NCBI RefSeq assembly: GCF_024710845.1 | Contig: NZ_JANJTZ010000045.1 | Coordinates: 1 to 64,000, forward strand | Direction: 5' to 3' | DNA length: 64,000 nt | DNA from: Mesorhizobium sp. | GTDB taxonomy: Bacteria > Pseudomonadota > Alphaproteobacteria > Rhizobiales > Rhizobiaceae | Shown here: piece by piece, positions 1-64,000 of the stretch | Position numbering within the stretch: position 1 is the first letter of the stretch | How the letters are laid out: every line of letters begins with the position of its first letter | Notes under the pieces: model-generated | Seen by the model: the letters and a program-made list of their open reading frames with translations, nothing else | Databases searched by the model: none | Told to the model about the DNA's origin: nothing | Made by a program: the position numbers and the translations under genes

Positions 1-1
1 G

Positions 2-112
2 CGGGAGCAGGGCAAACCGGGTAAGGTCGCCCTTGTCGCCATCGCCCGACAACTGCTCGTCACGGCCAATGCCCTCGTCAAGACCAATCAGACCTGGATG
101 ACAAACGCGTAA
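2..112 (+). pseudogene. C-terminal end of IS110-family-like transposase (cut by window edge)
   Basis: Frame 2 reads REQGKPGKVALVAIARQLLVTANALVKTNQTWMTNA*, resembling the C-terminus of IS110-type transposases (KPxKVALVAxxRKLLxxxNA). Whether the full gene lies to the left cannot be seen. Confidence 0.55.
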
Positions 113-201
113 ACCAATTGACTCCCAAGACAGTCGCCGGGCTCCGCTGCGCGGTCCCGGAATGACGGCGGATATGTCAACGGCTGTGCGGTCCAAGCGA
201 C

Positions 202-831
202 CTAGACCGCCATCAGTTCCCTGATTCCGTCGGCGACGAACTGTACCGCGAGCGCGGCGAGGATGACGCCGAGGAGGCGCGTCAGGATCGAGCGGCCGGT
301 CTGGCCGAGGAAGCGGTCGACGCGCTCGGCGAGGAAGAACACCAGCCAGGTCAGGAGGATGCCGGCGAGGAGGATGATCAGCAGCGCCAGCTGGCCGTAG
401 AGCGTCGGAAACGAGCCCGACAGGAGTACCGTCGCCGAGATCGCGCCCGGGCCGGCGATCAGCGGGATCGCCAGCGGAAAGGCGGCGATGTTGTGGATGT
501 GGTCGCGGGTGATGGCGACGTCGGCGCTCTTTTCCTTGCGGTCGTTGCGACGCTCGAAGATCATCTCGAAGGCAATGTAGAACAGCAGCAGCCCGCCGGC
601 GACGCGGAAGGCCGGCAAGGTGATGCCGAACATCGCCAGGATCGACGCGCCGGCGACCGCGAACAGCGCCAGGACTGCGAAGCCGATCACCGACGCGCGC
701 AGCGCCACCTGGGCGCGTTCGGACCGGTTCATGCCGCGCGTCAGCGCCAGGAACAGTGGCGCCAGCCCCGGAGGGTCGATGGTCACCAGGACCGTCACGA
801 AGGCATTGAACAGGCTCTCGATGGTCGGCAT
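202..831 (-). CDS. MarC family integral membrane protein
   Basis: 209 aa; FVTVLVTIDPPGLAPLFLALTRGM... and AFPLAIPLIAGPGAISATVLL motifs typical of MarC. Confidence 0.9.
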   Translation of the reverse strand: MPTIESLFNAFVTVLVTIDPPGLAPLFLALTRGMNRSERAQVALRASVIGFAVLALFAVAGASILAMFGITLPAFRVAGGLLLFYIAFEMIFERRNDRKEKSADVAITRDHIHNIAAFPLAIPLIAGPGAISATVLLSGSFPTLYGQLALLIILLAGILLTWLVFFLAERVDRFLGQTGRSILTRLLGVILAALAVQFVADGIRELMAV

Positions 832-855
832 GGCGTTCCCCTCCGCTCCGCCATG

Positions 856-1839
856 CTACTCCACGGGGACCGGAGCGCAACCGGCGCGCGCTCGCCCGAC
901 AACCCGAAGCGGCGAGCGATCGTGGAGCAACAGCAGCAGGGTCAGAAGCGTCCTCGCGACTTCGACGCCGAGAAAGAGCATCGCATCCGTGACGGTCCAG
1001 ACGGGGTCGGACAGGTTCGGATAGGTGTAGAGTGCAAAGGCGTCGACGACACCTTCCGGCGAGATGACGAGGAACGCGAATATGTTGTTCGCCGCATGGT
1101 ATCCCATGCACGCACCCAGATTGCCGGTGACGACGAGCAGGATTGTCGCGGCGGTCGCGAACATGAGCACCGATCCCAGCGCGACGGCGTTCATGTAGGG
1201 CAGGGCCGCAGGATCCCAGTGGGCAGCCGTGAACAGTACGACGGGCAGAGCAGCCCAGATCAGCGGGCTCGCGAACCTGTTGGCCAGGAGCTGAACCAGA
1301 TATCCGCGAAACACCACCTCCTCCGCGGAGGACTGCAGAATGATGAGGGCAGTCACGGGCACGAACGCGGCCGCCCATTCCGCAAGGGTCAGGCCGCTGC
1401 GCGCCGTGAGAAGGTGCGAAGGGTCGGGAACGAGAAGAAAGATCAGCAGGGTGACCAGACCGCATGCGATGAACGCATTGCGCAGCTCGGACAGCTCGAT
1501 CCGTCTATGCCACCCGAACAGCGTGGGCAGAGCGCGCTTGTGAACAATCCACAACACGGCCGGGGCGACGACCCATAGAACGACGATGGAGGCGAGCAAC
1601 TGGACCGGCACGATGGGACCGCCGGAGCCGAGCGAGATGAGATCGGTTATGGAGCCGATTTCGTCGCCCGCTCGCATCTTCGCGATGACCGATATGCCGA
1701 TCATCGCGAAAAAGGCCGCCACGAGCCACAGCACCGTCATCAGGACGATCCCGACAGCGATGGACGGAATGCCCCAGCGGCCCTGCCTGGCCAGCGCGAC
1801 AAAGGCGCGGAACGGCGAAGTGGTTTCGATCGCAGACAA
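856..1839 (-). CDS. CPBP family intramembrane glutamic endopeptidase
   Basis: 327 aa multi-TM protein with SSAEEVVFRGYLVQ (EExxxR) and later HxxxN-like motif. Confidence 0.85.
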   Translation of the reverse strand: MSAIETTSPFRAFVALARQGRWGIPSIAVGIVLMTVLWLVAAFFAMIGISVIAKMRAGDEIGSITDLISLGSGGPIVPVQLLASIVVLWVVAPAVLWIVHKRALPTLFGWHRRIELSELRNAFIACGLVTLLIFLLVPDPSHLLTARSGLTLAEWAAAFVPVTALIILQSSAEEVVFRGYLVQLLANRFASPLIWAALPVVLFTAAHWDPAALPYMNAVALGSVLMFATAATILLVVTGNLGACMGYHAANNIFAFLVISPEGVVDAFALYTYPNLSDPVWTVTDAMLFLGVEVARTLLTLLLLLHDRSPLRVVGRARAGCAPVPVE

Positions 1840-1991
1840 CGCCGTCTCCCCCTGAAGTGTCGCGACAGAAGGGCAAATCGCGTTCGCAGTTTCAAGGGGT
1901 TGCAGGCGTCTGCGCGGCGCCTTAGTCGCCGATCGGCGTGCCGACTCCTCTGGCAGACCTCATAAACGCATGAAACGACTAGGGTCCGGAC

Positions 1992-2130
1992 TCAGAACCA
2001 GTAACTGGCGGTTGCTGCGATGCAGACCGCCGCGAGGAAGTTTGTAGCCAGCCGATCGTATCGGGTGGCGATGCGGCGGAAGTCCTTGAGCCTGCAGAAC
2101 ATGCGCTCAATGGCGTTGCGGTCCCGGAGA
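1992..2130 (-). pseudogene. IS5-family transposase C-terminal fragment
   Basis: Minus strand reads ..RDRNAIERMFCRLKDFRRIATRYDRLATNFLAAVCIAATASYWF*, the conserved C-terminus of IS5-group transposases; no upstream part is present. Confidence 0.8.
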
Positions 2131-2268
2131 GGTGCGGCGAGAAGGAGTTCTTCCGCTTCCGGTTTGCCTTCGGCGGGATGTTGGCGAAAGCGCTGCGCTC
2201 TTTGACCTGATCTTCGGCGTCACGTTCGTCGTTTTCATGTCAATCATCATCCGCTAAAAGGTCAGACA

Positions 2269-2460
2269 ATGTACTTCATTCTCGCAATCGTTCTCTACGT
2301 GATCGGCATTGCCGTGGCGTCGGCCATCGATCCGATTTACGGAGTATTCGTTTTGGGCTTGATCTACTACACGTGGCCGATTTCGATCTTCTGTATCGTG
2401 GTGATTTGGTTGATCCTGCGCGCGCTGTTCGAGGGGCGCTTGAGACTTCCCCGATCCTAA
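2269..2460 (+). CDS. small hypothetical membrane protein
   Basis: 63 aa, two hydrophobic segments. Confidence 0.4.
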   Translation: MYFILAIVLYVIGIAVASAIDPIYGVFVLGLIYYTWPISIFCIVVIWLILRALFEGRLRLPRS

Positions 2461-2533
2461 CTCATTCCCCGAGATGGCGCCGACGCAGGACGGCCAAGCT
2501 CGCCTGCGTCGGACGTGGGCGGACTGATCGACC

Positions 2534-2911
2534 TTATTCCGGCCGGCCGCAGAAGGCCTCCAGCCGGTAGCCGTCCGGGTCGACGACGAAGGCGGCATAG
2601 TAGTTCGGTCCGTAGTCGTCGCGCAGCCCGGGCTGGCCGTTGTCGGATCCGCCGGCGGCCAGCGCGGCGGCGTGAAACGCGTCGACTGCCGCGCGCGATG
2701 GCGCGTCGAAGCAGAAATGCAGGCCCGACGCCTTGTCGGCCGGCACCGGCCGCTCCGCCGCGTTGACCCAGAGCGCCACCCGGTCGCCGCCATAGCCGAG
2801 CGAGTCGGGGCTGTCGCTGAGGCGGCTGAAGCCCAGCGGCGCGAGTGTTGCGTCGTAGAAGGCCCCAGCGTGGGCGACGTCGCGGACGCCAATCGACAGA
2901 TGATCGATCAT
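2534..2911 (-). CDS. VOC family (glyoxalase-like) protein
   Basis: MIDHLSIGVRDVAHAGAFYDATLAPLGF...VVDPDGYRLEAFCGRPE; start placed at the internal Met of the longer ORF. Confidence 0.88.
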   Translation of the reverse strand: MIDHLSIGVRDVAHAGAFYDATLAPLGFSRLSDSPDSLGYGGDRVALWVNAAERPVPADKASGLHFCFDAPSRAAVDAFHAAALAAGGSDNGQPGLRDDYGPNYYAAFVVDPDGYRLEAFCGRPE

Positions 2912-3029
2912 GTTTGTCCTCCTTGTTGAATTCGCGAGACAATTGGTCGTTCGCGTTGTGTCAGCAGAGATGGGGAGAATGGCGGGGTTCCGTTGCCGCG
3001 GCTTGGGAAAAACTGCTATTTTGCGCGCC

Positions 3030-3968
3030 ATGACTTCGGTTTCACGAACCATTGCGGCCGGGAACGGCTGGCGGGCGGACGACGTGGTCTGCACGGCCGC
3101 CCGCGGCGACCGGCCGTTCGAGGAGGCGCACGGCGACTTCTGCGTCGCGGCGGTCACCGCCGGCACGTTCCGCTACCGGACGACCCAGGGGACCGCGATG
3201 CTCGCGCCCGGCGCCCTGCTTCTGGGCAATGAAGGATCGTGTTTCGAATGCGGCCATGAGCACGCGGCGGGCGATCGGTGCCTGTCGTTCCATTTCAGCG
3301 GCGCTCTCCTCGACCAGATCGTGGAGCACTTGCCCGGCCTGACACGTGTCGGCTTCGATGCGCCGCGCGTTCCCGCGATGCCGGAACTGAGCCGGCTCCT
3401 CGCCGAGGCGGAGGCGGCGCGCGACGATGGCGAACCGGCCGAGATGGAGGAAATCGGGCTGCGCCTGGCCGGGGCGGCGTTGACGCATTGCGCCGGCGCC
3501 AGACCGGCGGCTCCGCCACGCCGCGCTGACCAGCGGCGGGTGGCCGAGGCCGTGCGCCTGATCGAGATCGACCCGGCGCGGCCGACCGATATCTCGGCGC
3601 TCGCTTCCGGCGCCGCCACCAGCCCGTTTCACTTCCTGCGCGTCTTCCGCCAGGTCACGGGCCAGACCCCTTACCAGTTCGTGCTCGCACGCCGGCTGAA
3701 CCTCGCCGCGGTCAGGCTGCGCCGGACGGCCGAGCCGATTTCCGCCATCGCCTTTGACGCCGGCTTCAACGATCTGTCGACCTTCAACCGGCGCTTCAAA
3801 CGCGTGATCGGGCTGACGCCGGCCGCGTTTCGCGCCGCCGGCGCCGGTGGCAGGAGGGGTGTGCCGGAAGGGAAAGGCGCAGCCGATTCCGGCGCGTCGG
3901 GGCGCATTCCGGGCAACGGCCGCAGGGCAGTCTCCGCGGGCGTCTCAATAAATCATGCAAGCGATTGA
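3030..3968 (+). CDS. AraC family transcriptional regulator
   Basis: C-terminal double HTH: FHFLRVFRQVTGQTPYQFVLARRLNLAAVRLRRT...FNDLSTFNRRFKRVIGLTPAAFR. Confidence 0.88.
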   Translation: MTSVSRTIAAGNGWRADDVVCTAARGDRPFEEAHGDFCVAAVTAGTFRYRTTQGTAMLAPGALLLGNEGSCFECGHEHAAGDRCLSFHFSGALLDQIVEHLPGLTRVGFDAPRVPAMPELSRLLAEAEAARDDGEPAEMEEIGLRLAGAALTHCAGARPAAPPRRADQRRVAEAVRLIEIDPARPTDISALASGAATSPFHFLRVFRQVTGQTPYQFVLARRLNLAAVRLRRTAEPISAIAFDAGFNDLSTFNRRFKRVIGLTPAAFRAAGAGGRRGVPEGKGAADSGASGRIPGNGRRAVSAGVSINHASD

Positions 3969-4073
3969 TAATATTGCGTAATTATCGCCTGTGAAACAGT
4001 CTGTCGAGGTTGGAGAATCCGCCCCGCTTCCTATATAAGGAAGTGTTGATTCTGCTATGAAGTGTGACGCCAA

Positions 4074-6848
4074 TTGAGTGACCTGACCAAGCCGCCGCAG
4101 GGCGAGGGGCCGGACGGCATCGAGCCCGTCTCCATCATCGAGGAGATGCAGCGCTCCTATCTCGACTATGCGATGAGCGTCATCGTCAGTCGCGCGCTGC
4201 CCGACGTGCGCGACGGGATGAAGCCGGTTCACCGCCGCATTGTCTATGCGGCGCATGAGAGCGGCTATCACTGGAACCGCAAGCATGTGAAGTCGGCCCG
4301 TCCGGTGTCGGACGTGATGGGTAAGTATCACCCGCATGGCGACGCCTCGATCTACGACGCGCTGGTGCGCATGGCGCAGGACTGGTCTCTGCGCGTGCCG
4401 CTGATCGACGGGCAGGGCAATTTCGGCTCCATCGACGGCGATCCGCCGGCGGCGATGCGCTACACCGAGGCGCGCCTGACCAAGGTCGCGCACGAACTGA
4501 TCGAGGACATCGACAAGGATACGGTCGATTTCCAGGACAATTACGACGGCTCCGATAGCGAGCCGAAAGTCCTGCCGGCGCGCTTCCCCAATCTGCTGGT
4601 CAACGGCTCGGGCGGCATCGCGGTCGGCATGGCGACCAATATCCCGCCGCACAATCTCGCCGAGGTCTGCAACGCCGCCATCGCGCTGATCGACAATCCG
4701 GCAATCGAACTGCCCGACCTGATGGACATCATCCCGGGTCCCGATTTCCCGACCGGCGGCATCATCCTCGGCCGTTCCGGCATCTACTCCGCCTATTCGA
4801 CCGGTCGCGGTTCGGTGCAGATGCGCGGACGCGTCGAGATAGAGCAACGCGCCAACGACCGCGAGGCGATCATCGTCGACCAGGTTCCCTATCAGGTGAA
4901 CAAGGCGACGATGATCGAGAAGATGGCCGAACTGGTGCGCGAGAAGCGCATCGAGGGCATTTCCGACATCCGCGACGAGAGCGACCGGCAGGGCTACCGC
5001 GTCGTCATCGAACTGAAGCGCGATGCGAACGCCGAAGTCATCCTCAACCAGCTCTACCGCTTCACGCCGCTGCAGACGTCGTTCGGCGTCAACGCGGTTG
5101 CGCTCAACGGCGGCAAGCCGGAGCAGATGACGCTGATCGACATGCTGAAGGCGTTCAACCAGTTCCGCGAGGAAGTGGTGAGCCGGAGGACGAAATTCCT
5201 GCTGCGCAAGGCGCGCGAACGCGCCCATGTGCTGGTCGGCCTGGCAATCGCGGTCGCCAATATCGATGAAGTGATCAGAGTGATCCGCAGCGCGCCCGAC
5301 CCGCAGTCGGCGCGCGACCAGTTGATGACGCGCCGCTGGCCGGCGCACGACGTGGAATCGCTGATCCTGCTGATCGACGACCCGCGCCATCGCATCAACG
5401 AGGACGGCACCTACAATCTTTCGGAAGAGCAGGCGCGCGCGATCCTCGAACTGCGCCTTGCCCGCCTCACCGCGCTCGGCCGCGACGAGATCGCCGACGA
5501 GCTGAACAAGATCGGCGCTGAGATCACCGATTTCCTCGACATCCTGGCGTCCCGCGTGCGGATCCAGACGATCGTCAAGGACGAGCTTGCCGCCGTGCGC
5601 GACGAGTTCGGTACGCCGCGGCGCACCGAGATCGTCGACGGTGGCGCGGATATGGACGACGAGGACCTGATCCAGCGCGAGGACATGGTCGTGACCGTCA
5701 CGCATACCGGCTACATCAAGCGCGTGCCCCTCTCGATCTATCGGGCGCAGGCGCGCGGCGGTAAGGGCCGCTCCGGCATGTCGACCAAGGACGAGGATTT
5801 CGTCACCCGGCTGTTCGTCGCCAATACGCACACGCCGATCCTGTTCTTCTCCTCGCGCGGCATCGTCTACAAGGAAAAGGTGTGGCGTCTGCCGATCGGC
5901 ACGCCGCAGTCGAAGGGCAAGTTCCTGCGCAACATGCTGCCGCTGGAAGAAGGCGACCGCATCACCGCGATCCTGCCGCTGCCCGACGAATCCGAGTGGG
6001 ACAAGCTCGACGTGATGTTCGCCACCACGCGCGGCACGGTCAGGCGCAACAAGCTGTCCGACTTCGCCGACGTGAAGCGCAACGGCAAGATCGCGATGAA
6101 GTTCGACGAAGAGGGCGACGCGATCCTCGCGGTCGAGACCTGCACGGAGAACGACGACGTGCTTTTAACGGCCGATTCCGGCCAGTGCATCCGCTTCCCG
6201 GTCACCGACGTGCGCGTGTTCAAGGGTCGTGATTCGACCGGCGTGCGCGGCATCGCCATGGGCGAGGGCGACCGCGCTATCTCGATGACCATCCTCGAGC
6301 ATGTCGATGCCTCGGCAGCCGAACGTGCCGCCTATCTGAAGCGCTCCGTTGCCGAACGCCGGCTGGCCTCTGCGGAAGGCGAGGAAGGCGTGGAGGACGT
6401 GGCGCTGACCAACGAGGAGGTCGGCGAGGAGACCGAACTGTCCGACGAGCGCTACGAGGCGTTGAAGGCGCACGAGCAGTTCGTGCTGACGGTGACCGAA
6501 TACGGTTATGGCAAGCGCTCGTCGTCCTATGACTTCCGTGTCATCGGCCGTGGCGGCAAGGGCATTCGCGCTACCGACGTGTCGAAGGTCGACGAGATCG
6601 GACGGCTCGTCGCCGCGTTCCCGGTCGATGCCTCGGACCAGATCATGCTGGTCTCGGACGGCGGACAGGTGATCCGCGTGCCTGTCGAAGGCATCCGCTT
6701 CGCCAGCCGCGCCACCAAGGGCGTGACCGTGTTCAAGACGGCGGAAGGCGAGAAGGTCGTCTCGGTCGAGAGGATATCCGACGCGTCGGAGGAAGACGGC
6801 GAGGGTCAGGCGGAATCGCCGGCGCAGCCCGAGGCGCCGACGGAGTAG
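4074..6848 (+). CDS. gyrA: DNA gyrase subunit A
   Basis: 924 aa; [82 protein letters not shown] start. Confidence 0.98.
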
Positions 6849-6866
6849 TTCCTCCGTCGGTTCCGC

Positions 6867-7004
6867 TCAGTCGATCAGGCCGAAGGGCCGTGTGGAGCGG
6901 ATCTTCTGCTCCTGCCGCGCGCGGCGGCTTTCCTCGTGGAAGCCGAAGGCGGTCGCGATCAGCATGGCGATGGTCATTGCGGCGGCAAGCATCAGAATGA
7001 TCAT
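6867..7004 (-). CDS. small membrane-anchored hypothetical protein (45 aa)
   Basis: Read by eye: MIILMLAAAMTIAMLIATAFGFHEESRRARQEQKIRSTRPFGLID*; one TM helix then basic tail; below the size cut-off of the supplied ORF track. Confidence 0.5.
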   Translation of the reverse strand: MIILMLAAAMTIAMLIATAFGFHEESRRARQEQKIRSTRPFGLID

Positions 7005-7180
7005 GGCGTCTTCTCCTTGACAGCAGTAACGGGCGAAAGCCGTTTCGGTTTCACTGTCTTGCCCCGCACATTGCCGTGATCATCTTGAACTTGATCTGAG
7101 CGGGTCGTTCATTCGCCGTTCATCTCACCTACCGCGATGGCGAATTGCCTTCTGTGAGCGAGATCACTAGAAGCACCGCC

Positions 7181-7681
7181 ATGACAAAACGCATCGCCAT
7201 CTACGCAGGCTCCTTCGACCCGCTGACCAACGGGCATCTCGACGTGCTGAAAGGCGCGCTCACCATTTCGGACAAGATCTTCGTGGCGATCGGCATCCAG
7301 GTCTCCAAGACACCTGTGTTCAGCCTCGAGGAACGCGTCAAGCTGATCGAAGCCGCGGCCCGCGACGAACTCGGCGACGACGCCCGCAAGCTGGAGGTCA
7401 TCTCCTTCGAGGGATTGCTGATCGACGCCGCGCGCAAATATGGCGCGCAGATCATGATCCGCGGCCTGCGCGACGGCACCGATCTTGACTACGAGATGCA
7501 GATGGCCGGCATGAACGAGACGATGGCGCCGGAACTCCAGACCGTGTTTCTGCCCGCGAGCCCGTCGGTGCGTACGATTACCGCCACATTGGTCCGCCAG
7601 ATCGCGTCGATGGGCGGCGACATCCGTCCTTTCGTCCCGGCGGTCGTCGCGAAGGCGCTGGCGGCCAAGTTCGCATCCTGA
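7181..7681 (+). CDS. coaD: pantetheine-phosphate adenylyltransferase
   Basis: [23 protein letters not shown] ... [20 protein letters not shown]. Confidence 0.97.
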
Positions 7682-7698
7682 CCTTTCCGGAGCATTGC

Positions 7699-8277
7699 AT
7701 GAACAGACGCATCTTCGTTTCCGCCCTCGCGCTCGGCGCGATGCTGCTCGGGCAGCCGGCCTTCGCCGCCGATCCCGAGAACACGATGATCATCACGCTG
7801 AAGGACGGCGACGTCACGATCGCGCTCAGGCCCGATCTCGCACCCAAGCATGTCGAGCGGATCAAGCAGCTCGTGCGCGAAGGCGCCTATGACAACGTCG
7901 CCTTCCACCGCGTGATCCAGGACTTCATGGCCCAGACGGGCGACGTGCAGTTCGGCGACATGGAGGACGGCTTCAACGCCTCACGCGCCGGAACGGGCGG
8001 TTCCGACAAGCCCGACCTGCCTGCCGAATTCTCGTCGACGCCCTTCGTGCGGGGCGTGCTCGGCATGGCCCGCTCGCCGGACCCGAATTCCGCCAACTCG
8101 CAGTTCTTCATCATGTTCACGGAATACCCGTCCCTCAACGGCGACTACACGGTCGTCGGCGAGGTTGAGAAGGGCATGGAATTCGTCGACAAGATCAAGC
8201 GGGGCGCGGGCGAAAATGGCGAAGTCGCCGACCCCGACCGCATGATCAAGGTCCGCATCGCGGCCGACAACAAGTAA
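7699..8277 (+). CDS. cyclophilin-type peptidyl-prolyl isomerase, exported
   Basis: Signal peptide MNRRIFVSALALGAMLLGQPAFAA then cyclophilin motifs FHRVIQDFMAQTGD, SQFFIMF. Confidence 0.93.
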   Translation: MNRRIFVSALALGAMLLGQPAFAADPENTMIITLKDGDVTIALRPDLAPKHVERIKQLVREGAYDNVAFHRVIQDFMAQTGDVQFGDMEDGFNASRAGTGGSDKPDLPAEFSSTPFVRGVLGMARSPDPNSANSQFFIMFTEYPSLNGDYTVVGEVEKGMEFVDKIKRGAGENGEVADPDRMIKVRIAADNK

Positions 8278-8294
8278 AGAAGGAAGGATACCCA

Positions 8295-8768
8295 ATGGCC
8301 GAGATCAAGGATCCGGAAAACACGCTCATCATGGAGACGACCAAAGGCAAGGTCGTGATCCAGCTGCTCCCTGACGTAGCGCCCAAGCACGTCGCCCGGA
8401 TAAAGGAACTCGCCCGCGAGAAGTTCTACGACGGCGTGGTCTTCCACCGCGTCATCGAAGGCTTCATGGCCCAGGGCGGCGACCCGACGGGCACCGGAAT
8501 GGGCGGCTCGGACAAGCCGAACCTGCCCGCCGAGTTCAACAACATGCCGCATGTGCGCGGCACCTGCTCGATGGCGCGGTCGTCGAGCCCCAACTCCGCC
8601 AACTCGCAGTTCTTCATCTGCTTCGGCGACGCGGCCTTCCTGAACCGCCAGTACACGGTGTGGGGGCAGGTGATCGAGGGTATGGAAAACGTCGACAAGA
8701 TCAAGCGCGGCGAACCCGTGCGCGATCCAGATTCGATCAAGACCATGCGGGTGGCTGCGGACGCCTGA
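8295..8768 (+). CDS. cyclophilin-type peptidyl-prolyl isomerase, cytoplasmic
   Basis: FHRVIEGFMAQGGDPTGTGMGG, NSQFFICFGDAAFLN. Confidence 0.95.
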   Translation: MAEIKDPENTLIMETTKGKVVIQLLPDVAPKHVARIKELAREKFYDGVVFHRVIEGFMAQGGDPTGTGMGGSDKPNLPAEFNNMPHVRGTCSMARSSSPNSANSQFFICFGDAAFLNRQYTVWGQVIEGMENVDKIKRGEPVRDPDSIKTMRVAADA

Positions 8769-8770
8769 TC

Positions 8771-9163
8771 ATGAAGCGCGCTCTTCTCGCCGCCGCACTG
8801 CTCGCATCTGCCGCCTGGCCCGCCCAGGCGACCGGAGAGTTGTCGTGTGGCGGCGAGGGCGTCGGCATCGACCTGCTCGTCGGCCACATAGACGTGCTGT
8901 CCATTTCCCGTGCGGTGATCACCATCGGCGACCAAACGTGGTCATCGACCCCCGAATCCTATCCGGGGACGCCGATCACCGTCGGCCAGGGGTTTGAGGA
9001 CGACCGCATGTTGGCGGTCGACTTCACCGACGAGAACGTCAACGAAATCATCGGCCGCCTGCGTGTCGTGAAGGCGGAAGAGGGCGACAGCCGGGTTGCC
9101 GGTGGCGTGTTCACCTTCAAGGGCAAGGGCGCCTTCGTCGTGGACTGCTCCGAGATCCAATGA
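8771..9163 (+). CDS. hypothetical exported protein
   Basis: [30 protein letters not shown] signal peptide; overlaps queA start. Confidence 0.65.
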
Positions 9164-10236
9164 AGGTCGACCTGTTCGATTTCGACCTGCCGGAGGACCG
9201 CATCGCGCTCCGCCCGGCGGCGCCCCGCGACTCCGCCAAGCTGCTGGTCGTCAGGCCGGGTGAGGCTTTCGCCGATCGCGTCGTCAGCGATCTTCCCGGC
9301 CTTTTGCGTGCCGGAGACGCGCTCGTCTTCAACGACACGAAAGTCATTCCCGCGCAGCTCAGCGGGTTGAGGCGCCGGGGCGAGACGTCCGCGCAGGTCG
9401 ATGCCACGCTGCACATGCGTGTCGGGCCGGACAGCTGGCGCGCATTCCTGCGTCCCGCCAAGCGCGTCGCGGTGGGCGATCGCATCGCTTTCGGCCACAC
9501 AGAAAACATCTGCCTGATGGGTGCGCTCGACGCGACCGTGGAGGAAAAGGGCGAGGGCGGCGAGGCGCTGTTGCGCTTCGACTTCTCCGGCGCGACGTTG
9601 GACGAGGCGCTGCATACGGTCGGCCATATCCCGCTGCCACCCTATATCGCGTCGAAGCGTCCGGACGACGAGCGCGACCGGATCGACTACCAGACCGTCT
9701 ATGCCGACGAGGAAGGCGCGGTCGCAGCACCTACGGCCGGACTGCATTTCACGCCGGAGCTCTTCGCGGCGCTCGATGCGGCCGGAATCGAGCGGCATTT
9801 CGTGACGCTGCATGTCGGCGCGGGTACGTTCCTGCCGGTCAAGGCCGACGACACCGCCGATCACAAGATGCATGCCGAGACCGGCACGATCTCGGCGACG
9901 ACGGCTTCAGCGCTGAACGCAGTCAGGGCGCGGGGAGGGCGCATCGTCGCCGTCGGCACGACGTCGCTCAGGCTGATGGAGAGCGCCGCGAGCGAGGACG
10001 GGACGTTGTCTGCCTGGACCGGACCGACCGACATCTTCATCACGCCGGGCTATCGTTTCCGCTTCGTCGACGTGCTGATGACCAACTTCCACCTGCCGCG
10101 CTCGACGCTGTTCATGCTCGTATCCGCTTTTTGCGGGCTGGAGACGATGCGGGCGGCGTATGCGCATGCGATCGCGAGCGGGTATCGGTTCTATTCGTAT
10201 GGTGACGCGAGCCTGTTATTCAGGGCGAAGCAATGA
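9160..10236 (+). CDS. queA: S-adenosylmethionine:tRNA ribosyltransferase-isomerase
   Basis: [31 protein letters not shown] ... GAGTFLPVK ... [17 protein letters not shown]. Confidence 0.97.
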
Positions 10237-11363
10237 CGCCAACCTTCCAGTTCACCCTTCACGCCACCGACGGGGCGGCGCGCAACGGCGAGATTTCCAT
10301 GCCGCGCGGCACGATCGTGACGCCGGCCTTCATGCCGGTCGGCACCGGCGGAACGGTGAAGGCGATGTATATGGACCAGGTGCGCGGCGCCGGCGCCGAC
10401 ATCATCCTGGGCAATACCTATCACCTGATGCTGCGTCCCGGCGCCGAGCGGGTGGCGCGGCTCGGCGGGCTGCACGAGTTTGCGCGCTGGCCGTGGCCGA
10501 TCCTGACCGATTCGGGCGGTTTCCAGGTCATGTCGCTGTCGAAGCTGCGCAAGCTGACCGAGGACGGCGTCACCTTCCGCTCGCATATCGACGGCTCGCC
10601 CTGGCACATGACGCCGGAGCGCTCGATCGAAATACAGGGGTTGCTCGATTCCGACATCCAGATGCAGCTCGACGAATGCGTGGCACTGCCGGCTATGCGC
10701 AAGGAGATCGAGCGGGCGATGGAACTGTCGCTGCGCTGGGCCGAGCGCTGCAGGGCGGCCTTCGGCGACCAGCCCGGCAAGGCGATGTTCGGCATCGTCC
10801 AGGGCGGCGACGATGCCGACCTGCGCGTCCGCTCGGCGCAGGCGCTGAGGGCGCTGGAGCTGAAGGGCTATGCCGTCGGCGGGCTGGCGGTGGGCGAGCC
10901 GCAGGCGGTGATGCTCAAGATGCTGGAGGCGACCTGCCCGGAGCTTCCGGCCGAGAAGCCACGCTACCTGATGGGCGTCGGCACGCCCGATGACATCGTC
11001 AAGTCGGTGGCGCGCGGGATCGACATGTTCGACTGCGTGATGCCGACGCGCGCCGGTCGCCATGGCCTTGCCTATACGCGCCGCGGCAAGATCAACCTCC
11101 GCAACGCCCGCCACGCCGACGACCCGCGGCCGCTCGACGAGGAGAGCGACTGTCCGGCCGCGCGCGACTACAGCCGCGCCTATATCCACCACCTGATCCG
11201 CTCGGGCGAGGCGCTGGGCGGCATGCTGCTCACCTGGAACAATATTTCCTACTATCAGGACCTGATGCGCGGGTTGCGCGCGGCCATCCGCGAACAGCGC
11301 TTCGTCGACCATGCGGCGCAAGTGACGGAAGGCTGGGCGAGGGGCGATATTCCGCCCGTCTGA
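10233..11363 (+). CDS. tgt: tRNA-guanine transglycosylase
   Basis: [54 protein letters not shown]. Confidence 0.97.
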
Positions 11364-11441
11364 ATTCGTGCGCCGTGACGGAAACTTCCGGACCGCAATC
11401 ATCGTATCTGCGGCGGTGTCCCTCTCTCGCGAAGGCTTCGG

Positions 11442-11849
11442 ATGAGATATGTTGCCGCCTATGTGATTGCTCTTGCGATCTTTCTCGTTCTCGACGCGCT
11501 GTGGCTGGGCCTTGTCGCCCGCGGCTTCTACATGTCTCGGATCGGCGACCTGATCCTCGACCAGCCGCGCTGGGGCGTGGCGGCCGTGTTCTACGCGCTC
11601 TACGTGGTCGGCCTGGTCTATTTCGCCGTCTCGACCGGGCTCGACCCGGCGCGTCCGGCCGTCGCGGCGCTCAACGGCGCGCTGTTCGGCTTCTTCGCCT
11701 ACCTCACCTACAATGCCACCAACCTGTCCACGCTGAAGGGCTACAGCGCGCTGGTCGCGGCGGTCGATACGACATGGGGCACGATCATGGGCGCCGCCGT
11801 CGCCGGTCTGACGGTTATCGCGCTCGGGCTGCTCAGGATGGCGGACTGA
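11442..11849 (+). CDS. DUF2177 family membrane protein
   Basis: 135 aa; LDALWLGLVARGFYMSRIGDLI, YLTYNATNLSTLKGY. Confidence 0.8.
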   Translation: MRYVAAYVIALAIFLVLDALWLGLVARGFYMSRIGDLILDQPRWGVAAVFYALYVVGLVYFAVSTGLDPARPAVAALNGALFGFFAYLTYNATNLSTLKGYSALVAAVDTTWGTIMGAAVAGLTVIALGLLRMAD

Positions 11850-12263
11850 TCAGATGGTGAGCGCGTTCGAGGCGCGCAGGCTGCATCCGGTGATCTTGTG
11901 CGTTCCGTCGGGCTGCAGCTCGAGCGTGTAGACGGCTTCATAATCCTTGCCGTCGGGTCCGACGATCAGGACCTGCTGGACGATCGAAGTCGGGCCCGTT
12001 TCCTCGACCTTGCCGAAGGCATAGGTCTTGGGCCGACGCACCGGCGCGTAGCCGTTGGTCACCATGCCCATGAAGGCTTCGACCGTCGGGAAGATGCGCT
12101 TGATGTTGGGCGCGGCGAAGCTGTAGGCGGCAGCGCCGTCGTCGGCGAGGAACGCCTTCAGCTGCCCGTCGATTGCCGACTGGCCAGAGCGGATCTCGGC
12201 CTCACCGCCGAAGGCGGGCAGCGCGAGCGTGGCGGAAAGGATGGCGGCAAGCAGGATGCGCAT
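11850..12263 (-). CDS. DUF4864-like exported protein
   Basis: MRILLAAILSATLALPAFGGEAEIRSGQSAIDGQLKAFLADDGAAAYSFAAPNIKRIFPT...; start set at 12263. Confidence 0.65.
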   Translation of the reverse strand: MRILLAAILSATLALPAFGGEAEIRSGQSAIDGQLKAFLADDGAAAYSFAAPNIKRIFPTVEAFMGMVTNGYAPVRRPKTYAFGKVEETGPTSIVQQVLIVGPDGKDYEAVYTLELQPDGTHKITGCSLRASNALTI

Positions 12264-12455
12264 GGCGGTGCTCCCTGTCCCGTCGTGACCCACCGACTTC
12301 GCCGCCATGGCGGAGCGCGGCTGCGGGACTCTGAGATGATACGCAGGAAATCGCCGTCCGGTTTCACATCTTGGAAAGGGGACGCGACCTGCTTGCCTTG
12401 AAACCGCGCGTCCTTCCTGCGAGAGTCGGTGCACTCAACAGAAGAGGCGGTCGGA

Positions 12456-12692
12456 ATGCAGGCGCTGTTCGTCCAGGTCAAATGCGATCTCGGCAAATCC
12501 TACGAGGTCGCGGGCGCGATCGCCGACAAGGAGATCGCCTCCGAGATCTATTCCACCGCCGGGCAGTGGGACCTGCTGGTGAAATTCTACATCGAGGACG
12601 GGACCGACATCGGCCACTTCGTCAACGAGCAGGTGCATTCCGTCCCCGGAATCAGGGACACGCTCACCATCATGACCTTCCGCGCATTCTGA
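12456..12692 (+). CDS. Lrp/AsnC ligand-binding (RAM) domain protein
   Basis: MQALFVQVKCDLGKSYEVAGAIADKEIASEIYSTAGQWDLLVKFYIEDG..; stand-alone RAM domain without HTH. Confidence 0.8.
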   Translation: MQALFVQVKCDLGKSYEVAGAIADKEIASEIYSTAGQWDLLVKFYIEDGTDIGHFVNEQVHSVPGIRDTLTIMTFRAF

Positions 12693-12865
12693 GCGCGGCG
12701 CGACGCCGCCCGGTTTGCAGTCAGGTGCACGTTCAAGAAACATGCAGCGTGCCGTTGCGCTGTGCAAAATCCGACTTTGGCAGTGCTTTGTGCATCTGAC
12801 GCGCGATTGCGCTTGCATTCCCGCCACTTGCCCGATGAAATGAAGGCATAGGGGAGTAAGACCGA

Positions 12866-14278
12866 TTGGTTGCGTTCGACGAAATGCGCCCCGACGGGTC
12901 GGGGGTTCGGAAGCCGTATGCGGGCTATGAGCAATGGCTTCTGAAGCAGGATCCGGCTCGCCTGACGGAGAAGATGGGCGATGCAGAGCGTGTCTTCCGC
13001 AAGACCGGCATCACCTTCGCCGTCTACGGGCATGAGGATGCTTCGGAGAAGCTGATCCCCTTCGACATCGTTCCGCGCATCCTCTCCGGCCAGGAATGGC
13101 GGCGCCTCACCCAGGGCATCGAGCAGCGTGTGGTCGCCCTCAACGCCTTTCTCGATGACATCTATCACCGCCAGGAAATCCTGAAGGCCGGCCGCATCCC
13201 CAAGCACCTGATCGCCGGCAACGAGGCGTTCCTGCCAGAAATGATCGGGGTCAGGCCGCCCGCCGGCGTCTATACGCACATCATCGGCGTGGACATCGTG
13301 CGCACCGGCGAGAACGAGTTCTTCGTGCTCGAGGACAATGCGCGCACGCCGTCTGGCGTCTCCTACATGCTGGAGAACCGCGAGACGATGATGCAGCTCT
13401 TCCCGGAGCTGTTCCAGCACGTGAAGGTGCGGCCGGTCGAAAACTATCCGCAACTGCTGCGCCAGTCGCTGGCCAACGTGAAGCCGGAGAGCTGCAAGGG
13501 GACGCCGACGATCGCGGTGCTGACGCCGGGCATCTTCAACTCGGCCTATTTCGAGCACGCCTTCCTCGCCGACCAGATGGGCGTCGAACTCGTCGAGGGC
13601 TCCGACCTGCGCGTCGTCGACGGCCATATCGCCATGCGCACGACGCAGGGCTACAAGCCGATCGACGTGCTCTACCGCCGCGTCGACGACGCCTATCTCG
13701 ATCCGCTGACCTTCCGGCCCGATTCGGCGCTGGGCGTGCCGGGCATCATGGACGTCTACCGCGCCGGCAAGATCACCATCGCCAATGCGCCCGGCACCGG
13801 CATCGCCGACGACAAGGCGATCTATTCCTACATGCCGGAGATCATCGAGTTCTACACCGGCCGCAAGGCGATCCTGGGCAATATCCCGACCTGGCGCTGT
13901 TCCGAGCCGGACAGCCTGAAATACGTCCAGGAACACCTGGCCGAACTGGTGGTAAAGGAGGTGCACGGCTCCGGCGGCTACGGCATGCTGGTCGGCCCAA
14001 CGGCGTCCAAGAAGGAGCGCGAGACGTTCGCGGCGAAACTCGCGGCAAAGCCCGGCAACTACATCGCGCAGCCGACGCTGGCGCTTTCGACCTGCCCGAT
14101 CCTGGTCGAAGGCGGTCTTGCGCCCCGGCACGTCGATCTGCGGCCCTACGTTCTGGTCTCCGACAAGATCCAGATCGTGCCCGGGGGCCTGACGCGAGTG
14201 GCGCTGCAGGAGGGCTCGCTGGTTGTGAACTCGTCGCAGGGCGGCGGTACCAAAGACACTTGGGTTCTGGACGACTGA
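12866..14278 (+). CDS. circularly permuted type 2 ATP-grasp protein
   Basis: 470 aa; GVYTHIIGVDIVRTGENEFFVLEDNARTPSGVSYMLENR, KEVHGSGGYGMLVGP. Confidence 0.92.
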   Translation: MVAFDEMRPDGSGVRKPYAGYEQWLLKQDPARLTEKMGDAERVFRKTGITFAVYGHEDASEKLIPFDIVPRILSGQEWRRLTQGIEQRVVALNAFLDDIYHRQEILKAGRIPKHLIAGNEAFLPEMIGVRPPAGVYTHIIGVDIVRTGENEFFVLEDNARTPSGVSYMLENRETMMQLFPELFQHVKVRPVENYPQLLRQSLANVKPESCKGTPTIAVLTPGIFNSAYFEHAFLADQMGVELVEGSDLRVVDGHIAMRTTQGYKPIDVLYRRVDDAYLDPLTFRPDSALGVPGIMDVYRAGKITIANAPGTGIADDKAIYSYMPEIIEFYTGRKAILGNIPTWRCSEPDSLKYVQEHLAELVVKEVHGSGGYGMLVGPTASKKERETFAAKLAAKPGNYIAQPTLALSTCPILVEGGLAPRHVDLRPYVLVSDKIQIVPGGLTRVALQEGSLVVNSSQGGGTKDTWVLDD

Positions 14279-14280
14279 GC

Positions 14281-15219
14281 ATGCTTGGACGGAACGCCAA
14301 CGGCCTCTACTGGATGAACCGCTACATCGAGCGGGCGGAGAACATGGCGCGGCTGGTCGATGCCGGGCTGCGCCTCGCGCTGACGCGCACCGCGAGCTCG
14401 ACCGACGAATGGACCTCGGTCGTCGTCTCGGCCGGCGTCGAGTTCTCGTTCCTGCAGAAGCACACCGAATTCACGGCCAACACCGTCGCCGACTTCCTGC
14501 TCCGCGATACGTCGAATGCGTCGAGCGTGATGTCGGCGATCGAGACCGCGCGCAACAACGGTCGCATGGTCCGGACGGCACTGACGCGCGAGACCTGGGA
14601 GGCCATCAACGAGGCGTGGATGTCGATGACGCGGCTGCTGAAAGCGCCGATCGACGAGCGCGACCTGCCACGCATCCTCGACCAGATCAAGCGCGAGACC
14701 GCCTTCATCCGCGGCTCGTTCTACGGCACCATGCTGCGCAACGAGATCTTCGACTTCAGCCAGATCGGCACCTTCATCGAGCGCGCCGACAACACGGCCC
14801 GCATCCTCGACGTGAAATACTACGTCTTGCTTCCGTCGGTGTCGTGGGTGGGCTCTTCGCTCGACAACTACCAGTGGGAATCGATCCTTCGCTCGGTCGC
14901 CGCGCACCGCTCGTACCGCTGGGTCTACGAGGCGGAATACAAGCCGACCAACATCGCCGACTTCCTCATCCTGAACAGCCGCATGCCGCGCTCGCTCGCC
15001 TTCTGCTACCGTAACATTGCCGAGAGCCTCGGCTATCTGGCGACGGAATACGGCGGTCGGTTCGGTTGCCACGACACCGTCGAGACCACGCTCGCCAAAC
15101 TGCGGGTCGGCTCGATCAAGGACATTTTCGACCGCGGCCTGCACGAGTTCCTTGTCGAGTTCATCGGCGACAACAACCGTCTCGGCGCCCAGATCGCCGA
15201 GGAATACCGGTTCAACTGA
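14281..15219 (+). CDS. alpha-E domain-containing protein
   Basis: MLGRNANGLYWMNRYIERAENMARLVDAGLRLALT...IGTFIERADNTARILDVKYY. Confidence 0.92.
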   Translation: MLGRNANGLYWMNRYIERAENMARLVDAGLRLALTRTASSTDEWTSVVVSAGVEFSFLQKHTEFTANTVADFLLRDTSNASSVMSAIETARNNGRMVRTALTRETWEAINEAWMSMTRLLKAPIDERDLPRILDQIKRETAFIRGSFYGTMLRNEIFDFSQIGTFIERADNTARILDVKYYVLLPSVSWVGSSLDNYQWESILRSVAAHRSYRWVYEAEYKPTNIADFLILNSRMPRSLAFCYRNIAESLGYLATEYGGRFGCHDTVETTLAKLRVGSIKDIFDRGLHEFLVEFIGDNNRLGAQIAEEYRFN

Positions 15220-15229
15220 CATTGCCACC

Positions 15230-16018
15230 ATGCGACTGAAGATCCTCCACCGGACCGATTACGGCTACGACGCGCCGCTGAGCTACGGACTGCAGCGGCT
15301 GCGGCTGACGCCGCAGAGCGGGCGAACCCAGACGGTCATCTCCTGGGAGATCAAGGTCGAAGGCGCGCGCGAAGAACTTCGCTATATCGACTGCTTCGGC
15401 AACGAAACGAGACTTCTCTCGATCGAGGGAGACCCGCGCAGCATCGCCATCACCGCGTCGGGCGAGGTGGATACGATCGACACGGCAGGCGTGACAGGGC
15501 CGCATCGCGGCTTTGCGCCGATGTGGCTATTCGAGGCGGAGACGCCGCTGACCGCGGCAGGCAAGAAGGTCGCGGCGCTCGCCAAGGGCATGGGCGAGGG
15601 CGACGATCTGGAGCGGCTGCACCGTCTCAAGGACCAAATCGCCGACCGCGTCGAGTACAAGACTGGCGCGACGACCTCCGCCACCACCGCCGAGGACGCC
15701 CTCGCCATCGGCGCGGGCGTCTGCCAGGACCATACGCACATATTCATCTCGGCGGCCCGCATGTGCGGCTTCCCCGCCCGCTATATAAGCGGCTATCTGA
15801 TGAAGGCGGGTGAACAGGCGGCGAGCCATGCCTGGGCCGAAGCCCATGTCGCCGGCCTCGGTTGGGTCGGCTTCGACCCCTCGAACCGCATGTCGCCGGA
15901 CGAGACCTACGTCACCCTCGCCACCGGGCGGGATTATCGCGATACCGCGCCCGTATCGGGAATTCGGTTGGGACAGGCACTGGAAACGCTTGCGGTTCAC
16001 ATTACGGTCGAGCAGTAA
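15230..16018 (+). CDS. transglutaminase family protein
   Basis: MRLKILHRTDYGYDAPLSYGLQRLRLTPQ...GAGVCQDHTHIFISAARMCGFPARYISGY...SHAWAEAHVAGLGWVGFDPSN (Cys-His-Asp). Confidence 0.93.
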   Translation: MRLKILHRTDYGYDAPLSYGLQRLRLTPQSGRTQTVISWEIKVEGAREELRYIDCFGNETRLLSIEGDPRSIAITASGEVDTIDTAGVTGPHRGFAPMWLFEAETPLTAAGKKVAALAKGMGEGDDLERLHRLKDQIADRVEYKTGATTSATTAEDALAIGAGVCQDHTHIFISAARMCGFPARYISGYLMKAGEQAASHAWAEAHVAGLGWVGFDPSNRMSPDETYVTLATGRDYRDTAPVSGIRLGQALETLAVHITVEQ

Positions 16019-16048
16019 TCCCCGACCCATCCGCTGCGGATCGATTCC

Positions 16049-16783
16049 ATGACTTATTGTGTCGGCCTGAAGATAGATCGCGGGCTCGTGTTCATGTCGG
16101 ACACGCGCACGAACGCCGGCGTCGACAACATTTCGACCTTCCGCAAGATGCGTGTCTGGTCGGAGCCCGACGAACGCGTCATAGTGCTCTTGTCAGCCGG
16201 CAATCTCGCCACCACCCAGGCCGTGGTCAGCCTTCTCGACGAGCGCACCAAAGCGGTGGGCGACAGGGTCCCGACACTGCTGGAGACGCCGTCGATGTTC
16301 CGGACGGCGCAGATCGTCGGCAATGTCGTGCGCGACGTGATCAACGGAACGGCGTTGGAGGGACAGAAGGCCGAGACGTCCTTCAACGCCTCCTTCATCC
16401 TCGGCGGCCAGATCAAGGGCAGCGAGCCCCGCCTGTTCATGATCTATCCGGAAGGCAATTTCATCGAGGCCGGCGGCGACACGCCCTTCTTCCAGATTGG
16501 CGAGTACAAGTATGGCCGGCCGATCATCGTGCGCGCCTATGACCCGACGATGAGCTTCGAGGAGGCGGCCAAGCTGCTCATGGTCTCCTTCGACTCGACC
16601 TTGAAGTCGAACCTGTCGGTCGGCCTGCCGCTCGACATGCTGTTCTACGAGAAGGATTCGCTGCGGGTGTCGTTCCAGAAGCGTATCACCGGCGACGATC
16701 CCTACTACCGCACCGTGTCCGCCGGCTGGTCGAGCGCGCTCAAGGCCGCATTCAAGGACCTGCCCGACTTTCCGATGAGCTGA
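16049..16783 (+). CDS. proteasome-type protease (Anbu / bacterial proteasome homologue)
   Basis: MTYCVGLKIDRGLVFMSDTRTNAGVDNISTFRKM; Thr2 would be the N-terminal nucleophile. Confidence 0.9.
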   Translation: MTYCVGLKIDRGLVFMSDTRTNAGVDNISTFRKMRVWSEPDERVIVLLSAGNLATTQAVVSLLDERTKAVGDRVPTLLETPSMFRTAQIVGNVVRDVINGTALEGQKAETSFNASFILGGQIKGSEPRLFMIYPEGNFIEAGGDTPFFQIGEYKYGRPIIVRAYDPTMSFEEAAKLLMVSFDSTLKSNLSVGLPLDMLFYEKDSLRVSFQKRITGDDPYYRTVSAGWSSALKAAFKDLPDFPMS

Positions 16784-16787
16784 CGCG

Positions 16788-18203
16788 ATGCGGGACAGCG
16801 AGTTCCGCGAATGGTCTGCGCGCGCCGCCGAGTGGGGCGCCGAATACCGTGCCCGGTTGCGCGACCTGCCGGTCAGGGCGCAGACGAAGCCCGGAGACAT
16901 CGCCGCGCAGCTCGAAGCGAGCGCGCCGGAGGCCGGCGAGCCGATGGACGCGATCTTCGCCGATTTCGAGCGCATCGTCGTGCCGGGCATGACGCATTGG
17001 CAGCATCCGCGCTTCTTCGCCTATTTCCCTGCCAATGCCGCGCCAGCCTCCGTCGTTGCCGAATACCTCGTCTCCGCCATGGCGGCGCAATGCATGCTCT
17101 GGCAGACCTCGCCGGCCGCCACCGAGATGGAGACCCGCGTCGTCGACTGGCTGCGCCAGGCGCTCGGCCTGCCTGACCGCTTCACCGGCGTGATCCAGGA
17201 TTCCGCGTCGTCGGCCACGCTCAACGCCGTGCTGGTGATGCGCGAGCGGGCGCTGAACTGGAAGGGCAATATCCACGGGCTGTCGGGTCAGCCGAAGCTG
17301 CGGATCTACTGTTCCGGGGAGGTGCACACCTCAGTCGATCGCGCGATCTGGGTATCGGGTATCGGCCAGGACAATCTGGTACGCATACCCGTCCAGGGGC
17401 CGAACCGCGCGATGGACCTCGGCGCGCTCGAAGCGGCGATCGGTCGGGATATTGACGCTGGCTTCCTGCCGGCCGGCATCATCGCATCGGTCGGTGGCAC
17501 CAGCGTCGGCGGCACGGACGATGTGGCAGGTGTCGTCGAGATTGCTCGGCAGCACAACCTTTACGTCCATGTCGACGCGGCCTGGGCGGGGTCGGCCATG
17601 ATCTGCCCGGAGTTCCGACATTACTGGCAGGGCGTCGACGGGGCCGATTCGATCGTCTTCAATCCGCACAAATGGCTGGGCGCGCAGTTCGACTGTTCGG
17701 TCCAGTTCATTGCCAACCCGGACGAACTGGTGCGCACGCTCGCCATCCAGCCGGAATACCTGAAGACCCATGGCGCCGACGGTATGATCAACTACTCGGA
17801 ATGGTCGGTGCCGCTCGGCCGCCGCTTCCGTGCGCTGAAGCTCTGGTTCCTGCTGCGCGCCTACGGGCTCGAACATCTTCGCCAGATGATCCGCAACCAT
17901 GTCGCATGGTCGCGCAAGGTGGCGGAGCGGCTGGCGGCAGAGCCCGGCTTCGAGATCGTCACGCCGCCGATGCTGTCGCTGTTCACGTTCCGGCATATGG
18001 CGGCGCCCGACGGCCATCTCGACGCGCATAATTACGAGCTTCTTCGCCGCATCAATGACGACGGGCGCATCTACCTGACGCAGACGAAGGTCGACGGCAA
18101 GATTGCGATCCGCTTCCAGGCCGGCCAGTTCGACATGCGCGAGGAGGATGCGGACATGGCTGTGGACGTCATTCTTGAGATCGCCCGAAACATCTCGGCC
18201 TGA
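16788..18203 (+). CDS. pyridoxal phosphate-dependent aromatic-L-amino-acid decarboxylase family protein
   Basis: MTHWQHPRFFAYFPANAAPASVVAEYL, VHVDAAWAGSAMICPEF, SIVFNPHKWLG (PLP lysine). Confidence 0.92.
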   Translation: MRDSEFREWSARAAEWGAEYRARLRDLPVRAQTKPGDIAAQLEASAPEAGEPMDAIFADFERIVVPGMTHWQHPRFFAYFPANAAPASVVAEYLVSAMAAQCMLWQTSPAATEMETRVVDWLRQALGLPDRFTGVIQDSASSATLNAVLVMRERALNWKGNIHGLSGQPKLRIYCSGEVHTSVDRAIWVSGIGQDNLVRIPVQGPNRAMDLGALEAAIGRDIDAGFLPAGIIASVGGTSVGGTDDVAGVVEIARQHNLYVHVDAAWAGSAMICPEFRHYWQGVDGADSIVFNPHKWLGAQFDCSVQFIANPDELVRTLAIQPEYLKTHGADGMINYSEWSVPLGRRFRALKLWFLLRAYGLEHLRQMIRNHVAWSRKVAERLAAEPGFEIVTPPMLSLFTFRHMAAPDGHLDAHNYELLRRINDDGRIYLTQTKVDGKIAIRFQAGQFDMREEDADMAVDVILEIARNISA

Positions 18204-18220
18204 AGACTTTCCGACACTTT

Positions 18221-18253
18221 CGTTTTCGGCTAGCTTCGCGAAAAACGAAAACG
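18221..18253. promoter_or_regulatory. inverted repeat, candidate DeoR-family operator upstream of the regulator
   Basis: cgttttcg (18221-18228) and cgaaaacg (18246-18253) flanking the start region of the DeoR gene. Confidence 0.4.
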
Positions 18254-18265
18254 GGAGGACGTGCG

Positions 18266-19030
18266 GTGCTTTTGACGCCCAGGCATTCTGAGATCATCCA
18301 GCTCGCGAAGGAAAGGGGCAGGGTGCTGGTCGAGGATCTCTCGGCTCATTTCCAGGTCACCCCGCAGACGATCCGCAAGGATCTGAACGACCTCTGCGAC
18401 CAGCGCCTGCTCACACGGGTCCACGGTGGGGCGCTGTTTCCGTCGGGGATCGAGAACCTGCAATACGAGGCGCGGCGCAAGATCGCCGCCGACGAGAAGG
18501 ACGCGATCGGCAAGGCGGCGGCGAAGCTCATTCCCGACAATGCCTCGCTCTTCGTCAATATCGGCACCACGACCGAGGCCGTGTCGAAGGCGCTGCTCGA
18601 CCATCAGGGGTTGATGGTCATCACCAACAACATCAATGTCGCGAATAGGATGCGCGTCTATCCTTCGATCGAGGTGGTGATCGCGGGCGGCGTCGTGCGC
18701 GGCTCCGACGGCGGCATCGTCGGCGAGGCGGCGGTGGATTTCATCCGCCAGTTCAAGGTCGACTACGCGGTGATCGGCGTCTCCGCAATCGACCATGACG
18801 GCGCACTGCTCGACTTCGACTATCGCGAGGTGAAGGTCGCCCAGGCGATCATCGCGAACGCGCGGCACGTCATTCTCGTTGCCGACAGCACCAAGTTCGA
18901 GCGCACCGCGCCGGTGCGCATCGGCCATCTGAAGCAGATGAACACGTTCATCACCGACCGCTGCGACATCCCCGCGGTCCGGGAGATTCTCGCCGAGGCG
19001 GAGGTCGAGTTGATCGAGACGTCGGCCTGA
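18266..19030 (+). CDS. DeoR/GlpR family transcriptional regulator
   Basis: RHSEIIQLAKERGRVLVEDLSAHFQVTPQTIRKDLNDLCDQRLLTRVHGGA; DeoR sensor domain NIGTTTEAV; adjacent to glpK. Confidence 0.92.
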   Translation: MLLTPRHSEIIQLAKERGRVLVEDLSAHFQVTPQTIRKDLNDLCDQRLLTRVHGGALFPSGIENLQYEARRKIAADEKDAIGKAAAKLIPDNASLFVNIGTTTEAVSKALLDHQGLMVITNNINVANRMRVYPSIEVVIAGGVVRGSDGGIVGEAAVDFIRQFKVDYAVIGVSAIDHDGALLDFDYREVKVAQAIIANARHVILVADSTKFERTAPVRIGHLKQMNTFITDRCDIPAVREILAEAEVELIETSA

Positions 19031-19037
19031 CGACGTT

Positions 19038-19076
19038 GATTTCGTTTGACATTCGAATACGGTTCGAAACATTTCC
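19038..19076. promoter_or_regulatory. candidate DeoR/GlpR operator upstream of glpK
   Basis: TTTCGTTTGACATTCGAATACGGTTCGAAACATTT, with TTTCG.../...CGAAA inverted elements between the regulator stop and glpK. Confidence 0.35.
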
Positions 19077-19194
19077 TTTACGGCGATGACTCTCTCCGGT
19101 GAGAGGCAAGCCACCGGTGCGACGTGCTTTGGGAGGAACGAATGACGTCACAGGCGAGGTGCCTTTCGGTTGCGTATCCGGCTGCGAGGCCGGC

Positions 19195-20685
<1,491 letters not shown>

Positions 20686-20690
20686 CGAAA

Positions 20691-20716
20691 AGCCCCGCGG
20701 CGTGCGGCGCGGGGCT
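20691..20716 (-). terminator. hairpin between convergent glpK and BA14K genes
   Basis: agccccgc...gcggggct stem; the T-rich tail (ttttcgtt) follows on the minus strand. Confidence 0.5.
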
Positions 20717-20740
20717 CAACAGGCTGAATTCGCTCAGCTA

Positions 20741-21235
20741 TCAATCGTAGGGCGAGTAGCACTGCTGGCGCGGGCCATGGTAGGGCTGGAAGGTGTTGTC
20801 CCACTCCCGATACGACCGGTAGCGGTTGTAGCACCACTGCACGTGGGCGCTGCCGCCGCCGCGATAGTAGCGGGGAGGAGGCGGATTGTTGATTGCGCTG
20901 CCGATGATCGCTCCGGCGATGAACGCGCCGGCCGGGAACCACCAGCCATTGTAGTAAGTGTAACCGTGACGGCGGTGGCGATAGCCGCGATGCCCGTTGT
21001 AATAGTAGTTGCCGCCGTACCAGCCGTGGCGGTGGCCATCGCGGCGCCAAACGCGGGGGCCGTCAAGATAGTTGGGCCGCGGCCGGTCCGTCATACCCCA
21101 TTGAACGTTGACGACGCCGCTGTCCGTGACGATTGGGGGAGCCGGCAACGGGGCGGCATTGGCGGGCGCAAACGACGTTACGGCCATCGCCGCAGCAAGG
21201 GCGGCCGAACTCAAAACGCTTGCAAGCTTTCTCAT
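20741..21235 (-). CDS. BA14K family protein
   Basis: Signal peptide, Gly/Tyr/His/Arg-rich middle, C-terminal HVQWCYNRYRSYREWDNTFQPYHGPRQQCYSPYD. Confidence 0.9.
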   Translation of the reverse strand: MRKLASVLSSAALAAAMAVTSFAPANAAPLPAPPIVTDSGVVNVQWGMTDRPRPNYLDGPRVWRRDGHRHGWYGGNYYYNGHRGYRHRRHGYTYYNGWWFPAGAFIAGAIIGSAINNPPPPRYYRGGGSAHVQWCYNRYRSYREWDNTFQPYHGPRQQCYSPYD

Positions 21236-21350
21236 CTTAACCTCCTGAGGACTCGAATCAGATGTCCCTTTGTCCGCTGAACGCGCTGTGACGGCATAAG
21301 TTCCATTCGACTGTGTCGCGCTGAGGGCAGGCGGCGCGCGGCAAAAAGAA

Positions 21351-21370
21351 AGCCGGTCTTTCGACCGGCT
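21351..21370. terminator. bidirectional hairpin
   Basis: AGCCGGTC TTTC GACCGGCT followed by TTTC on plus; T-rich on minus as well. Confidence 0.55.
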
Positions 21371-21468
21371 TTTCAGTTTGGGCGGGACGGGCTGGGGGGT
21401 GCTGGGGGGTGAGGGGACTGCCCGTCTCGGCCTCTAAACGCACGCGGCGAAGATTGGTTCCCGCGCCG

Positions 21469-21954
21469 CTAAGATTTTGATGCGCTCTTGCCCTTGGCCC
21501 GCGAGCCCGCGCGGCCAGCGACCATGCCGACCACCGCTCCGGCGACGCTGCCGGCAATCGATGCCACCCCGCTCGCCATATTGCTCGCGCCAGCAACCAG
21601 GGTGCCTGCCGCGCTCTTGCGTTTTGGAGCCTTCGCGGTGGCCCCACCGGAACTCTTGGCGCCCTTCGCGGCTGGCTTGCTGGGGGCTTTGGTCGTTGGC
21701 TTCTGGGATGCCTTGGACGATTTCGCCGAGGCGTTAGGCTTGGGCGGGTTGGATGTCTTGGCCACCTTGGGCGCGTCAGCGGCCTTGGTCTGTTTGGGCG
21801 GGGTCTTCTTTCCGGGCGCAGCGGATTTCGCGTCCTTCGATCGCTCGGCAATCGCCGCGCCGGCCCCTGTTTTGGCTTCGAGCGGTTTTGCCGCGGACGG
21901 CTTTTTCGCTAAAATGGTCTTGCTCACGTCGTATCCCTCCGAATGAAGCTGCAA
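21469..21954 (-). CDS. Lys/Ala/Pro-rich histone H1-like low-complexity protein
   Basis: KPSAAKPLEAKTG...KPTTKAPSKPAAKGAKSSGGATAKAPKRKSAAG then Gly/Ala-rich hydrophobic segment; start may be the internal GTG (VSKTILAKK). Confidence 0.6.
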   Translation of the reverse strand: MQLHSEGYDVSKTILAKKPSAAKPLEAKTGAGAAIAERSKDAKSAAPGKKTPPKQTKAADAPKVAKTSNPPKPNASAKSSKASQKPTTKAPSKPAAKGAKSSGGATAKAPKRKSAAGTLVAGASNMASGVASIAGSVAGAVVGMVAGRAGSRAKGKSASKS

Positions 21955-22093
21955 TGGACATCAACGGGCGACTTGACGGGAAGTTCCGGCGGGTTCGGGG
22001 ACGCCCGGAAATCGCCCGGATTCCGGGTTGACCGCGCTGGGCGCCGTCCCTATGTTCCGCCGCACTTTCGAGGGGGCCTTCGTGGCGCCCGAC

Positions 22094-22169
22094 GGGCGCG
22101 TAGCTCAGCTGGTAGAGCAACGGACTTTTAATCTGTAGGTCATGGGTTCGAGTCCCATCGCGCTCACCA
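22094..22169 (+). tRNA. tRNA-Lys (anticodon TTT)
   Basis: GGGCGCGTAGCTCAGCTGGTAGAGCAACGGACTTTTAATCTGTAGGTCATGGGTTCGAGTCCCATCGCGCTCACCA; cloverleaf folds and CCA is encoded. Confidence 0.97.
22125..22169 (+). repeat. left attachment repeat (inside tRNA-Lys)
   Basis: cttttaatctgtaggtcatgggttcgagtcccatcgcgctcacca. Confidence 0.9.
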
Positions 22170-22277
22170 TAAAAATCAATACCTTAGGTTGCGTTTCGCC
22201 CTCTCGGTATGCGCCATCAGAGTTGACTGGTTTTGCCGGGTTTTCCAACCTTTCTCCTGCGTTGCCGGGGATTCGTT

Positions 22278-22295
22278 GGCGCACAAATGGCGCAT
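22278..22295 (+). repeat. 18-bp subterminal repeat, left copy
   Basis: ggcgcacaaatggcgcat. Confidence 0.7.
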
Positions 22296-22417
22296 GGTCT
22301 GTCCAGCCGCCCGCGCCCGCGTTCGATATGCCTGGCCGCCAGACCGCCGCCGTTGAACCGGTAGGTCGTCCATGCCAGTCTCGACCCGTTAAAGTGGGCG
22401 CGCATGGGGAGGGCGGT

Positions 22418-22708
22418 ATGGCTTTTTTCGTCGGAGTCATGGGTGTGCTGCAGGTCGGCTTTGGATGTCTCATGTGGCTGGCATCAAGGTCGGCGATGCA
22501 TGAAACGACATCGGCCACATTGGTCGGTCTCGGCATTATCGCGATTGGGCTGGCCGGGCTTCTGAATCGGGCCGACGAAATCCGGGCCGAGTTAGTTCGA
22601 AACGGCGCCCGGATAGATGCTAGAGAAGCGGGTGCCGTCGATCGACATGTTGCGACAGAAAGAATCGCCGCAGCCTTTGACCGATTGGGGCGAAAGCCGG
22701 CTGAGTAG
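22418..22708 (+). CDS. hypothetical protein with two TM segments
   Basis: MAFFVGVMGVLQVGFGCLMWLASRSAMHETTSATLVGLGIIAIGLAGLLNRADEIRAELVRNG...; start at ATG 22418 rather than upstream. Confidence 0.45.
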   Translation: MAFFVGVMGVLQVGFGCLMWLASRSAMHETTSATLVGLGIIAIGLAGLLNRADEIRAELVRNGARIDAREAGAVDRHVATERIAAAFDRLGRKPAE

Positions 22709-22725
22709 CCAACGCTCGCCTCAAG

Positions 22726-22765
22726 CACACGAAAACCTCGCCGCCGCCAGCGGGCTTTTCGTGTG
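22726..22765. terminator. hairpin-like inverted repeat
   Basis: cacacgaaaa ... ttttcgtgtg perfect 10-bp arms between convergent genes. Confidence 0.4.
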
Positions 22766-22778
22766 GGGCGGAGCTAGG

Positions 22779-22931
22779 CTAGGCGTCTAGCCGCACCTTG
22801 TCGGCGGCAAGCCATGCCTCGCCGTCGCCGAACTGGACCAAATACAGAGTCGGCCCGATCTCCGTCCGTCCGACGATGATGCCTTCGCGACCGTCCGCAA
22901 TGACGAACTCGCCTAAGCCAAAGATGTTCAT
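22779..22931 (-). CDS. small hypothetical protein
   Basis: MNIFGLGEFVIADGREGIIVGRTEIGPTLYLVQFGDGEAWLAADKVRLDA (50 aa), SH3-barrel-like pattern. Confidence 0.5.
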   Translation of the reverse strand: MNIFGLGEFVIADGREGIIVGRTEIGPTLYLVQFGDGEAWLAADKVRLDA

Positions 22932-23237
22932 ATCATCCCCCTCAAACCGGCCGCACTGTCGCGGGCGTGAATACAACATAGGCGTAGAGCCAGCAATGCG
23001 TCAAATGCGTTACTGCCTATTTCGTGAGATTTATTATGCAAGGTCGCCTATGCACCAATAATAATATGCAAGACTGAATGATAATATTTCAACAAATGGG
23101 CGAAGTTGCATATTTCGATTGGGGCGCGGTGGAGAGATTGCGACGTGGGGTTGGGGGACTGGCGCGTTGCGGCTCGACGCGACATGATGCGCGACATGGA
23201 ATAGGGATCACACTTGGGGGGGGGGGGGGGTGGAGAG

Positions 23238-23867
23238 ATGCGGAGCATTTATAGAGGTTCAATTCTGCGTTGGTTTGTGGGTCTAATATTCGTGCTTTTG
23301 GGAGGGCAGACCGCGGTGGCGCAAACGCTCCAACTGCCGTTTCAGGGGACATGGGCAGCATTACAGGGGCCACCCTGTCCGAATTCCGGTAACCACCACT
23401 GCAGCACTCCAAATCAGCAATTCGCTTATGACTTTGTTGCGGTGGCTGGGTTCAACCATCCCGTGAGTTGCATCGGAAGGCCGCTGTTTTCGCCGACAGG
23501 AGGGCAGGTTGTGTCAGCTCTCGATATGTACCCAAACTATGCTGTCCCCAACATGCACCCCGCGGGTAACCATGTCGTCATCCAGCGCTCACCGAACGAA
23601 TTCATTCTGATGGCACACTTCTCCCCTGGCACGATTTCAGTGGCTGTGGGGCAGCAGGTAACGGCGGGCCAACAGGTTGGTCTGTGCGGAAATTCTGGGC
23701 AGTCGACCTTCCCCCACCTGCATATCCATATGCAGCCGACAGTGGACGTGTTGAATTTCGGCACCCCAGGCATGCCCATGAATTTCGGACCACTCTCCCT
23801 TTGGAATGGCACAGCTTGCGTCCCGCTGGCTTCGCACCTGCTACGGGCCGGTGACCACTTATGCTGA
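23238..23867 (+). CDS. exported M23-like (LytM) metallopeptidase domain protein
   Basis: MRSIYRGSILRWFVGLIFVLLGGQTAVAQ signal; NQQFAYDF, LMAHFSPGTISVAVGQQVTAGQQVGLCGNSGQSTFPHLHIHMQ. First ligand position looks like Q rather than H. Confidence 0.75.
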   Translation: MRSIYRGSILRWFVGLIFVLLGGQTAVAQTLQLPFQGTWAALQGPPCPNSGNHHCSTPNQQFAYDFVAVAGFNHPVSCIGRPLFSPTGGQVVSALDMYPNYAVPNMHPAGNHVVIQRSPNEFILMAHFSPGTISVAVGQQVTAGQQVGLCGNSGQSTFPHLHIHMQPTVDVLNFGTPGMPMNFGPLSLWNGTACVPLASHLLRAGDHLC

Positions 23868-24244
23868 AGCCGGCAGCAGTCGTGTGCGCTGTCATCGTCG
23901 CCCTGGCGGGGTCTATGTTTCCGATCTGCCATGCGTCTGCCGAAGTGACGTGCATCAGCAGCCAGGTTTCCCCGCGGTGGGAGTATCGAAACGAGATCAT
24001 CCTCGATGCTGGCTTCCCGCACTACGTGGTGCTCGACAATGATCACTTATTCTTGGATGCTCTATACATACTAGCCTCCAGCCTCAGTCTTGATAGATTG
24101 GCGGCAAAATACCCAGACTTCGACAGGAAATGGCTTGCCGAGCTTAAACGCATCAAGGCTCTTCCCCGGTGCTGGGCAACGAAGGACACGGGTAGTTCGC
24201 GTCACCATACCCTACGCATTCATGCGTGTCGGCATGCGGTATGA
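23861..24244 (+). CDS. small exported hypothetical protein overlapping the M23 gene
   Basis: MLKPAAVVCAVIVALAGSMFPICHASAEVTCIS...; start codon inside the preceding gene's end. Confidence 0.5.
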   Translation: MLKPAAVVCAVIVALAGSMFPICHASAEVTCISSQVSPRWEYRNEIILDAGFPHYVVLDNDHLFLDALYILASSLSLDRLAAKYPDFDRKWLAELKRIKALPRCWATKDTGSSRHHTLRIHACRHAV

Positions 24245-24411
24245 ATGTTGATCGATGGGGCGCGCCTGAGGGAGGGCCCGAGTGGCCGGTCCGCTACGCC
24301 GCCACCTGCATGTTCTGCGCGCCCTCGTCGGCCTGTCTGGCCAGCCGCATGCACTGGTGCGCAGGTGAGCCGAGACGGTAGCGTTGGCGGTCAGCGATGC
24401 CTTGGAGAAAC

Positions 24412-25077
24412 TCACGGGCATGGCATCCGCGGTCCGGATACTCTGCTTCCACCCATGAACCCTAAGAAATTTGTTTTCAAAAACTGACTATTCGCACTGC
24501 GATTATGATAGCAGGAGTATTTCACTGAATTATACATTTCGAAGTGAACGTGAGGAGCAGTCCAACAGTTGGCCACTGATGGCAATCCCGACGCCACGGT
24601 TCCGAGATAGCCGCCCCACCTGTTGATTGGTCCGACTGCCGGTGTAGTGTTATTTGTCAAGTGGGCATATATAAGCTGGCCGATCTTTGACACACCATCA
24701 TATACGCCGACCCTTACTGTTTTCCCGCCATTCCCGGAGAGACACGAATCTTTTACCGACTCAACCCGCGTTGTTATTACCTTTGTTGTCACTTGAGGCG
24801 CAACGTATAGATATAACTTTGTACTTGCAGCAATGCGAAGGTCAACAGACCAGTCGCCATCGTCTTTCCTACCGCTACCACTATCCAAATCCCAGTGGAA
24901 TGGAGGAAGACTACAGGTGTATGAGGGAAAGTATTTTTTCCCTGAACACGAAAGAGGCCAGTTCCCATTGGCAGGTGCGCCTACCCAAACCTCTGTAGAT
25001 TGACTTGCCGCAGTTATTTGCGTCTGAGACGCCATACAAGTAAAAAGCAGCGCAGACATCCATTTTGACCTGGTCAT
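24412..25077 (-). CDS. exported M23/LytM-like peptidase-fold protein
   Basis: Signal peptide MTRSKWMSALLFTCMASQTQITAA; IGQLIYAHLTNNTTPAVGPINRWGGYLGTVASGLPSVANCWTAPHVHFEMYN matches the C-terminal half of an M23 domain. Confidence 0.6.
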   Translation of the reverse strand: MTRSKWMSALLFTCMASQTQITAASQSTEVWVGAPANGNWPLSCSGKKYFPSYTCSLPPFHWDLDSGSGRKDDGDWSVDLRIAASTKLYLYVAPQVTTKVITTRVESVKDSCLSGNGGKTVRVGVYDGVSKIGQLIYAHLTNNTTPAVGPINRWGGYLGTVASGLPSVANCWTAPHVHFEMYNSVKYSCYHNRSANSQFLKTNFLGFMGGSRVSGPRMPCP

Positions 25078-25468
25078 TTTTCCCTCCCCATCTGGAAAAC
25101 GCCTACTAAACACAAACTCGCGGTCGCATCTAGCTCCCGCCTTGGGAAAGAATACAGTCCCGCGGTCACGGACGGTCCCCTCGAAGGCAACCCGTGGCAG
25201 GCCGGCGCGCTTAGGAGCATCTGAGGCGCCGGCCACTGCATGGCAAGGTCATTCCCGATTTGAGACGACCGAGGCGCCCGCGACAAGCCCTTCCGCGTCC
25301 GCACTGAACCAGGCACGTCGTGCGGACATGTCGTTTTTCTTATGTGTTGAAGTCAAAGAAAAAGGTAGCCGAAGCGACCGTCAAAGCGTAAGTCGTCTCT
25401 CCTAGAGAACGGTCGCAAGTGCCGAGCCGAACGTAACGGTTGTTTCAGTAGCCGTTATCTTCGCGCCG

Positions 25469-26224
25469 TTGCGATTAGGAGGTATAAGTTTGGCAACCGA
25501 CGAACGAGGGGCGTTGGCCTCGGCCATCCGCCAGCGCAGCGCAATCAAGGACCCGGAGTCGAAGTTCTTTCAGCAATCCGGCCCGAAGGCAGCAGAAACG
25601 ATTTTCGCCCATCTGCGGCGACACGTATCGAAGCCATCGCCATCCGTTCTCGACTTCGGCTGCGCCAGCGGGAGAGTGCTGCTCCCCTTAGCAAAACTCG
25701 CCCCGGATTGGTCCTTCTCAGGATGCGACGTTGACGCGGAAGCCGTCGAATATGTCTCTCTTTCAGCGCCAACCATAGCCGCCAAACAGAACGGCTACGC
25801 ACCGCCAGCCCCATTTCCAGACAGATCCTTCGATGCAGTTTATGCGGTTTCTGTTTGGTCTCACTTCCCCGAAAACATAGCCGATGCGTGGCTTGACGAT
25901 ATTGCAAGACTACTCAAGCCAGGGGGTGTGGCGCTCATCACCACTGCCGGGCCGTCGCTGCTGGAATTCGTCCAAAACACTTTCCGCCAATGGGCCGACG
26001 TGACTGCCGCTGAAATCGATCGGACTGGGTTCGTGTTCCGCGAGCTTGGAAACCTTCACTCCCACCAAGAGCAGTTTCCCGGCATTGATGCTAGTTGGGG
26101 CAACACCATCATTACGGAACGCTACATACGGGAAAAATGGTCGGACAGGTTTGACGTCATCGAGCACATCCCGCGCGGCATGAACGGGCAGCAGGATATT
26201 ACGATACTAAGAGGGCCAGCATAG
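25469..26224 (+). CDS. class I SAM-dependent methyltransferase
   Basis: VLDFGCASGRVLLPLAKLAPDWSFSGCDVDAEAVEY...SFDAVYAVSVWSHFPENIADAWLDDIARLLKPGGVALITT. Confidence 0.85.
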   Translation: MRLGGISLATDERGALASAIRQRSAIKDPESKFFQQSGPKAAETIFAHLRRHVSKPSPSVLDFGCASGRVLLPLAKLAPDWSFSGCDVDAEAVEYVSLSAPTIAAKQNGYAPPAPFPDRSFDAVYAVSVWSHFPENIADAWLDDIARLLKPGGVALITTAGPSLLEFVQNTFRQWADVTAAEIDRTGFVFRELGNLHSHQEQFPGIDASWGNTIITERYIREKWSDRFDVIEHIPRGMNGQQDITILRGPA

Positions 26225-26253
26225 CGATTGAAGGGAGAACACCACGAACTCCC

Positions 26254-26670
26254 TTAGCTAAGCGTCCATGTCCCAAGCGAACTCTCGGCAATCCAAGCCG
26301 ATGCGTCTACTGCAACCAGCCACACGACGCTACCAGAGGTCGTTGACGTAGCCATTCGGTTCGCGCCCGATACGGAGGTGTTAATTCGAATCGCATCCCC
26401 GGTTGCCGCAACAACGTCTATTCCGTCCGTGTCCGTCACCATGAAGCCGTAACGTAGACCGACAGCCGCCGCAGGGAGATTGAATACTGCCTTCGCCGTC
26501 GCCCCGGCATTTGTGAACAGCGTCCCTGTTTCGGCCGTAGTGATTGTGCGCCCATCAGCGTCGGGTGTTGTGGCTCTCTTGCCCAGAATGGCGCCCGCTG
26601 CGACCAGACCGCCCGGCAAAGACAAATCGTCGGCAAATGTCGCGAGGATGGTAGCAACGCAGCTTCGCAA
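26254..26670 (-). pseudogene. phage-virion-like protein, C-terminal fragment
   Basis: TIT..ETGTLFTNAGATAKAVFNLPAAAVGLRYGFMVTDTDGIDVVAATGDAIRINTSVSGANRMATSTTSGSVVWLVAVDASAWIAESSLGTWTLS; repeated beta-strand pattern of phage tail/particle proteins; N-terminus ends at the recombinase junction. Confidence 0.5.
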
Positions 26671-27562
26671 TCACATTCAGCCGGAAATTGGCGATACTAA
26701 ACTTGCCGACCTTTCGGCGCGCAAACTGACCGATCTTGTTGACAAACTCAAAGATGAGGGGTCGTCGGTTCCGACCGTGAGGCGCGTTATGGGCGCGCTG
26801 ACTCGCACCCTCCAGCACGCTGTCAGTCAGGATATGGTTGCCTCCAACATAGCGCGCGGCATCCGAGTGACAGGGAAGCGCGGGGAAGGCGTACAGAAGA
26901 TCGTGCCGCCGACCAAAGATGACTTAGCGGCAGTCCTCAGGTTCGCCGCATCGTTTGTTCCAGACGTTCCGCGTGGGTTTGGGGAGGCGGCTATTGCCAA
27001 ATTCCTGAAGCGTGCAGCCGAGAGCAACGACCTCGCTCTAAGGATCAGGTTTGCGGCTGCCACCGGATTGCGAGCATCTGAGCAATGGGCGTTAAGGTGG
27101 CGCCATATCGATCTAGATACCCGCGCAGTTCTTGTCGAAACACGCGTCGACGCGTTCGGAGATTTTGACACCACCAAATCAGAGGCAGGGAAGCGCACGA
27201 TACCACTGAGCAAGATCCTCAACGAGGAACTTGCTGCGCGTCGGAGTGCGACGAAGTTCAAGGGCGCCGACGATTTCGTGTTCCCCAGCGTCGAGGGCGG
27301 GTTCACGCGCCATACAATGTTCATCGCGCGCCGATGGAAGCCGCTCCTCGCCAAGGCGGAGGTAAAGGACTTTGGCTGGCACGCACTTCGCCATTTTGCA
27401 GTTTCGACCTGGATCGAGGCCGGCCTTCAGCCGAAGGCAGTACAAACCTTGGCCGGACATTCGACCTATTCCATCACTATGAATCGATACGGCCACATGT
27501 TTCCAAGCGATGACCATGCCGCCGCCATGGACAAAGTGGCGGCAGCGCTTTACGCCGATTGA
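26650..27562 (+). pseudogene. tyrosine recombinase (phage-type integrase), N-terminally truncated
   Basis: RNHIQPEIGDTKLADLSARKLTDLVDKLKDEG (core-binding), ATGLRASEQWALRWRHID, FGWHALRHFAVSTWIEAGLQPKAVQTLAGHSTYSITMNRYGHMFP (catalytic R...HxxR...H...Y). The ORF's first ~60 codons are antisense to the phage-like fragment. Confidence 0.85.
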
Positions 27563-27584
27563 CTGCTATTGCCGCGGCTTACAC

Positions 27585-27602
27585 GGCGCACAAATGGCGC
27601 AT
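27585..27602 (+). repeat. 18-bp subterminal repeat, right copy
   Basis: ggcgcacaaatggcgcat, identical to 22278-22295. Confidence 0.7.
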
Positions 27603-27643
27603 AGAGTCCTAAATAGACGCGATCATCAACATTCTTGCACAGT

Positions 27644-27688
27644 CTTTTAATCTGTAGGTCATGGGTTCGAGTCCCATCGCGCTCACCA
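27644..27688 (+). repeat. right attachment repeat
   Basis: Identical 45-bp copy of 22125-22169. Confidence 0.9.
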
Positions 27689-27798
27689 ACACCCAGACTT
27701 CTAGATCCCCCCAGCGTCCCTTCGCCACGCCAAGGTGAATGGCGCGTGACGGTGGGGGCGGCTATATCGAGCGCGGATTTTGCATTCGAGGGCGCGGC

Positions 27799-28545
27799 GT
27801 GGCGATCGACATCGGTTATCTGAGCGCGGTGGGGGCGGGGGCCTTGTCGTTCCTGTCACCTTGCGTGCTGCCGCTGGTGCCACCCTATCTCTGCTACATG
27901 GCGGGCGTGTCGGTCGAGGAGTTCCGCAATCCCGACCAGACCGCGACCGCCACGACCAACCGCGCGGCGCTGCTCACCGCCTCGTTCGCCTTCGTGCTCG
28001 GCTTCTCGACCGTGTTCGTCGCGCTGGGCGCCGGCGCGTCCTCGGTTGGCCAGCTGCTGCGCACCTGGCAGCAGCCGCTGGCGATGGCGGCGGGGCTGGC
28101 CATCATCCTGATGGGATTGAATTTTCTCGGTGTCGTCAGAATTCCGTTCCTGTCGCGCGAGGCGCGCTTCCAGGCGGGCGGACAGCCGGCGAGCATGACG
28201 GCGGCCTATGTCATGGGACTGGCTTTCGCCTTCGGCTGGACTCCCTGCATCGGCCCGGTGCTCGGGCCGATCCTGACGCTGGCGGGAGGCCGCGAGACGG
28301 TCGCCGACGGCGCAGCGCTGCTTGCCGCCTATTCGGCGGGGCTCGGCATTCCGTTCATCGTCGCCGCGCTCTTCTCCGGCGCGTTCATGCGTTTTGCCGG
28401 GCGCTTCCGCGTGCATCTCGGCCGGGTCGAGAAGGTGATGGGCGCACTGCTGGTGATCGCCGGCGTGCTGTTCCTGACCGGCGGCATCCAGACCGCCTCC
28501 TACTGGCTGCTGGAGACCTTCCCCTGGCTCGGCAGGCTCGGCTGA
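27799..28545 (+). CDS. cytochrome c biogenesis CcdA family protein
   Basis: AIDIGYLSAVGAGALSFLSPCVLPLVPPYLCYMAG...FAFGWTPCIGPVLGPIL; GTG start. Confidence 0.93.
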   Translation: MAIDIGYLSAVGAGALSFLSPCVLPLVPPYLCYMAGVSVEEFRNPDQTATATTNRAALLTASFAFVLGFSTVFVALGAGASSVGQLLRTWQQPLAMAAGLAIILMGLNFLGVVRIPFLSREARFQAGGQPASMTAAYVMGLAFAFGWTPCIGPVLGPILTLAGGRETVADGAALLAAYSAGLGIPFIVAALFSGAFMRFAGRFRVHLGRVEKVMGALLVIAGVLFLTGGIQTASYWLLETFPWLGRLG

Positions 28546-29459
28546 CGCGGAGCTTTTCCGGCGGGGAAGGTCGCAAGGATCACGCCGCCCATCACCAGTG
28601 CGATGCCCGCCGCGTGGAAGGGCTGGAACGTCTCGCCGAGGAAGACGACCGCCATCGTCACGGCGAAGGGCGGCATCAGATACATGAAGATGCCGGCAAG
28701 CGAGGGCCCGAGCGCGCGCACGCCGTACTGGAAACCTGAAAAGGCCAGCAGCGAAGCAAAGACCACGATGCCGGCGATCGAGGCCCAGTCGCTCGCCTGG
28801 TCGGGCATCGATCCGCCGAACATGAACTCGACCAGCGCCATGGGCGCCAGCATCAGGCTCGCGACCAGCGCCACGAGGCCGAAGAGGCCGAGATTCGACA
28901 CGCCGCGCAGATCGGGCGAGCGGTAGAGGATCGAATAGACTGCCCAGCAGAAGGCGGCCGCCACGAAGACCAGGTCGCCCCAGTGGAAATCGAGCCGCAC
29001 GAGCGCGAGAAGATCGCCCTTCAGCACGATCACCGCCACCCCGGCAAAGGCGATCGCGGATCCGATCGCCTCGCGCAGGCCGATGGCGCGGCCGAAGAAG
29101 GCGGCTTCGATCAGGATGATGAAGACCGACGAGCTGGTGTAGATCAGCGTGCCGTTGGTGGCGGTGGTGCTGGTGAGTGCGACATAGACGCCGGCGCCGC
29201 AGATCACCATGCCGAGCACCGACAGTGTCGCAATCAGCCCCGGCCGGACGGACAGCACTTTCCTCAAAGCACTCCGCTCGCGCAGCAGAAACGGCGCCAG
29301 GATCAGCGCCACCAGCGCCCAGCGCACGAACGCCAGCGTGAACGGCGCCACGTCGCCGATCACCGCGCGGCCAAAGATCAGGTTTGTCGAGAACAGAAGC
29401 GGCGTCGCCACCATCACGAGGACGGCGAGCGCGGTCGTTCCAGATGTCTCGTTGGCCAT
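28500..29459 (-). CDS. EamA/DMT family transporter
   Basis: MANETSGTTALAVLVMVATPLLFSTNLIFGRAV...two EamA repeats. Confidence 0.92.
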   Translation of the reverse strand: MANETSGTTALAVLVMVATPLLFSTNLIFGRAVIGDVAPFTLAFVRWALVALILAPFLLRERSALRKVLSVRPGLIATLSVLGMVICGAGVYVALTSTTATNGTLIYTSSSVFIILIEAAFFGRAIGLREAIGSAIAFAGVAVIVLKGDLLALVRLDFHWGDLVFVAAAFCWAVYSILYRSPDLRGVSNLGLFGLVALVASLMLAPMALVEFMFGGSMPDQASDWASIAGIVVFASLLAFSGFQYGVRALGPSLAGIFMYLMPPFAVTMAVVFLGETFQPFHAAGIALVMGGVILATFPAGKAPRQPSLPSQGKVSSSQ

Positions 29460-29554
29460 TCGTTCGCCAGCTCCGCTCGCCTCGCATTGGAGCGGGCGTC
29501 GCCCGGTGATACAGATGCGCCGAATCCCGATCAACACGCACCGCGGATGCTTGC

Positions 29555-30913
29555 ATGAGCCAGAGAAGCTGCCTGACGATCATCCTCGCCGCCGGCGAGG
29601 GCACGCGCATGAAGAGCGCGATGCCGAAAGTGCTGCACGAGATCGCCGGCCTGCCGATGGTCGCGCATGTGGCCAAGGCGGCGATCGCGGCGGGCGGCTC
29701 GGATGTCGCCATCGTCGTAGGCAGCGGCGGAGACGCGGTGCGCAAGGCGGTCACGCCGTTTGCGCCGGCGGCCGAAACCTTTGACCAGATCGAGCGCCTC
29801 GGAACCGCGCATGCGGTTCTGGCCGCCCGTGCAGCCATCGCGCGCGGCTATGACGATGTCCTGGTGATGTTCGGCGATACGCCACTGATCATACCGGCGC
29901 CGCTCGCAGCCGCTCGCAGGCTGGTGGCCGATGGCAACGCGGTCGCGGTGATCGGCTTCCGCACCGATGCGCCTTCTGGCTACGGACGCCTGATCGAGAC
30001 GGATGGCCGACTGGTCGCGATCCGCGAGGACAAGGACTGCTCGCCAGAGGAAAGGAAGATCACCTTCTGCAATGGCGGGCTGATGGCGATTGACGGACGC
30101 CACGCGCTCGCACTACTTGACGCCGTCGGCAATGCCAACGCCAAGGGCGAGTATTATCTGACGGACATCGTCGAGATCGCCAATGCGCGGGGCCTGGCCG
30201 TCAGCGCCACCGAGGCCGACTACGAGAACGTGCTTGGCATCAACAACCGCGCCGAACTGGCAGAAGCCGAAGCCATCTGGCAGAAGCGCGCACGGCGCGC
30301 GGCGATGCTCTCCGGCGTGACGATGATCGCTCCCGAGACTGTGTTCCTGTCGCATGACACCGAGATCGGCGCCGATACGATCGTCGAGCCCAACGTGGTT
30401 TTCGGACCCGGCGCCAGGATCGCGTCGGGCGTCACCATCCATGCGTTTTCGCATATCGAGGGCGCAACGGTCGCGACCGGCGCCAGTGCAGGGCCGTTCG
30501 CCCGCCTGCGGCCGGGCGCCGACCTGCAAGAGAAGGCCAAGGTCGGCAATTTCTGCGAGGTGAAGAAGGCCGTGATCGGCCCCGGCGCCAAGGTCAACCA
30601 CCTGACCTATATCGGCGACGCGACGATCGGGGCCGGCGCCAACATCGGCGCAGGCACGATCACCTGCAACTATGACGGCTACAACAAGCATCTGACTCAG
30701 ATCGGCGCCGGCGCCTTCATCGGCTCCAACTCGGCGCTGGTCGCGCCGGTCTCGATCGGCAAGGACGCCTATGTCGCCTCCGGCAGCGTCATCACCGAGA
30801 ACGTGCCCGACGACGGCCTCGCCTTCGGCCGCGCGCGGCAGGAGACGAAAGCCGGCCGGGCAAAGGCGCTGCGCGAACGATACGCTGCGATCAAAAGCAA
30901 GGCGCACGAGTAA
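29555..30913 (+). CDS. glmU: bifunctional UDP-GlcNAc pyrophosphorylase/GlcN-1-P acetyltransferase
   Basis: [27 protein letters not shown]-terminal hexapeptide repeats ...[30 protein letters not shown]. Confidence 0.97.
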
Positions 30914-31065
30914 GACTTCCTGAAAACTATCGTGTCATTCTGGGACCATGGCAGTGGCTGTCCGCTGCAATGGATTGAAACCAAGTTTGACTTCCGGCCG
31001 GGCCGTGCGCTGCCTACATGAGCGACGCATCGACGAATTCCGGGCGAATCGAGGGGTAGGTCTGC

Positions 31066-32889
31066 ATGTGCGGTATCGTGGGCATCGTCGGCAGCACGCC
31101 TGTCGCGCCGTTGATCGTGGAAGCGCTCAAGCGGCTCGAGTATCGCGGCTATGATTCCGCGGGCGTCGCTACCGTCGAGCATGGCAGGCTCGAGCGCCGC
31201 CGTGCCGAAGGCAAGCTGGTCAATCTCGAGCGCAAACTGAAAGCCGAGCCGCTCGACGGCTTGATCGGCATCGGCCACACCCGCTGGGCGACCCACGGCG
31301 TGCCGAACGAGATCAATGCGCATCCGCATTTCTCGAAGGATGTGGCGATTGTCCACAACGGCATCATCGAGAACTTCGCCGAGCTCAAGGCCGAGCTGCA
31401 GAAGGACGGCTATGAGTTCACCTCGCAAACCGACACCGAGGTCGTCGCGCACCTGGTTTCCCGCGAGCTTTCGCGTGGCAGGACGCCCGAGGAGGCGGCG
31501 TTCAATGCCCTCAAGCGGCTGGAAGGCGCCTTTGCGCTCGCCATCATGTTCCGCGGCGACGAAGACCTGATCGTCGGCGCCCGCAACGGACCGCCGCTGG
31601 CCGTCGGCCACGGCGACGGCGAAATGTACCTCGGCTCGGACGCGATCGCGCTCGCGCCCTTCACCAATTCGATTACCTATCTCGAGGACGGCGACTGGGT
31701 GGCGGTGCGCCGCGACGGGATGCAGATCCACGACATGACGGGTGCCGCGGTTGAGCGCAAGCGCACCCAGTCGGCCGGCACGTCCTTCCTTGTCGACAAG
31801 GGCAATTTCCACCACTTCATGCAGAAGGAGATCCACGAGCAGCCGGAGGTCATCTCCCATACGCTCGGGAACTATCTCGACTTCACGACAGGCACGGCGA
31901 AGGCCATCGAGCTGCCGTTCGACTTCGCCAAGATCGACCGTCTGTCGATCTCGGCCTGCGGCACGGCCTATCTGGCGGGGCTGATCGGCAAATACTGGTT
32001 CGAGCGCCTGGCGCGGCTTCCGGTCGACATCGACGTCGCGTCCGAGTTCCGCTACCGCGAGATGCCGATCTCGCCCGACAGCGCGGCGCTGTTCATCTCG
32101 CAATCGGGCGAGACGGCGGATACGCTCGCCTCCCTGCGCTATTGCCGCAAGGCCGGCGTGCCGATCACCGCGATCGTCAACGTCCGCGAATCGACCATCG
32201 CGCGCGAATCCGATGCGATCTTTCCGACGCTGGCAGGACCGGAGATCGGCGTCGCTTCGACAAAGGCCTTCACCTGCCAGCTCGCCGTGCTCGCCTCGCT
32301 CGCCGTGCGGGCGGCAAGGGCGCGCGGCCATATCAATGCCGCGCGCGAACATGTCCTGGTGCGCCAATTGTCCGAGACGCCGCGCTTTGCCACCCAGGTA
32401 CTGAAGCTCGCCGACCAGATCGAGAAGGTCGCGCGCCATCTGTCCAAGGTGAAAAACGTGCTCTATCTGGGTCGCGACACCAACTATCCGCTGGCGATGG
32501 AAGGGGCATTGAAGCTGAAGGAAATCAGCTACATCCACGCGGAAGGTTATGCGGCGGGCGAACTGAAGCACGGCCCGATCGCGCTGATCGACGAGAAGAT
32601 GCCTGTGATCGTCATCGCGCCGCACGACCGTATCTTCGAGAAGACGGTGTCGAACATGCAGGAGGTCGCGGCGCGCGGTGGGAGGATCATCCTCATCACC
32701 GATCAGAAGGGTGCGTCGCTGACCAGCCTGAAGACGATGGAGACGATCATCCTGCCCGACGTGCCGGAGATCATCACGCCGATCATCTACGCGTTGCCGG
32801 TCCAGATGCTCGCCTACTACACGGCCGTGTTCATGGGCACGGACGTCGACCAGCCGCGCAACCTGGCCAAATCGGTCACGGTGGAGTGA
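31066..32889 (+). CDS. glmS: glutamine-fructose-6-phosphate aminotransferase
   Basis: MCGIVGIVGSTPVAPLIVEALKRLEYRGYDSAGVA ... DQPRNLAKSVTVE. Confidence 0.98.
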   Translation: MCGIVGIVGSTPVAPLIVEALKRLEYRGYDSAGVATVEHGRLERRRAEGKLVNLERKLKAEPLDGLIGIGHTRWATHGVPNEINAHPHFSKDVAIVHNGIIENFAELKAELQKDGYEFTSQTDTEVVAHLVSRELSRGRTPEEAAFNALKRLEGAFALAIMFRGDEDLIVGARNGPPLAVGHGDGEMYLGSDAIALAPFTNSITYLEDGDWVAVRRDGMQIHDMTGAAVERKRTQSAGTSFLVDKGNFHHFMQKEIHEQPEVISHTLGNYLDFTTGTAKAIELPFDFAKIDRLSISACGTAYLAGLIGKYWFERLARLPVDIDVASEFRYREMPISPDSAALFISQSGETADTLASLRYCRKAGVPITAIVNVRESTIARESDAIFPTLAGPEIGVASTKAFTCQLAVLASLAVRAARARGHINAAREHVLVRQLSETPRFATQVLKLADQIEKVARHLSKVKNVLYLGRDTNYPLAMEGALKLKEISYIHAEGYAAGELKHGPIALIDEKMPVIVIAPHDRIFEKTVSNMQEVAARGGRIILITDQKGASLTSLKTMETIILPDVPEIITPIIYALPVQMLAYYTAVFMGTDVDQPRNLAKSVTVE

Positions 32890-32964
32890 CCGCTATCAGC
32901 GGTTCATTTTCCTGCCGCAGTGCAATATGAAGGAGGCGATGCGCGCCTCTTTCCGGGTCGACCG

Positions 32965-33627
32965 ATGACACGTCTGCGGAACTATTTCCTTGCCGGGCTG
33001 ATCGTCTGCGCGCCGCTGGCGATCACCGCTTACCTCGTCTGGTCGTTCATCCAATGGGTCGACGGCTGGGTGAAGCCGTATATTCCCACCATCTACAATC
33101 CCGACAACTACCTGCCATTCGCGGTGCCGGGCTTCGGCCTCATCGTCGCGCTCCTGATGATCACGCTGGTCGGCTTTCTGGCCGCCAACTTCATCGGCCG
33201 CTCGATCGTCCATAGCGGCGAGCGGATGGTCGGGCGCATTCCACTGGTCACCAATCTCTATGGCGGCCTGAAGAAGATCTTCTCCACGGTGCTGGCCAAC
33301 CGGTCCGACCTGTTCAGCCGCGTCGGCCTGATCGAATGGCCGCGCAAGGGTCTGTGGTCGATCGTGCTCGTTCCGCGCCAGCAGGAGACCGAGATCAACA
33401 AGGTGCTGGAGGACAAGGTCGGGCGGACGATCGCAGTGTTCCGGCCAATCTCGCCCAACGTCACCACAGGCTACATCATGTATGTCGCCGAAGAGGACGT
33501 GATCCCGCTGAAGATGTCGATCGAGGAGGCGGCCCGCTTCCTGATCTCGGCCGGACTGGTGGCGCCCGACGAGGACGTCGCGCTGGCTGCGGATTCCGCC
33601 CCGAGGAAGTCGAAGCCGGAGGCGTAG
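32965..33627 (+). CDS. DUF502 domain membrane protein
   Basis: MTRLRNYFLAGLIVCAPLAITAYLVWSFIQWVDGWV...FSRVGLIEWPRKGLWSIV. Confidence 0.9.
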   Translation: MTRLRNYFLAGLIVCAPLAITAYLVWSFIQWVDGWVKPYIPTIYNPDNYLPFAVPGFGLIVALLMITLVGFLAANFIGRSIVHSGERMVGRIPLVTNLYGGLKKIFSTVLANRSDLFSRVGLIEWPRKGLWSIVLVPRQQETEINKVLEDKVGRTIAVFRPISPNVTTGYIMYVAEEDVIPLKMSIEEAARFLISAGLVAPDEDVALAADSAPRKSKPEA

Positions 33628-33692
33628 GCTCCAAATTCGCTGACTGTCAGCAAAAGATGGCGCTCGTTCGAGACGAGCGTCCCACGCAGGGC

Positions 33693-33794
33693 GTCATCCT
33701 CGGGCTTGTCCCGAGGATCTACCGACATGAACTTGTTATCTTATTCGAAACTCACACAACGACGGCAGATCCTCGGGACAAGCCCGAGGATGAC
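33693..33794. repeat. 28-bp perfect inverted repeat element
   Basis: gtcatcctcgggcttgtcccgaggatct (33693-33720) and its exact reverse complement (33767-33794), 46-bp loop. Confidence 0.9.
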
Positions 33795-33808
33795 GACGCT
33801 GGAGATGT

Positions 33809-35917
33809 TCACCCAGCCCGGAGTAACCTAACCGCCTCGTCGCGGCCGAACAGGTAGAGCAGGATGCGCACCGCTTCGCCGCGCGGCGAGACGAGGTCGG
33901 GGTCGCGCGACAGGAGCAGGCGCGCGTCGTCGCGGGCGATCTCGAGCAGGTCGGCGTGGAATTCGATTCGGGCGACCTGGAAGCCCGGCGTGCCGGACTG
34001 TTTCGTCCCCAACAGGTCGCCTTCGCCGCGCAGTTTCAGGTCCTCCTCGGAGATGAAGAAGCCGTCCTCGCTCTCGCGCAGCACCGACAGCCGCTTGTGC
34101 GCCGTCTCGCCGAGTGGCGCCTTGTAGAGCAGTACGCAGGTCGACGGTTTGTCGGAGCGGCCGACGCGGCCGCGCAGTTGGTGCAGCTGCGCGAGGCCGA
34201 AGCGCTCGGCATGTTCGATGACGATGATCGTCGCGTCGGGCACGTCGACGCCGACCTCGATGACGGTGGTGGCGACCAGCACGCGCGTCTCGCCCGCCTT
34301 GAAGGCGCGCATCGCCTCGTCCTTCTCCGCGCCCTTCATGCGGCCGTGCACCAGGCCGACGCGGTGGCCGAAGACAGGCTTCAGCGAGGCGTGCCGGTCC
34401 TCCGCGGAGGTGACCTTGATCTCGTCGGACTCCTCGACCAGCGGGCAGATCCAGTAGATCTTCTGGCCTTCCGCGACCGCCGCTTCCATCCGCCCGACCA
34501 GGTCGTCCAGCCGGTCGAGCGGCACGGTGACGGTGTTGATCGGCCGCCGGCCCGCGGGCTTCTCGGTCAACCGAGAAACCTCCATATCGCCGAAGGCGGT
34601 CAGCACCAGCGTGCGCGGGATGGGCGTCGCCGTCATCACCAGCATGTCCGGCGCCTTGCCCTTGGCGGTGATGGCGAGGCGCTGATGCACGCCGAAACGA
34701 TGCTGCTCGTCGACGATGGCGAGACCCAGGTCGTGATATTCCACGCCCTCCTGGAACAGCGCATGGGTGCCAACGACGATATGGATCGATCCGTCGGCAA
34801 GCCCCGCCAAAACCTCGGTCCGCTCGCGGCCCTTCTCGCGGCCGGTCAAAACGGCTGCCTTCAGCCCGGCCTTTGCAGCAAGCGGCGCGATGGTCGCCAG
34901 ATGCTGCCGCGCGAGGATTTCGGTCGGCGCCATGAGGGCGGACTGCGCGCCGGCCTCGGCCGCGCGCGCCATGGCGAGCAGCGCCACCACCGTCTTGCCC
35001 GAGCCGACATCGCCCTGCAGAAGCCGCAGCATCCGCTCCGGCTTCTCCATGTCGGCGTGGATCTCGGCGAGAGCGGCTTCTTGCGAACCCGTGAGCGAAT
35101 AGGGCAGGGCGCCCTTGATCGCCTGCTCCAGGCGCCCGTCGCCGACGAGCGGCCGGCCGGAAAGGCGCAGCGTCCGCGCGCGCACCAGCGCCAGCGACAC
35201 CTGGCCGGCCAGCAATTCGTCATAGGCGAGCCGGCGCCAGGCGGCGTTTTCCGGCGAGACGTCGGTCGGATCGGCCGGGTTGTGGATCCGCGCCAGCGCC
35301 TCGGCGAAGGACCGGAACGTGTGCGCCTTCATCACGCTTGCGTCCTGCCATTCCGGCAGGGCCGGCAGCCTCGCGAGCGCCTGGCCGACCGCCTTGCGCA
35401 GCGTGCGCCCGGACAGGCCCGCCGTCAGCGGATAGACCGGCTCGACCAGCGGCAGGTCGTCGCTTTCGCCGAGAAGGGCGATATGGTCGGGATGCACCAT
35501 GGTCGGGCGGCCGTTGAACCACTCCATGCGGCCGGAGATGACGACCGTCTCGCCCACCGGCAGCTGTTTTTCCAGCCATTCGCGATGGCCGCGGAAGAAG
35601 GTCAGGCCGATCTCGCCGGTCTCGTCATGGGCGAACACGCGGTAGGGCACCGAGCGGTTGCCGCGCGGCGGCGGCTGGTGGCGGTCGACGCGCACCTCCA
35701 GCGTCACGATCGCGCCCTCAGGCGACAGCGCGATGCCCGGCCGGTTGCGCCGGTCGATCACCGAATGCGGCAAAGTGAACAGGAGGTCGCCGATCCGCGC
35801 GCCGCGCCCTGTCACGTCCGCCGGCACGACATTGTCGATCAATCGCGCGGTGCGCTCGCCCACGCCGTCGAGCGAGGTGATCGGCGCGAACAGCGGGTCG
35901 AGGAGGGACGGGCGCAT
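33809..35917 (-). CDS. recG: ATP-dependent DNA helicase RecG
   Basis: MRPSLLDPLFAPITSLDGVGERTARLI...LLQGDVGSGKTVVALLAM...VDEQHRFGVHQR...LRGRVGRSDKPSTCVL. Start placed inside the longer read-through ORF. Confidence 0.96.
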   Translation of the reverse strand: MRPSLLDPLFAPITSLDGVGERTARLIDNVVPADVTGRGARIGDLLFTLPHSVIDRRNRPGIALSPEGAIVTLEVRVDRHQPPPRGNRSVPYRVFAHDETGEIGLTFFRGHREWLEKQLPVGETVVISGRMEWFNGRPTMVHPDHIALLGESDDLPLVEPVYPLTAGLSGRTLRKAVGQALARLPALPEWQDASVMKAHTFRSFAEALARIHNPADPTDVSPENAAWRRLAYDELLAGQVSLALVRARTLRLSGRPLVGDGRLEQAIKGALPYSLTGSQEAALAEIHADMEKPERMLRLLQGDVGSGKTVVALLAMARAAEAGAQSALMAPTEILARQHLATIAPLAAKAGLKAAVLTGREKGRERTEVLAGLADGSIHIVVGTHALFQEGVEYHDLGLAIVDEQHRFGVHQRLAITAKGKAPDMLVMTATPIPRTLVLTAFGDMEVSRLTEKPAGRRPINTVTVPLDRLDDLVGRMEAAVAEGQKIYWICPLVEESDEIKVTSAEDRHASLKPVFGHRVGLVHGRMKGAEKDEAMRAFKAGETRVLVATTVIEVGVDVPDATIIVIEHAERFGLAQLHQLRGRVGRSDKPSTCVLLYKAPLGETAHKRLSVLRESEDGFFISEEDLKLRGEGDLLGTKQSGTPGFQVARIEFHADLLEIARDDARLLLSRDPDLVSPRGEAVRILLYLFGRDEAVRLLRAG

Positions 35918-36007
35918 CGCGCGAACCATAGCTGCCAAGTTTCGGCGTGCAAGGCTGACATCGGCGCATCCCCGCGCTATATGCGCCGTCTCTGAAGGAT
36001 TTTCCCC

Positions 36008-36295
36008 ATGACCGGAACCACCCGCTCCAGCGCCGACCTCGATCCGCGCCGCCGCAAGGCGCTTTTCCGCTCGTGGCACCGCGGCATGCGCGAGATGGAC
36101 CTGATCCTCGGCGGGTTCGCCGACGATCATATCGGTGAGCTGACCGACGCGGACATGGACATCTACGAAGCGCTGCTCGACCAGTCCGATCCCGAACTGT
36201 TCAGATGGTTCACCGGCGAATTGCCGCTCCCCGCCGACCAGGACACGGCCGTCTTCCGAAAAATCCTCGACCATCGCCGTCACAGGCAGTTCTGA
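36008..36295 (+). CDS. sdhE: FAD assembly factor SdhE
   Basis: RRRKALFRSWHRGMREMDLILGGFADDHIGELTDADMDIYEALLDQSDPELFRWFTG. Confidence 0.93.
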   Translation: MTGTTRSSADLDPRRRKALFRSWHRGMREMDLILGGFADDHIGELTDADMDIYEALLDQSDPELFRWFTGELPLPADQDTAVFRKILDHRRHRQF

Positions 36296-36298
36296 CGC

Positions 36299-39200
36299 AT
36301 GAAACTGATTGATTCCTTCGGCTTCGACGGTATCGACGCCGCGAAGGCCACCATCGACGGCGTGGCGGAGGGCTTCGAGCCCTTCGCGGTGGCTCGGATT
36401 GCCGCCGAGGCGGGCAAGGACCGCCCGGTCATCTTCGTCGCGCGTGACGGCCAGCGCTTGCCTGCGATCGTCGACGCGCTTGCCTTCGCCGATCCGAAGC
36501 TGCCGGTGCTGGAACTGCCGGCATGGGACTGCCTGCCCTACGACCGCGTCTCGCCCGGCGCCGACACTGCCGCGCGTAGGCTCGACGCGCTGTCGGGCAT
36601 GATCGCGTTGCGCGACAAGCCGCATCGGGCCGTGGTCCTGACCACCGCAAACGCCATCCTGCAGCTGATTCCGCCGCCGGAGATCATCGCCGCGCAGGGG
36701 TTCTCGGCGCGGGGCGGCAGCCAGGTCAACATGAACACGCTGATCGCGCGGCTGGAGGGCTCGGGCTTCGACCGCGTCGGCACCGTGCGCGACGTCGGCG
36801 AGTTCGCCGTGCGCGGCGGCATCCTCGACCTCTATGCGCCGGGCGCGAACGAGCCGCTGCGCCTCGACTTCTTCGGCGACACGCTGGAATCGGTCCGCGC
36901 CTTCGACCCGGCGACGCAGCTCACCACCGGCTCGCGGCCGCAGGTCTCGCTGCAGCCGATGAGCGAGGTGGCGCTGACGGCGGAGACGATCAGCCGGTTC
37001 CGCCGCGGCTATATCGACACATTCGGCGCCCCGTCCCGCGACGACGCGCTCTACGCGGCGGTGAGCGAAGGCCGCCGCTTCGCCGGCATGGAGCACTGGC
37101 TGCCTCTGTTCTACGAGCGCCTCGTCACTGTGTTCGACTACCTGCCGGACGCGCCCGTCGTGTTCGATTCGCTGGCGCATGAGGCGATCGCCGAGCGGCG
37201 CACGCAGATCGAGGACCATTACGACGCGAGGCTCAGAACCGCCGAATCGAAGACGCTGGGCGAGGCCGTGCCCTACAAGCCGATCGCGCCGGACAGGATG
37301 TATCTCTCGGCCGAGACGCTGGCCAAGGCGGCCGGCGGCCGTCTCGCGGTCGACCTGACCCCTTTCGAAGTGCCGCACGTTCCAGGGCGCAGACTGATCC
37401 ATGCGCGCGCCAGGACCGGCCGCAATTTCGCACAGGAGCGCGCGGACCCCTCGCAGAATGTCTTCGACCATGCCGTCAACCACATCGCTTCGCTGCGGGC
37501 AAATGGCCGCAAGGTCGTCGTCGCCGGCTGGAGCGAGGGCTCGCTCGACCGGCTGACGCAGATCCTCGACGACCACGGTCTCGGCAACATGGAGCGGGTC
37601 GCCTCGCTGGCGGCACTCGAGGCGCTGTCGCGCGATAAGGTCGGTCTTGCCGTCCTGCCGCTCGAGCACGGGTTCGAGACGGACAAGCTCTCCGTCGTCG
37701 CCGAGCAGGACATGCTGGGCGACCGGCTCATCCGCCGCGCGCGCAAGAAGCGTGCCGCCGACTTCATCTCGGAGGCCGGATCGCTGTCGACGGGCGACAT
37801 TGTCGTCCACCAGGACCACGGCATTGGCCGCTTCATCGGTCTGAAGACGATCCAGGCGGCGGGCGCGCCGCACGACTGCCTCGAGATTCACTATGCCGGC
37901 GACGGGCGCCTGTTCCTGCCGGTCGAGAACATCGAATTGCTGTCGCGCTTCGGTTCCGACAATGCCGAGGTTGCGCTCGACAGGCTGGGCGGCGGCGCCT
38001 GGCAATCGCGCAAGGCGAAGCTGAAGAAAAAGCTGCTGGAAATGGCCGGCCAGCTGATCCGCATCGCCGCCGAGCGCAAGATGCGCGGCGCGCCGTCGCT
38101 GGTGCCCGCCGACGGGCTCTATGGCGAGTTCGCCGCGCGCTTCCCCTATGACGAGACGGACGACCAGCAGGGCGCCATCGACGCCGTGCTGGACGACCTG
38201 TCGGCCGGCCGCCCGATGGACCGGCTGATCTGCGGCGACGTCGGCTTCGGCAAGACGGAGGTGGCGCTGCGCGCGGCCTTCGTGGCGGCGATGGAAGGCT
38301 TCCAGGTGGCCGTCGTGGTGCCGACCACGCTTCTGTCGCGCCAGCACTTCAAGACCTTCTCCGAGCGCTTCAAGGGCCTGCCGGTGCGCGTGCGCCAGGC
38401 GTCGCGGCTGGTGACGGCGAAGGAACTGGCGGAGACCAAGACGGGGCTGAAGGACGGCACGGTCGACATCGTCGTCGGCACGCATGCGCTGCTCGGCTCC
38501 TCGATCACCTTCAAGCATCTCGGCCTGCTGATCGTCGACGAGGAGCAGCATTTCGGCGTCAAGCACAAGGAGCGGCTGAAGGAGCTGAAGAGCGACGTGC
38601 ATGTGCTGACGCTGTCGGCGACGCCGATCCCGCGCACGCTACAGCTGGCGCTGACGGGCGTGCGGGAACTGTCGCTGATCGCCACGCCGCCGGTCGACCG
38701 CATGGCGGTGCGCACCTTCATCTCGCCCTTCGATCCGCTGGTGATCCGCGAGACGCTGCTGCGCGAGCGCTACCGCGGCGGGCAGAGCTTCTATGTCGTG
38801 CCGCGCATCAGCGACCTGGCCGACATCCAGGAGTTTTTGAGCCAGACCGTGCCGGAACTGAAGGTCGCGACCGCCAACGGCCAGATGCCACCGGGCGAAC
38901 TGGACGACGTGATGAACGCCTTCTACGACGGGCAATACGATGTGCTGCTGTCGACCACGATCGTCGAATCCGGCCTCGACATCCCGTCGGCCAATACGCT
39001 GATCGTGCACCGCGCCGATATGCTCGGCCTAGCACAGCTCTACCAGCTGCGCGGGAGAGTCGGGCGCTCGAAGGTCCGTGCCTATGCGCTGTTCACGCTG
39101 CCGGCCAACCGCAAGCTGACCGACACCGCCGACCGGCGGCTGAAGGTGCTGCAATCGCTCGACACGCTGGGCGCCGGCTTCCAGCTCGCCAGCCATGACC

Positions 39201-39793
39201 TCGATATCCGTGGTGCGGGCAATCTGCTGGGCGAGGAACAGTCCGGCCACATCAAGGAAGTCGGCTTCGAGCTCTACCAGCAGATGCTGGAGGAGGCGGT
39301 GGCCGAGGTGAAGGGCGAGCCGGAGGCGACGGACGGCACGTGGTCGCCGCAGATCACCGTCGGCACCGCCGTGATGATCCCCGAGAGTTACGTATCCGAC
39401 CTGCAGCTGCGCCTCGGCCTCTACCGCCGCATCGCCGACCTCGAGTCGATCGAGGAGATCGACGGTTTCGGCGCCGAACTGATCGACCGCTTCGGCCCGC
39501 TGCCGGAGGAGGTGCAGCACCTGCTCAAGATCGTCTACATCAAGGCGCTGTGCCGCAAGGCCAATGTCGAGAAGCTGGACGCCGGCCCGAAGGGCATCGT
39601 CATCCAGTTCCGCGAGAAGACGTTCCCGAATCCGGTGGGGCTGGTGAAGATGATCGCGGAGCAGGGGTCGCTGGCGAAGATTCGCGGCGACCAGAGCGTG
39701 GTGTTCATCCGCGACTGGCCGACGCCGGAGAAGAGGTTGCAGGGCGCGGCGGTGGTGGTGACGCAGCTGGCGAAAATGGCGGCTGCGGGGTAG
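36299..39793 (+). CDS. mfd: transcription-repair coupling factor
   Basis: 1164 aa; GDIVVHQDHGIGRFIGLKTI, DRLICGDVGFGKTEVALRAAF, VDEEQHFGVKHKERLK, TRCF C-terminal domain. Confidence 0.97.
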   Translation: MKLIDSFGFDGIDAAKATIDGVAEGFEPFAVARIAAEAGKDRPVIFVARDGQRLPAIVDALAFADPKLPVLELPAWDCLPYDRVSPGADTAARRLDALSGMIALRDKPHRAVVLTTANAILQLIPPPEIIAAQGFSARGGSQVNMNTLIARLEGSGFDRVGTVRDVGEFAVRGGILDLYAPGANEPLRLDFFGDTLESVRAFDPATQLTTGSRPQVSLQPMSEVALTAETISRFRRGYIDTFGAPSRDDALYAAVSEGRRFAGMEHWLPLFYERLVTVFDYLPDAPVVFDSLAHEAIAERRTQIEDHYDARLRTAESKTLGEAVPYKPIAPDRMYLSAETLAKAAGGRLAVDLTPFEVPHVPGRRLIHARARTGRNFAQERADPSQNVFDHAVNHIASLRANGRKVVVAGWSEGSLDRLTQILDDHGLGNMERVASLAALEALSRDKVGLAVLPLEHGFETDKLSVVAEQDMLGDRLIRRARKKRAADFISEAGSLSTGDIVVHQDHGIGRFIGLKTIQAAGAPHDCLEIHYAGDGRLFLPVENIELLSRFGSDNAEVALDRLGGGAWQSRKAKLKKKLLEMAGQLIRIAAERKMRGAPSLVPADGLYGEFAARFPYDETDDQQGAIDAVLDDLSAGRPMDRLICGDVGFGKTEVALRAAFVAAMEGFQVAVVVPTTLLSRQHFKTFSERFKGLPVRVRQASRLVTAKELAETKTGLKDGTVDIVVGTHALLGSSITFKHLGLLIVDEEQHFGVKHKERLKELKSDVHVLTLSATPIPRTLQLALTGVRELSLIATPPVDRMAVRTFISPFDPLVIRETLLRERYRGGQSFYVVPRISDLADIQEFLSQTVPELKVATANGQMPPGELDDVMNAFYDGQYDVLLSTTIVESGLDIPSANTLIVHRADMLGLAQLYQLRGRVGRSKVRAYALFTLPANRKLTDTADRRLKVLQSLDTLGAGFQLASHDLDIRGAGNLLGEEQSGHIKEVGFELYQQMLEEAVAEVKGEPEATDGTWSPQITVGTAVMIPESYVSDLQLRLGLYRRIADLESIEEIDGFGAELIDRFGPLPEEVQHLLKIVYIKALCRKANVEKLDAGPKGIVIQFREKTFPNPVGLVKMIAEQGSLAKIRGDQSVVFIRDWPTPEKRLQGAAVVVTQLAKMAAAG

Positions 39794-39797
39794 GGGA

Positions 39798-40085
39798 ATG
39801 AGATTAGCACAGATTGTCGAGCAGGCTACGATTGCCACAATTCTGGTGACCGCTCTTCTCGTGCTGTCCTGTATGATCTACCTCAGGATTTGGAACAGCG
39901 AGCGAGGCAGGCATGCAATAGGCTACAATACTCGGCTCGAACTCTTGATATGGGTATCCGGGTATTTTGCCCTGAATGTGGTGTTCGAGCTGCTTGGTGC
40001 AGCGCCGAGTTATCAAAGGCTCGTGTCGATCCTCACAGCATTCGTTCTCGCTAGAATTCTCGTCGCCATAGGGCGGTTACTGTAA
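39798..40085 (+). CDS. small hypothetical membrane protein
   Basis: 95 aa, 2-3 TM segments, directly after mfd. Confidence 0.5.
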   Translation: MRLAQIVEQATIATILVTALLVLSCMIYLRIWNSERGRHAIGYNTRLELLIWVSGYFALNVVFELLGAAPSYQRLVSILTAFVLARILVAIGRLL

Positions 40086-40206
40086 CTGTCGCGACGAAAT
40101 CACATTTCGCACTTGCAACTGGCGGACGCCGGCCAAGCGGCAGCGGGGCTCGGCGGTGGACATCACGCGGCTGGCGGCAGGGAGAGGGCTACAGAACTGC
40201 GGCTCT

Positions 40207-40328
40207 CTCCCCGTTCACGGGGAGAGATGTCCGGTAGGACAGTGAGGGGCGGCCCCCAGCCTTCGCAAGCTTGCGCAATGCCCCTCATCCGCCCTTCGGG
40301 CACCTTCTCCCCGTGAACGGGGAGAAGG
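40207..40328. repeat. rhizobial-type mosaic intergenic repeat
   Basis: ctctccccgttcacggggagag (40207-40228) and ccttctccccgtgaacggggagaagg (40303-40328) hairpins, with gaggggc/gcccctc arms between. Confidence 0.8.
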
Positions 40329-40336
40329 AAGCGGAG

Positions 40337-41014
40337 CTACTCCGCCGCCAGCTTCCCGCTCGCCTTCATCGCCGCCACCTGCCTGATCGCATCCGCGAGC
40401 GTCTCCGGATCCTGCGCGCCCGAAATCGCGTATTTGCCTTCGAGGACGAAGAAGGGCACGCCGGTGACGCCCATGCGCTGGGCCTGTTCGATTTCGGCCA
40501 GGACAGCGTCCTTGTCGGCATCGGTGGCGAGCAGGGCGGCGACGGTCGCTTCGTCCATGCCATTCTCGCCGGCGATGCGGGCGAGTTCGGCCTTGTCACC
40601 GATATATTCGCCCTTCTCGAAATTGGCCGAGAACAGCGCCTTGGTCACCCGGTTCTGCACGCCTTCGCCGGCGGAGGCCGCCCAGCGGATGACGCGGTGG
40701 GCGTCGAGCGTGTTGGCGGCGATCCTGATGTCCTGGAAGTGGAAGTCGATGCCTTCGGCAGCACCCAGCGGCACGATGCGGTCGTGGATCTGCTTCAGCT
40801 TTTCCTCCGAGCCGAACTTGGCCAGCATATAGGCCTTGCGGTCCTTGCCCTCGGGCGGGATGGTCGGGTCGAGCTGGTAGGGCCGCCACCGGACGTCGAC
40901 GTCGATGCCGGGCAGCGCGGCGACGGCCTTTTCCAGCCGCTTCTGGCCGATATAGCACCAGGGGCAGACGACATCGGAAATGACGTCGACGCTGACCTCT
41001 TGTCTCTCGCTCAT
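40337..41014 (-). CDS. DsbA family oxidoreductase (FrnE-like)
   Basis: VDVISDVVCPWCYIGQKRLEKAV...MGVTGVPFFVLEGKYAISGAQ. Confidence 0.93.
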   Translation of the reverse strand: MSERQEVSVDVISDVVCPWCYIGQKRLEKAVAALPGIDVDVRWRPYQLDPTIPPEGKDRKAYMLAKFGSEEKLKQIHDRIVPLGAAEGIDFHFQDIRIAANTLDAHRVIRWAASAGEGVQNRVTKALFSANFEKGEYIGDKAELARIAGENGMDEATVAALLATDADKDAVLAEIEQAQRMGVTGVPFFVLEGKYAISGAQDPETLADAIRQVAAMKASGKLAAE

Positions 41015-41033
41015 CTCGGGTCCTTTCGGGGAA

Positions 41034-42830
41034 TTATTGCGGTTGGCGCCACCAGGTGGTGAGCTGGTAGCCGGTGAGCGGCGCTGTCTCGGGCCGGCCG
41101 ATATGGTTCCAGCGCGCCACCCACTGTTCCGGTTGATGATAGAGCGGAACGACCCAGGCGCCACTCAACAATACGCGATCATAGGCGCGCACCGCGTCTT
41201 CGAAGGCCGGCCGGTCGCGGGCGTTGAGCAAAGCGTCGATCATGGCGTCGACCGCCGGCTCGCCGACGCCGGCATAGTTCATCGAGCCTTGCGCGTCCTT
41301 CGAGGCGCTGCCCCAGCGGCCGACCTGCTCCACGCCGGGCGACAGCGACGACGGGTAGAAGTTGAGGATGGCGTCGAAATCCCACGAGATCAGCCGCTGC
41401 TGGTACTGGGCGTCGTCGACCGAGCGGAGGTCGAGCCGGATGCCGAGCAGCGCCAGCGTCCTTTGCCAGGCCAGCGCCACCGGCTCGCCGCCCTTGCTCT
41501 TCAACATGATCTCGAAGGCGACCGGCTCGCCGCCGGGGGTCAGCATCGCCGAGCCCTGGCGCTTGTAGCCGGCGCTGGCCAGGAGGTCGAAGGCCCGCTT
41601 GACGAAGGCGCGGTCGCGACCGGACCCGTCGGAGACGGGCGGCTTCCAGGTACCGGCCATGATCTCGGGGTCGACGGCGTCGGGGAAGGGGGCGAGCAGC
41701 GCCTTCTCCGCCTCGCTCGCGGGCTTGCCGAAGGAAGACAGCGAGGAATTGTCGTAGAAGCTCTTCGTCCGCGTGAAGGACTTGTTGAACAGGTTTTCGT
41801 TGACCCATTCGAAGTCGAGCAGGTCGGCGAGCGCGCGACGCAGCGCCTTGTCCGCCAGCAGCGGTTTGCGCGTGTTGAGGACGAAGCCGAGCATGCCCGA
41901 CGGAACGCCGCTCTTGAACGTGTCCTTGACGACCTTGCCGTCGGCGACGGCCGGAAAACCGTAGTCCTTGGCCCAGCGCCCGCTGTCCGCCTCGATATGG
42001 ACGTCGATCAGGCCCTTCTTGAACGCCTCGAACATGGCGTTCTCGTCGCGGAAATAGTTGATCCGGATCTCGTCGTAATTGTTGAAGCCACGGCGCGACG
42101 GCAGGTCCTTCGCCCAATAGTCGAGATTGCGCTTGAGCACGAGGAGTTCCCCGGGTCGCACGGTCGAGATCATATAGGGGCCGGAGCCGACCAGCGGCTT
42201 GAGCGAGGACTTCGCAAAAGTCTCGGCGTCGGTCGCGTGCTTCGGCAGGATCGGCCAGAGCGCGAGAATGAGTGGCAGTTCCCGGTCCGGCCGGACGAAA
42301 GTGAGCCGAACGCCGTTCGGCGCAACCTTTTCCATCGTCGCGATCTTCTTGACGGTGGTGGCATAGCGCGGCCAGCCCTTGTCGCGCAGCAGTTCGAGAC
42401 TGAAGATCACGTCGTCGGGCGTCACCGGCGATCCGTCGGAGAATTTGGCTCTCTCATCGAGTTGGAACTCGACGAAGGTCCGGTCGGCGTCGGTCTCGAC
42501 GGTCTTCGCCAGCAACGGGTACATCGAGAACGGCTCGTCGGCGGAGCGCTGCATCAGCGAATCGAAGACGTTGTAGCCGCGCTGCAGGTCGACGATGCCG
42601 GAGGCACCCTGTCCCTGGACGATGAACGGGTTCAGGCTGTCGAACGTGCCCTGGATCGCATAATTGATCGCCCCGCGCTTGGGGGCATCCGGGTTCGCAT
42701 AGGGGAAATGGTCGAAATCGGCCGGCAGCGCCGGCTCGCCGTGCATGGCGATGCCGTGCGAAGGCTGCGCGAAAGCTGTTCCGGCAAGCGTGAGAAAGGC
42801 CGCGACAGCGATGGAAAGTGCCCGTACCAT
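41034..42830 (-). CDS. extracellular solute-binding protein, family 5 (peptide/oligopeptide ABC type)
   Basis: Signal peptide; GINYAIQGTFDSLNPF..., SDGSPVTPDDVIFSLELLRDKG. Confidence 0.9.
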   Translation of the reverse strand: MVRALSIAVAAFLTLAGTAFAQPSHGIAMHGEPALPADFDHFPYANPDAPKRGAINYAIQGTFDSLNPFIVQGQGASGIVDLQRGYNVFDSLMQRSADEPFSMYPLLAKTVETDADRTFVEFQLDERAKFSDGSPVTPDDVIFSLELLRDKGWPRYATTVKKIATMEKVAPNGVRLTFVRPDRELPLILALWPILPKHATDAETFAKSSLKPLVGSGPYMISTVRPGELLVLKRNLDYWAKDLPSRRGFNNYDEIRINYFRDENAMFEAFKKGLIDVHIEADSGRWAKDYGFPAVADGKVVKDTFKSGVPSGMLGFVLNTRKPLLADKALRRALADLLDFEWVNENLFNKSFTRTKSFYDNSSLSSFGKPASEAEKALLAPFPDAVDPEIMAGTWKPPVSDGSGRDRAFVKRAFDLLASAGYKRQGSAMLTPGGEPVAFEIMLKSKGGEPVALAWQRTLALLGIRLDLRSVDDAQYQQRLISWDFDAILNFYPSSLSPGVEQVGRWGSASKDAQGSMNYAGVGEPAVDAMIDALLNARDRPAFEDAVRAYDRVLLSGAWVVPLYHQPEQWVARWNHIGRPETAPLTGYQLTTWWRQPQ

Positions 42831-43072
42831 CAGATCAATCCCTCTATCGCCCAAAGGTCCGCCGCTTCGAATCGCGGAAGCGGTCTAGCATGTGATCGCA
42901 GGCCTTCGCCAAGCTGTCCAAACCCGTCGCGCAAACGTGTTTCGCGCTGGATTCCGCCCGCCATGCGGTGTAACAGGCGCGCACAAGTCATCCTGTTGCC
43001 TCAATTGGGCAACAATGAGCTTCGCAACGCTCCGTCATTGCGGGCACGGTTTCGTCTGAGAGGAAACATTTG

Positions 43073-43708
43073 ATGAGCAGCAAAGCTACTCGCGTCTCGG
43101 TCATGGCGGTAAGCCTTCTGGGCCTCGCCGCGGCGGGCGTGCCTTCGGCCTTTGCCCAGCAGGCCAACGCCGCCGGACCGGGCGGAATGCCGCGCGGCTG
43201 GTTCAAGGTCTGCGGCAAGGAGCAGGATTTCGACATCTGCAACGTGCAGAATCAGGTGCTTGCCCAGACCGGACAGATGCTGACGGCGATCCAGCTCGCC
43301 GAGTTCAAGGGCAAGGTGAATCGCCGCGCCCTGCAGGTCTCGGTCCCCGTCGGCCGCCTGCTTCCCGCCGGCGTGACGATGCAGATCGACGGCAACAAGC
43401 CGACCAAGCTCGAATTCACCACCTGCTTCCAGGACCGCTGCGTCGCCGACGCGCCGCTCACCGACGCTGTCGTCGCGGCGCTGAAGAAGGGCACGGACCT
43501 GACGCTCACCACCTACAATTTCCAGAACCAGCCGAACCCGATCAAGGTGTCTCTCCAGGGCTTCACCGGCGCCTATGACGGCGAACCGCTGCAGCAGGGC
43601 GACATGGCCCAGCGCCAGAAGGCTGCCGAGGAGTATATCCAGCGCAACCAGGAGAAGCTCGCCGAGCAGCTCAAGGCCGCGCAGGAAAAGGCCAAGGCCG
43701 GCAACTGA
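43073..43708 (+). CDS. invasion associated locus B (IalB) family protein
   Basis: PRGWFKVCGKEQDFDICNVQNQVLAQTGQMLTAIQLAEF...LPAGVTMQIDGNKP. Confidence 0.9.
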   Translation: MSSKATRVSVMAVSLLGLAAAGVPSAFAQQANAAGPGGMPRGWFKVCGKEQDFDICNVQNQVLAQTGQMLTAIQLAEFKGKVNRRALQVSVPVGRLLPAGVTMQIDGNKPTKLEFTTCFQDRCVADAPLTDAVVAALKKGTDLTLTTYNFQNQPNPIKVSLQGFTGAYDGEPLQQGDMAQRQKAAEEYIQRNQEKLAEQLKAAQEKAKAGN

Positions 43709-43732
43709 GTTATCTGGGTATTCGATACGAAG

Positions 43733-43756
43733 ACGGGGCCGAAAGGCCCCGTTTTC
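43733..43756 (+). terminator. rho-independent terminator
   Basis: acggggcc gaaa ggccccgt followed by tttcattt. Confidence 0.75.
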
Positions 43757-43781
43757 ATTTCTTCCCCGCTGTCTCAGCGTT

Positions 43782-44114
43782 TCAGTGCCGCGCGGTGCGC
43801 TTGCGCTCGTAGCGGCCGTCGGGGAGGGAATCGAACATTTCGCCCAGCTGCGCGTGGCGCACCGGCTCGCCGGTCTCGTCGGGCAGAAGGTTCTGTTCCG
43901 AGACATAGGCGACGTATTCCGTCTCGGCGTTCTCGGCCAGGAGATGGTAGAACGGCTGGTCCTTGCGCGGTCTCACCTGCGCCGGGATCGCCTCATACCA
44001 CTCCTCCGAGTTGGCGAATTCCGGGTCGACATCGAAGATGACGCCGCGGAACGGAAAGATCCGGTGCCGCACGACCTGGCCGATCTGGAATTTCGCCTGA
44101 CGGATCTGCGCCAT
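43782..44114 (-). CDS. hspQ: heat shock protein HspQ
   Basis: AKFQIGQVVRHRIFPFRGVIFDVDPEFANSEEWYEAIP...QPFYHLLAENAETEYVAYVSEQNLLPD. Confidence 0.93.
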   Translation of the reverse strand: MAQIRQAKFQIGQVVRHRIFPFRGVIFDVDPEFANSEEWYEAIPAQVRPRKDQPFYHLLAENAETEYVAYVSEQNLLPDETGEPVRHAQLGEMFDSLPDGRYERKRTARH

Positions 44115-44211
44115 CGCTTACCTCTTTGGTTCTATTTGGCGCAGGAACAGTTAGGATTCAATGGCGCTGGCGCTTGACGCGCCGTGACCCTGCACGATAG
44201 CGCGGACGTCC

Positions 44212-45177
44212 ATGTATGACGTCTTCGGCCTCGTCCTGCCGTTCTTCGGCCTGATCTTCCTCGGTTTCGTCGTGGCGCGGATCACGCGCCAGCCGCTCGA
44301 AGCGCTCGGATGGATGAACACGTTCATCATCTACGTGGCGCTGCCGGCGCTGTTTTTCCAGCTTCTCTCCAAGACCCCGATCGAGCGGCTGACCGAGTGG
44401 AGCTATATCTTCGGCGCGGTCGCATCGACCTACGCCGTATTCTCGCTGATGTTCGTCGGTTCGATGCTGACGAGCCGAAACATCGCCGAATCGACGATCA
44501 AGGGGCTGGCCTCAGCCTACGGGAACATCGGCTACATGGGGCCGGGCCTGGCGCTGCTCGCCTTTGGCGAGGAGGCGGCGGTGCCGGTGGCGCTCATCTT
44601 CTGCTTCGAGAACATCATCCATTTCGCGGTCGCGCCGATGATGATGGCGCTGTCAGGCGGAGAGAAACGCCCGCCGGCCGCGCTCGCCGTCGATGTCGTG
44701 AAGAAGATCGCGCTGCATCCGTTCATCATCGCTACGGCGGTGGGGGTGGTCGCGGCGGCGATCCACTTCAAGGCGCCGGTGCCTGTCGACCGCCTGCTCG
44801 AGACGCTGGCCCGCGCGGCGGCCCCTTGCGCGCTGTTCGCCATGGGCGTGACGCTGGCGCTGCGCCCGCTCAAGCGGGTGCCGAAGGAACTGGGCTTCAT
44901 CGCCGCGCTCAAGCTCGTCGTCCATCCCGTGCTCTGCTACGTGGTGCTCTCGGCCGTCGGAGACTTCGATCCGGTATGGGTCTATGCCGCCGTGCTGCTT
45001 GCCGCACTTCCCACCGCGACGAACGTCTTCGTCATCGCCCAGCAATACGGGGTGTGGGTCGAGCGCGCATCCGCCAGCATCCTTTTGACCACGCTGCTGT
45101 CGGTCGGCACCGTGACGGGGCTGCTCTACCTGATCAAGACCGGCGCGCTACCGCCGGACCTGATTCCGCCAGCCTGA
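44212..45177 (+). CDS. AEC family transporter
   Basis: Ten-TM pattern; LPFFGLIFLGFVVARIT...ANVFVIAQQYGVWVERASASILLTT. Confidence 0.9.
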   Translation: MYDVFGLVLPFFGLIFLGFVVARITRQPLEALGWMNTFIIYVALPALFFQLLSKTPIERLTEWSYIFGAVASTYAVFSLMFVGSMLTSRNIAESTIKGLASAYGNIGYMGPGLALLAFGEEAAVPVALIFCFENIIHFAVAPMMMALSGGEKRPPAALAVDVVKKIALHPFIIATAVGVVAAAIHFKAPVPVDRLLETLARAAAPCALFAMGVTLALRPLKRVPKELGFIAALKLVVHPVLCYVVLSAVGDFDPVWVYAAVLLAALPTATNVFVIAQQYGVWVERASASILLTTLLSVGTVTGLLYLIKTGALPPDLIPPA

Positions 45178-46359
45178 GGCAATCCGCGCGAAGCCGCTGC
45201 CGGGCTGCATTCCCTCGCGCATGACGAACTCGCGCAGCGGCGAGATGCTGGCCATCAGCCCCAGCCCCGCGCTGCGGGCGATCTGGGCGGGCAGGAGGTC
45301 AGACAACAGCGCCATGTTGAGCGAATTGACTGCCGTCTGCCGCGCCAGCACATCGAGGCGGCGAGCCGAGCGGTAGGCGGACAGCGCCCTCTCCGAACCT
45401 GGATCGTCGCGATGCGACATCGTCATTTCGACGAGATCCGCAACGTCGCGAATGCCGAGATTCATGCCCTGCGCGCCGATCGGCGGGAAGACATGCGCTG
45501 CCTCGCCGACGAGTGCGACCCGGTTCGCGGCCATGGTGGAGGGGAGGAGCGCCGACATCGGATAGATCTGCCGGCCCGGCTCGGCCTCCACTTTGCCCAG
45601 GACGGACTGCATGCGATCCTCGATCCGCGCGGAAAGTTCCGCGTCGCCGAGTGCCGCCAGTTCGACCGCCATCTGCGGCGAGACGAGCCAGACGAGGCTC
45701 GAGCGGTCGCCGGGCAGGGGCACCTGCGTGCATGGGCCGGTTTCGGTGTGGAACTCGGTGGAGACGAAGCCGTGGCCGCGCGAATGAGCGAAATTGAGGA
45801 CCAGCGCCGATTGCGGGTAGTCGCGCTTCGCCACGGAAATGCCGGCCGCCTCGCGCGCGGGCGACATGCGCCCGTCGGCGGCGACGGCGAGATATGCGGA
45901 GAAGACCTTGCCGTCGGGCAGCACCGCGCGAGCGCGATCGTCGCCAAGCCGCCACTCGGCAACCATCAAATCGACGCGAACGATACGAGGTTCGGCCTCG
46001 ACGGCGTCCTTCAGGACCCTGAGGAGGACGGCGTTCGGGATGTTGACCCCGAATCTCCCGGCACCGATCTCGGCGGCGCGGAAGATCACCGGGGCGCTGC
46101 GCACGAGGCGGTGGGTGGCGTCGATGATCCGCATCACTTCGAGCGGCGCGGTCTCCTCCGGCGAAAAGGGCGGGAGGCCCAATTCTTCCAGATAGTCCAG
46201 CGCGGGCAGCATAAGCGCCGTGGTGCGCCGGTCGTCGCCCTTCGGCTGCGGACCGACGAGCGCGACGGCGAAGCCTTTCCGCGCCAATGCGATTGCCGCG
46301 ATCGAGCCGACCGGGCCGGCTCCCGCGACGATGACGTCAAATTCGTTCTCTGTGGACAT
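45148..46359 (-). CDS. UbiH/UbiF/VisC/COQ6 family FAD-dependent hydroxylase
   Basis: FDVIVAGAGPVGSIAAIALARKG, VAADGRMSPAREAAGI, RVALVGEAAHVFPPIGAQGMNLGIRD. Confidence 0.92.
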   Translation of the reverse strand: MSTENEFDVIVAGAGPVGSIAAIALARKGFAVALVGPQPKGDDRRTTALMLPALDYLEELGLPPFSPEETAPLEVMRIIDATHRLVRSAPVIFRAAEIGAGRFGVNIPNAVLLRVLKDAVEAEPRIVRVDLMVAEWRLGDDRARAVLPDGKVFSAYLAVAADGRMSPAREAAGISVAKRDYPQSALVLNFAHSRGHGFVSTEFHTETGPCTQVPLPGDRSSLVWLVSPQMAVELAALGDAELSARIEDRMQSVLGKVEAEPGRQIYPMSALLPSTMAANRVALVGEAAHVFPPIGAQGMNLGIRDVADLVEMTMSHRDDPGSERALSAYRSARRLDVLARQTAVNSLNMALLSDLLPAQIARSAGLGLMASISPLREFVMREGMQPGSGFARIASGWRNQVRR

Positions 46360-46632
46360 GTTCGCGCCCGACGCTGTTCGCCTCAGTCATCGACCATCCG
46401 GGGCGATATTGCCAGCGCACATAGTGGCGCAGGGACGGTCGGCCTGCCCGACAGCCTGTGCAATCGCGCCTTACCGCTTGTGCCAAAACGATGCCTGCCT
46501 GTATCTTCCCCGCGGAATGGAGGGATCGGGCGTGAGTTGGGATGGGGAGTATCGAGTCTCCGAGGGATCGGCATCCGGGATTGCCGATGAGCTTTCGCCC
46601 TTGGCACTTGCCGTCAACCGGGCCTTGCCGCG

Positions 46633-47358
46633 GTGAGGAAACCGACGAAAGTGACTTGGCCCCAGGCAAGGGCCTTCTCCGTCCACCTCTTCACCGCGTC
46701 GGGCTCCTTCCTCGCGTTCGTTTCGCTGGTTGCGGCGAGCGAAGAGCGCTGGACGGCGATGTTCTGGTGGCTCGGTCTCGCGCTCCTGGTAGACGGCATC
46801 GACGGGCCGGTGGCGCGCAAACTGCAGGTGAAGGAGATCCTTCCCACATGGTCGGGTGAGCTGCTCGACAACATCATCGACTACGTCACCTACGTTCTGA
46901 TCCCCGCCTTCGCGCTCTACCAGCGCGGCTTCATGGGCGAGAACCTGTCGTTCATCTCGGCCGCCATCATCGTCGTATCGAGCGCGATCTACTATGCCGA
47001 CACAGGGATGAAGACGAAGGAGAACTTCTTCAAGGGCTTCCCGGTCGTGTGGAACATGGTGGTCTTCACGCTCTTCGTCATCGAGCCGGGGGAGTGGGTC
47101 TCCTTTGGCGTGGTCGTGGTCGCCGGCATCCTGACCTTCGTGCCCGTGAATTTCCTCCATCCGGTGCGCGTCGTGCGGTTGAGGTGGCTGAACCTGCCGA
47201 TCACGCTGCTATGGTGCGGTTTCGGGGCGATTGCACTCGCCCAGCAGATGGAAGCCTTTGACTGGGTCAAGATCGGCATCGCCGTCACCGGCGTCTATCT
47301 GTTCGTGATCGGCGGCATCATGCAGTTCTTTCCGAAACTCGGCGCAACAAGGACCTGA
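46633..47358 (+). CDS. pcs: phosphatidylcholine synthase
   Basis: AFSVHLFTASGSFLAFVSLVAA..., LLVDGIDGPVARKLQV..WSGELLDNIIDYVTYVLIPAF (CDP-alcohol phosphatidyltransferase motif). Confidence 0.93.
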   Translation: MRKPTKVTWPQARAFSVHLFTASGSFLAFVSLVAASEERWTAMFWWLGLALLVDGIDGPVARKLQVKEILPTWSGELLDNIIDYVTYVLIPAFALYQRGFMGENLSFISAAIIVVSSAIYYADTGMKTKENFFKGFPVVWNMVVFTLFVIEPGEWVSFGVVVVAGILTFVPVNFLHPVRVVRLRWLNLPITLLWCGFGAIALAQQMEAFDWVKIGIAVTGVYLFVIGGIMQFFPKLGATRT

Positions 47359-47360
47359 CC

Positions 47361-48338
47361 ATGACCAAGGCAATCCGCGTCCACCAGACCGGCGGACCCG
47401 ACGTGATGAAGTGGGAGGAAATCCCCGACCCGGTTGCCAAGCCCGGCGAGGCGGTGATCCACCAGACCGCGATCGGCCTCAACTTCCTCGACTGCTATTA
47501 CCGCTCGGGCCTCTATCCATCGCCGATGGGCATGCCTCTCATTCCGGGCAGCGAGGGAGCGGGCGTCGTCACATCGCTGGGCGAGGGCGTCGCTGGCCTC
47601 AAGGTCGGCGATCGCGTCGCCTATGCCGGGCCGATCGGCGGCTATGCGCTGGACAGGTCGATCGCGGCGGATCGTCTTGTGAAGCTCCCCGACGGCGTCA
47701 GCGACCGCCAGGCGGCGGCGATGATGCTGAAGGGAATGACCGCCTCGTTCCTGCTGAGACGGACGTTTAAGGTGAAGCCCGGCGACACGATCCTCTTCCA
47801 CGCGGCCGCCGGCGGCGTCGGCCTCATCGCCGGCCAGTGGGCCAAGCATCTTGGCGCAACGGTGATCGGCACCGCGGGGTCGGACGACAAGGTCGAACTG
47901 GCCAAGGCCCATGGCTACGATCATGTCATCAACTATCGCAAGCGCAATTTCGTCGAGGATGTCCGCGAGATCACCGGCGGCAAGATGTGCGACGTGGTTT
48001 ATGATTCCGTCGGCGTCGACACCTATATGGGCTCGTTGGATTGCCTGAGACCGATGGGCATGTTTGTCGCGTTCGGACAGTCGTCCGGTCCGATCCCGCC
48101 CTTCAATCTCGCTCTGCTCGCGCAGAAAGGATCGCTCTACGCCACGCGTCCGACCCTGTTCGTCTATATCGCGAAACGCGAAGACCTCGAGGAGATCGCG
48201 GGGTCGCTGATGGATGTCGTCGCCAGCGGCGTGGTCAAGATCGATATCAACCAGACCTACGCGCTTGCCGACGCGGCCATGGCACATACCGACCTCGAAG
48301 CGCGCAAGACGACAGGTGCGACGATACTCCTGCCCTGA
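47361..48338 (+). CDS. quinone oxidoreductase (zeta-crystallin-like MDR)
   Basis: MTKAIRVHQTGGPDVMKWEEIPDP..., ILFHAAAGGVGLIAGQWAKHLGATVIGT. Confidence 0.93.
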   Translation: MTKAIRVHQTGGPDVMKWEEIPDPVAKPGEAVIHQTAIGLNFLDCYYRSGLYPSPMGMPLIPGSEGAGVVTSLGEGVAGLKVGDRVAYAGPIGGYALDRSIAADRLVKLPDGVSDRQAAAMMLKGMTASFLLRRTFKVKPGDTILFHAAAGGVGLIAGQWAKHLGATVIGTAGSDDKVELAKAHGYDHVINYRKRNFVEDVREITGGKMCDVVYDSVGVDTYMGSLDCLRPMGMFVAFGQSSGPIPPFNLALLAQKGSLYATRPTLFVYIAKREDLEEIAGSLMDVVASGVVKIDINQTYALADAAMAHTDLEARKTTGATILLP

Positions 48339-48461
48339 CCCACTGCCTGCAATCCGCGCAGAAATCGTTGAAGCACTTTCAATGTGCAAAACGCTTTGCG
48401 TTTGGTTGTGCCGCCGCCTACGATCCATTCGGGAACACGAACGAGCTGGAAAAATCAGCGC

Positions 48462-50027
48462 ATGGGGACTGAACTGGCGGGCGAACCGGCAACGGGGCCG
48501 GGGCTCCTTCTCGACGTGAGGGGGCTCACGAAGGTCTTTGGGTCACTCATCGCCTGCAACAGCGTCGACCTGCAGATCGCAAAAGGCGAGATCCACGCGC
48601 TGCTCGGCGAAAACGGCGCCGGCAAGTCGACGCTGGTCAAGATGCTGTTCGGCACGCTGGCGCCGAATGCCGGAGAGATCGTCTGGAATGGCAAGCAGGT
48701 GCGGATCGGCAGCCCGGGTGAGGCGAGGCGGCTCGGCATCGGCATGGTCTTCCAGCATTTCTCGCTGTTCGAGGCGCTGACCGCAGCGGAGAACATCGCG
48801 CTGTCGCTCGACAGCACCACGCCGATCAGCGCGATCGCCGCCAAGGCGAAGGAACTGTCGCACAGCTACGGTCTGCCGCTCGATCCCGGATCGCTGGTCG
48901 GCGACCTGTCGGTTGGAGAGCGCCAGCGCATCGAGATCATCCGCTGCCTGTTGCAGGAGCCGGACCTGATCATTCTCGACGAGCCGACCTCGGTGCTCAC
49001 CCCGCAGGAAGCCGACAAACTGTTCGAGACGCTGGAAAGATTGCGCGGCGAAGGAAAATCGATCCTCTACATCAGCCATCGGCTGGAGGAGGTGCAGCGC
49101 ATCTGCGACCGCGCGACGGTGCTACGTCACGGCAAGGTCGTCGCCCACTGCAATCCGCGACAGGAAACGGCGGGCTCGCTCGCCCGCATGATGGTCGGCG
49201 GCGACGTGCACGAGGTGCACCGCGAGCATCCCGATCATGTCGAAGGGGCGCCACTGATCGAGATCCGCAACCTGTCGCAGGCGCCCAAGGGCCCGTTCTC
49301 CATGCCGCTCAGGGACATCAGCCTGACGGTGAGGGCGGGCGAGGTGGTGGGCATTGCAGGCGTCGCCGGCAACGGACAGGGCGAGTTCTTCGACGCGGTC
49401 AGCGGCGAGGCCGTGCAGGCCGATCCTGCGACCGTGCGAATCCGCAATATCGACGCCGGCACGCTCGGCATCACCGGCCGCCGCCTGCTGGGCGCCGGCT
49501 TCGTGCCCGAAGAGCGGCTCGGCCACGGCGCGGTGCCGGGGATGAAGCTCTCCGACAACATGCTGCTCGCCCGTCACACCTCCGACGCGAAGGCTTTTCT
49601 TGGCGGCGGCGCGCTCGGCTTCATTAGGCGCGATGCGATCGAGGCGACGACCAAGCGGGTCGTCGAGGAAATGGACGTTCGCAAGAGTGCCGAGGATCCG
49701 GAAGCGTCCGCGCTGTCCGGCGGCAATCTGCAGAAATTCATCATCGGCCGGGAGCTCGACCGCAAGCCATCCGTCCTGATCGTCAACCAGCCAACCTGGG
49801 GCGTCGATGCCGGAGCCGCGGCCCGCATCCGCCAGGCGCTGATCGACCTGACGCGAACGGGCTCGGCCGTCATCGTCATCAGCCAGGACCTCGATGAGCT
49901 TTTCGAGATTTCCGACCGCATCGCGGTGATGGCGCATGGCGAGATGTCGCCGACGATCCCCATCCAGGAGGCCACGCGCGAGAAGATCGGCCTGCTGATG
50001 GGCGGCGCAGACACGGGAGCGCATTGA
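48462..50027 (+). CDS. ABC transporter ATP-binding protein (two ABC domains; BMP/nucleoside type)
   Basis: LLGENGAGKSTLVKMLFG, LSVGERQRIEIIRCLLQEPDLIILDEPTSVLTPQE; second degenerate domain GIAGVAGNGQGEFFDAVSG. Confidence 0.92.
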   Translation: MGTELAGEPATGPGLLLDVRGLTKVFGSLIACNSVDLQIAKGEIHALLGENGAGKSTLVKMLFGTLAPNAGEIVWNGKQVRIGSPGEARRLGIGMVFQHFSLFEALTAAENIALSLDSTTPISAIAAKAKELSHSYGLPLDPGSLVGDLSVGERQRIEIIRCLLQEPDLIILDEPTSVLTPQEADKLFETLERLRGEGKSILYISHRLEEVQRICDRATVLRHGKVVAHCNPRQETAGSLARMMVGGDVHEVHREHPDHVEGAPLIEIRNLSQAPKGPFSMPLRDISLTVRAGEVVGIAGVAGNGQGEFFDAVSGEAVQADPATVRIRNIDAGTLGITGRRLLGAGFVPEERLGHGAVPGMKLSDNMLLARHTSDAKAFLGGGALGFIRRDAIEATTKRVVEEMDVRKSAEDPEASALSGGNLQKFIIGRELDRKPSVLIVNQPTWGVDAGAAARIRQALIDLTRTGSAVIVISQDLDELFEISDRIAVMAHGEMSPTIPIQEATREKIGLLMGGADTGAH

Positions 50028-51136
50028 TGCGGCTGGAACTCGCCAAGCGGCCGCAGCACTCGAAGCTCTTCAGCGCGCTGTCGCCGTTCATCGCCTTTGT
50101 CCTGACGGTGATCGCCGGCGCCATCCTCTTCGCGCTGCTGGGAAAAAGTCCCGGCGCGGCGCTCTATGCCTATTTCATCGCGCCGCTGACCGACCTCTGG
50201 TCGCTGCACGAACTGGCGATCAAGGCGGCACCCCTGATCCTGATCGCGGTGGGACTGGCGGTCTGCTATCTCTCCAACAACTGGAATATCGGCGCCGAGG
50301 GCCAGTTCGTCATGGGCGCGGTGGTCGGCGCGATGCTGCCGATCCTCTATCCGGGACTGCAGCAGTCGCCGCTGGCGTTGCCGGTCATGCTGGTCATGGG
50401 CGCGCTCGGCGGCGCGGCCTATGCGGCCATACCCGCTTTCCTCAAGGCGCGCTTCAACACCAACGAGATCCTGACGAGCCTGATGCTCGTCTATGTCGCG
50501 CAGCTTTTCCTCGACTGGCTGGTGCGCGGGCCATGGCGTGATCCGGCCGCGATGAATTTCCCGCAGGCGCCGCGCTTCACCGGATATGCGGTGCTTCCTG
50601 AACTGCTACCGTCGGCCGGACGGGCGAATATCGGCATTCTCTTCGCGCTGATCGCGGCGGTTCTGGTCTGGATCCTGCTCGCGCGCACCAGGAAGGGCTT
50701 CGAGATCCGCGTCATCGGCATGAGCCCGCGGGCAGGGCGGTTTGCCGGCTTCTCGACGAGGGGCGCGATCTTCTTCTCGTTCCTCCTGTCCGGCGCGCTT
50801 GCCGGCCTCGCCGGGATTTCGGAAGTCTCCGGCGCCATCGGCCGGCTGCAGCCGTCGATCTCGCCGGGCTACGGCTTCGCCGCGATCATCGTCGCGTTCC
50901 TCGGTCGGCTCAATCCGCTGGGTATCGTCGCGGCAGGCTTCGTGCTCGCGCTGACCTATCTCGGCGGCGAGGTCGCGCAGATCGAGGTCGGCGTCTCCGA
51001 CAAGGTCGTGCGTGCCTTCCAGGGCCTGCTGCTGTTCTTCGTCCTCGCCTGCGACACGCTCATCCATTACCGCATCCGTTTCGTGCCCAGCGAGCGCCTG
51101 GCGGCCGTGCTTCCGGAGGCGAAATCCGATGCTTGA
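50027..51136 (+). CDS. ABC transporter permease
   Basis: BPD_transp_2-like multi-TM protein following ATPase; NNWNIGAEGQFVMGAVVGAM. Confidence 0.92.
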   Translation: MRLELAKRPQHSKLFSALSPFIAFVLTVIAGAILFALLGKSPGAALYAYFIAPLTDLWSLHELAIKAAPLILIAVGLAVCYLSNNWNIGAEGQFVMGAVVGAMLPILYPGLQQSPLALPVMLVMGALGGAAYAAIPAFLKARFNTNEILTSLMLVYVAQLFLDWLVRGPWRDPAAMNFPQAPRFTGYAVLPELLPSAGRANIGILFALIAAVLVWILLARTRKGFEIRVIGMSPRAGRFAGFSTRGAIFFSFLLSGALAGLAGISEVSGAIGRLQPSISPGYGFAAIIVAFLGRLNPLGIVAAGFVLALTYLGGEVAQIEVGVSDKVVRAFQGLLLFFVLACDTLIHYRIRFVPSERLAAVLPEAKSDA

Positions 51137-52115
51137 GTCGATCCTCCTTACGATCGCCACGGCCTCGACGCCGCTGCTCATCGCGGCGATCGGCGAACTG
51201 GTCGTCGAGCGTTCCGGCGTGCTCAACCTCGGCGTCGAGGGCATGATGCTGATGGGCGCCGTGATCGGCTTCGGCGTGGCGCTGACCACGGGCAATCCCT
51301 GGCTCGGCGTGCTGGCGGGAATCGTGGCCGGCGCGGCGTTCTCGATGCTGTTCGCCTTCCTGGCGCTGACGCTTGCCACCAACCAGGTCGCAACGGGCCT
51401 GGCGCTGACGCTGCTCGGCGTCGGCGCGTCGGGCATGATCGGCGAGGCCTTCGTCGGCCAGCCGGGCGTCAAGCTGACGCCGATCTACATACCGGGGCTG
51501 ACCGACATGCCTTTCGGCAGGCTGTTCTTCGGCCAGGATCCGATGTTCTACATCTCCCTGCTGCTGGTGGCCGGGGTTTCGTGGTTCCTGTTCCGCACGC
51601 GGGCGGGCCTGACGCTTCGGTCCGTCGGCGACAGTCACACCTCCGCGCACGCGTTGGGCATCAAGGTCATCCGCATCCGCTATGCGGCGGTTGCCTTCGG
51701 CGGCGCCTGCGCGGGGCTCGCCGGCGCGCAGATGTCGCTGGTCTATACGTCGCAGTGGATCGAGAACATGACGGCCGGCCGCGGCTGGATCGCGCTGGCG
51801 CTGGTCGTCTTCGCCTCCTGGCGGCCGACACGCGTGTTGCTCGGCGCCTACCTGTTCGGCGCGATCACCATCGCCCAGTTGCACGTCCAGGCGCTGAGTC
51901 CCAACGACATCGCCGTCGGCGCCGGGCCGTTGTGGTTCCTCAGCGAAGCCGGGCGCTGGCTGCTTTCCGTCCTCAAGTCGGTGCCGGCCCAGTTCCTGTC
52001 CGCGCTGCCCTATCTGGCAACGGTGGTGGTGCTTGTGCTTATCTCGCGCAACCGGCGCCTGACGCTGATCAATACGCCCGCCTGTCTCGGGCGACCCTTC
52101 GTGCCGGACCGCTGA
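51129..52115 (+). CDS. ABC transporter permease
   Basis: MLESILLTIATASTPLLIAAIGELVVERSGVLNLGVEGMMLMGA. Confidence 0.92.
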   Translation: MLESILLTIATASTPLLIAAIGELVVERSGVLNLGVEGMMLMGAVIGFGVALTTGNPWLGVLAGIVAGAAFSMLFAFLALTLATNQVATGLALTLLGVGASGMIGEAFVGQPGVKLTPIYIPGLTDMPFGRLFFGQDPMFYISLLLVAGVSWFLFRTRAGLTLRSVGDSHTSAHALGIKVIRIRYAAVAFGGACAGLAGAQMSLVYTSQWIENMTAGRGWIALALVVFASWRPTRVLLGAYLFGAITIAQLHVQALSPNDIAVGAGPLWFLSEAGRWLLSVLKSVPAQFLSALPYLATVVVLVLISRNRRLTLINTPACLGRPFVPDR

Positions 52116-52166
52116 GGCCGGCTCAACCGAAAGCCCGGAAGGCTTGCAACCATAGAGGAAGAAACC

Positions 52167-53246
52167 ATGAGAAAACTCATCATAGCCCTCGCGGCATCGG
52201 CAGCCGCGATCATCGCGTCCGGCGGCGCCTTCGCAGCCGACAAGGCCAAGGCCTGCTTCATCTATGTCGGCCCGATCGGCGATTTCGGCTGGTCGTACCA
52301 GCATCACCAGGGCGCGCTCGAGATGCAGAAGAATCTCGGCGGCGAGGAGAAGGTCGAGATCGCCTATCTCGAGAGCGTGCCGGAAGGTGCGGACGCCGAG
52401 CGCGCGATCGAACGTTTCGCCCGTTCCGGCTGCAACATCATCTTCACCACCTCCTTCGGCTACATGGATGCGACCAATGCGGTCGCCGGGAAGTTCCCGG
52501 ACGTGAAGTTCGAGCACGCCACGGGCTTCAAGCGCGATACGCCGAACGTCTCGACCTACAATTCGAAGTTCCACGAAGGCCGCTATGTGCAGGGCGTGAT
52601 CGCGGCCAAGATGTCGAAGGCGGGCGTTGCCGGCTACATCGCGTCCTTCCCGATTCCGGAAGTGGTGATGGGCATCAACTCCTTCGTGCTCGGCGCGCAG
52701 TCGGTGAACCCCGACTTCAAGGTGAAGGTGGTGTGGGCGAACACCTGGTTCGATCCGGGCAAGGAAGCCGACGCCGCCAAGGCGCTGCTCGACCAGGGCG
52801 TCGACATCATCACCCAGCACACGGACTCGACCGCGCCGATGCAGGTCGCGCACGAGCGCGGCGTGAAGGCGTTCGGCCAGGCCTCGGACATGATCAAGTT
52901 CGGCCCGGAGACCCAGCTCACCTCGATCGTCGACAACTGGGGTCCTTACTACACCGAACGGGTCAAGGCGGTGATGGACGGCTCCTGGAAGCAGGTCGAC
53001 GTCTGGGGCGGCATGAAGGAAGGGCACGTCGTGATGGCGCCCTATACCAACATGCCTGACGACGTGAAGAAGGCGGCTGAAGAGACGCAGGCGAAGATCG
53101 TCGCCGGCTTCAACCCGTTCACCGGCCCGATCAAGAAGCAGGACGGCTCGGAGTGGCTGGCCGCGGGCGCGACCGCGCCGGACGGCGAGCTGCTTGGCCT
53201 GAACTTCTATGTCCAGGGCGTGGACGACCAGTTGCCGAAGCAGTGA
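52167..53246 (+). CDS. BMP family ABC transporter substrate-binding protein
   Basis: CFIYVGPIGDFGWSYQHHQGALEMQ..., VAGYIASFPIPEVVMGINSFVLGAQSVNPDFKVKVVWANTWFDPGKE. Confidence 0.95.
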   Translation: MRKLIIALAASAAAIIASGGAFAADKAKACFIYVGPIGDFGWSYQHHQGALEMQKNLGGEEKVEIAYLESVPEGADAERAIERFARSGCNIIFTTSFGYMDATNAVAGKFPDVKFEHATGFKRDTPNVSTYNSKFHEGRYVQGVIAAKMSKAGVAGYIASFPIPEVVMGINSFVLGAQSVNPDFKVKVVWANTWFDPGKEADAAKALLDQGVDIITQHTDSTAPMQVAHERGVKAFGQASDMIKFGPETQLTSIVDNWGPYYTERVKAVMDGSWKQVDVWGGMKEGHVVMAPYTNMPDDVKKAAEETQAKIVAGFNPFTGPIKKQDGSEWLAAGATAPDGELLGLNFYVQGVDDQLPKQ

Positions 53247-53270
53247 TCGTCTTCTGATAAGGATACGGGA

Positions 53271-53293
53271 AGGGCGCCGCGAGGCGCCCTTTT
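53271..53293 (+). terminator. rho-independent terminator after BMP operon
   Basis: agggcgcc gcga ggcgccct then tttcc. Confidence 0.75.
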
Positions 53294-53311
53294 CCGTTGG
53301 CGCACGGGAAA

Positions 53312-54403
53312 TCAGGCCGGTTGGGGCGGTCCGGACCTCAGAGGCAGGCGGCTCAGGATCGGCTTGAGGATGCGCATCAGCCGATGGCGCAGCGGCGTTT
53401 CGATCCATCGCCAGATCAGCCAGGACAGCGTCAGCATCGCCGCTGCGACGAGTGCCGCTGCGGACCATTTGCCGAGAACAGGCGCGGTCGCATTGATGGC
53501 GACGTAGCCGATGTGCTGGTGCAGCAGGTAGAGCGGATAGGTGAGCCCTCCAAGCGCAAGCGACAGCCGTGTCGGGCTGACTTTCGCACGCAGCAGGACC
53601 GCGCCGACAAGCAGGCCGTGCATGGCGAGGCTGGCGACGACGAGGCCCGCCATGGGCACGGACACCCCGTAATGGCTCTGCATCCAGCCCTTGCCGACGG
53701 CCATCAGGCTGGTCGACAGCATCAAGGAGGCTGCCAGCAGCACCAGCGCCTCGGCGGAGCGGCCGCGGGTCTGGATATGGTGGATGAGGATCCCGGAGGC
53801 GAAGAGCGGGCCGTATTCGGTCAGGAACAGCAGGCGCATCGCCTCGCTGCCGATCGAGAACTCGTTCACAGCCGACAGAACCAGCCATCCGGCGACGAGT
53901 TCGAGCCTGAGCGTCTGGAACGCGCCCGACATCAGCGCCACCGTGACCCAGCCGTAGAAGATCAGTTCGAGGATGATCGACCAGTAGACACCGTCGACGA
54001 AGGGTTCACCGAGCGCCGGCGCGAACATGAAAAGGTTCGCTATATACTGCTGGATGGTGACGCTTCCCCACTCCGGCTGGACGGCGAACATCACGGCGAA
54101 GGTGAGGGTCATGCAGACGAGGAAGCCGGGATAAAGACGGACGAACCGGGCGACCGCGAAATCGAGCCAGCCGCGTCCCTCCGCCGACCAGGCGATGACA
54201 TAGCCGCTGATCAGGAAGAACAGATGGACCCCGAGATAGCCGTAGATGGCGATGCCGGCGGCTTGCGGATATCCGCTGTCGAGCAATCCGTCCGCCGCCG
54301 CGCCGCGGAAGAGATAGTGAAACGCCACGACGGCGAGCGCCGCGACGAGGCGGAGCCAGTCCAGAGTGGCGATGCGGTCGGCGGGTGACACATTCTGGGA
54401 CAT
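53312..54403 (-). CDS. acyltransferase family 3 protein
   Basis: RIATLDWLRLVAALAVVAFHYLFRG...FFLISGYVIAWSAEGR... Confidence 0.92.
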   Translation of the reverse strand: MSQNVSPADRIATLDWLRLVAALAVVAFHYLFRGAAADGLLDSGYPQAAGIAIYGYLGVHLFFLISGYVIAWSAEGRGWLDFAVARFVRLYPGFLVCMTLTFAVMFAVQPEWGSVTIQQYIANLFMFAPALGEPFVDGVYWSIILELIFYGWVTVALMSGAFQTLRLELVAGWLVLSAVNEFSIGSEAMRLLFLTEYGPLFASGILIHHIQTRGRSAEALVLLAASLMLSTSLMAVGKGWMQSHYGVSVPMAGLVVASLAMHGLLVGAVLLRAKVSPTRLSLALGGLTYPLYLLHQHIGYVAINATAPVLGKWSAAALVAAAMLTLSWLIWRWIETPLRHRLMRILKPILSRLPLRSGPPQPA

Positions 54404-54572
54404 GCCGTTCCCAGTGCAAGTTCCCTGCCAGAGGCGGGGAACACTGTCGCACCACACGAATTGTCCGGAGGAGGGGGGACTGGTCCGGCAAGTGCCGTCA
54501 GCACCTCCTGACAAAGGGATGTCAGGAGGGATGTGCTAGGCAGCGTGCACGGACGGCAGCAGCAAAGGAACG

Positions 54573-55217
54573 ATGATGTTGAAATTCTATCACGCACCAT
54601 GGTCCCGCGCCTCGGGAATGCTGTGGCTGCTGGAAGAACTCGGCGTCGACTATCAGTTGGAACTGGTCGACATTCGCATGGAGGGCGGGCTGCCGGAGGC
54701 CTATCGGAGGATCCAGCCGAACAAGAAGGTCCCGGCGATTGAGCATGACGGCGTGATCATCACCGAACGTGCGGCGATCACGACCTATCTCGCCGATGCC
54801 TTCCCGCAATCGGGACTGGCCCCCGCCATCGGCGACAAGGACCGCGGGCCGTACCTGACGATGACGGTCTATTGCGATTCGGTGTTCGATCCTTGCGTCG
54901 CCGCCCGGGCCCACGGCCTGAGCTACAAGAGCAACGACTATTCCTTCGGCGTGTTCGACGACATGGTGGCCTATGTCGACCGGATCCTGAGCGAACGGAC
55001 CTATGCGGCCGGCGACCGTTTCACCTCTGCCGACACGCAACTGGCGTCAGCCGTGCATTTCACCATGAACGTCTTGAAAGTGCTGCCCGAAAAGCCGTCC
55101 TTCACGCGCTATCTCGAGCGGATCGCCAAGCGTCCGGCGTATCAGCGCGCGCAGGCCAAGGACATGGAAATTGCGCGGAAGGTTCCCGCTTTCGCCAGCC
55201 GGTTCGAGAAGGGCTGA
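54573..55217 (+). CDS. glutathione S-transferase family protein
   Basis: MMLKFYHAPWSRASGMLWLLEELGVDYQLELVD..., ERAAITTYLADAFPQ. Confidence 0.93.
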   Translation: MMLKFYHAPWSRASGMLWLLEELGVDYQLELVDIRMEGGLPEAYRRIQPNKKVPAIEHDGVIITERAAITTYLADAFPQSGLAPAIGDKDRGPYLTMTVYCDSVFDPCVAARAHGLSYKSNDYSFGVFDDMVAYVDRILSERTYAAGDRFTSADTQLASAVHFTMNVLKVLPEKPSFTRYLERIAKRPAYQRAQAKDMEIARKVPAFASRFEKG

Positions 55218-55220
55218 GGC

Positions 55221-56534
55221 TCAGACCGCCGTGCCGTAGAGGTCGTAGGCGTCGGCCCGATCGATCTTGACGGTGAGGATATCGCCGACGCGCATCGGGC
55301 GGCGCGACTGGACGTGGACGTTTCCGTCGATCTCCGGCGCGTCGTATTTCGTCCGACCCTTGGCAGCGAGCCCGTTTGCCTCGTCGATGATGATGGGAAG
55401 GCGCTTGCCGACCTTCTTCTGCAGTTGTGCGGCGGACACCTTCTGCTGGCGCTGCATGAAGCGGTGCCAGCGGGCTTCCTTGATCTCCTGCGGAACGGCC
55501 GGAAGGCCCAGCGCTTCGGAACGCGCGCCCGACACTGGCTCGTATTTGAAGCAGCCGGCGCGGTCGATCTTCGCCTCGTCCAGCCAGTCGAGCAGGATCT
55601 CGAAATCCTCTTCCGTCTCGCCCGGATAGCCGACGATGAAAGTCGAGCGGACGGCGAGGTCGGGGCAGATCTCGCGCCAGCCGCGGATGCGCTCGAGGGT
55701 CTTCTCCTGGTGCGCCGGGCGGCGCATGTTCTTCAGGACGTTCGGCGCGGCATGCTGGAAGGGAATGTCGAGATAGGGCAGCACCTTGCCTTCCGCCATC
55801 AGCGGGATGACGTCGTCGACGTGGGGGTAGGGGTAGACGTAGTGCAGGCGCACCCAGATGCCGAGTTCGCCGAGCTCCCGCGACAGGTCGAGGAACTTTG
55901 CGCGGACCTCGCGGTCCTTCCAGACGCTGGTCTGATACTTGAGGTCGACGCCATAGGCGCTGGTGTCCTGTGAGATCACCAACAGTTCCTTGACGCCGGC
56001 ATTGGCCAGTTTCTCGGCCTCGCGCAGAACATCGGCCGCCGGGCGCGAGACGAGGTCGCCGCGCAGCGCGGGAATGATGCAGAAGGAACAGCGGTTGTTG
56101 CAGCCTTCGGAAATCTTGAGATAGGCGTAGTGCCGCGGCGTCAGCTTCACGCCCTGCGGCGGGATAAGGTCGAGCCATGGCTCGTGGGCAGCCGGCACCG
56201 CCTCGTGGACGGCCGCCATCACACTTTCATAGGCCTGCGGCCCGGTGATCGCCAGCACGTTGGGGTGCTTCTCGCGGATCAGGTCCGGCGTCGCGCCCAT
56301 GCAGCCGGTGACAATCACCTTGCCGTTTTCCGACATGGCCTGGCCGATCGCCGCGAGGGATTCGTCGCGGGCGGAATCGAGAAAGCCGCAGGTGTTGACG
56401 ACGACGAGATCGGCGCCGTCGTGCTTTCGGGCGATCTCGTAACCCTCGGCGCGCAGGCGCGTAATGATGCGCTCGGAATCGACGAGCGCCTTCGGGCAAC
56501 CGAGACTGACGAAGCTGACGCGCGGGGCGGTCAT
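55221..56534 (-). CDS. rimO: ribosomal protein S12 methylthiotransferase RimO
   Basis: [40 protein letters not shown] (radical SAM CxxxCxxC), TRAM domain at C-terminus. Confidence 0.96.
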
Positions 56535-56610
56535 GGCACGATACCTGTTGGGCGGAAGCCGCGCCCTATGACACAGCGCGCCCGTAACGACAACCTCCGC
56601 GACGCCGCAG

Positions 56611-57159
56611 CTAGCCTGCGAATCCGCCCTGATCGAGAAAAGCCTGCTCCTGCGGCGTCGTTTCGCGTCCGAGCGAGCGGTTGCGGTGAGGAAAGCGCCC
56701 GAATGCCTTGATGATGTCGAGGTGGATGATCGCGTATTCCAGCGCCTCTCCGCCGAGCGGCGTGAACAGCTCGACCGACCTCTCCTGGTCGCCGAGGTCT
56801 TCGGAATGCTCGAAGGGCAGGTAGATGAAGGGCCGAAGCTCGTCGTCGACGCCCTTGTCGAGGCCCATGGCCACCGCATGTCTCGCGTGGTGACGCGCCA
56901 GCGGATCGGTCGCAAACATGTGCGCCGTTCCCCGGAAGCAGTTGCGCGGAAACTGGTCGAGCAGGATCATCAGGGCAAGCGCGCCGTCCGGCGACGCGTT
57001 CCAGTGGTCCAGTTCGCGCCGCGCGGCGCGCCAATGCTGATCCTGGTGCGCGGCGCGGAATGCATCGTCGAAGCCGTCGTCCTTGCGGAACCATGCGTCG
57101 GGACCGGCCGCGCGCCAGAAGCCGGTGATAATCGATATGTCCCTTTCATCGCCCGTCAT
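56611..57159 (-). CDS. DUF924 family protein
   Basis: [49 protein letters not shown]. Confidence 0.9.
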
Positions 57160-59015
57160 CGGCTCGCTCCTCCGGATTCCTTCGATTCGGCCCGCAGAAG
57201 GTCTTCGGCTTCCTTGTTGAGCGCCTTGCCGGCGCGTTTGGGCGTGGCGACCGGGGCGGGGATCGGCTGGTTGCCCTTGAACAGATTGCTGCCGGCATAG
57301 ATATCGCCGGCGAGCTGCAGCGTGAAGCGCTCCTGGTCCCGCCTGCGGACTTCCTCGACCGTTTCGGTCGCTTCCGCGTAGGGCACGCCGATGAACTGCA
57401 TCACTTCGCTGGAGAAGGTCAGCGCCGATTCGAACGTCTCACGCAGCTGGAATTCCACTCCCGCATGAACGAGCTTCAGCGCGGCGCCGCGGTCGAACGC
57501 GCGCGCGAAGACCGGAACCATCGGGAAATTCGCCTTCAAATGTTCGGCGATCAGTACGGCCGCGTCGGCCTTGTCGACGCAGATCAGCACCGCCTGCGCC
57601 TTGTCCGCGCCGGCGGCGTGAAGGATGTCGAGCCTGGTGCCGTCGCCGTAGTAGACCTTGAAGCCGAAGCGGCCGGCCACCTGGATCATCTCGACGTCGT
57701 TGTCGATGATCGATACGTCGACGCCGCGCAGGATGAGAGGTTGGCTGACGATCTGGCCGAAACGGCCAAAGCCGATGATCAGGATGTTGCCGCTCAGCCC
57801 GTCGACGACGTCGATGCCGTCGAGAGACTGCTCCTCGGGCGGCAGCAGGCGCGGAAGCAGCATGATCAGGAGAGGAGTCAACGCCATCGAGATGATGATC
57901 GTCGCCGTCAGCGCCGCGTTCATGTCGGCGGTGAAGATGCCGGCGGCGGTGGCGGCCGCGTAGAGCACAAAGGCGAATTCGCCGCCCTGTGCCATGTAGA
58001 TGGCGCGCATCAAAGCTTCCCGGTGCGACGATTTGAAGAAGCGGGCGACCGTGTAGATGCCGATCGATTTCAGCACCATGTAGCCGACGACGCCGGTCGC
58101 GATGAGCTGCCATTCGCGCGATACCACGCCAAGGTCGAGCGACATGCCGACGCCCATGAAGAACAGGCCGAGCAGGATGCCGCGGAAGGGCTCGATGTCC
58201 GCCTCGAGCTGGTGGCGGAAGGTCGATTCGGACAGGAGCACGCCGGCGAGGAACGCGCCCATCGCCATCGACAGACCTCCCATGTCCATCGCCAGCGCCG
58301 CGCCGAAGACGACCAGCAGCGCCGCCGCCGTCATCACCTCGCGTGCATGGGCGGCCGCCAGAAGCTGGAACATCGGGTTGAGCAGATAGCGCCCGGCGAT
58401 CACGAGGCCGCCGAGTGCCACGAGCGCGACGCCGATCGTGACCCACAGCGAACCGCCGTCGTCCTGGCCGGAACTCGGGGCGAGGAAGGCCACGATCGCC
58501 AGCAGCGGCACGATGGCGAGATCTTCCAGAAGCAGAATCGAGACCATCCGCTGGCCGCCGGGCGTCGCCATCTCGCCTTTCTCCTCCAGCAATTGCATGA
58601 CGATGGCGGTGGAGGTGAGCACGAAGCCCATGCCGGCGACGAAGGACTGAACGATCGGGAAACCGATCGCCATGCCGAACAGCATCAGGAGCAGGCCGCA
58701 GACGGCGACCTGCGCGGCGCCGAGGCCGAAAATGTCGCCCCGCAGTCCCCACAGCCGCGACGGCTGCATTTCGAGGCCGATGATGAAGAGGAACATGACG
58801 ACGCCGAGCTCGGCGACGTGGAGGATCGCGCCCGGCTCGGTGAAGAGCTGCAGGCCCCAGGGGCCGATGGCGAGGCCGGCGGCGAGATAGCCGAGGACCG
58901 ATCCGAGCCCCAGCCGCTTGAAGATCGGCACGGCGAGCACGCCCGCGCCGAGGAGCGACACGACGGAGATGAGTTCGCTCGCGAGCGATGCATGACCTGC
59001 CGATTCTGCCGCCAT
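57156..59015 (-). CDS. monovalent cation:proton antiporter-2 (KefB/KefC-like) family protein
   Basis: Na+/H+ exchanger domain plus TrkA-N domain ILIIGFGRFGQIVSQPLILRGVDVSIIDND. Confidence 0.93.
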   Translation of the reverse strand: MAAESAGHASLASELISVVSLLGAGVLAVPIFKRLGLGSVLGYLAAGLAIGPWGLQLFTEPGAILHVAELGVVMFLFIIGLEMQPSRLWGLRGDIFGLGAAQVAVCGLLLMLFGMAIGFPIVQSFVAGMGFVLTSTAIVMQLLEEKGEMATPGGQRMVSILLLEDLAIVPLLAIVAFLAPSSGQDDGGSLWVTIGVALVALGGLVIAGRYLLNPMFQLLAAAHAREVMTAAALLVVFGAALAMDMGGLSMAMGAFLAGVLLSESTFRHQLEADIEPFRGILLGLFFMGVGMSLDLGVVSREWQLIATGVVGYMVLKSIGIYTVARFFKSSHREALMRAIYMAQGGEFAFVLYAAATAAGIFTADMNAALTATIIISMALTPLLIMLLPRLLPPEEQSLDGIDVVDGLSGNILIIGFGRFGQIVSQPLILRGVDVSIIDNDVEMIQVAGRFGFKVYYGDGTRLDILHAAGADKAQAVLICVDKADAAVLIAEHLKANFPMVPVFARAFDRGAALKLVHAGVEFQLRETFESALTFSSEVMQFIGVPYAEATETVEEVRRRDQERFTLQLAGDIYAGSNLFKGNQPIPAPVATPKRAGKALNKEAEDLLRAESKESGGASR

Positions 59016-59355
59016 TCTCGTTCCCCGTCCGGTTGATCCACTTGTGCCGTTCGACTCTGCGGAGTGTGGGCGGGAGGGTCAAGCCGCCCGAGCGGGGAGG
59101 GGGCAGCGCGGTGACGTCCGATGTCGGACTCGCCTTGAAGGATCCGGTTTCCGGCGCCGAGCGCACGTCCGAAGATGGGCTTGCGGGAGTCGACACGGAA
59201 TCGCCGCGACAGTCGTCGACTGATCCGGTCACGAGAAATCGGTTCGAGGGAGAATGGTGCCCAGTCTCGGATTAAGCAAGAAGCCTTCTACTGCATTGAT
59301 TCATATGAGAAATTCGTCGCCCCGTCCAGCCAATGTTACACGGTCCTGTTACACG

Positions 59356-59561
59356 TTCGGCCGATGCGCGGAATTAGGTGGGGTTATGATACAAGCCAAA
59401 CGTGAGAAGCCTTCATTCAGACCTACCAGCAGCCCGTCCTGGAGCAGTTCCGCGAGGCCTGCATGATGATGGTTGGACCGGACCACGATTGGCCTGCGCT
59501 GCCGCCTATGGGGGCGCTGGACATCGAGCAAATCAGGCAGTCCGATTACTTTTTTGCCTGA
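59356..59561 (+). pseudogene. C-terminal remnant of T7-type single-subunit DNA-directed RNA polymerase
   Basis: FGRCAELGGVMIQAKRE (59356-59406), then a 2-nt shift, then AFIQTYQQPVLEQFREACMMMVGPDHDWPALPPMGALDIEQIRQSDYFFA*. Co-linear with recalled T7 gp1 C-terminus FGTIPADAANLFKAVRETMVDTYESCDVLADF...MPALPAKGNLNLRDILESDFAFA. Confidence 0.8.
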
Positions 59562-59589
59562 CACTACGCATCCGCACATAATTAGGCAG

Positions 59590-59615
59590 CTCCTTGATAA
59601 AGAGAACGCTAGATC
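59590..59615 (+). repeat. CTCCTTGATRAGAG motif, copy 1
   Basis: CTCCTTGATAAAGAGAACGCTAGATC. Confidence 0.6.
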
Positions 59616-59736
59616 AGCACAGTAGACGTGGGCGACGGCCGCACCAACACTACGCAAACGCACAGTTTAAACTTGTGGCGTCACGACCCGTCATGTGCAT
59701 AATCGGGAGCGCAACGCAGATATAGGAGCTTGCGCG

Positions 59737-59949
59737 ATGCCCAACACTACCCTCACGATCCCCGCCACCCCGACTACTGCCGAGGAGGCCATCGCCTTCG
59801 CGCTCGACTACCTGGAGCCGTTCGAGGTGGCCGACTTCCTGTCCGACTGGAGAGCCGCAAGGAGCCTTTCGGGATGGTCGGCCGGCGTCGCGGAAGAGAT
59901 GGCGGCGAGCGGCGGCACGTGGACGAAAGGCCCACGGCCTCACGCATGA
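59737..59949 (+). CDS. small phage hypothetical protein (70 aa)
   Basis: MPNTTLTIPATPTTAEEAIAFALDYLEPFEVADFLSDWRAARSLSGWSAGVAEEMAASGGTWTKGPRPHA; aggag upstream. Confidence 0.5.
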   Translation: MPNTTLTIPATPTTAEEAIAFALDYLEPFEVADFLSDWRAARSLSGWSAGVAEEMAASGGTWTKGPRPHA

Positions 59950-60021
59950 CGCTGGAAGCTAGGCGCGATCGCAAAGGGGCGGGCTCAATGCCTGCCTTTT
60001 TTTGTGTCGGGAGCACCTGCG

Positions 60022-60035
60022 AATTAATTCACACC
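60022..60035 (+). promoter_or_regulatory. candidate phage-RNAP promoter, copy 1
   Basis: AATTAATTCACACC. Confidence 0.4.
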
Positions 60036-60060
60036 TCCTTGATGAGAGAACGGCCCGATC
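60035..60060 (+). repeat. CTCCTTGATRAGAG motif, copy 2
   Basis: CTCCTTGATGAGAGAACGGCCCGATC. Confidence 0.6.
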
Positions 60061-60072
60061 CGCAATAGGCGT

Positions 60073-60099
60073 CTCCTTGATAAGAGCGAACGCGAGACC
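60073..60099 (+). repeat. CTCCTTGATRAGAG motif, copy 3
   Basis: CTCCTTGATAAGAGCGAACGCGAGACC. Confidence 0.6.
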
Positions 60100-60122
60100 C
60101 TACTTCGGCTGAGCCTTTTCGC

Positions 60123-60141
60123 TTAACTCCCACCAAACGGG
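60123..60141 (+). promoter_or_regulatory. candidate phage-RNAP promoter, copy 2
   Basis: TTAACTCCCACCAAACGGG vs T3 promoter TTAACCCTCACTAAAGGG. Confidence 0.5.
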
Positions 60142-60374
60142 CTCGCCCCTCAGATAGGATCAGTGAGGCATTCCAGTCCGCCTCCTCTCCAGCCGCAAGC
60201 CCATACCAAACGCCAAACCCCCGCCGCCACCTAGGCGCGAGGCATAACGCCCGCACATAGGGCCACCCCCACATCGTCAACCCGAAAAGGAGCGCCACCC
60301 GCCGTGGAACTCATCGACACCCCATGCCTGTCCGCAGGCTCCTCCGCCCTCCGGTCAAACTGGAGCCACACCCC

Positions 60375-61917
60375 ATGACCCGTGTCCCAGTCCGTGACAT
60401 CTCGCCCCCTTCGCAAATCCGGGGAGTGTCCGCCCCAGTCAACACCTACGTCCGTCCGCCCGATCCGGCACCATCGCCCCTGCATGACATCGCCGCTGGC
60501 CTCGCCAAGCTTGACGCAGGACTGTCCGCCTTCCTCCAGAAACGGCAAGCCGAATACGCAGAGGCCGACAAGCAGCGGGCCATCCGGGACGCATACGGTG
60601 GCAATGCAGCGGGCTTTGATGAGGGCACCCGGCGAGGCTTGATCCCCTTCGGAGAGTCGCCCTCCTACATGGAGTGGTATCGCAAGACGCAAGGCGACGT
60701 GCAGGGCCGCAAGCTCCGGGACCAGTTCGCCGTCCGCTATCAGACATGGGAAGGGCGGACCTCCGGCGACCCCGCCCGCTTCCAGAAGTTCGTCCAGGAA
60801 TTCCTCGCAGAGACGGTCGGAGAGACGACCGACCCCCACGTGCTAGCGGGCCTCAATCCGCATATCGAGCGGATGCATGACGAGGCCTACGGCACCTTCG
60901 ATAAGGACCGTTCCGCCGCCATCAAGCGCGACGGCATCAGCCTCTCCGGGTCCCGCATCACGGACACCATAGAGCGGGCCGAGGAGGATGCTCGGGCAGG
61001 CGGGCAGGATGTCAACAGGGACGCCCTCTGGGAAGTCAATCCTCCTGGAGCGGGCGGAGGCGACCAAGCGCATCAACCCAGGCGACTACGACCCGATGAT
61101 GGTGGACTCGATCATCCTCCAGGCAGAGGAGTCGATGGACGAGGACATTCTCGACCTCCTCGACCGCAAGCTGCCAGGCTCCGAGTTCCCCCTCTCGCAC
61201 GACCCCGCAGTCCGCGAGAAGAAGCTGAAGTCCATCGACCGCATCCAATCCGGCCTAGCGTCAGCAGCGACCACAAAGGCAGCAGCCGAGGAGAAGGCCG
61301 ACAAGCAGCGGCACAACGGCATCGTCGCGGATGTCTACCGGCAACTCTCGGTGGACCCGAACTACGTGGTGCCCGAGGAGACCCTCACCCAGATCAGCCG
61401 CCGAGACCCCGACTTCAGGGGCAAGCTCAAGTCCATCCGGGAGGGCTTCGTGAGTGGCGTGGAAGACCCTGACGCCATCGCTCTCCTCATGGCCGACATC
61501 CACGAGGGGGCGAGCGACCAGTTCGTCCTGGAGAAGTTCCGCCAGGGCGTCATCAAGGACCCCACCACGCTCACCAAGGCACTCGACCGGGTGAAGGCCG
61601 TGGAGAACGCCAGCAAGCCGGGAGGCATCCTCGACTCCGCCTCCTACAAGGACACCATCAAGCGGATCACCAACGCGACCGGGATGGAGGAGGAGAGCGG
61701 GCTAAGCTTCCTGGACGGCGTGAGGGGGATAACTGAGGACGGCATACGCGCCAACCACGACTACCGGACGATGCTCCTGGAGTGGGAGGCGGCCAACCCG
61801 AAGGCCACGCTGATCGAGCGTGAGAAGGCGTCCTATGACATCGGGAAGAAGATCCTTTCCCGCATCACCCCCACCCCTTACGAGCGCCAGAAGGGCACCT
61901 ACAAGCCCCTCCAGTAG
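60375..61917 (+). pseudogene. phage internal-virion-like protein, split by a frameshift near 61030-61050
   Basis: Frame 0 MTRVPVRDISPPSQIRG...LHDIAAGLAKLDAGLSAFLQKRQAEYAEADKQRAIRDAYGGNAAGFDEGTRRGLIPFGESPSYMEWYRKTQGDVQGRKL...DVNRDALWE, then frame +1 SILLERAEATKRINPGDYDPMMVDSIILQ...YERQKGTYKPLQ*. Confidence 0.5.
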
Positions 61918-62036
61918 GCGCAGTCTGGCCGCATACGGCGCGGGGAGGAGGATCATTCTTCCCCTGCCTTCCGTTGGACCTGGAGCAGCCCGCCCCAGGC
62001 CGTCACCATCATCACCACCCAAAAGGAGATACGCGC

Positions 62037-62636
62037 ATGGACATCGTGCCGTCTGCATTCGGCTTTGCGCCGGAAGTCATCAACTCACCTGACACCATCA
62101 CCGCCTATGTTTCAGGCTTCCACACATACACGGGGCGGGCCATCGCGTCCCCCAACCCCCATGACGCAGACTTTCCGCCCGCTAGCTTTGGCGTCGTCTA
62201 CGCTGGCCAAGGTGGCGGGGGCATGTTGTGGGGCTACGGTTCCGCCAGCTATGCCGCCCCGATGCCTGCATACGGTGTCCTGGAGATGCTGAAAGTGGCA
62301 CCTCCCGGCGTTCGGCTGGTAGTCCACGCGGCTAGGCCTCTCTGGGAATACGTGGCACCTGATGGGCACGTCCGCTACGCTATGCGGAATGGCGGGAGGG
62401 GTAGGACGGGAAGGCGAATGCCGGGATATCAAGCACTCGCTGCCGCCGCCGTCGCATTGGACGAAGGCCGGTGGAGCTATGTCCTTATCCATAAGGCCAA
62501 CAAGTCAGTGCCCTTCATGTCGGCAGCGAACCTAGCCGTGACGCAAGCCGTATGGGAGGGCAGGGCGCACCTGGAGCGGCATCCGACAGCCGCGAGGGAT
62601 GCTGGCCTCAACACGGTCTTCCTGACGGGGCCGTGA
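62037..62636 (+). CDS. hypothetical phage protein, possible degenerate RNase H fold
   Basis: MDIVPSAFGFAPEVINSPDTITAYVSGFHTYTGRAIASP...ASFGVVYAGQGGGGMLWGYGSASYAAPMPAYGVLEMLK...VRLVVHAARPLWEYV...WSYVLIHKANKSVPFMSAANLAVTQAVW; RBS aaggag before ATG. Confidence 0.55.
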   Translation: MDIVPSAFGFAPEVINSPDTITAYVSGFHTYTGRAIASPNPHDADFPPASFGVVYAGQGGGGMLWGYGSASYAAPMPAYGVLEMLKVAPPGVRLVVHAARPLWEYVAPDGHVRYAMRNGGRGRTGRRMPGYQALAAAAVALDEGRWSYVLIHKANKSVPFMSAANLAVTQAVWEGRAHLERHPTAARDAGLNTVFLTGP

Positions 62637-62640
62637 CGCC

Positions 62641-63932
62641 ATGATGATTGCCGACGACCTGGAGCAGGAGAGGGCGGGAGGACTGCCCCGCCTCCACATC
62701 CACCACGATCACCACCTCGCCGTCGCCAGCATTCCCCTATGCGCCCTCCTGGACGCCATCTTTGCTGAGACGGAGGCGGGCCGCCCTACGCCGCGGTCCG
62801 GAAAGAGGCCACGAGAGGACGCCGCAAGGAGGCGTAAGGAGGCCGTCGGCAACCTCCTCGCCAATCTCGCGCTCCTCCCACTGGACGAGCCTGATGCCCG
62901 CCTTGTGGTGTCCCTGGAGCATCCCACAAAGTCGCGCTATCGCCGCCATGATGCCCCGCCGCAAGTCTTTACGGATGCGGTTAGGGGCCTTGAGGCGGCG
63001 GGCTTGGTCTCGTGCATCCGAGGGAACGTCCGGGCGGGGAGCGGACGACCATCGCGCCGCGCGGCTGGCTTAGGGACCGCCTCCAGGGGATGGGCCTGGA
63101 GCCGGGCGACATCGCACGGGAGCCGGGAGCAGAGACCATCATCCTTCGGGAGGGCAGGGGATGGAAGCGCCCCAAGGTGTTGCGGGACTATGACGACACC
63201 TCCGAAACCAACACCATGCGGCGCGACCTGGAGACCATCAACGAGGCGCTTTCGGAGGCGGACATAAGGCTGGACGGCAAGCGCCGACACGACTGCCGTA
63301 TGGTGCGGATATTCCAGGTGGAGCGCGGGGAGCCGACGCACTTCAATGCGCAAGGCCGTCTGTATCGCGGCTTCTGGCAGAACCTGGAGCGGGGCAAGCG
63401 GCACCTCATCACCATCGACGGGGAGCCTGTTGCTGACCTCGATTACCGCTCCATGTTCCTGTCCCTCGCCTACGGGCTCCAGTGCGTCCCGATGCCACCT
63501 GGAGACCCTTATGCCGTGCCAGGGCTGGAGGGACATCGGGAGGGCGTGAAGCGGGCCGTCTCTGCCATGTTCTCCCGCAGCACTCCGCTATCGGACCTTC
63601 CCGTGGGTCTGGAGGGGTTGCTTCCGGCAGGATGGACCGGGAGGTTGCTCCAGGACGCGATTGCCTCCAGGCACCCCGCCATCGCGCCGTTGCTTTGCAC
63701 GAACCTGGGGCCGCGCCTGACGCGCTTGGAGAGCGACATCATGGTCGAGGTGCTGCTTCGGCTCTTGGAGCGGGGCATCGTCGCGTTGCCGTGCCATGAC
63801 GGGCTTCTGGTAGCCGAGCGCTGGAAGGAGGCGGCCCTGGAGACGATGCGAACGGTCCCGCGCGAGGCTGGAGGCATGGAGATCGGCGTTGATGAAAAAG
63901 CGTTGTGGAATAACGACTTAGAGGCCGCTTGA
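62641..63932 (+). pseudogene. superfamily-A-like (TV-Pol-like) polymerase, split by a frameshift near 63030-63045
   Basis: N-part MMIADDLEQERAGG...FTDAVRGLEAAGLVSCIRGNVRAG; C-part GERTTIAPRGWLRDRL...FNAQGRLYRGFWQNLERGKRHLITIDGEPVADLDYRSMFLSLAYGL (motif A-like), REGVKRAVSAM (motif B-like), IVALPCHDGLLVAE (motif C-like HD). Confidence 0.55.
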
Positions 63933-63954
63933 GTTAACTCTCACCTAATGCCCC
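63932..63954 (+). promoter_or_regulatory. candidate phage-RNAP promoter, copy 3
   Basis: AGTTAACTCTCACCTAATGCCCC vs T3 AATTAACCCTCACTAAAGGG; directly after a gene stop. Confidence 0.5.
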
Positions 63955-64000
63955 CTCCGGCGTCTCCTCCTGGGGCTGCTTTAGGTCGAGACATCAGGCG

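Follow-up and report, generated by a model that had tools for sequence, protein, structure and literature searches.

A T7-type RNA polymerase tail in a tRNA-Phe-integrated element of Mesorhizobium, possibly a decayed satellite of temperate T7-like phages

Does the end of a phage RNA polymerase (RNAP) gene, lying without its body beside a chromosomal tRNA site of Mesorhizobium, mark a worn-out T7-like prophage or a part of some other mobile element? The window analysed here is a stretch of 64,000 nucleotides, bases 1–64000 of the 65932-base contig C47 (genome G000), and its features are collected in Table 1. A first-pass annotation had recognized the C-terminus of a T7-type RNAP, and profile searches bear this out: the tail frame (EAFIQTYQQPVLEQF...SDYFFA*, residue-coding part 59406–59558) matches PF00940 in a Pfam search of the window ORFs (E = 6.8e-5, profile positions 425–448 of 448) as well as PHROG 414 (E = 5.5e-8, positions 766–816 of 816), and contains the T7-type C-terminal region with its aromatic FFA end. 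Aligned with the RNAP tail of the IMG/VR phage G681 it scores 148, where 2000 shuffles reach at most 27, and its closest relatives are full-length RNAPs of T7-like prophages from the same bacterial family (G010, 55%; G136, 49%). The catalytic palm and specificity loop are absent, and the PHROG 414 search of the genome yields positions 766–816 only, with no further convincing RNAP piece anywhere; a second match, on contig C62, is weak (E = 0.004), contains internal stops and is regarded as chance. PHROG 414 did detect the tail at genome scale, while a PF00940 search over the same genome returned no match, presumably owing to the shortness of the stretch.

The same annotation had joined the tail by a frameshift to the frame directly upstream, FGRCAELGGVMIQAKR(E), and here only the downstream frame stands as RNAP. 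Against a profile of 13 RNAPs the upstream frame contributes 5.9 bits, a gain equalled by 70 out of 5000 random peptides of 16 residues, and the chance level for this score is about 0.04 when three frames are allowed; by this comparison its candidacy as RNAP is weak, and we set it aside. The HD..YG motif, present at the corresponding place in intact RNAPs, is missing from it. A TGA stop (59403–59405) lies immediately 5′ of the tail frame, and the two stretches therefore do not form a single open frame.

Table 1. Features of the window around the RNAP tail, in window coordinates.
Feature	Position	Strand	Remarks
Kef-type transporter gene, chromosomal flank	57156–59015	−	genus-wide synteny; function named by sequence reading
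attL core, tRNA-Phe 3′ end (AATGGTGCCCAGTCTCGGATT)	59253–59273	−	direct repeat of G000:C58:3336–3356
Two TGTTACACG repeats, candidate integrase arm sites	59334–59355 (starts 59334, 59347)	+	putative function
Frame FGRCAELGGVMIQAKR(E), possible additional RNAP remnant	59356–59405	+	not convincing; +5.9 bits
RNAP C-terminal tail, 51 residues and stop codon	59406–59561	+	profile and alignment matches
CACTACGCATCCGCACA motif immediately 3′ of RNAP stop	59562–59578	+	second copy 59648–59664
Promoter-like repeat 1 (AATTAGGCAGCTCCTTGATAAA)	59581–59602	+	
Small ORF	59737–59949	+	without family match
Promoter-like repeat 2 (AATTCACACCTCCTTGATGAGA)	60026–60047	+	
Promoter-like repeat 3 (AATAGGCGTCTCCTTGATAAGA)	60064–60085	+	3 of 22 mismatches to repeat behind G681 RNAP
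Broken IVP1 gene, internal-virion/ejection type	60324–61917	+	overlapping frames 60324–61472 and 60973–61917
orf220	61974–62636	+	relative of ~200-aa gene adjoining polymerase-like gene in G220
PHROG 4756 polymerase-like gene, in two frames	62641–63932	+	E = 4e-29; break ~63024–63033

The locus had also been taken as the boundary between the chromosome and a mobile element, which is confirmed and can be placed at the attL core. Over the transporter flank the DNA is 75–91% identical to that of six genus relatives, and the similarity stops by 59102 at the latest. Comparison with the empty site, as had been proposed, finds an intact tRNA-Phe following the transporter at the matching place in G252 and G196. 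The window keeps the 3′ end of this gene only, while an intact tRNA-Phe and the next chromosomal genes are found at C58:3338–3413 (attR), the 21-bp att core forming a direct repeat. A third copy of TGTTACACG at C58:3265, near attR, places this sequence inside both ends, and a tyrosine integrase of 590 aa begins 48 bp from attR. The att direct repeat, the TGTTACACG copies at both ends and the integrase together indicate, therefore, that an element occupies tRNA-Phe. It measures about 10 kb plus the gap between C47 and C58, which is located within a defence reverse transcriptase (RT_UG13a) that matches both contigs; the contig ends look like a putative IS5-type element. Integration that split the RNAP gene itself, with attP inside it, is rejected because the att site is upstream of RNAP in intact prophages and no N-terminal RNAP piece is present at attR. 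In two further genomes (G030 and G129) the transporter gene and tRNA-Phe are separated by about 1 kb of additional DNA, which points to repeated use of this site.

From attL the element runs through the RNAP tail, two CACTACG motifs, three AATT/AATA-N7-CCTTGAT repeats, the small ORF, the broken IVP1 gene, orf220, the frameshifted PHROG 4756 gene, a DNA invertase and the split reverse transcriptase to the integrase. The two IVP1 frames (48% and 42% to the T7-like prophage G136; 46% and 45% to G220, a sibling element described below) are together shorter than the roughly 800–1030 aa of their relatives. In T7-like prophages the counterpart, of 800–1030 aa, lies directly behind tail tubular B, which is the place of the T7 internal virion protein genes, and in the sibling elements IVP1 carries endolysin-like and M15 peptidase domains. 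The match of orf220 to the G220 gene extends over 77 residues (E = 5e-6), and the two parts of the polymerase-like gene (62692–63024 and 63033–63926) align to successive parts of the PHROG 4756 profile. The reverse transcriptase (DRT; C47:65214–65783 and G000:C58:99–1403) matches the PADLOC model with E = 3e-156 over residues 12–421, the remainder being on the other contig; it is probably broken by an insertion sequence and likely inactive in this genome. With frameshifts in both IVP1 and the polymerase-like gene and with the reverse transcriptase split, the element is decayed here. Among the window ORFs scanned, none belongs to the capsid, portal, tail tube or terminase families.

Within the bacterial order, 36 of 397 genomes carry the PHROG 4756 gene. 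Its family is widespread in integrative elements (for example the window gene and L107 13362–14828), and its conserved motifs, DGE...LD....F and P.HDG, are reminiscent of motifs A and C in polymerases of the A family. The protein has no match among solved structures, and a structure predicted from a two-row alignment (pLDDT 36) was unusable. Twenty neighbourhoods of the gene, cut at up to 20 kb without defined ends, contained no RNAP and no virion gene save IVP1 and IVP2, and the IVP genes are missing from most of these loci.

The first-pass annotation proposed that a T7-like phage had inserted here and lost most of its RNAP, and considered integrated T7-like phages uncommon. The latter view does not hold: such phages are known and are not rare, examples being Pasto, HTVC019P and those of 78 Pseudomonas genomes (PMC10134795), and an RNAP match was found in nine other genomes among the 298 of the family. 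Temperate members carry the integrase near RNAP and use tRNA-Leu att sites (PMC10134795, PMC8776855; Pasto record). The proposal itself, in the form of an ordinary T7-like prophage at tRNA-Phe that lost the DNA from the attL arm to the RNAP 3′ end and then that up to IVP1, and whose other genes are later cargo, is the strongest competitor of the satellite reading favoured below; it has real points in its favour and strikes us nonetheless as unlikely. RNAP is the first gene inside att in T7-like prophages (167 bp from tRNA-Leu in G177), the order RNAP, tail tubular, IVP1 agrees with that of G010 and G136, and the window copy is visibly decaying. Moreover, a 1-kb remnant between tRNA-Leu repeats (G215:C1:1015137–1016185, L014) holds the first ~100 RNAP residues only, so that collapse of T7-like prophages does happen. 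N-terminal RNAP fragments near tRNA-Leu genes in G482 (L097) and G214 (L012) are possible remnants of a similar kind.

Against such simple decay stands first the integrase, which belongs with RNAP-free tRNA islands. The element resembles temperate T7-like prophages in having an integrase and a tRNA att site, but its integrase comes from a different family. At 16 loci of this family (searched in genome_contigs and viral_contigs), a tRNA gene directly adjoins the integrase in 11, tRNA-Phe in two of them, and neither RNAP nor other T7-like proteins were found at any; one locus has a PHROG 4756 gene and several have an invertase.

Second, a similar gene set recurs in other genera as long intact ORFs without capsid or terminase. 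An IVP1 search of the 298 family genomes recovered, besides prophages, three genomes of three other genera (G159, G190 and G220), none of which is among the RNAP matches of the survey of those genomes. Each holds an element bounded by direct repeats of a tRNA 3′ end: at tRNA-Leu in G159 (159903–173228, 13.3 kb, repeat of 75 bp), at tRNA-Ala in G190 (80705–101044, 20.3 kb, 18 bp) and at tRNA-Val in G220 (187967–203944, 16.0 kb, 23 bp). IVP1 is intact in G190 and G220 (959 and 985 aa), as is IVP2 (1271 and 1173 aa), a PHROG 6651 ‘internal virion protein’ (E = 1.9e-49 and 4.7e-47), and behind these lie a ~200-aa gene and a PHROG 4756 gene. In G159, IVP1 and the integrase (43%) are accompanied by an RNAP tail on its own (44% to that of the T7-like prophage G069 over 50 residues), so that the layout of RNAP tail plus IVP1 is seen again there; the tail is present in two of the four elements only. 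This exception apart, tblastn found no RNAP, terminase, portal, capsid, DNA polymerase or helicase in the 80–100 kb around the three sibling elements. Terminase, portal, capsid, tail, DNA polymerase, primase and exonuclease queries from phage S2B had no match there either, an absence of capsid genes that rests on queries from this single T7-like phage, by which unrelated capsids could be missed. A similar-looking gene of ~270 aa without family match occurs in G190 (85829–86641) and G220 (189837–190649); a SocA/Panacea antitoxin-like gene is present in G190 as well, and a winged-helix regulator in G220 close to the far att end of that element.

The ejection-type genes in RNAP-less loci are under purifying selection, with dN/dS between two such loci (G668 and G678a) of 0.39 (IVP1), 0.24 and 0.18. 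In the IVP1 tree, element and phage copies intermingle, with at least four label changes, and IVP genes have therefore moved between elements and phages more than once; this mixing is expected from repeated capture, and also from repeated decay of prophages.

The third observation that weighs against decay of an ordinary prophage is that the siblings have promoter-like repeats upstream of their IVP genes. In all four elements these follow the scheme AATT/AATA-N7-core. G220, G190 and G159 have arrays of three to six copies before the IVP genes, each element with its own core but often sharing the start AATTCCC, and these arrays score above all 30 shuffles, while the three copies of the window are marginal alone (score 7, with shuffles up to 7); repeat scores upstream of IVP or polymerase-like genes at six other loci are mostly not clearly over shuffles, and repeat clustering without masking was dominated by GC-rich coding DNA. 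One of the RNAP-less loci, G678a, has AATTCCCTTGTACTTGAAAAGGAGC ahead of IVP1. The repeats, putative promoters, resemble those found behind phage RNAP genes. In G069, TAATTCCCGCNGTCACGATAAAGGAGC follows the RNAP stop directly as two copies (26 of 27 identical) spaced 126 bp apart and is absent from the rest of the scanned stretch, G010 and G136 each have one repeat of the same class directly behind the stop, and in G233 a type of the repeat particular to it occurs six times in sense orientation, the first time behind RNAP. Phage G681 encodes RNAP, portal, capsid and terminase, together with an IVP1 65% identical to that of G220; two copies of AATAGGCGTGTTCTTGATAAAA with three differences between them lie 78 bp apart behind its RNAP stop. 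This 22-mer matches the window at 60064 with three mismatches (0 matches in 100 shuffles), and among 24 element neighbourhoods searched with up to six mismatches it was found only in G220 (two), in the window element (two) and in one antisense match. In T7 the region behind gene 1, with the promoter pair phi1.1A/phi1.1B, is the primary replication origin. The promoter-like repeats that stand in tandem just after the RNAP stop in G069 and G681, and the repeat behind the window tail, are alike in position; their cores are unlike those of T7, and a promoter or origin role here is putative.

A motif resembling CACTACGCATCCGCACA is present at the same place in prophage G136, and a looser version in phage G681. 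About ten sense sites of a CTACGCATNNGCACA-like motif occur in the G136 prophage (~835–881 kb of C3), including one just behind RNAP. As a phage promoter the CTACGCA repeat was not retained, there being many sense copies around G136 and hardly any elsewhere, and it is kept here as a motif only.

Taken together, the island-type integrase, the recurring backbone of PHROG 4756 gene, orf200 and invertase, the intact and selected ejection genes, the repeats and the G159 tail fit better with dependence on T7-like phages than with prophage decay. The account of a T7-like phage that inserted and lost most of its RNAP is probably not simply true, since the integrase is that of RNAP-free tRNA islands and the siblings keep ejection-type genes and repeats only; the element is probably more than a worn T7-like prophage. 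On balance we favour the reading that the RNAP tail belongs to a decayed representative of a tRNA-integrated, RNAP-less family, most likely satellites of temperate T7-like phages. Intact relatives carry DNA-injection genes and promoter-like repeats, and polymerase, capsid and packaging genes were not detected in them, which suggests that they live off T7-like phages, and two satellite traits are present, namely a small att-bounded element with an integrase and an incomplete set of virion genes. On this reading the element would depend on a helper for its propagation and may be packaged by it. Several points count against the satellite reading: a T7-like RNAP is absent from this genome by the PHROG 414 search, the IVP1 tree is mixed, the repeat array of the window is marginal alone, the RNAP tail occurs in two of the four elements, and the absence of capsid genes rests on queries from one phage. 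Scans of IMG/VR yielded only G681 and one other contig, and those with the IVP1 piece and with the window PHROG 4756 gene alone gave no match.

More tentatively, we propose a new satellite family that parasitizes temperate T7-like phages, in which arrays of promoters for the helper RNAP would act as the trigger, possibly together with the helper's replication origin, hence the RNAP tail, and in which the element's own DNA-ejection proteins would refit helper particles. On the favoured satellite reading the element would be silent in the chromosome until a T7-like phage enters or is induced, whose RNAP might read the repeats as its own promoters and so switch on the ejection proteins and neighbouring genes; the repeats may perhaps also serve as a replication origin, as the T7 promoter pair behind gene 1 does. 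Capsid and packaging machinery of the helper would then carry the element. The RNAP tail would be a hitchhiker on the captured promoter/origin region, its last codons having come along because that region begins directly behind the RNAP stop.

The defence gene and the repeat arrays also invite two other explanations. The element might be a defence or cargo island with its own integrase, into which functionless T7-like debris was brought by recombination; the presence of RT_UG13a, the type I restriction and other cargo adjoining integrases of the same family, and the lack of IVP genes at most PHROG 4756 loci agree with this, but the long intact IVP ORFs under purifying selection and the repeats upstream of IVP genes in four of four elements do not, and we consider it improbable. 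Least probable, and very unlikely in our judgement, is an anti-phage trap in which the repeats serve to titrate or detect the RNAP of an invading T7-like phage and to switch on a cell-wall-cutting IVP1 as abortive infection. Repeat arrays without RNAP, the endolysin-like and M15 peptidase domains of IVP1 and the nearby defence gene would suit it, but such domains are normal in virion proteins, the internal virion protein IVP2 has no obvious abortive-infection role, and the integrase and att sites are like those of mobile satellites.

Should the satellite reading be true, it would offer a simple promoter-based model for helper sensing, it would account for stray RNAP ends and ejection genes in genomes as components of mobile elements instead of junk, and it would suggest that injection proteins can be swapped to the benefit of a satellite. 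With temperate T7-like phages (Autographiviridae: Rhizobium phage Pasto, Caulobacter phage S2B, HTVC019P, P-SSP7) the element has in common the RNAP tail, repeats behind the RNAP stop, internal-virion genes, a tyrosine integrase and a tRNA att site; it differs from them in having an integrase of another family and no RNAP body, DNA polymerase, capsid, portal, tail tube or terminase, and the Pasto IVPs gave no BLASTP match. Among open-licence papers we found no satellites of T7-like phages that combine a phage-RNAP promoter switch with ejection proteins. Ejection-type proteins and promoter repeats of phage-RNAP type are likewise not reported for known satellite families in the accessible parts of two papers (PMC11389934, PMC10803314), in which respect the element, whose helper dependence is putative, is unlike them. 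According to the same parts of these papers, P4-like satellites, PICI, cfPICI, PLE, PICMI, VEIME and tycheposons are typically 6–18 kb in size, integrated, with few or no virion genes and often with defence cargo, and in small size, integration, paucity of virion genes and defence cargo the tRNA-Phe element resembles them.
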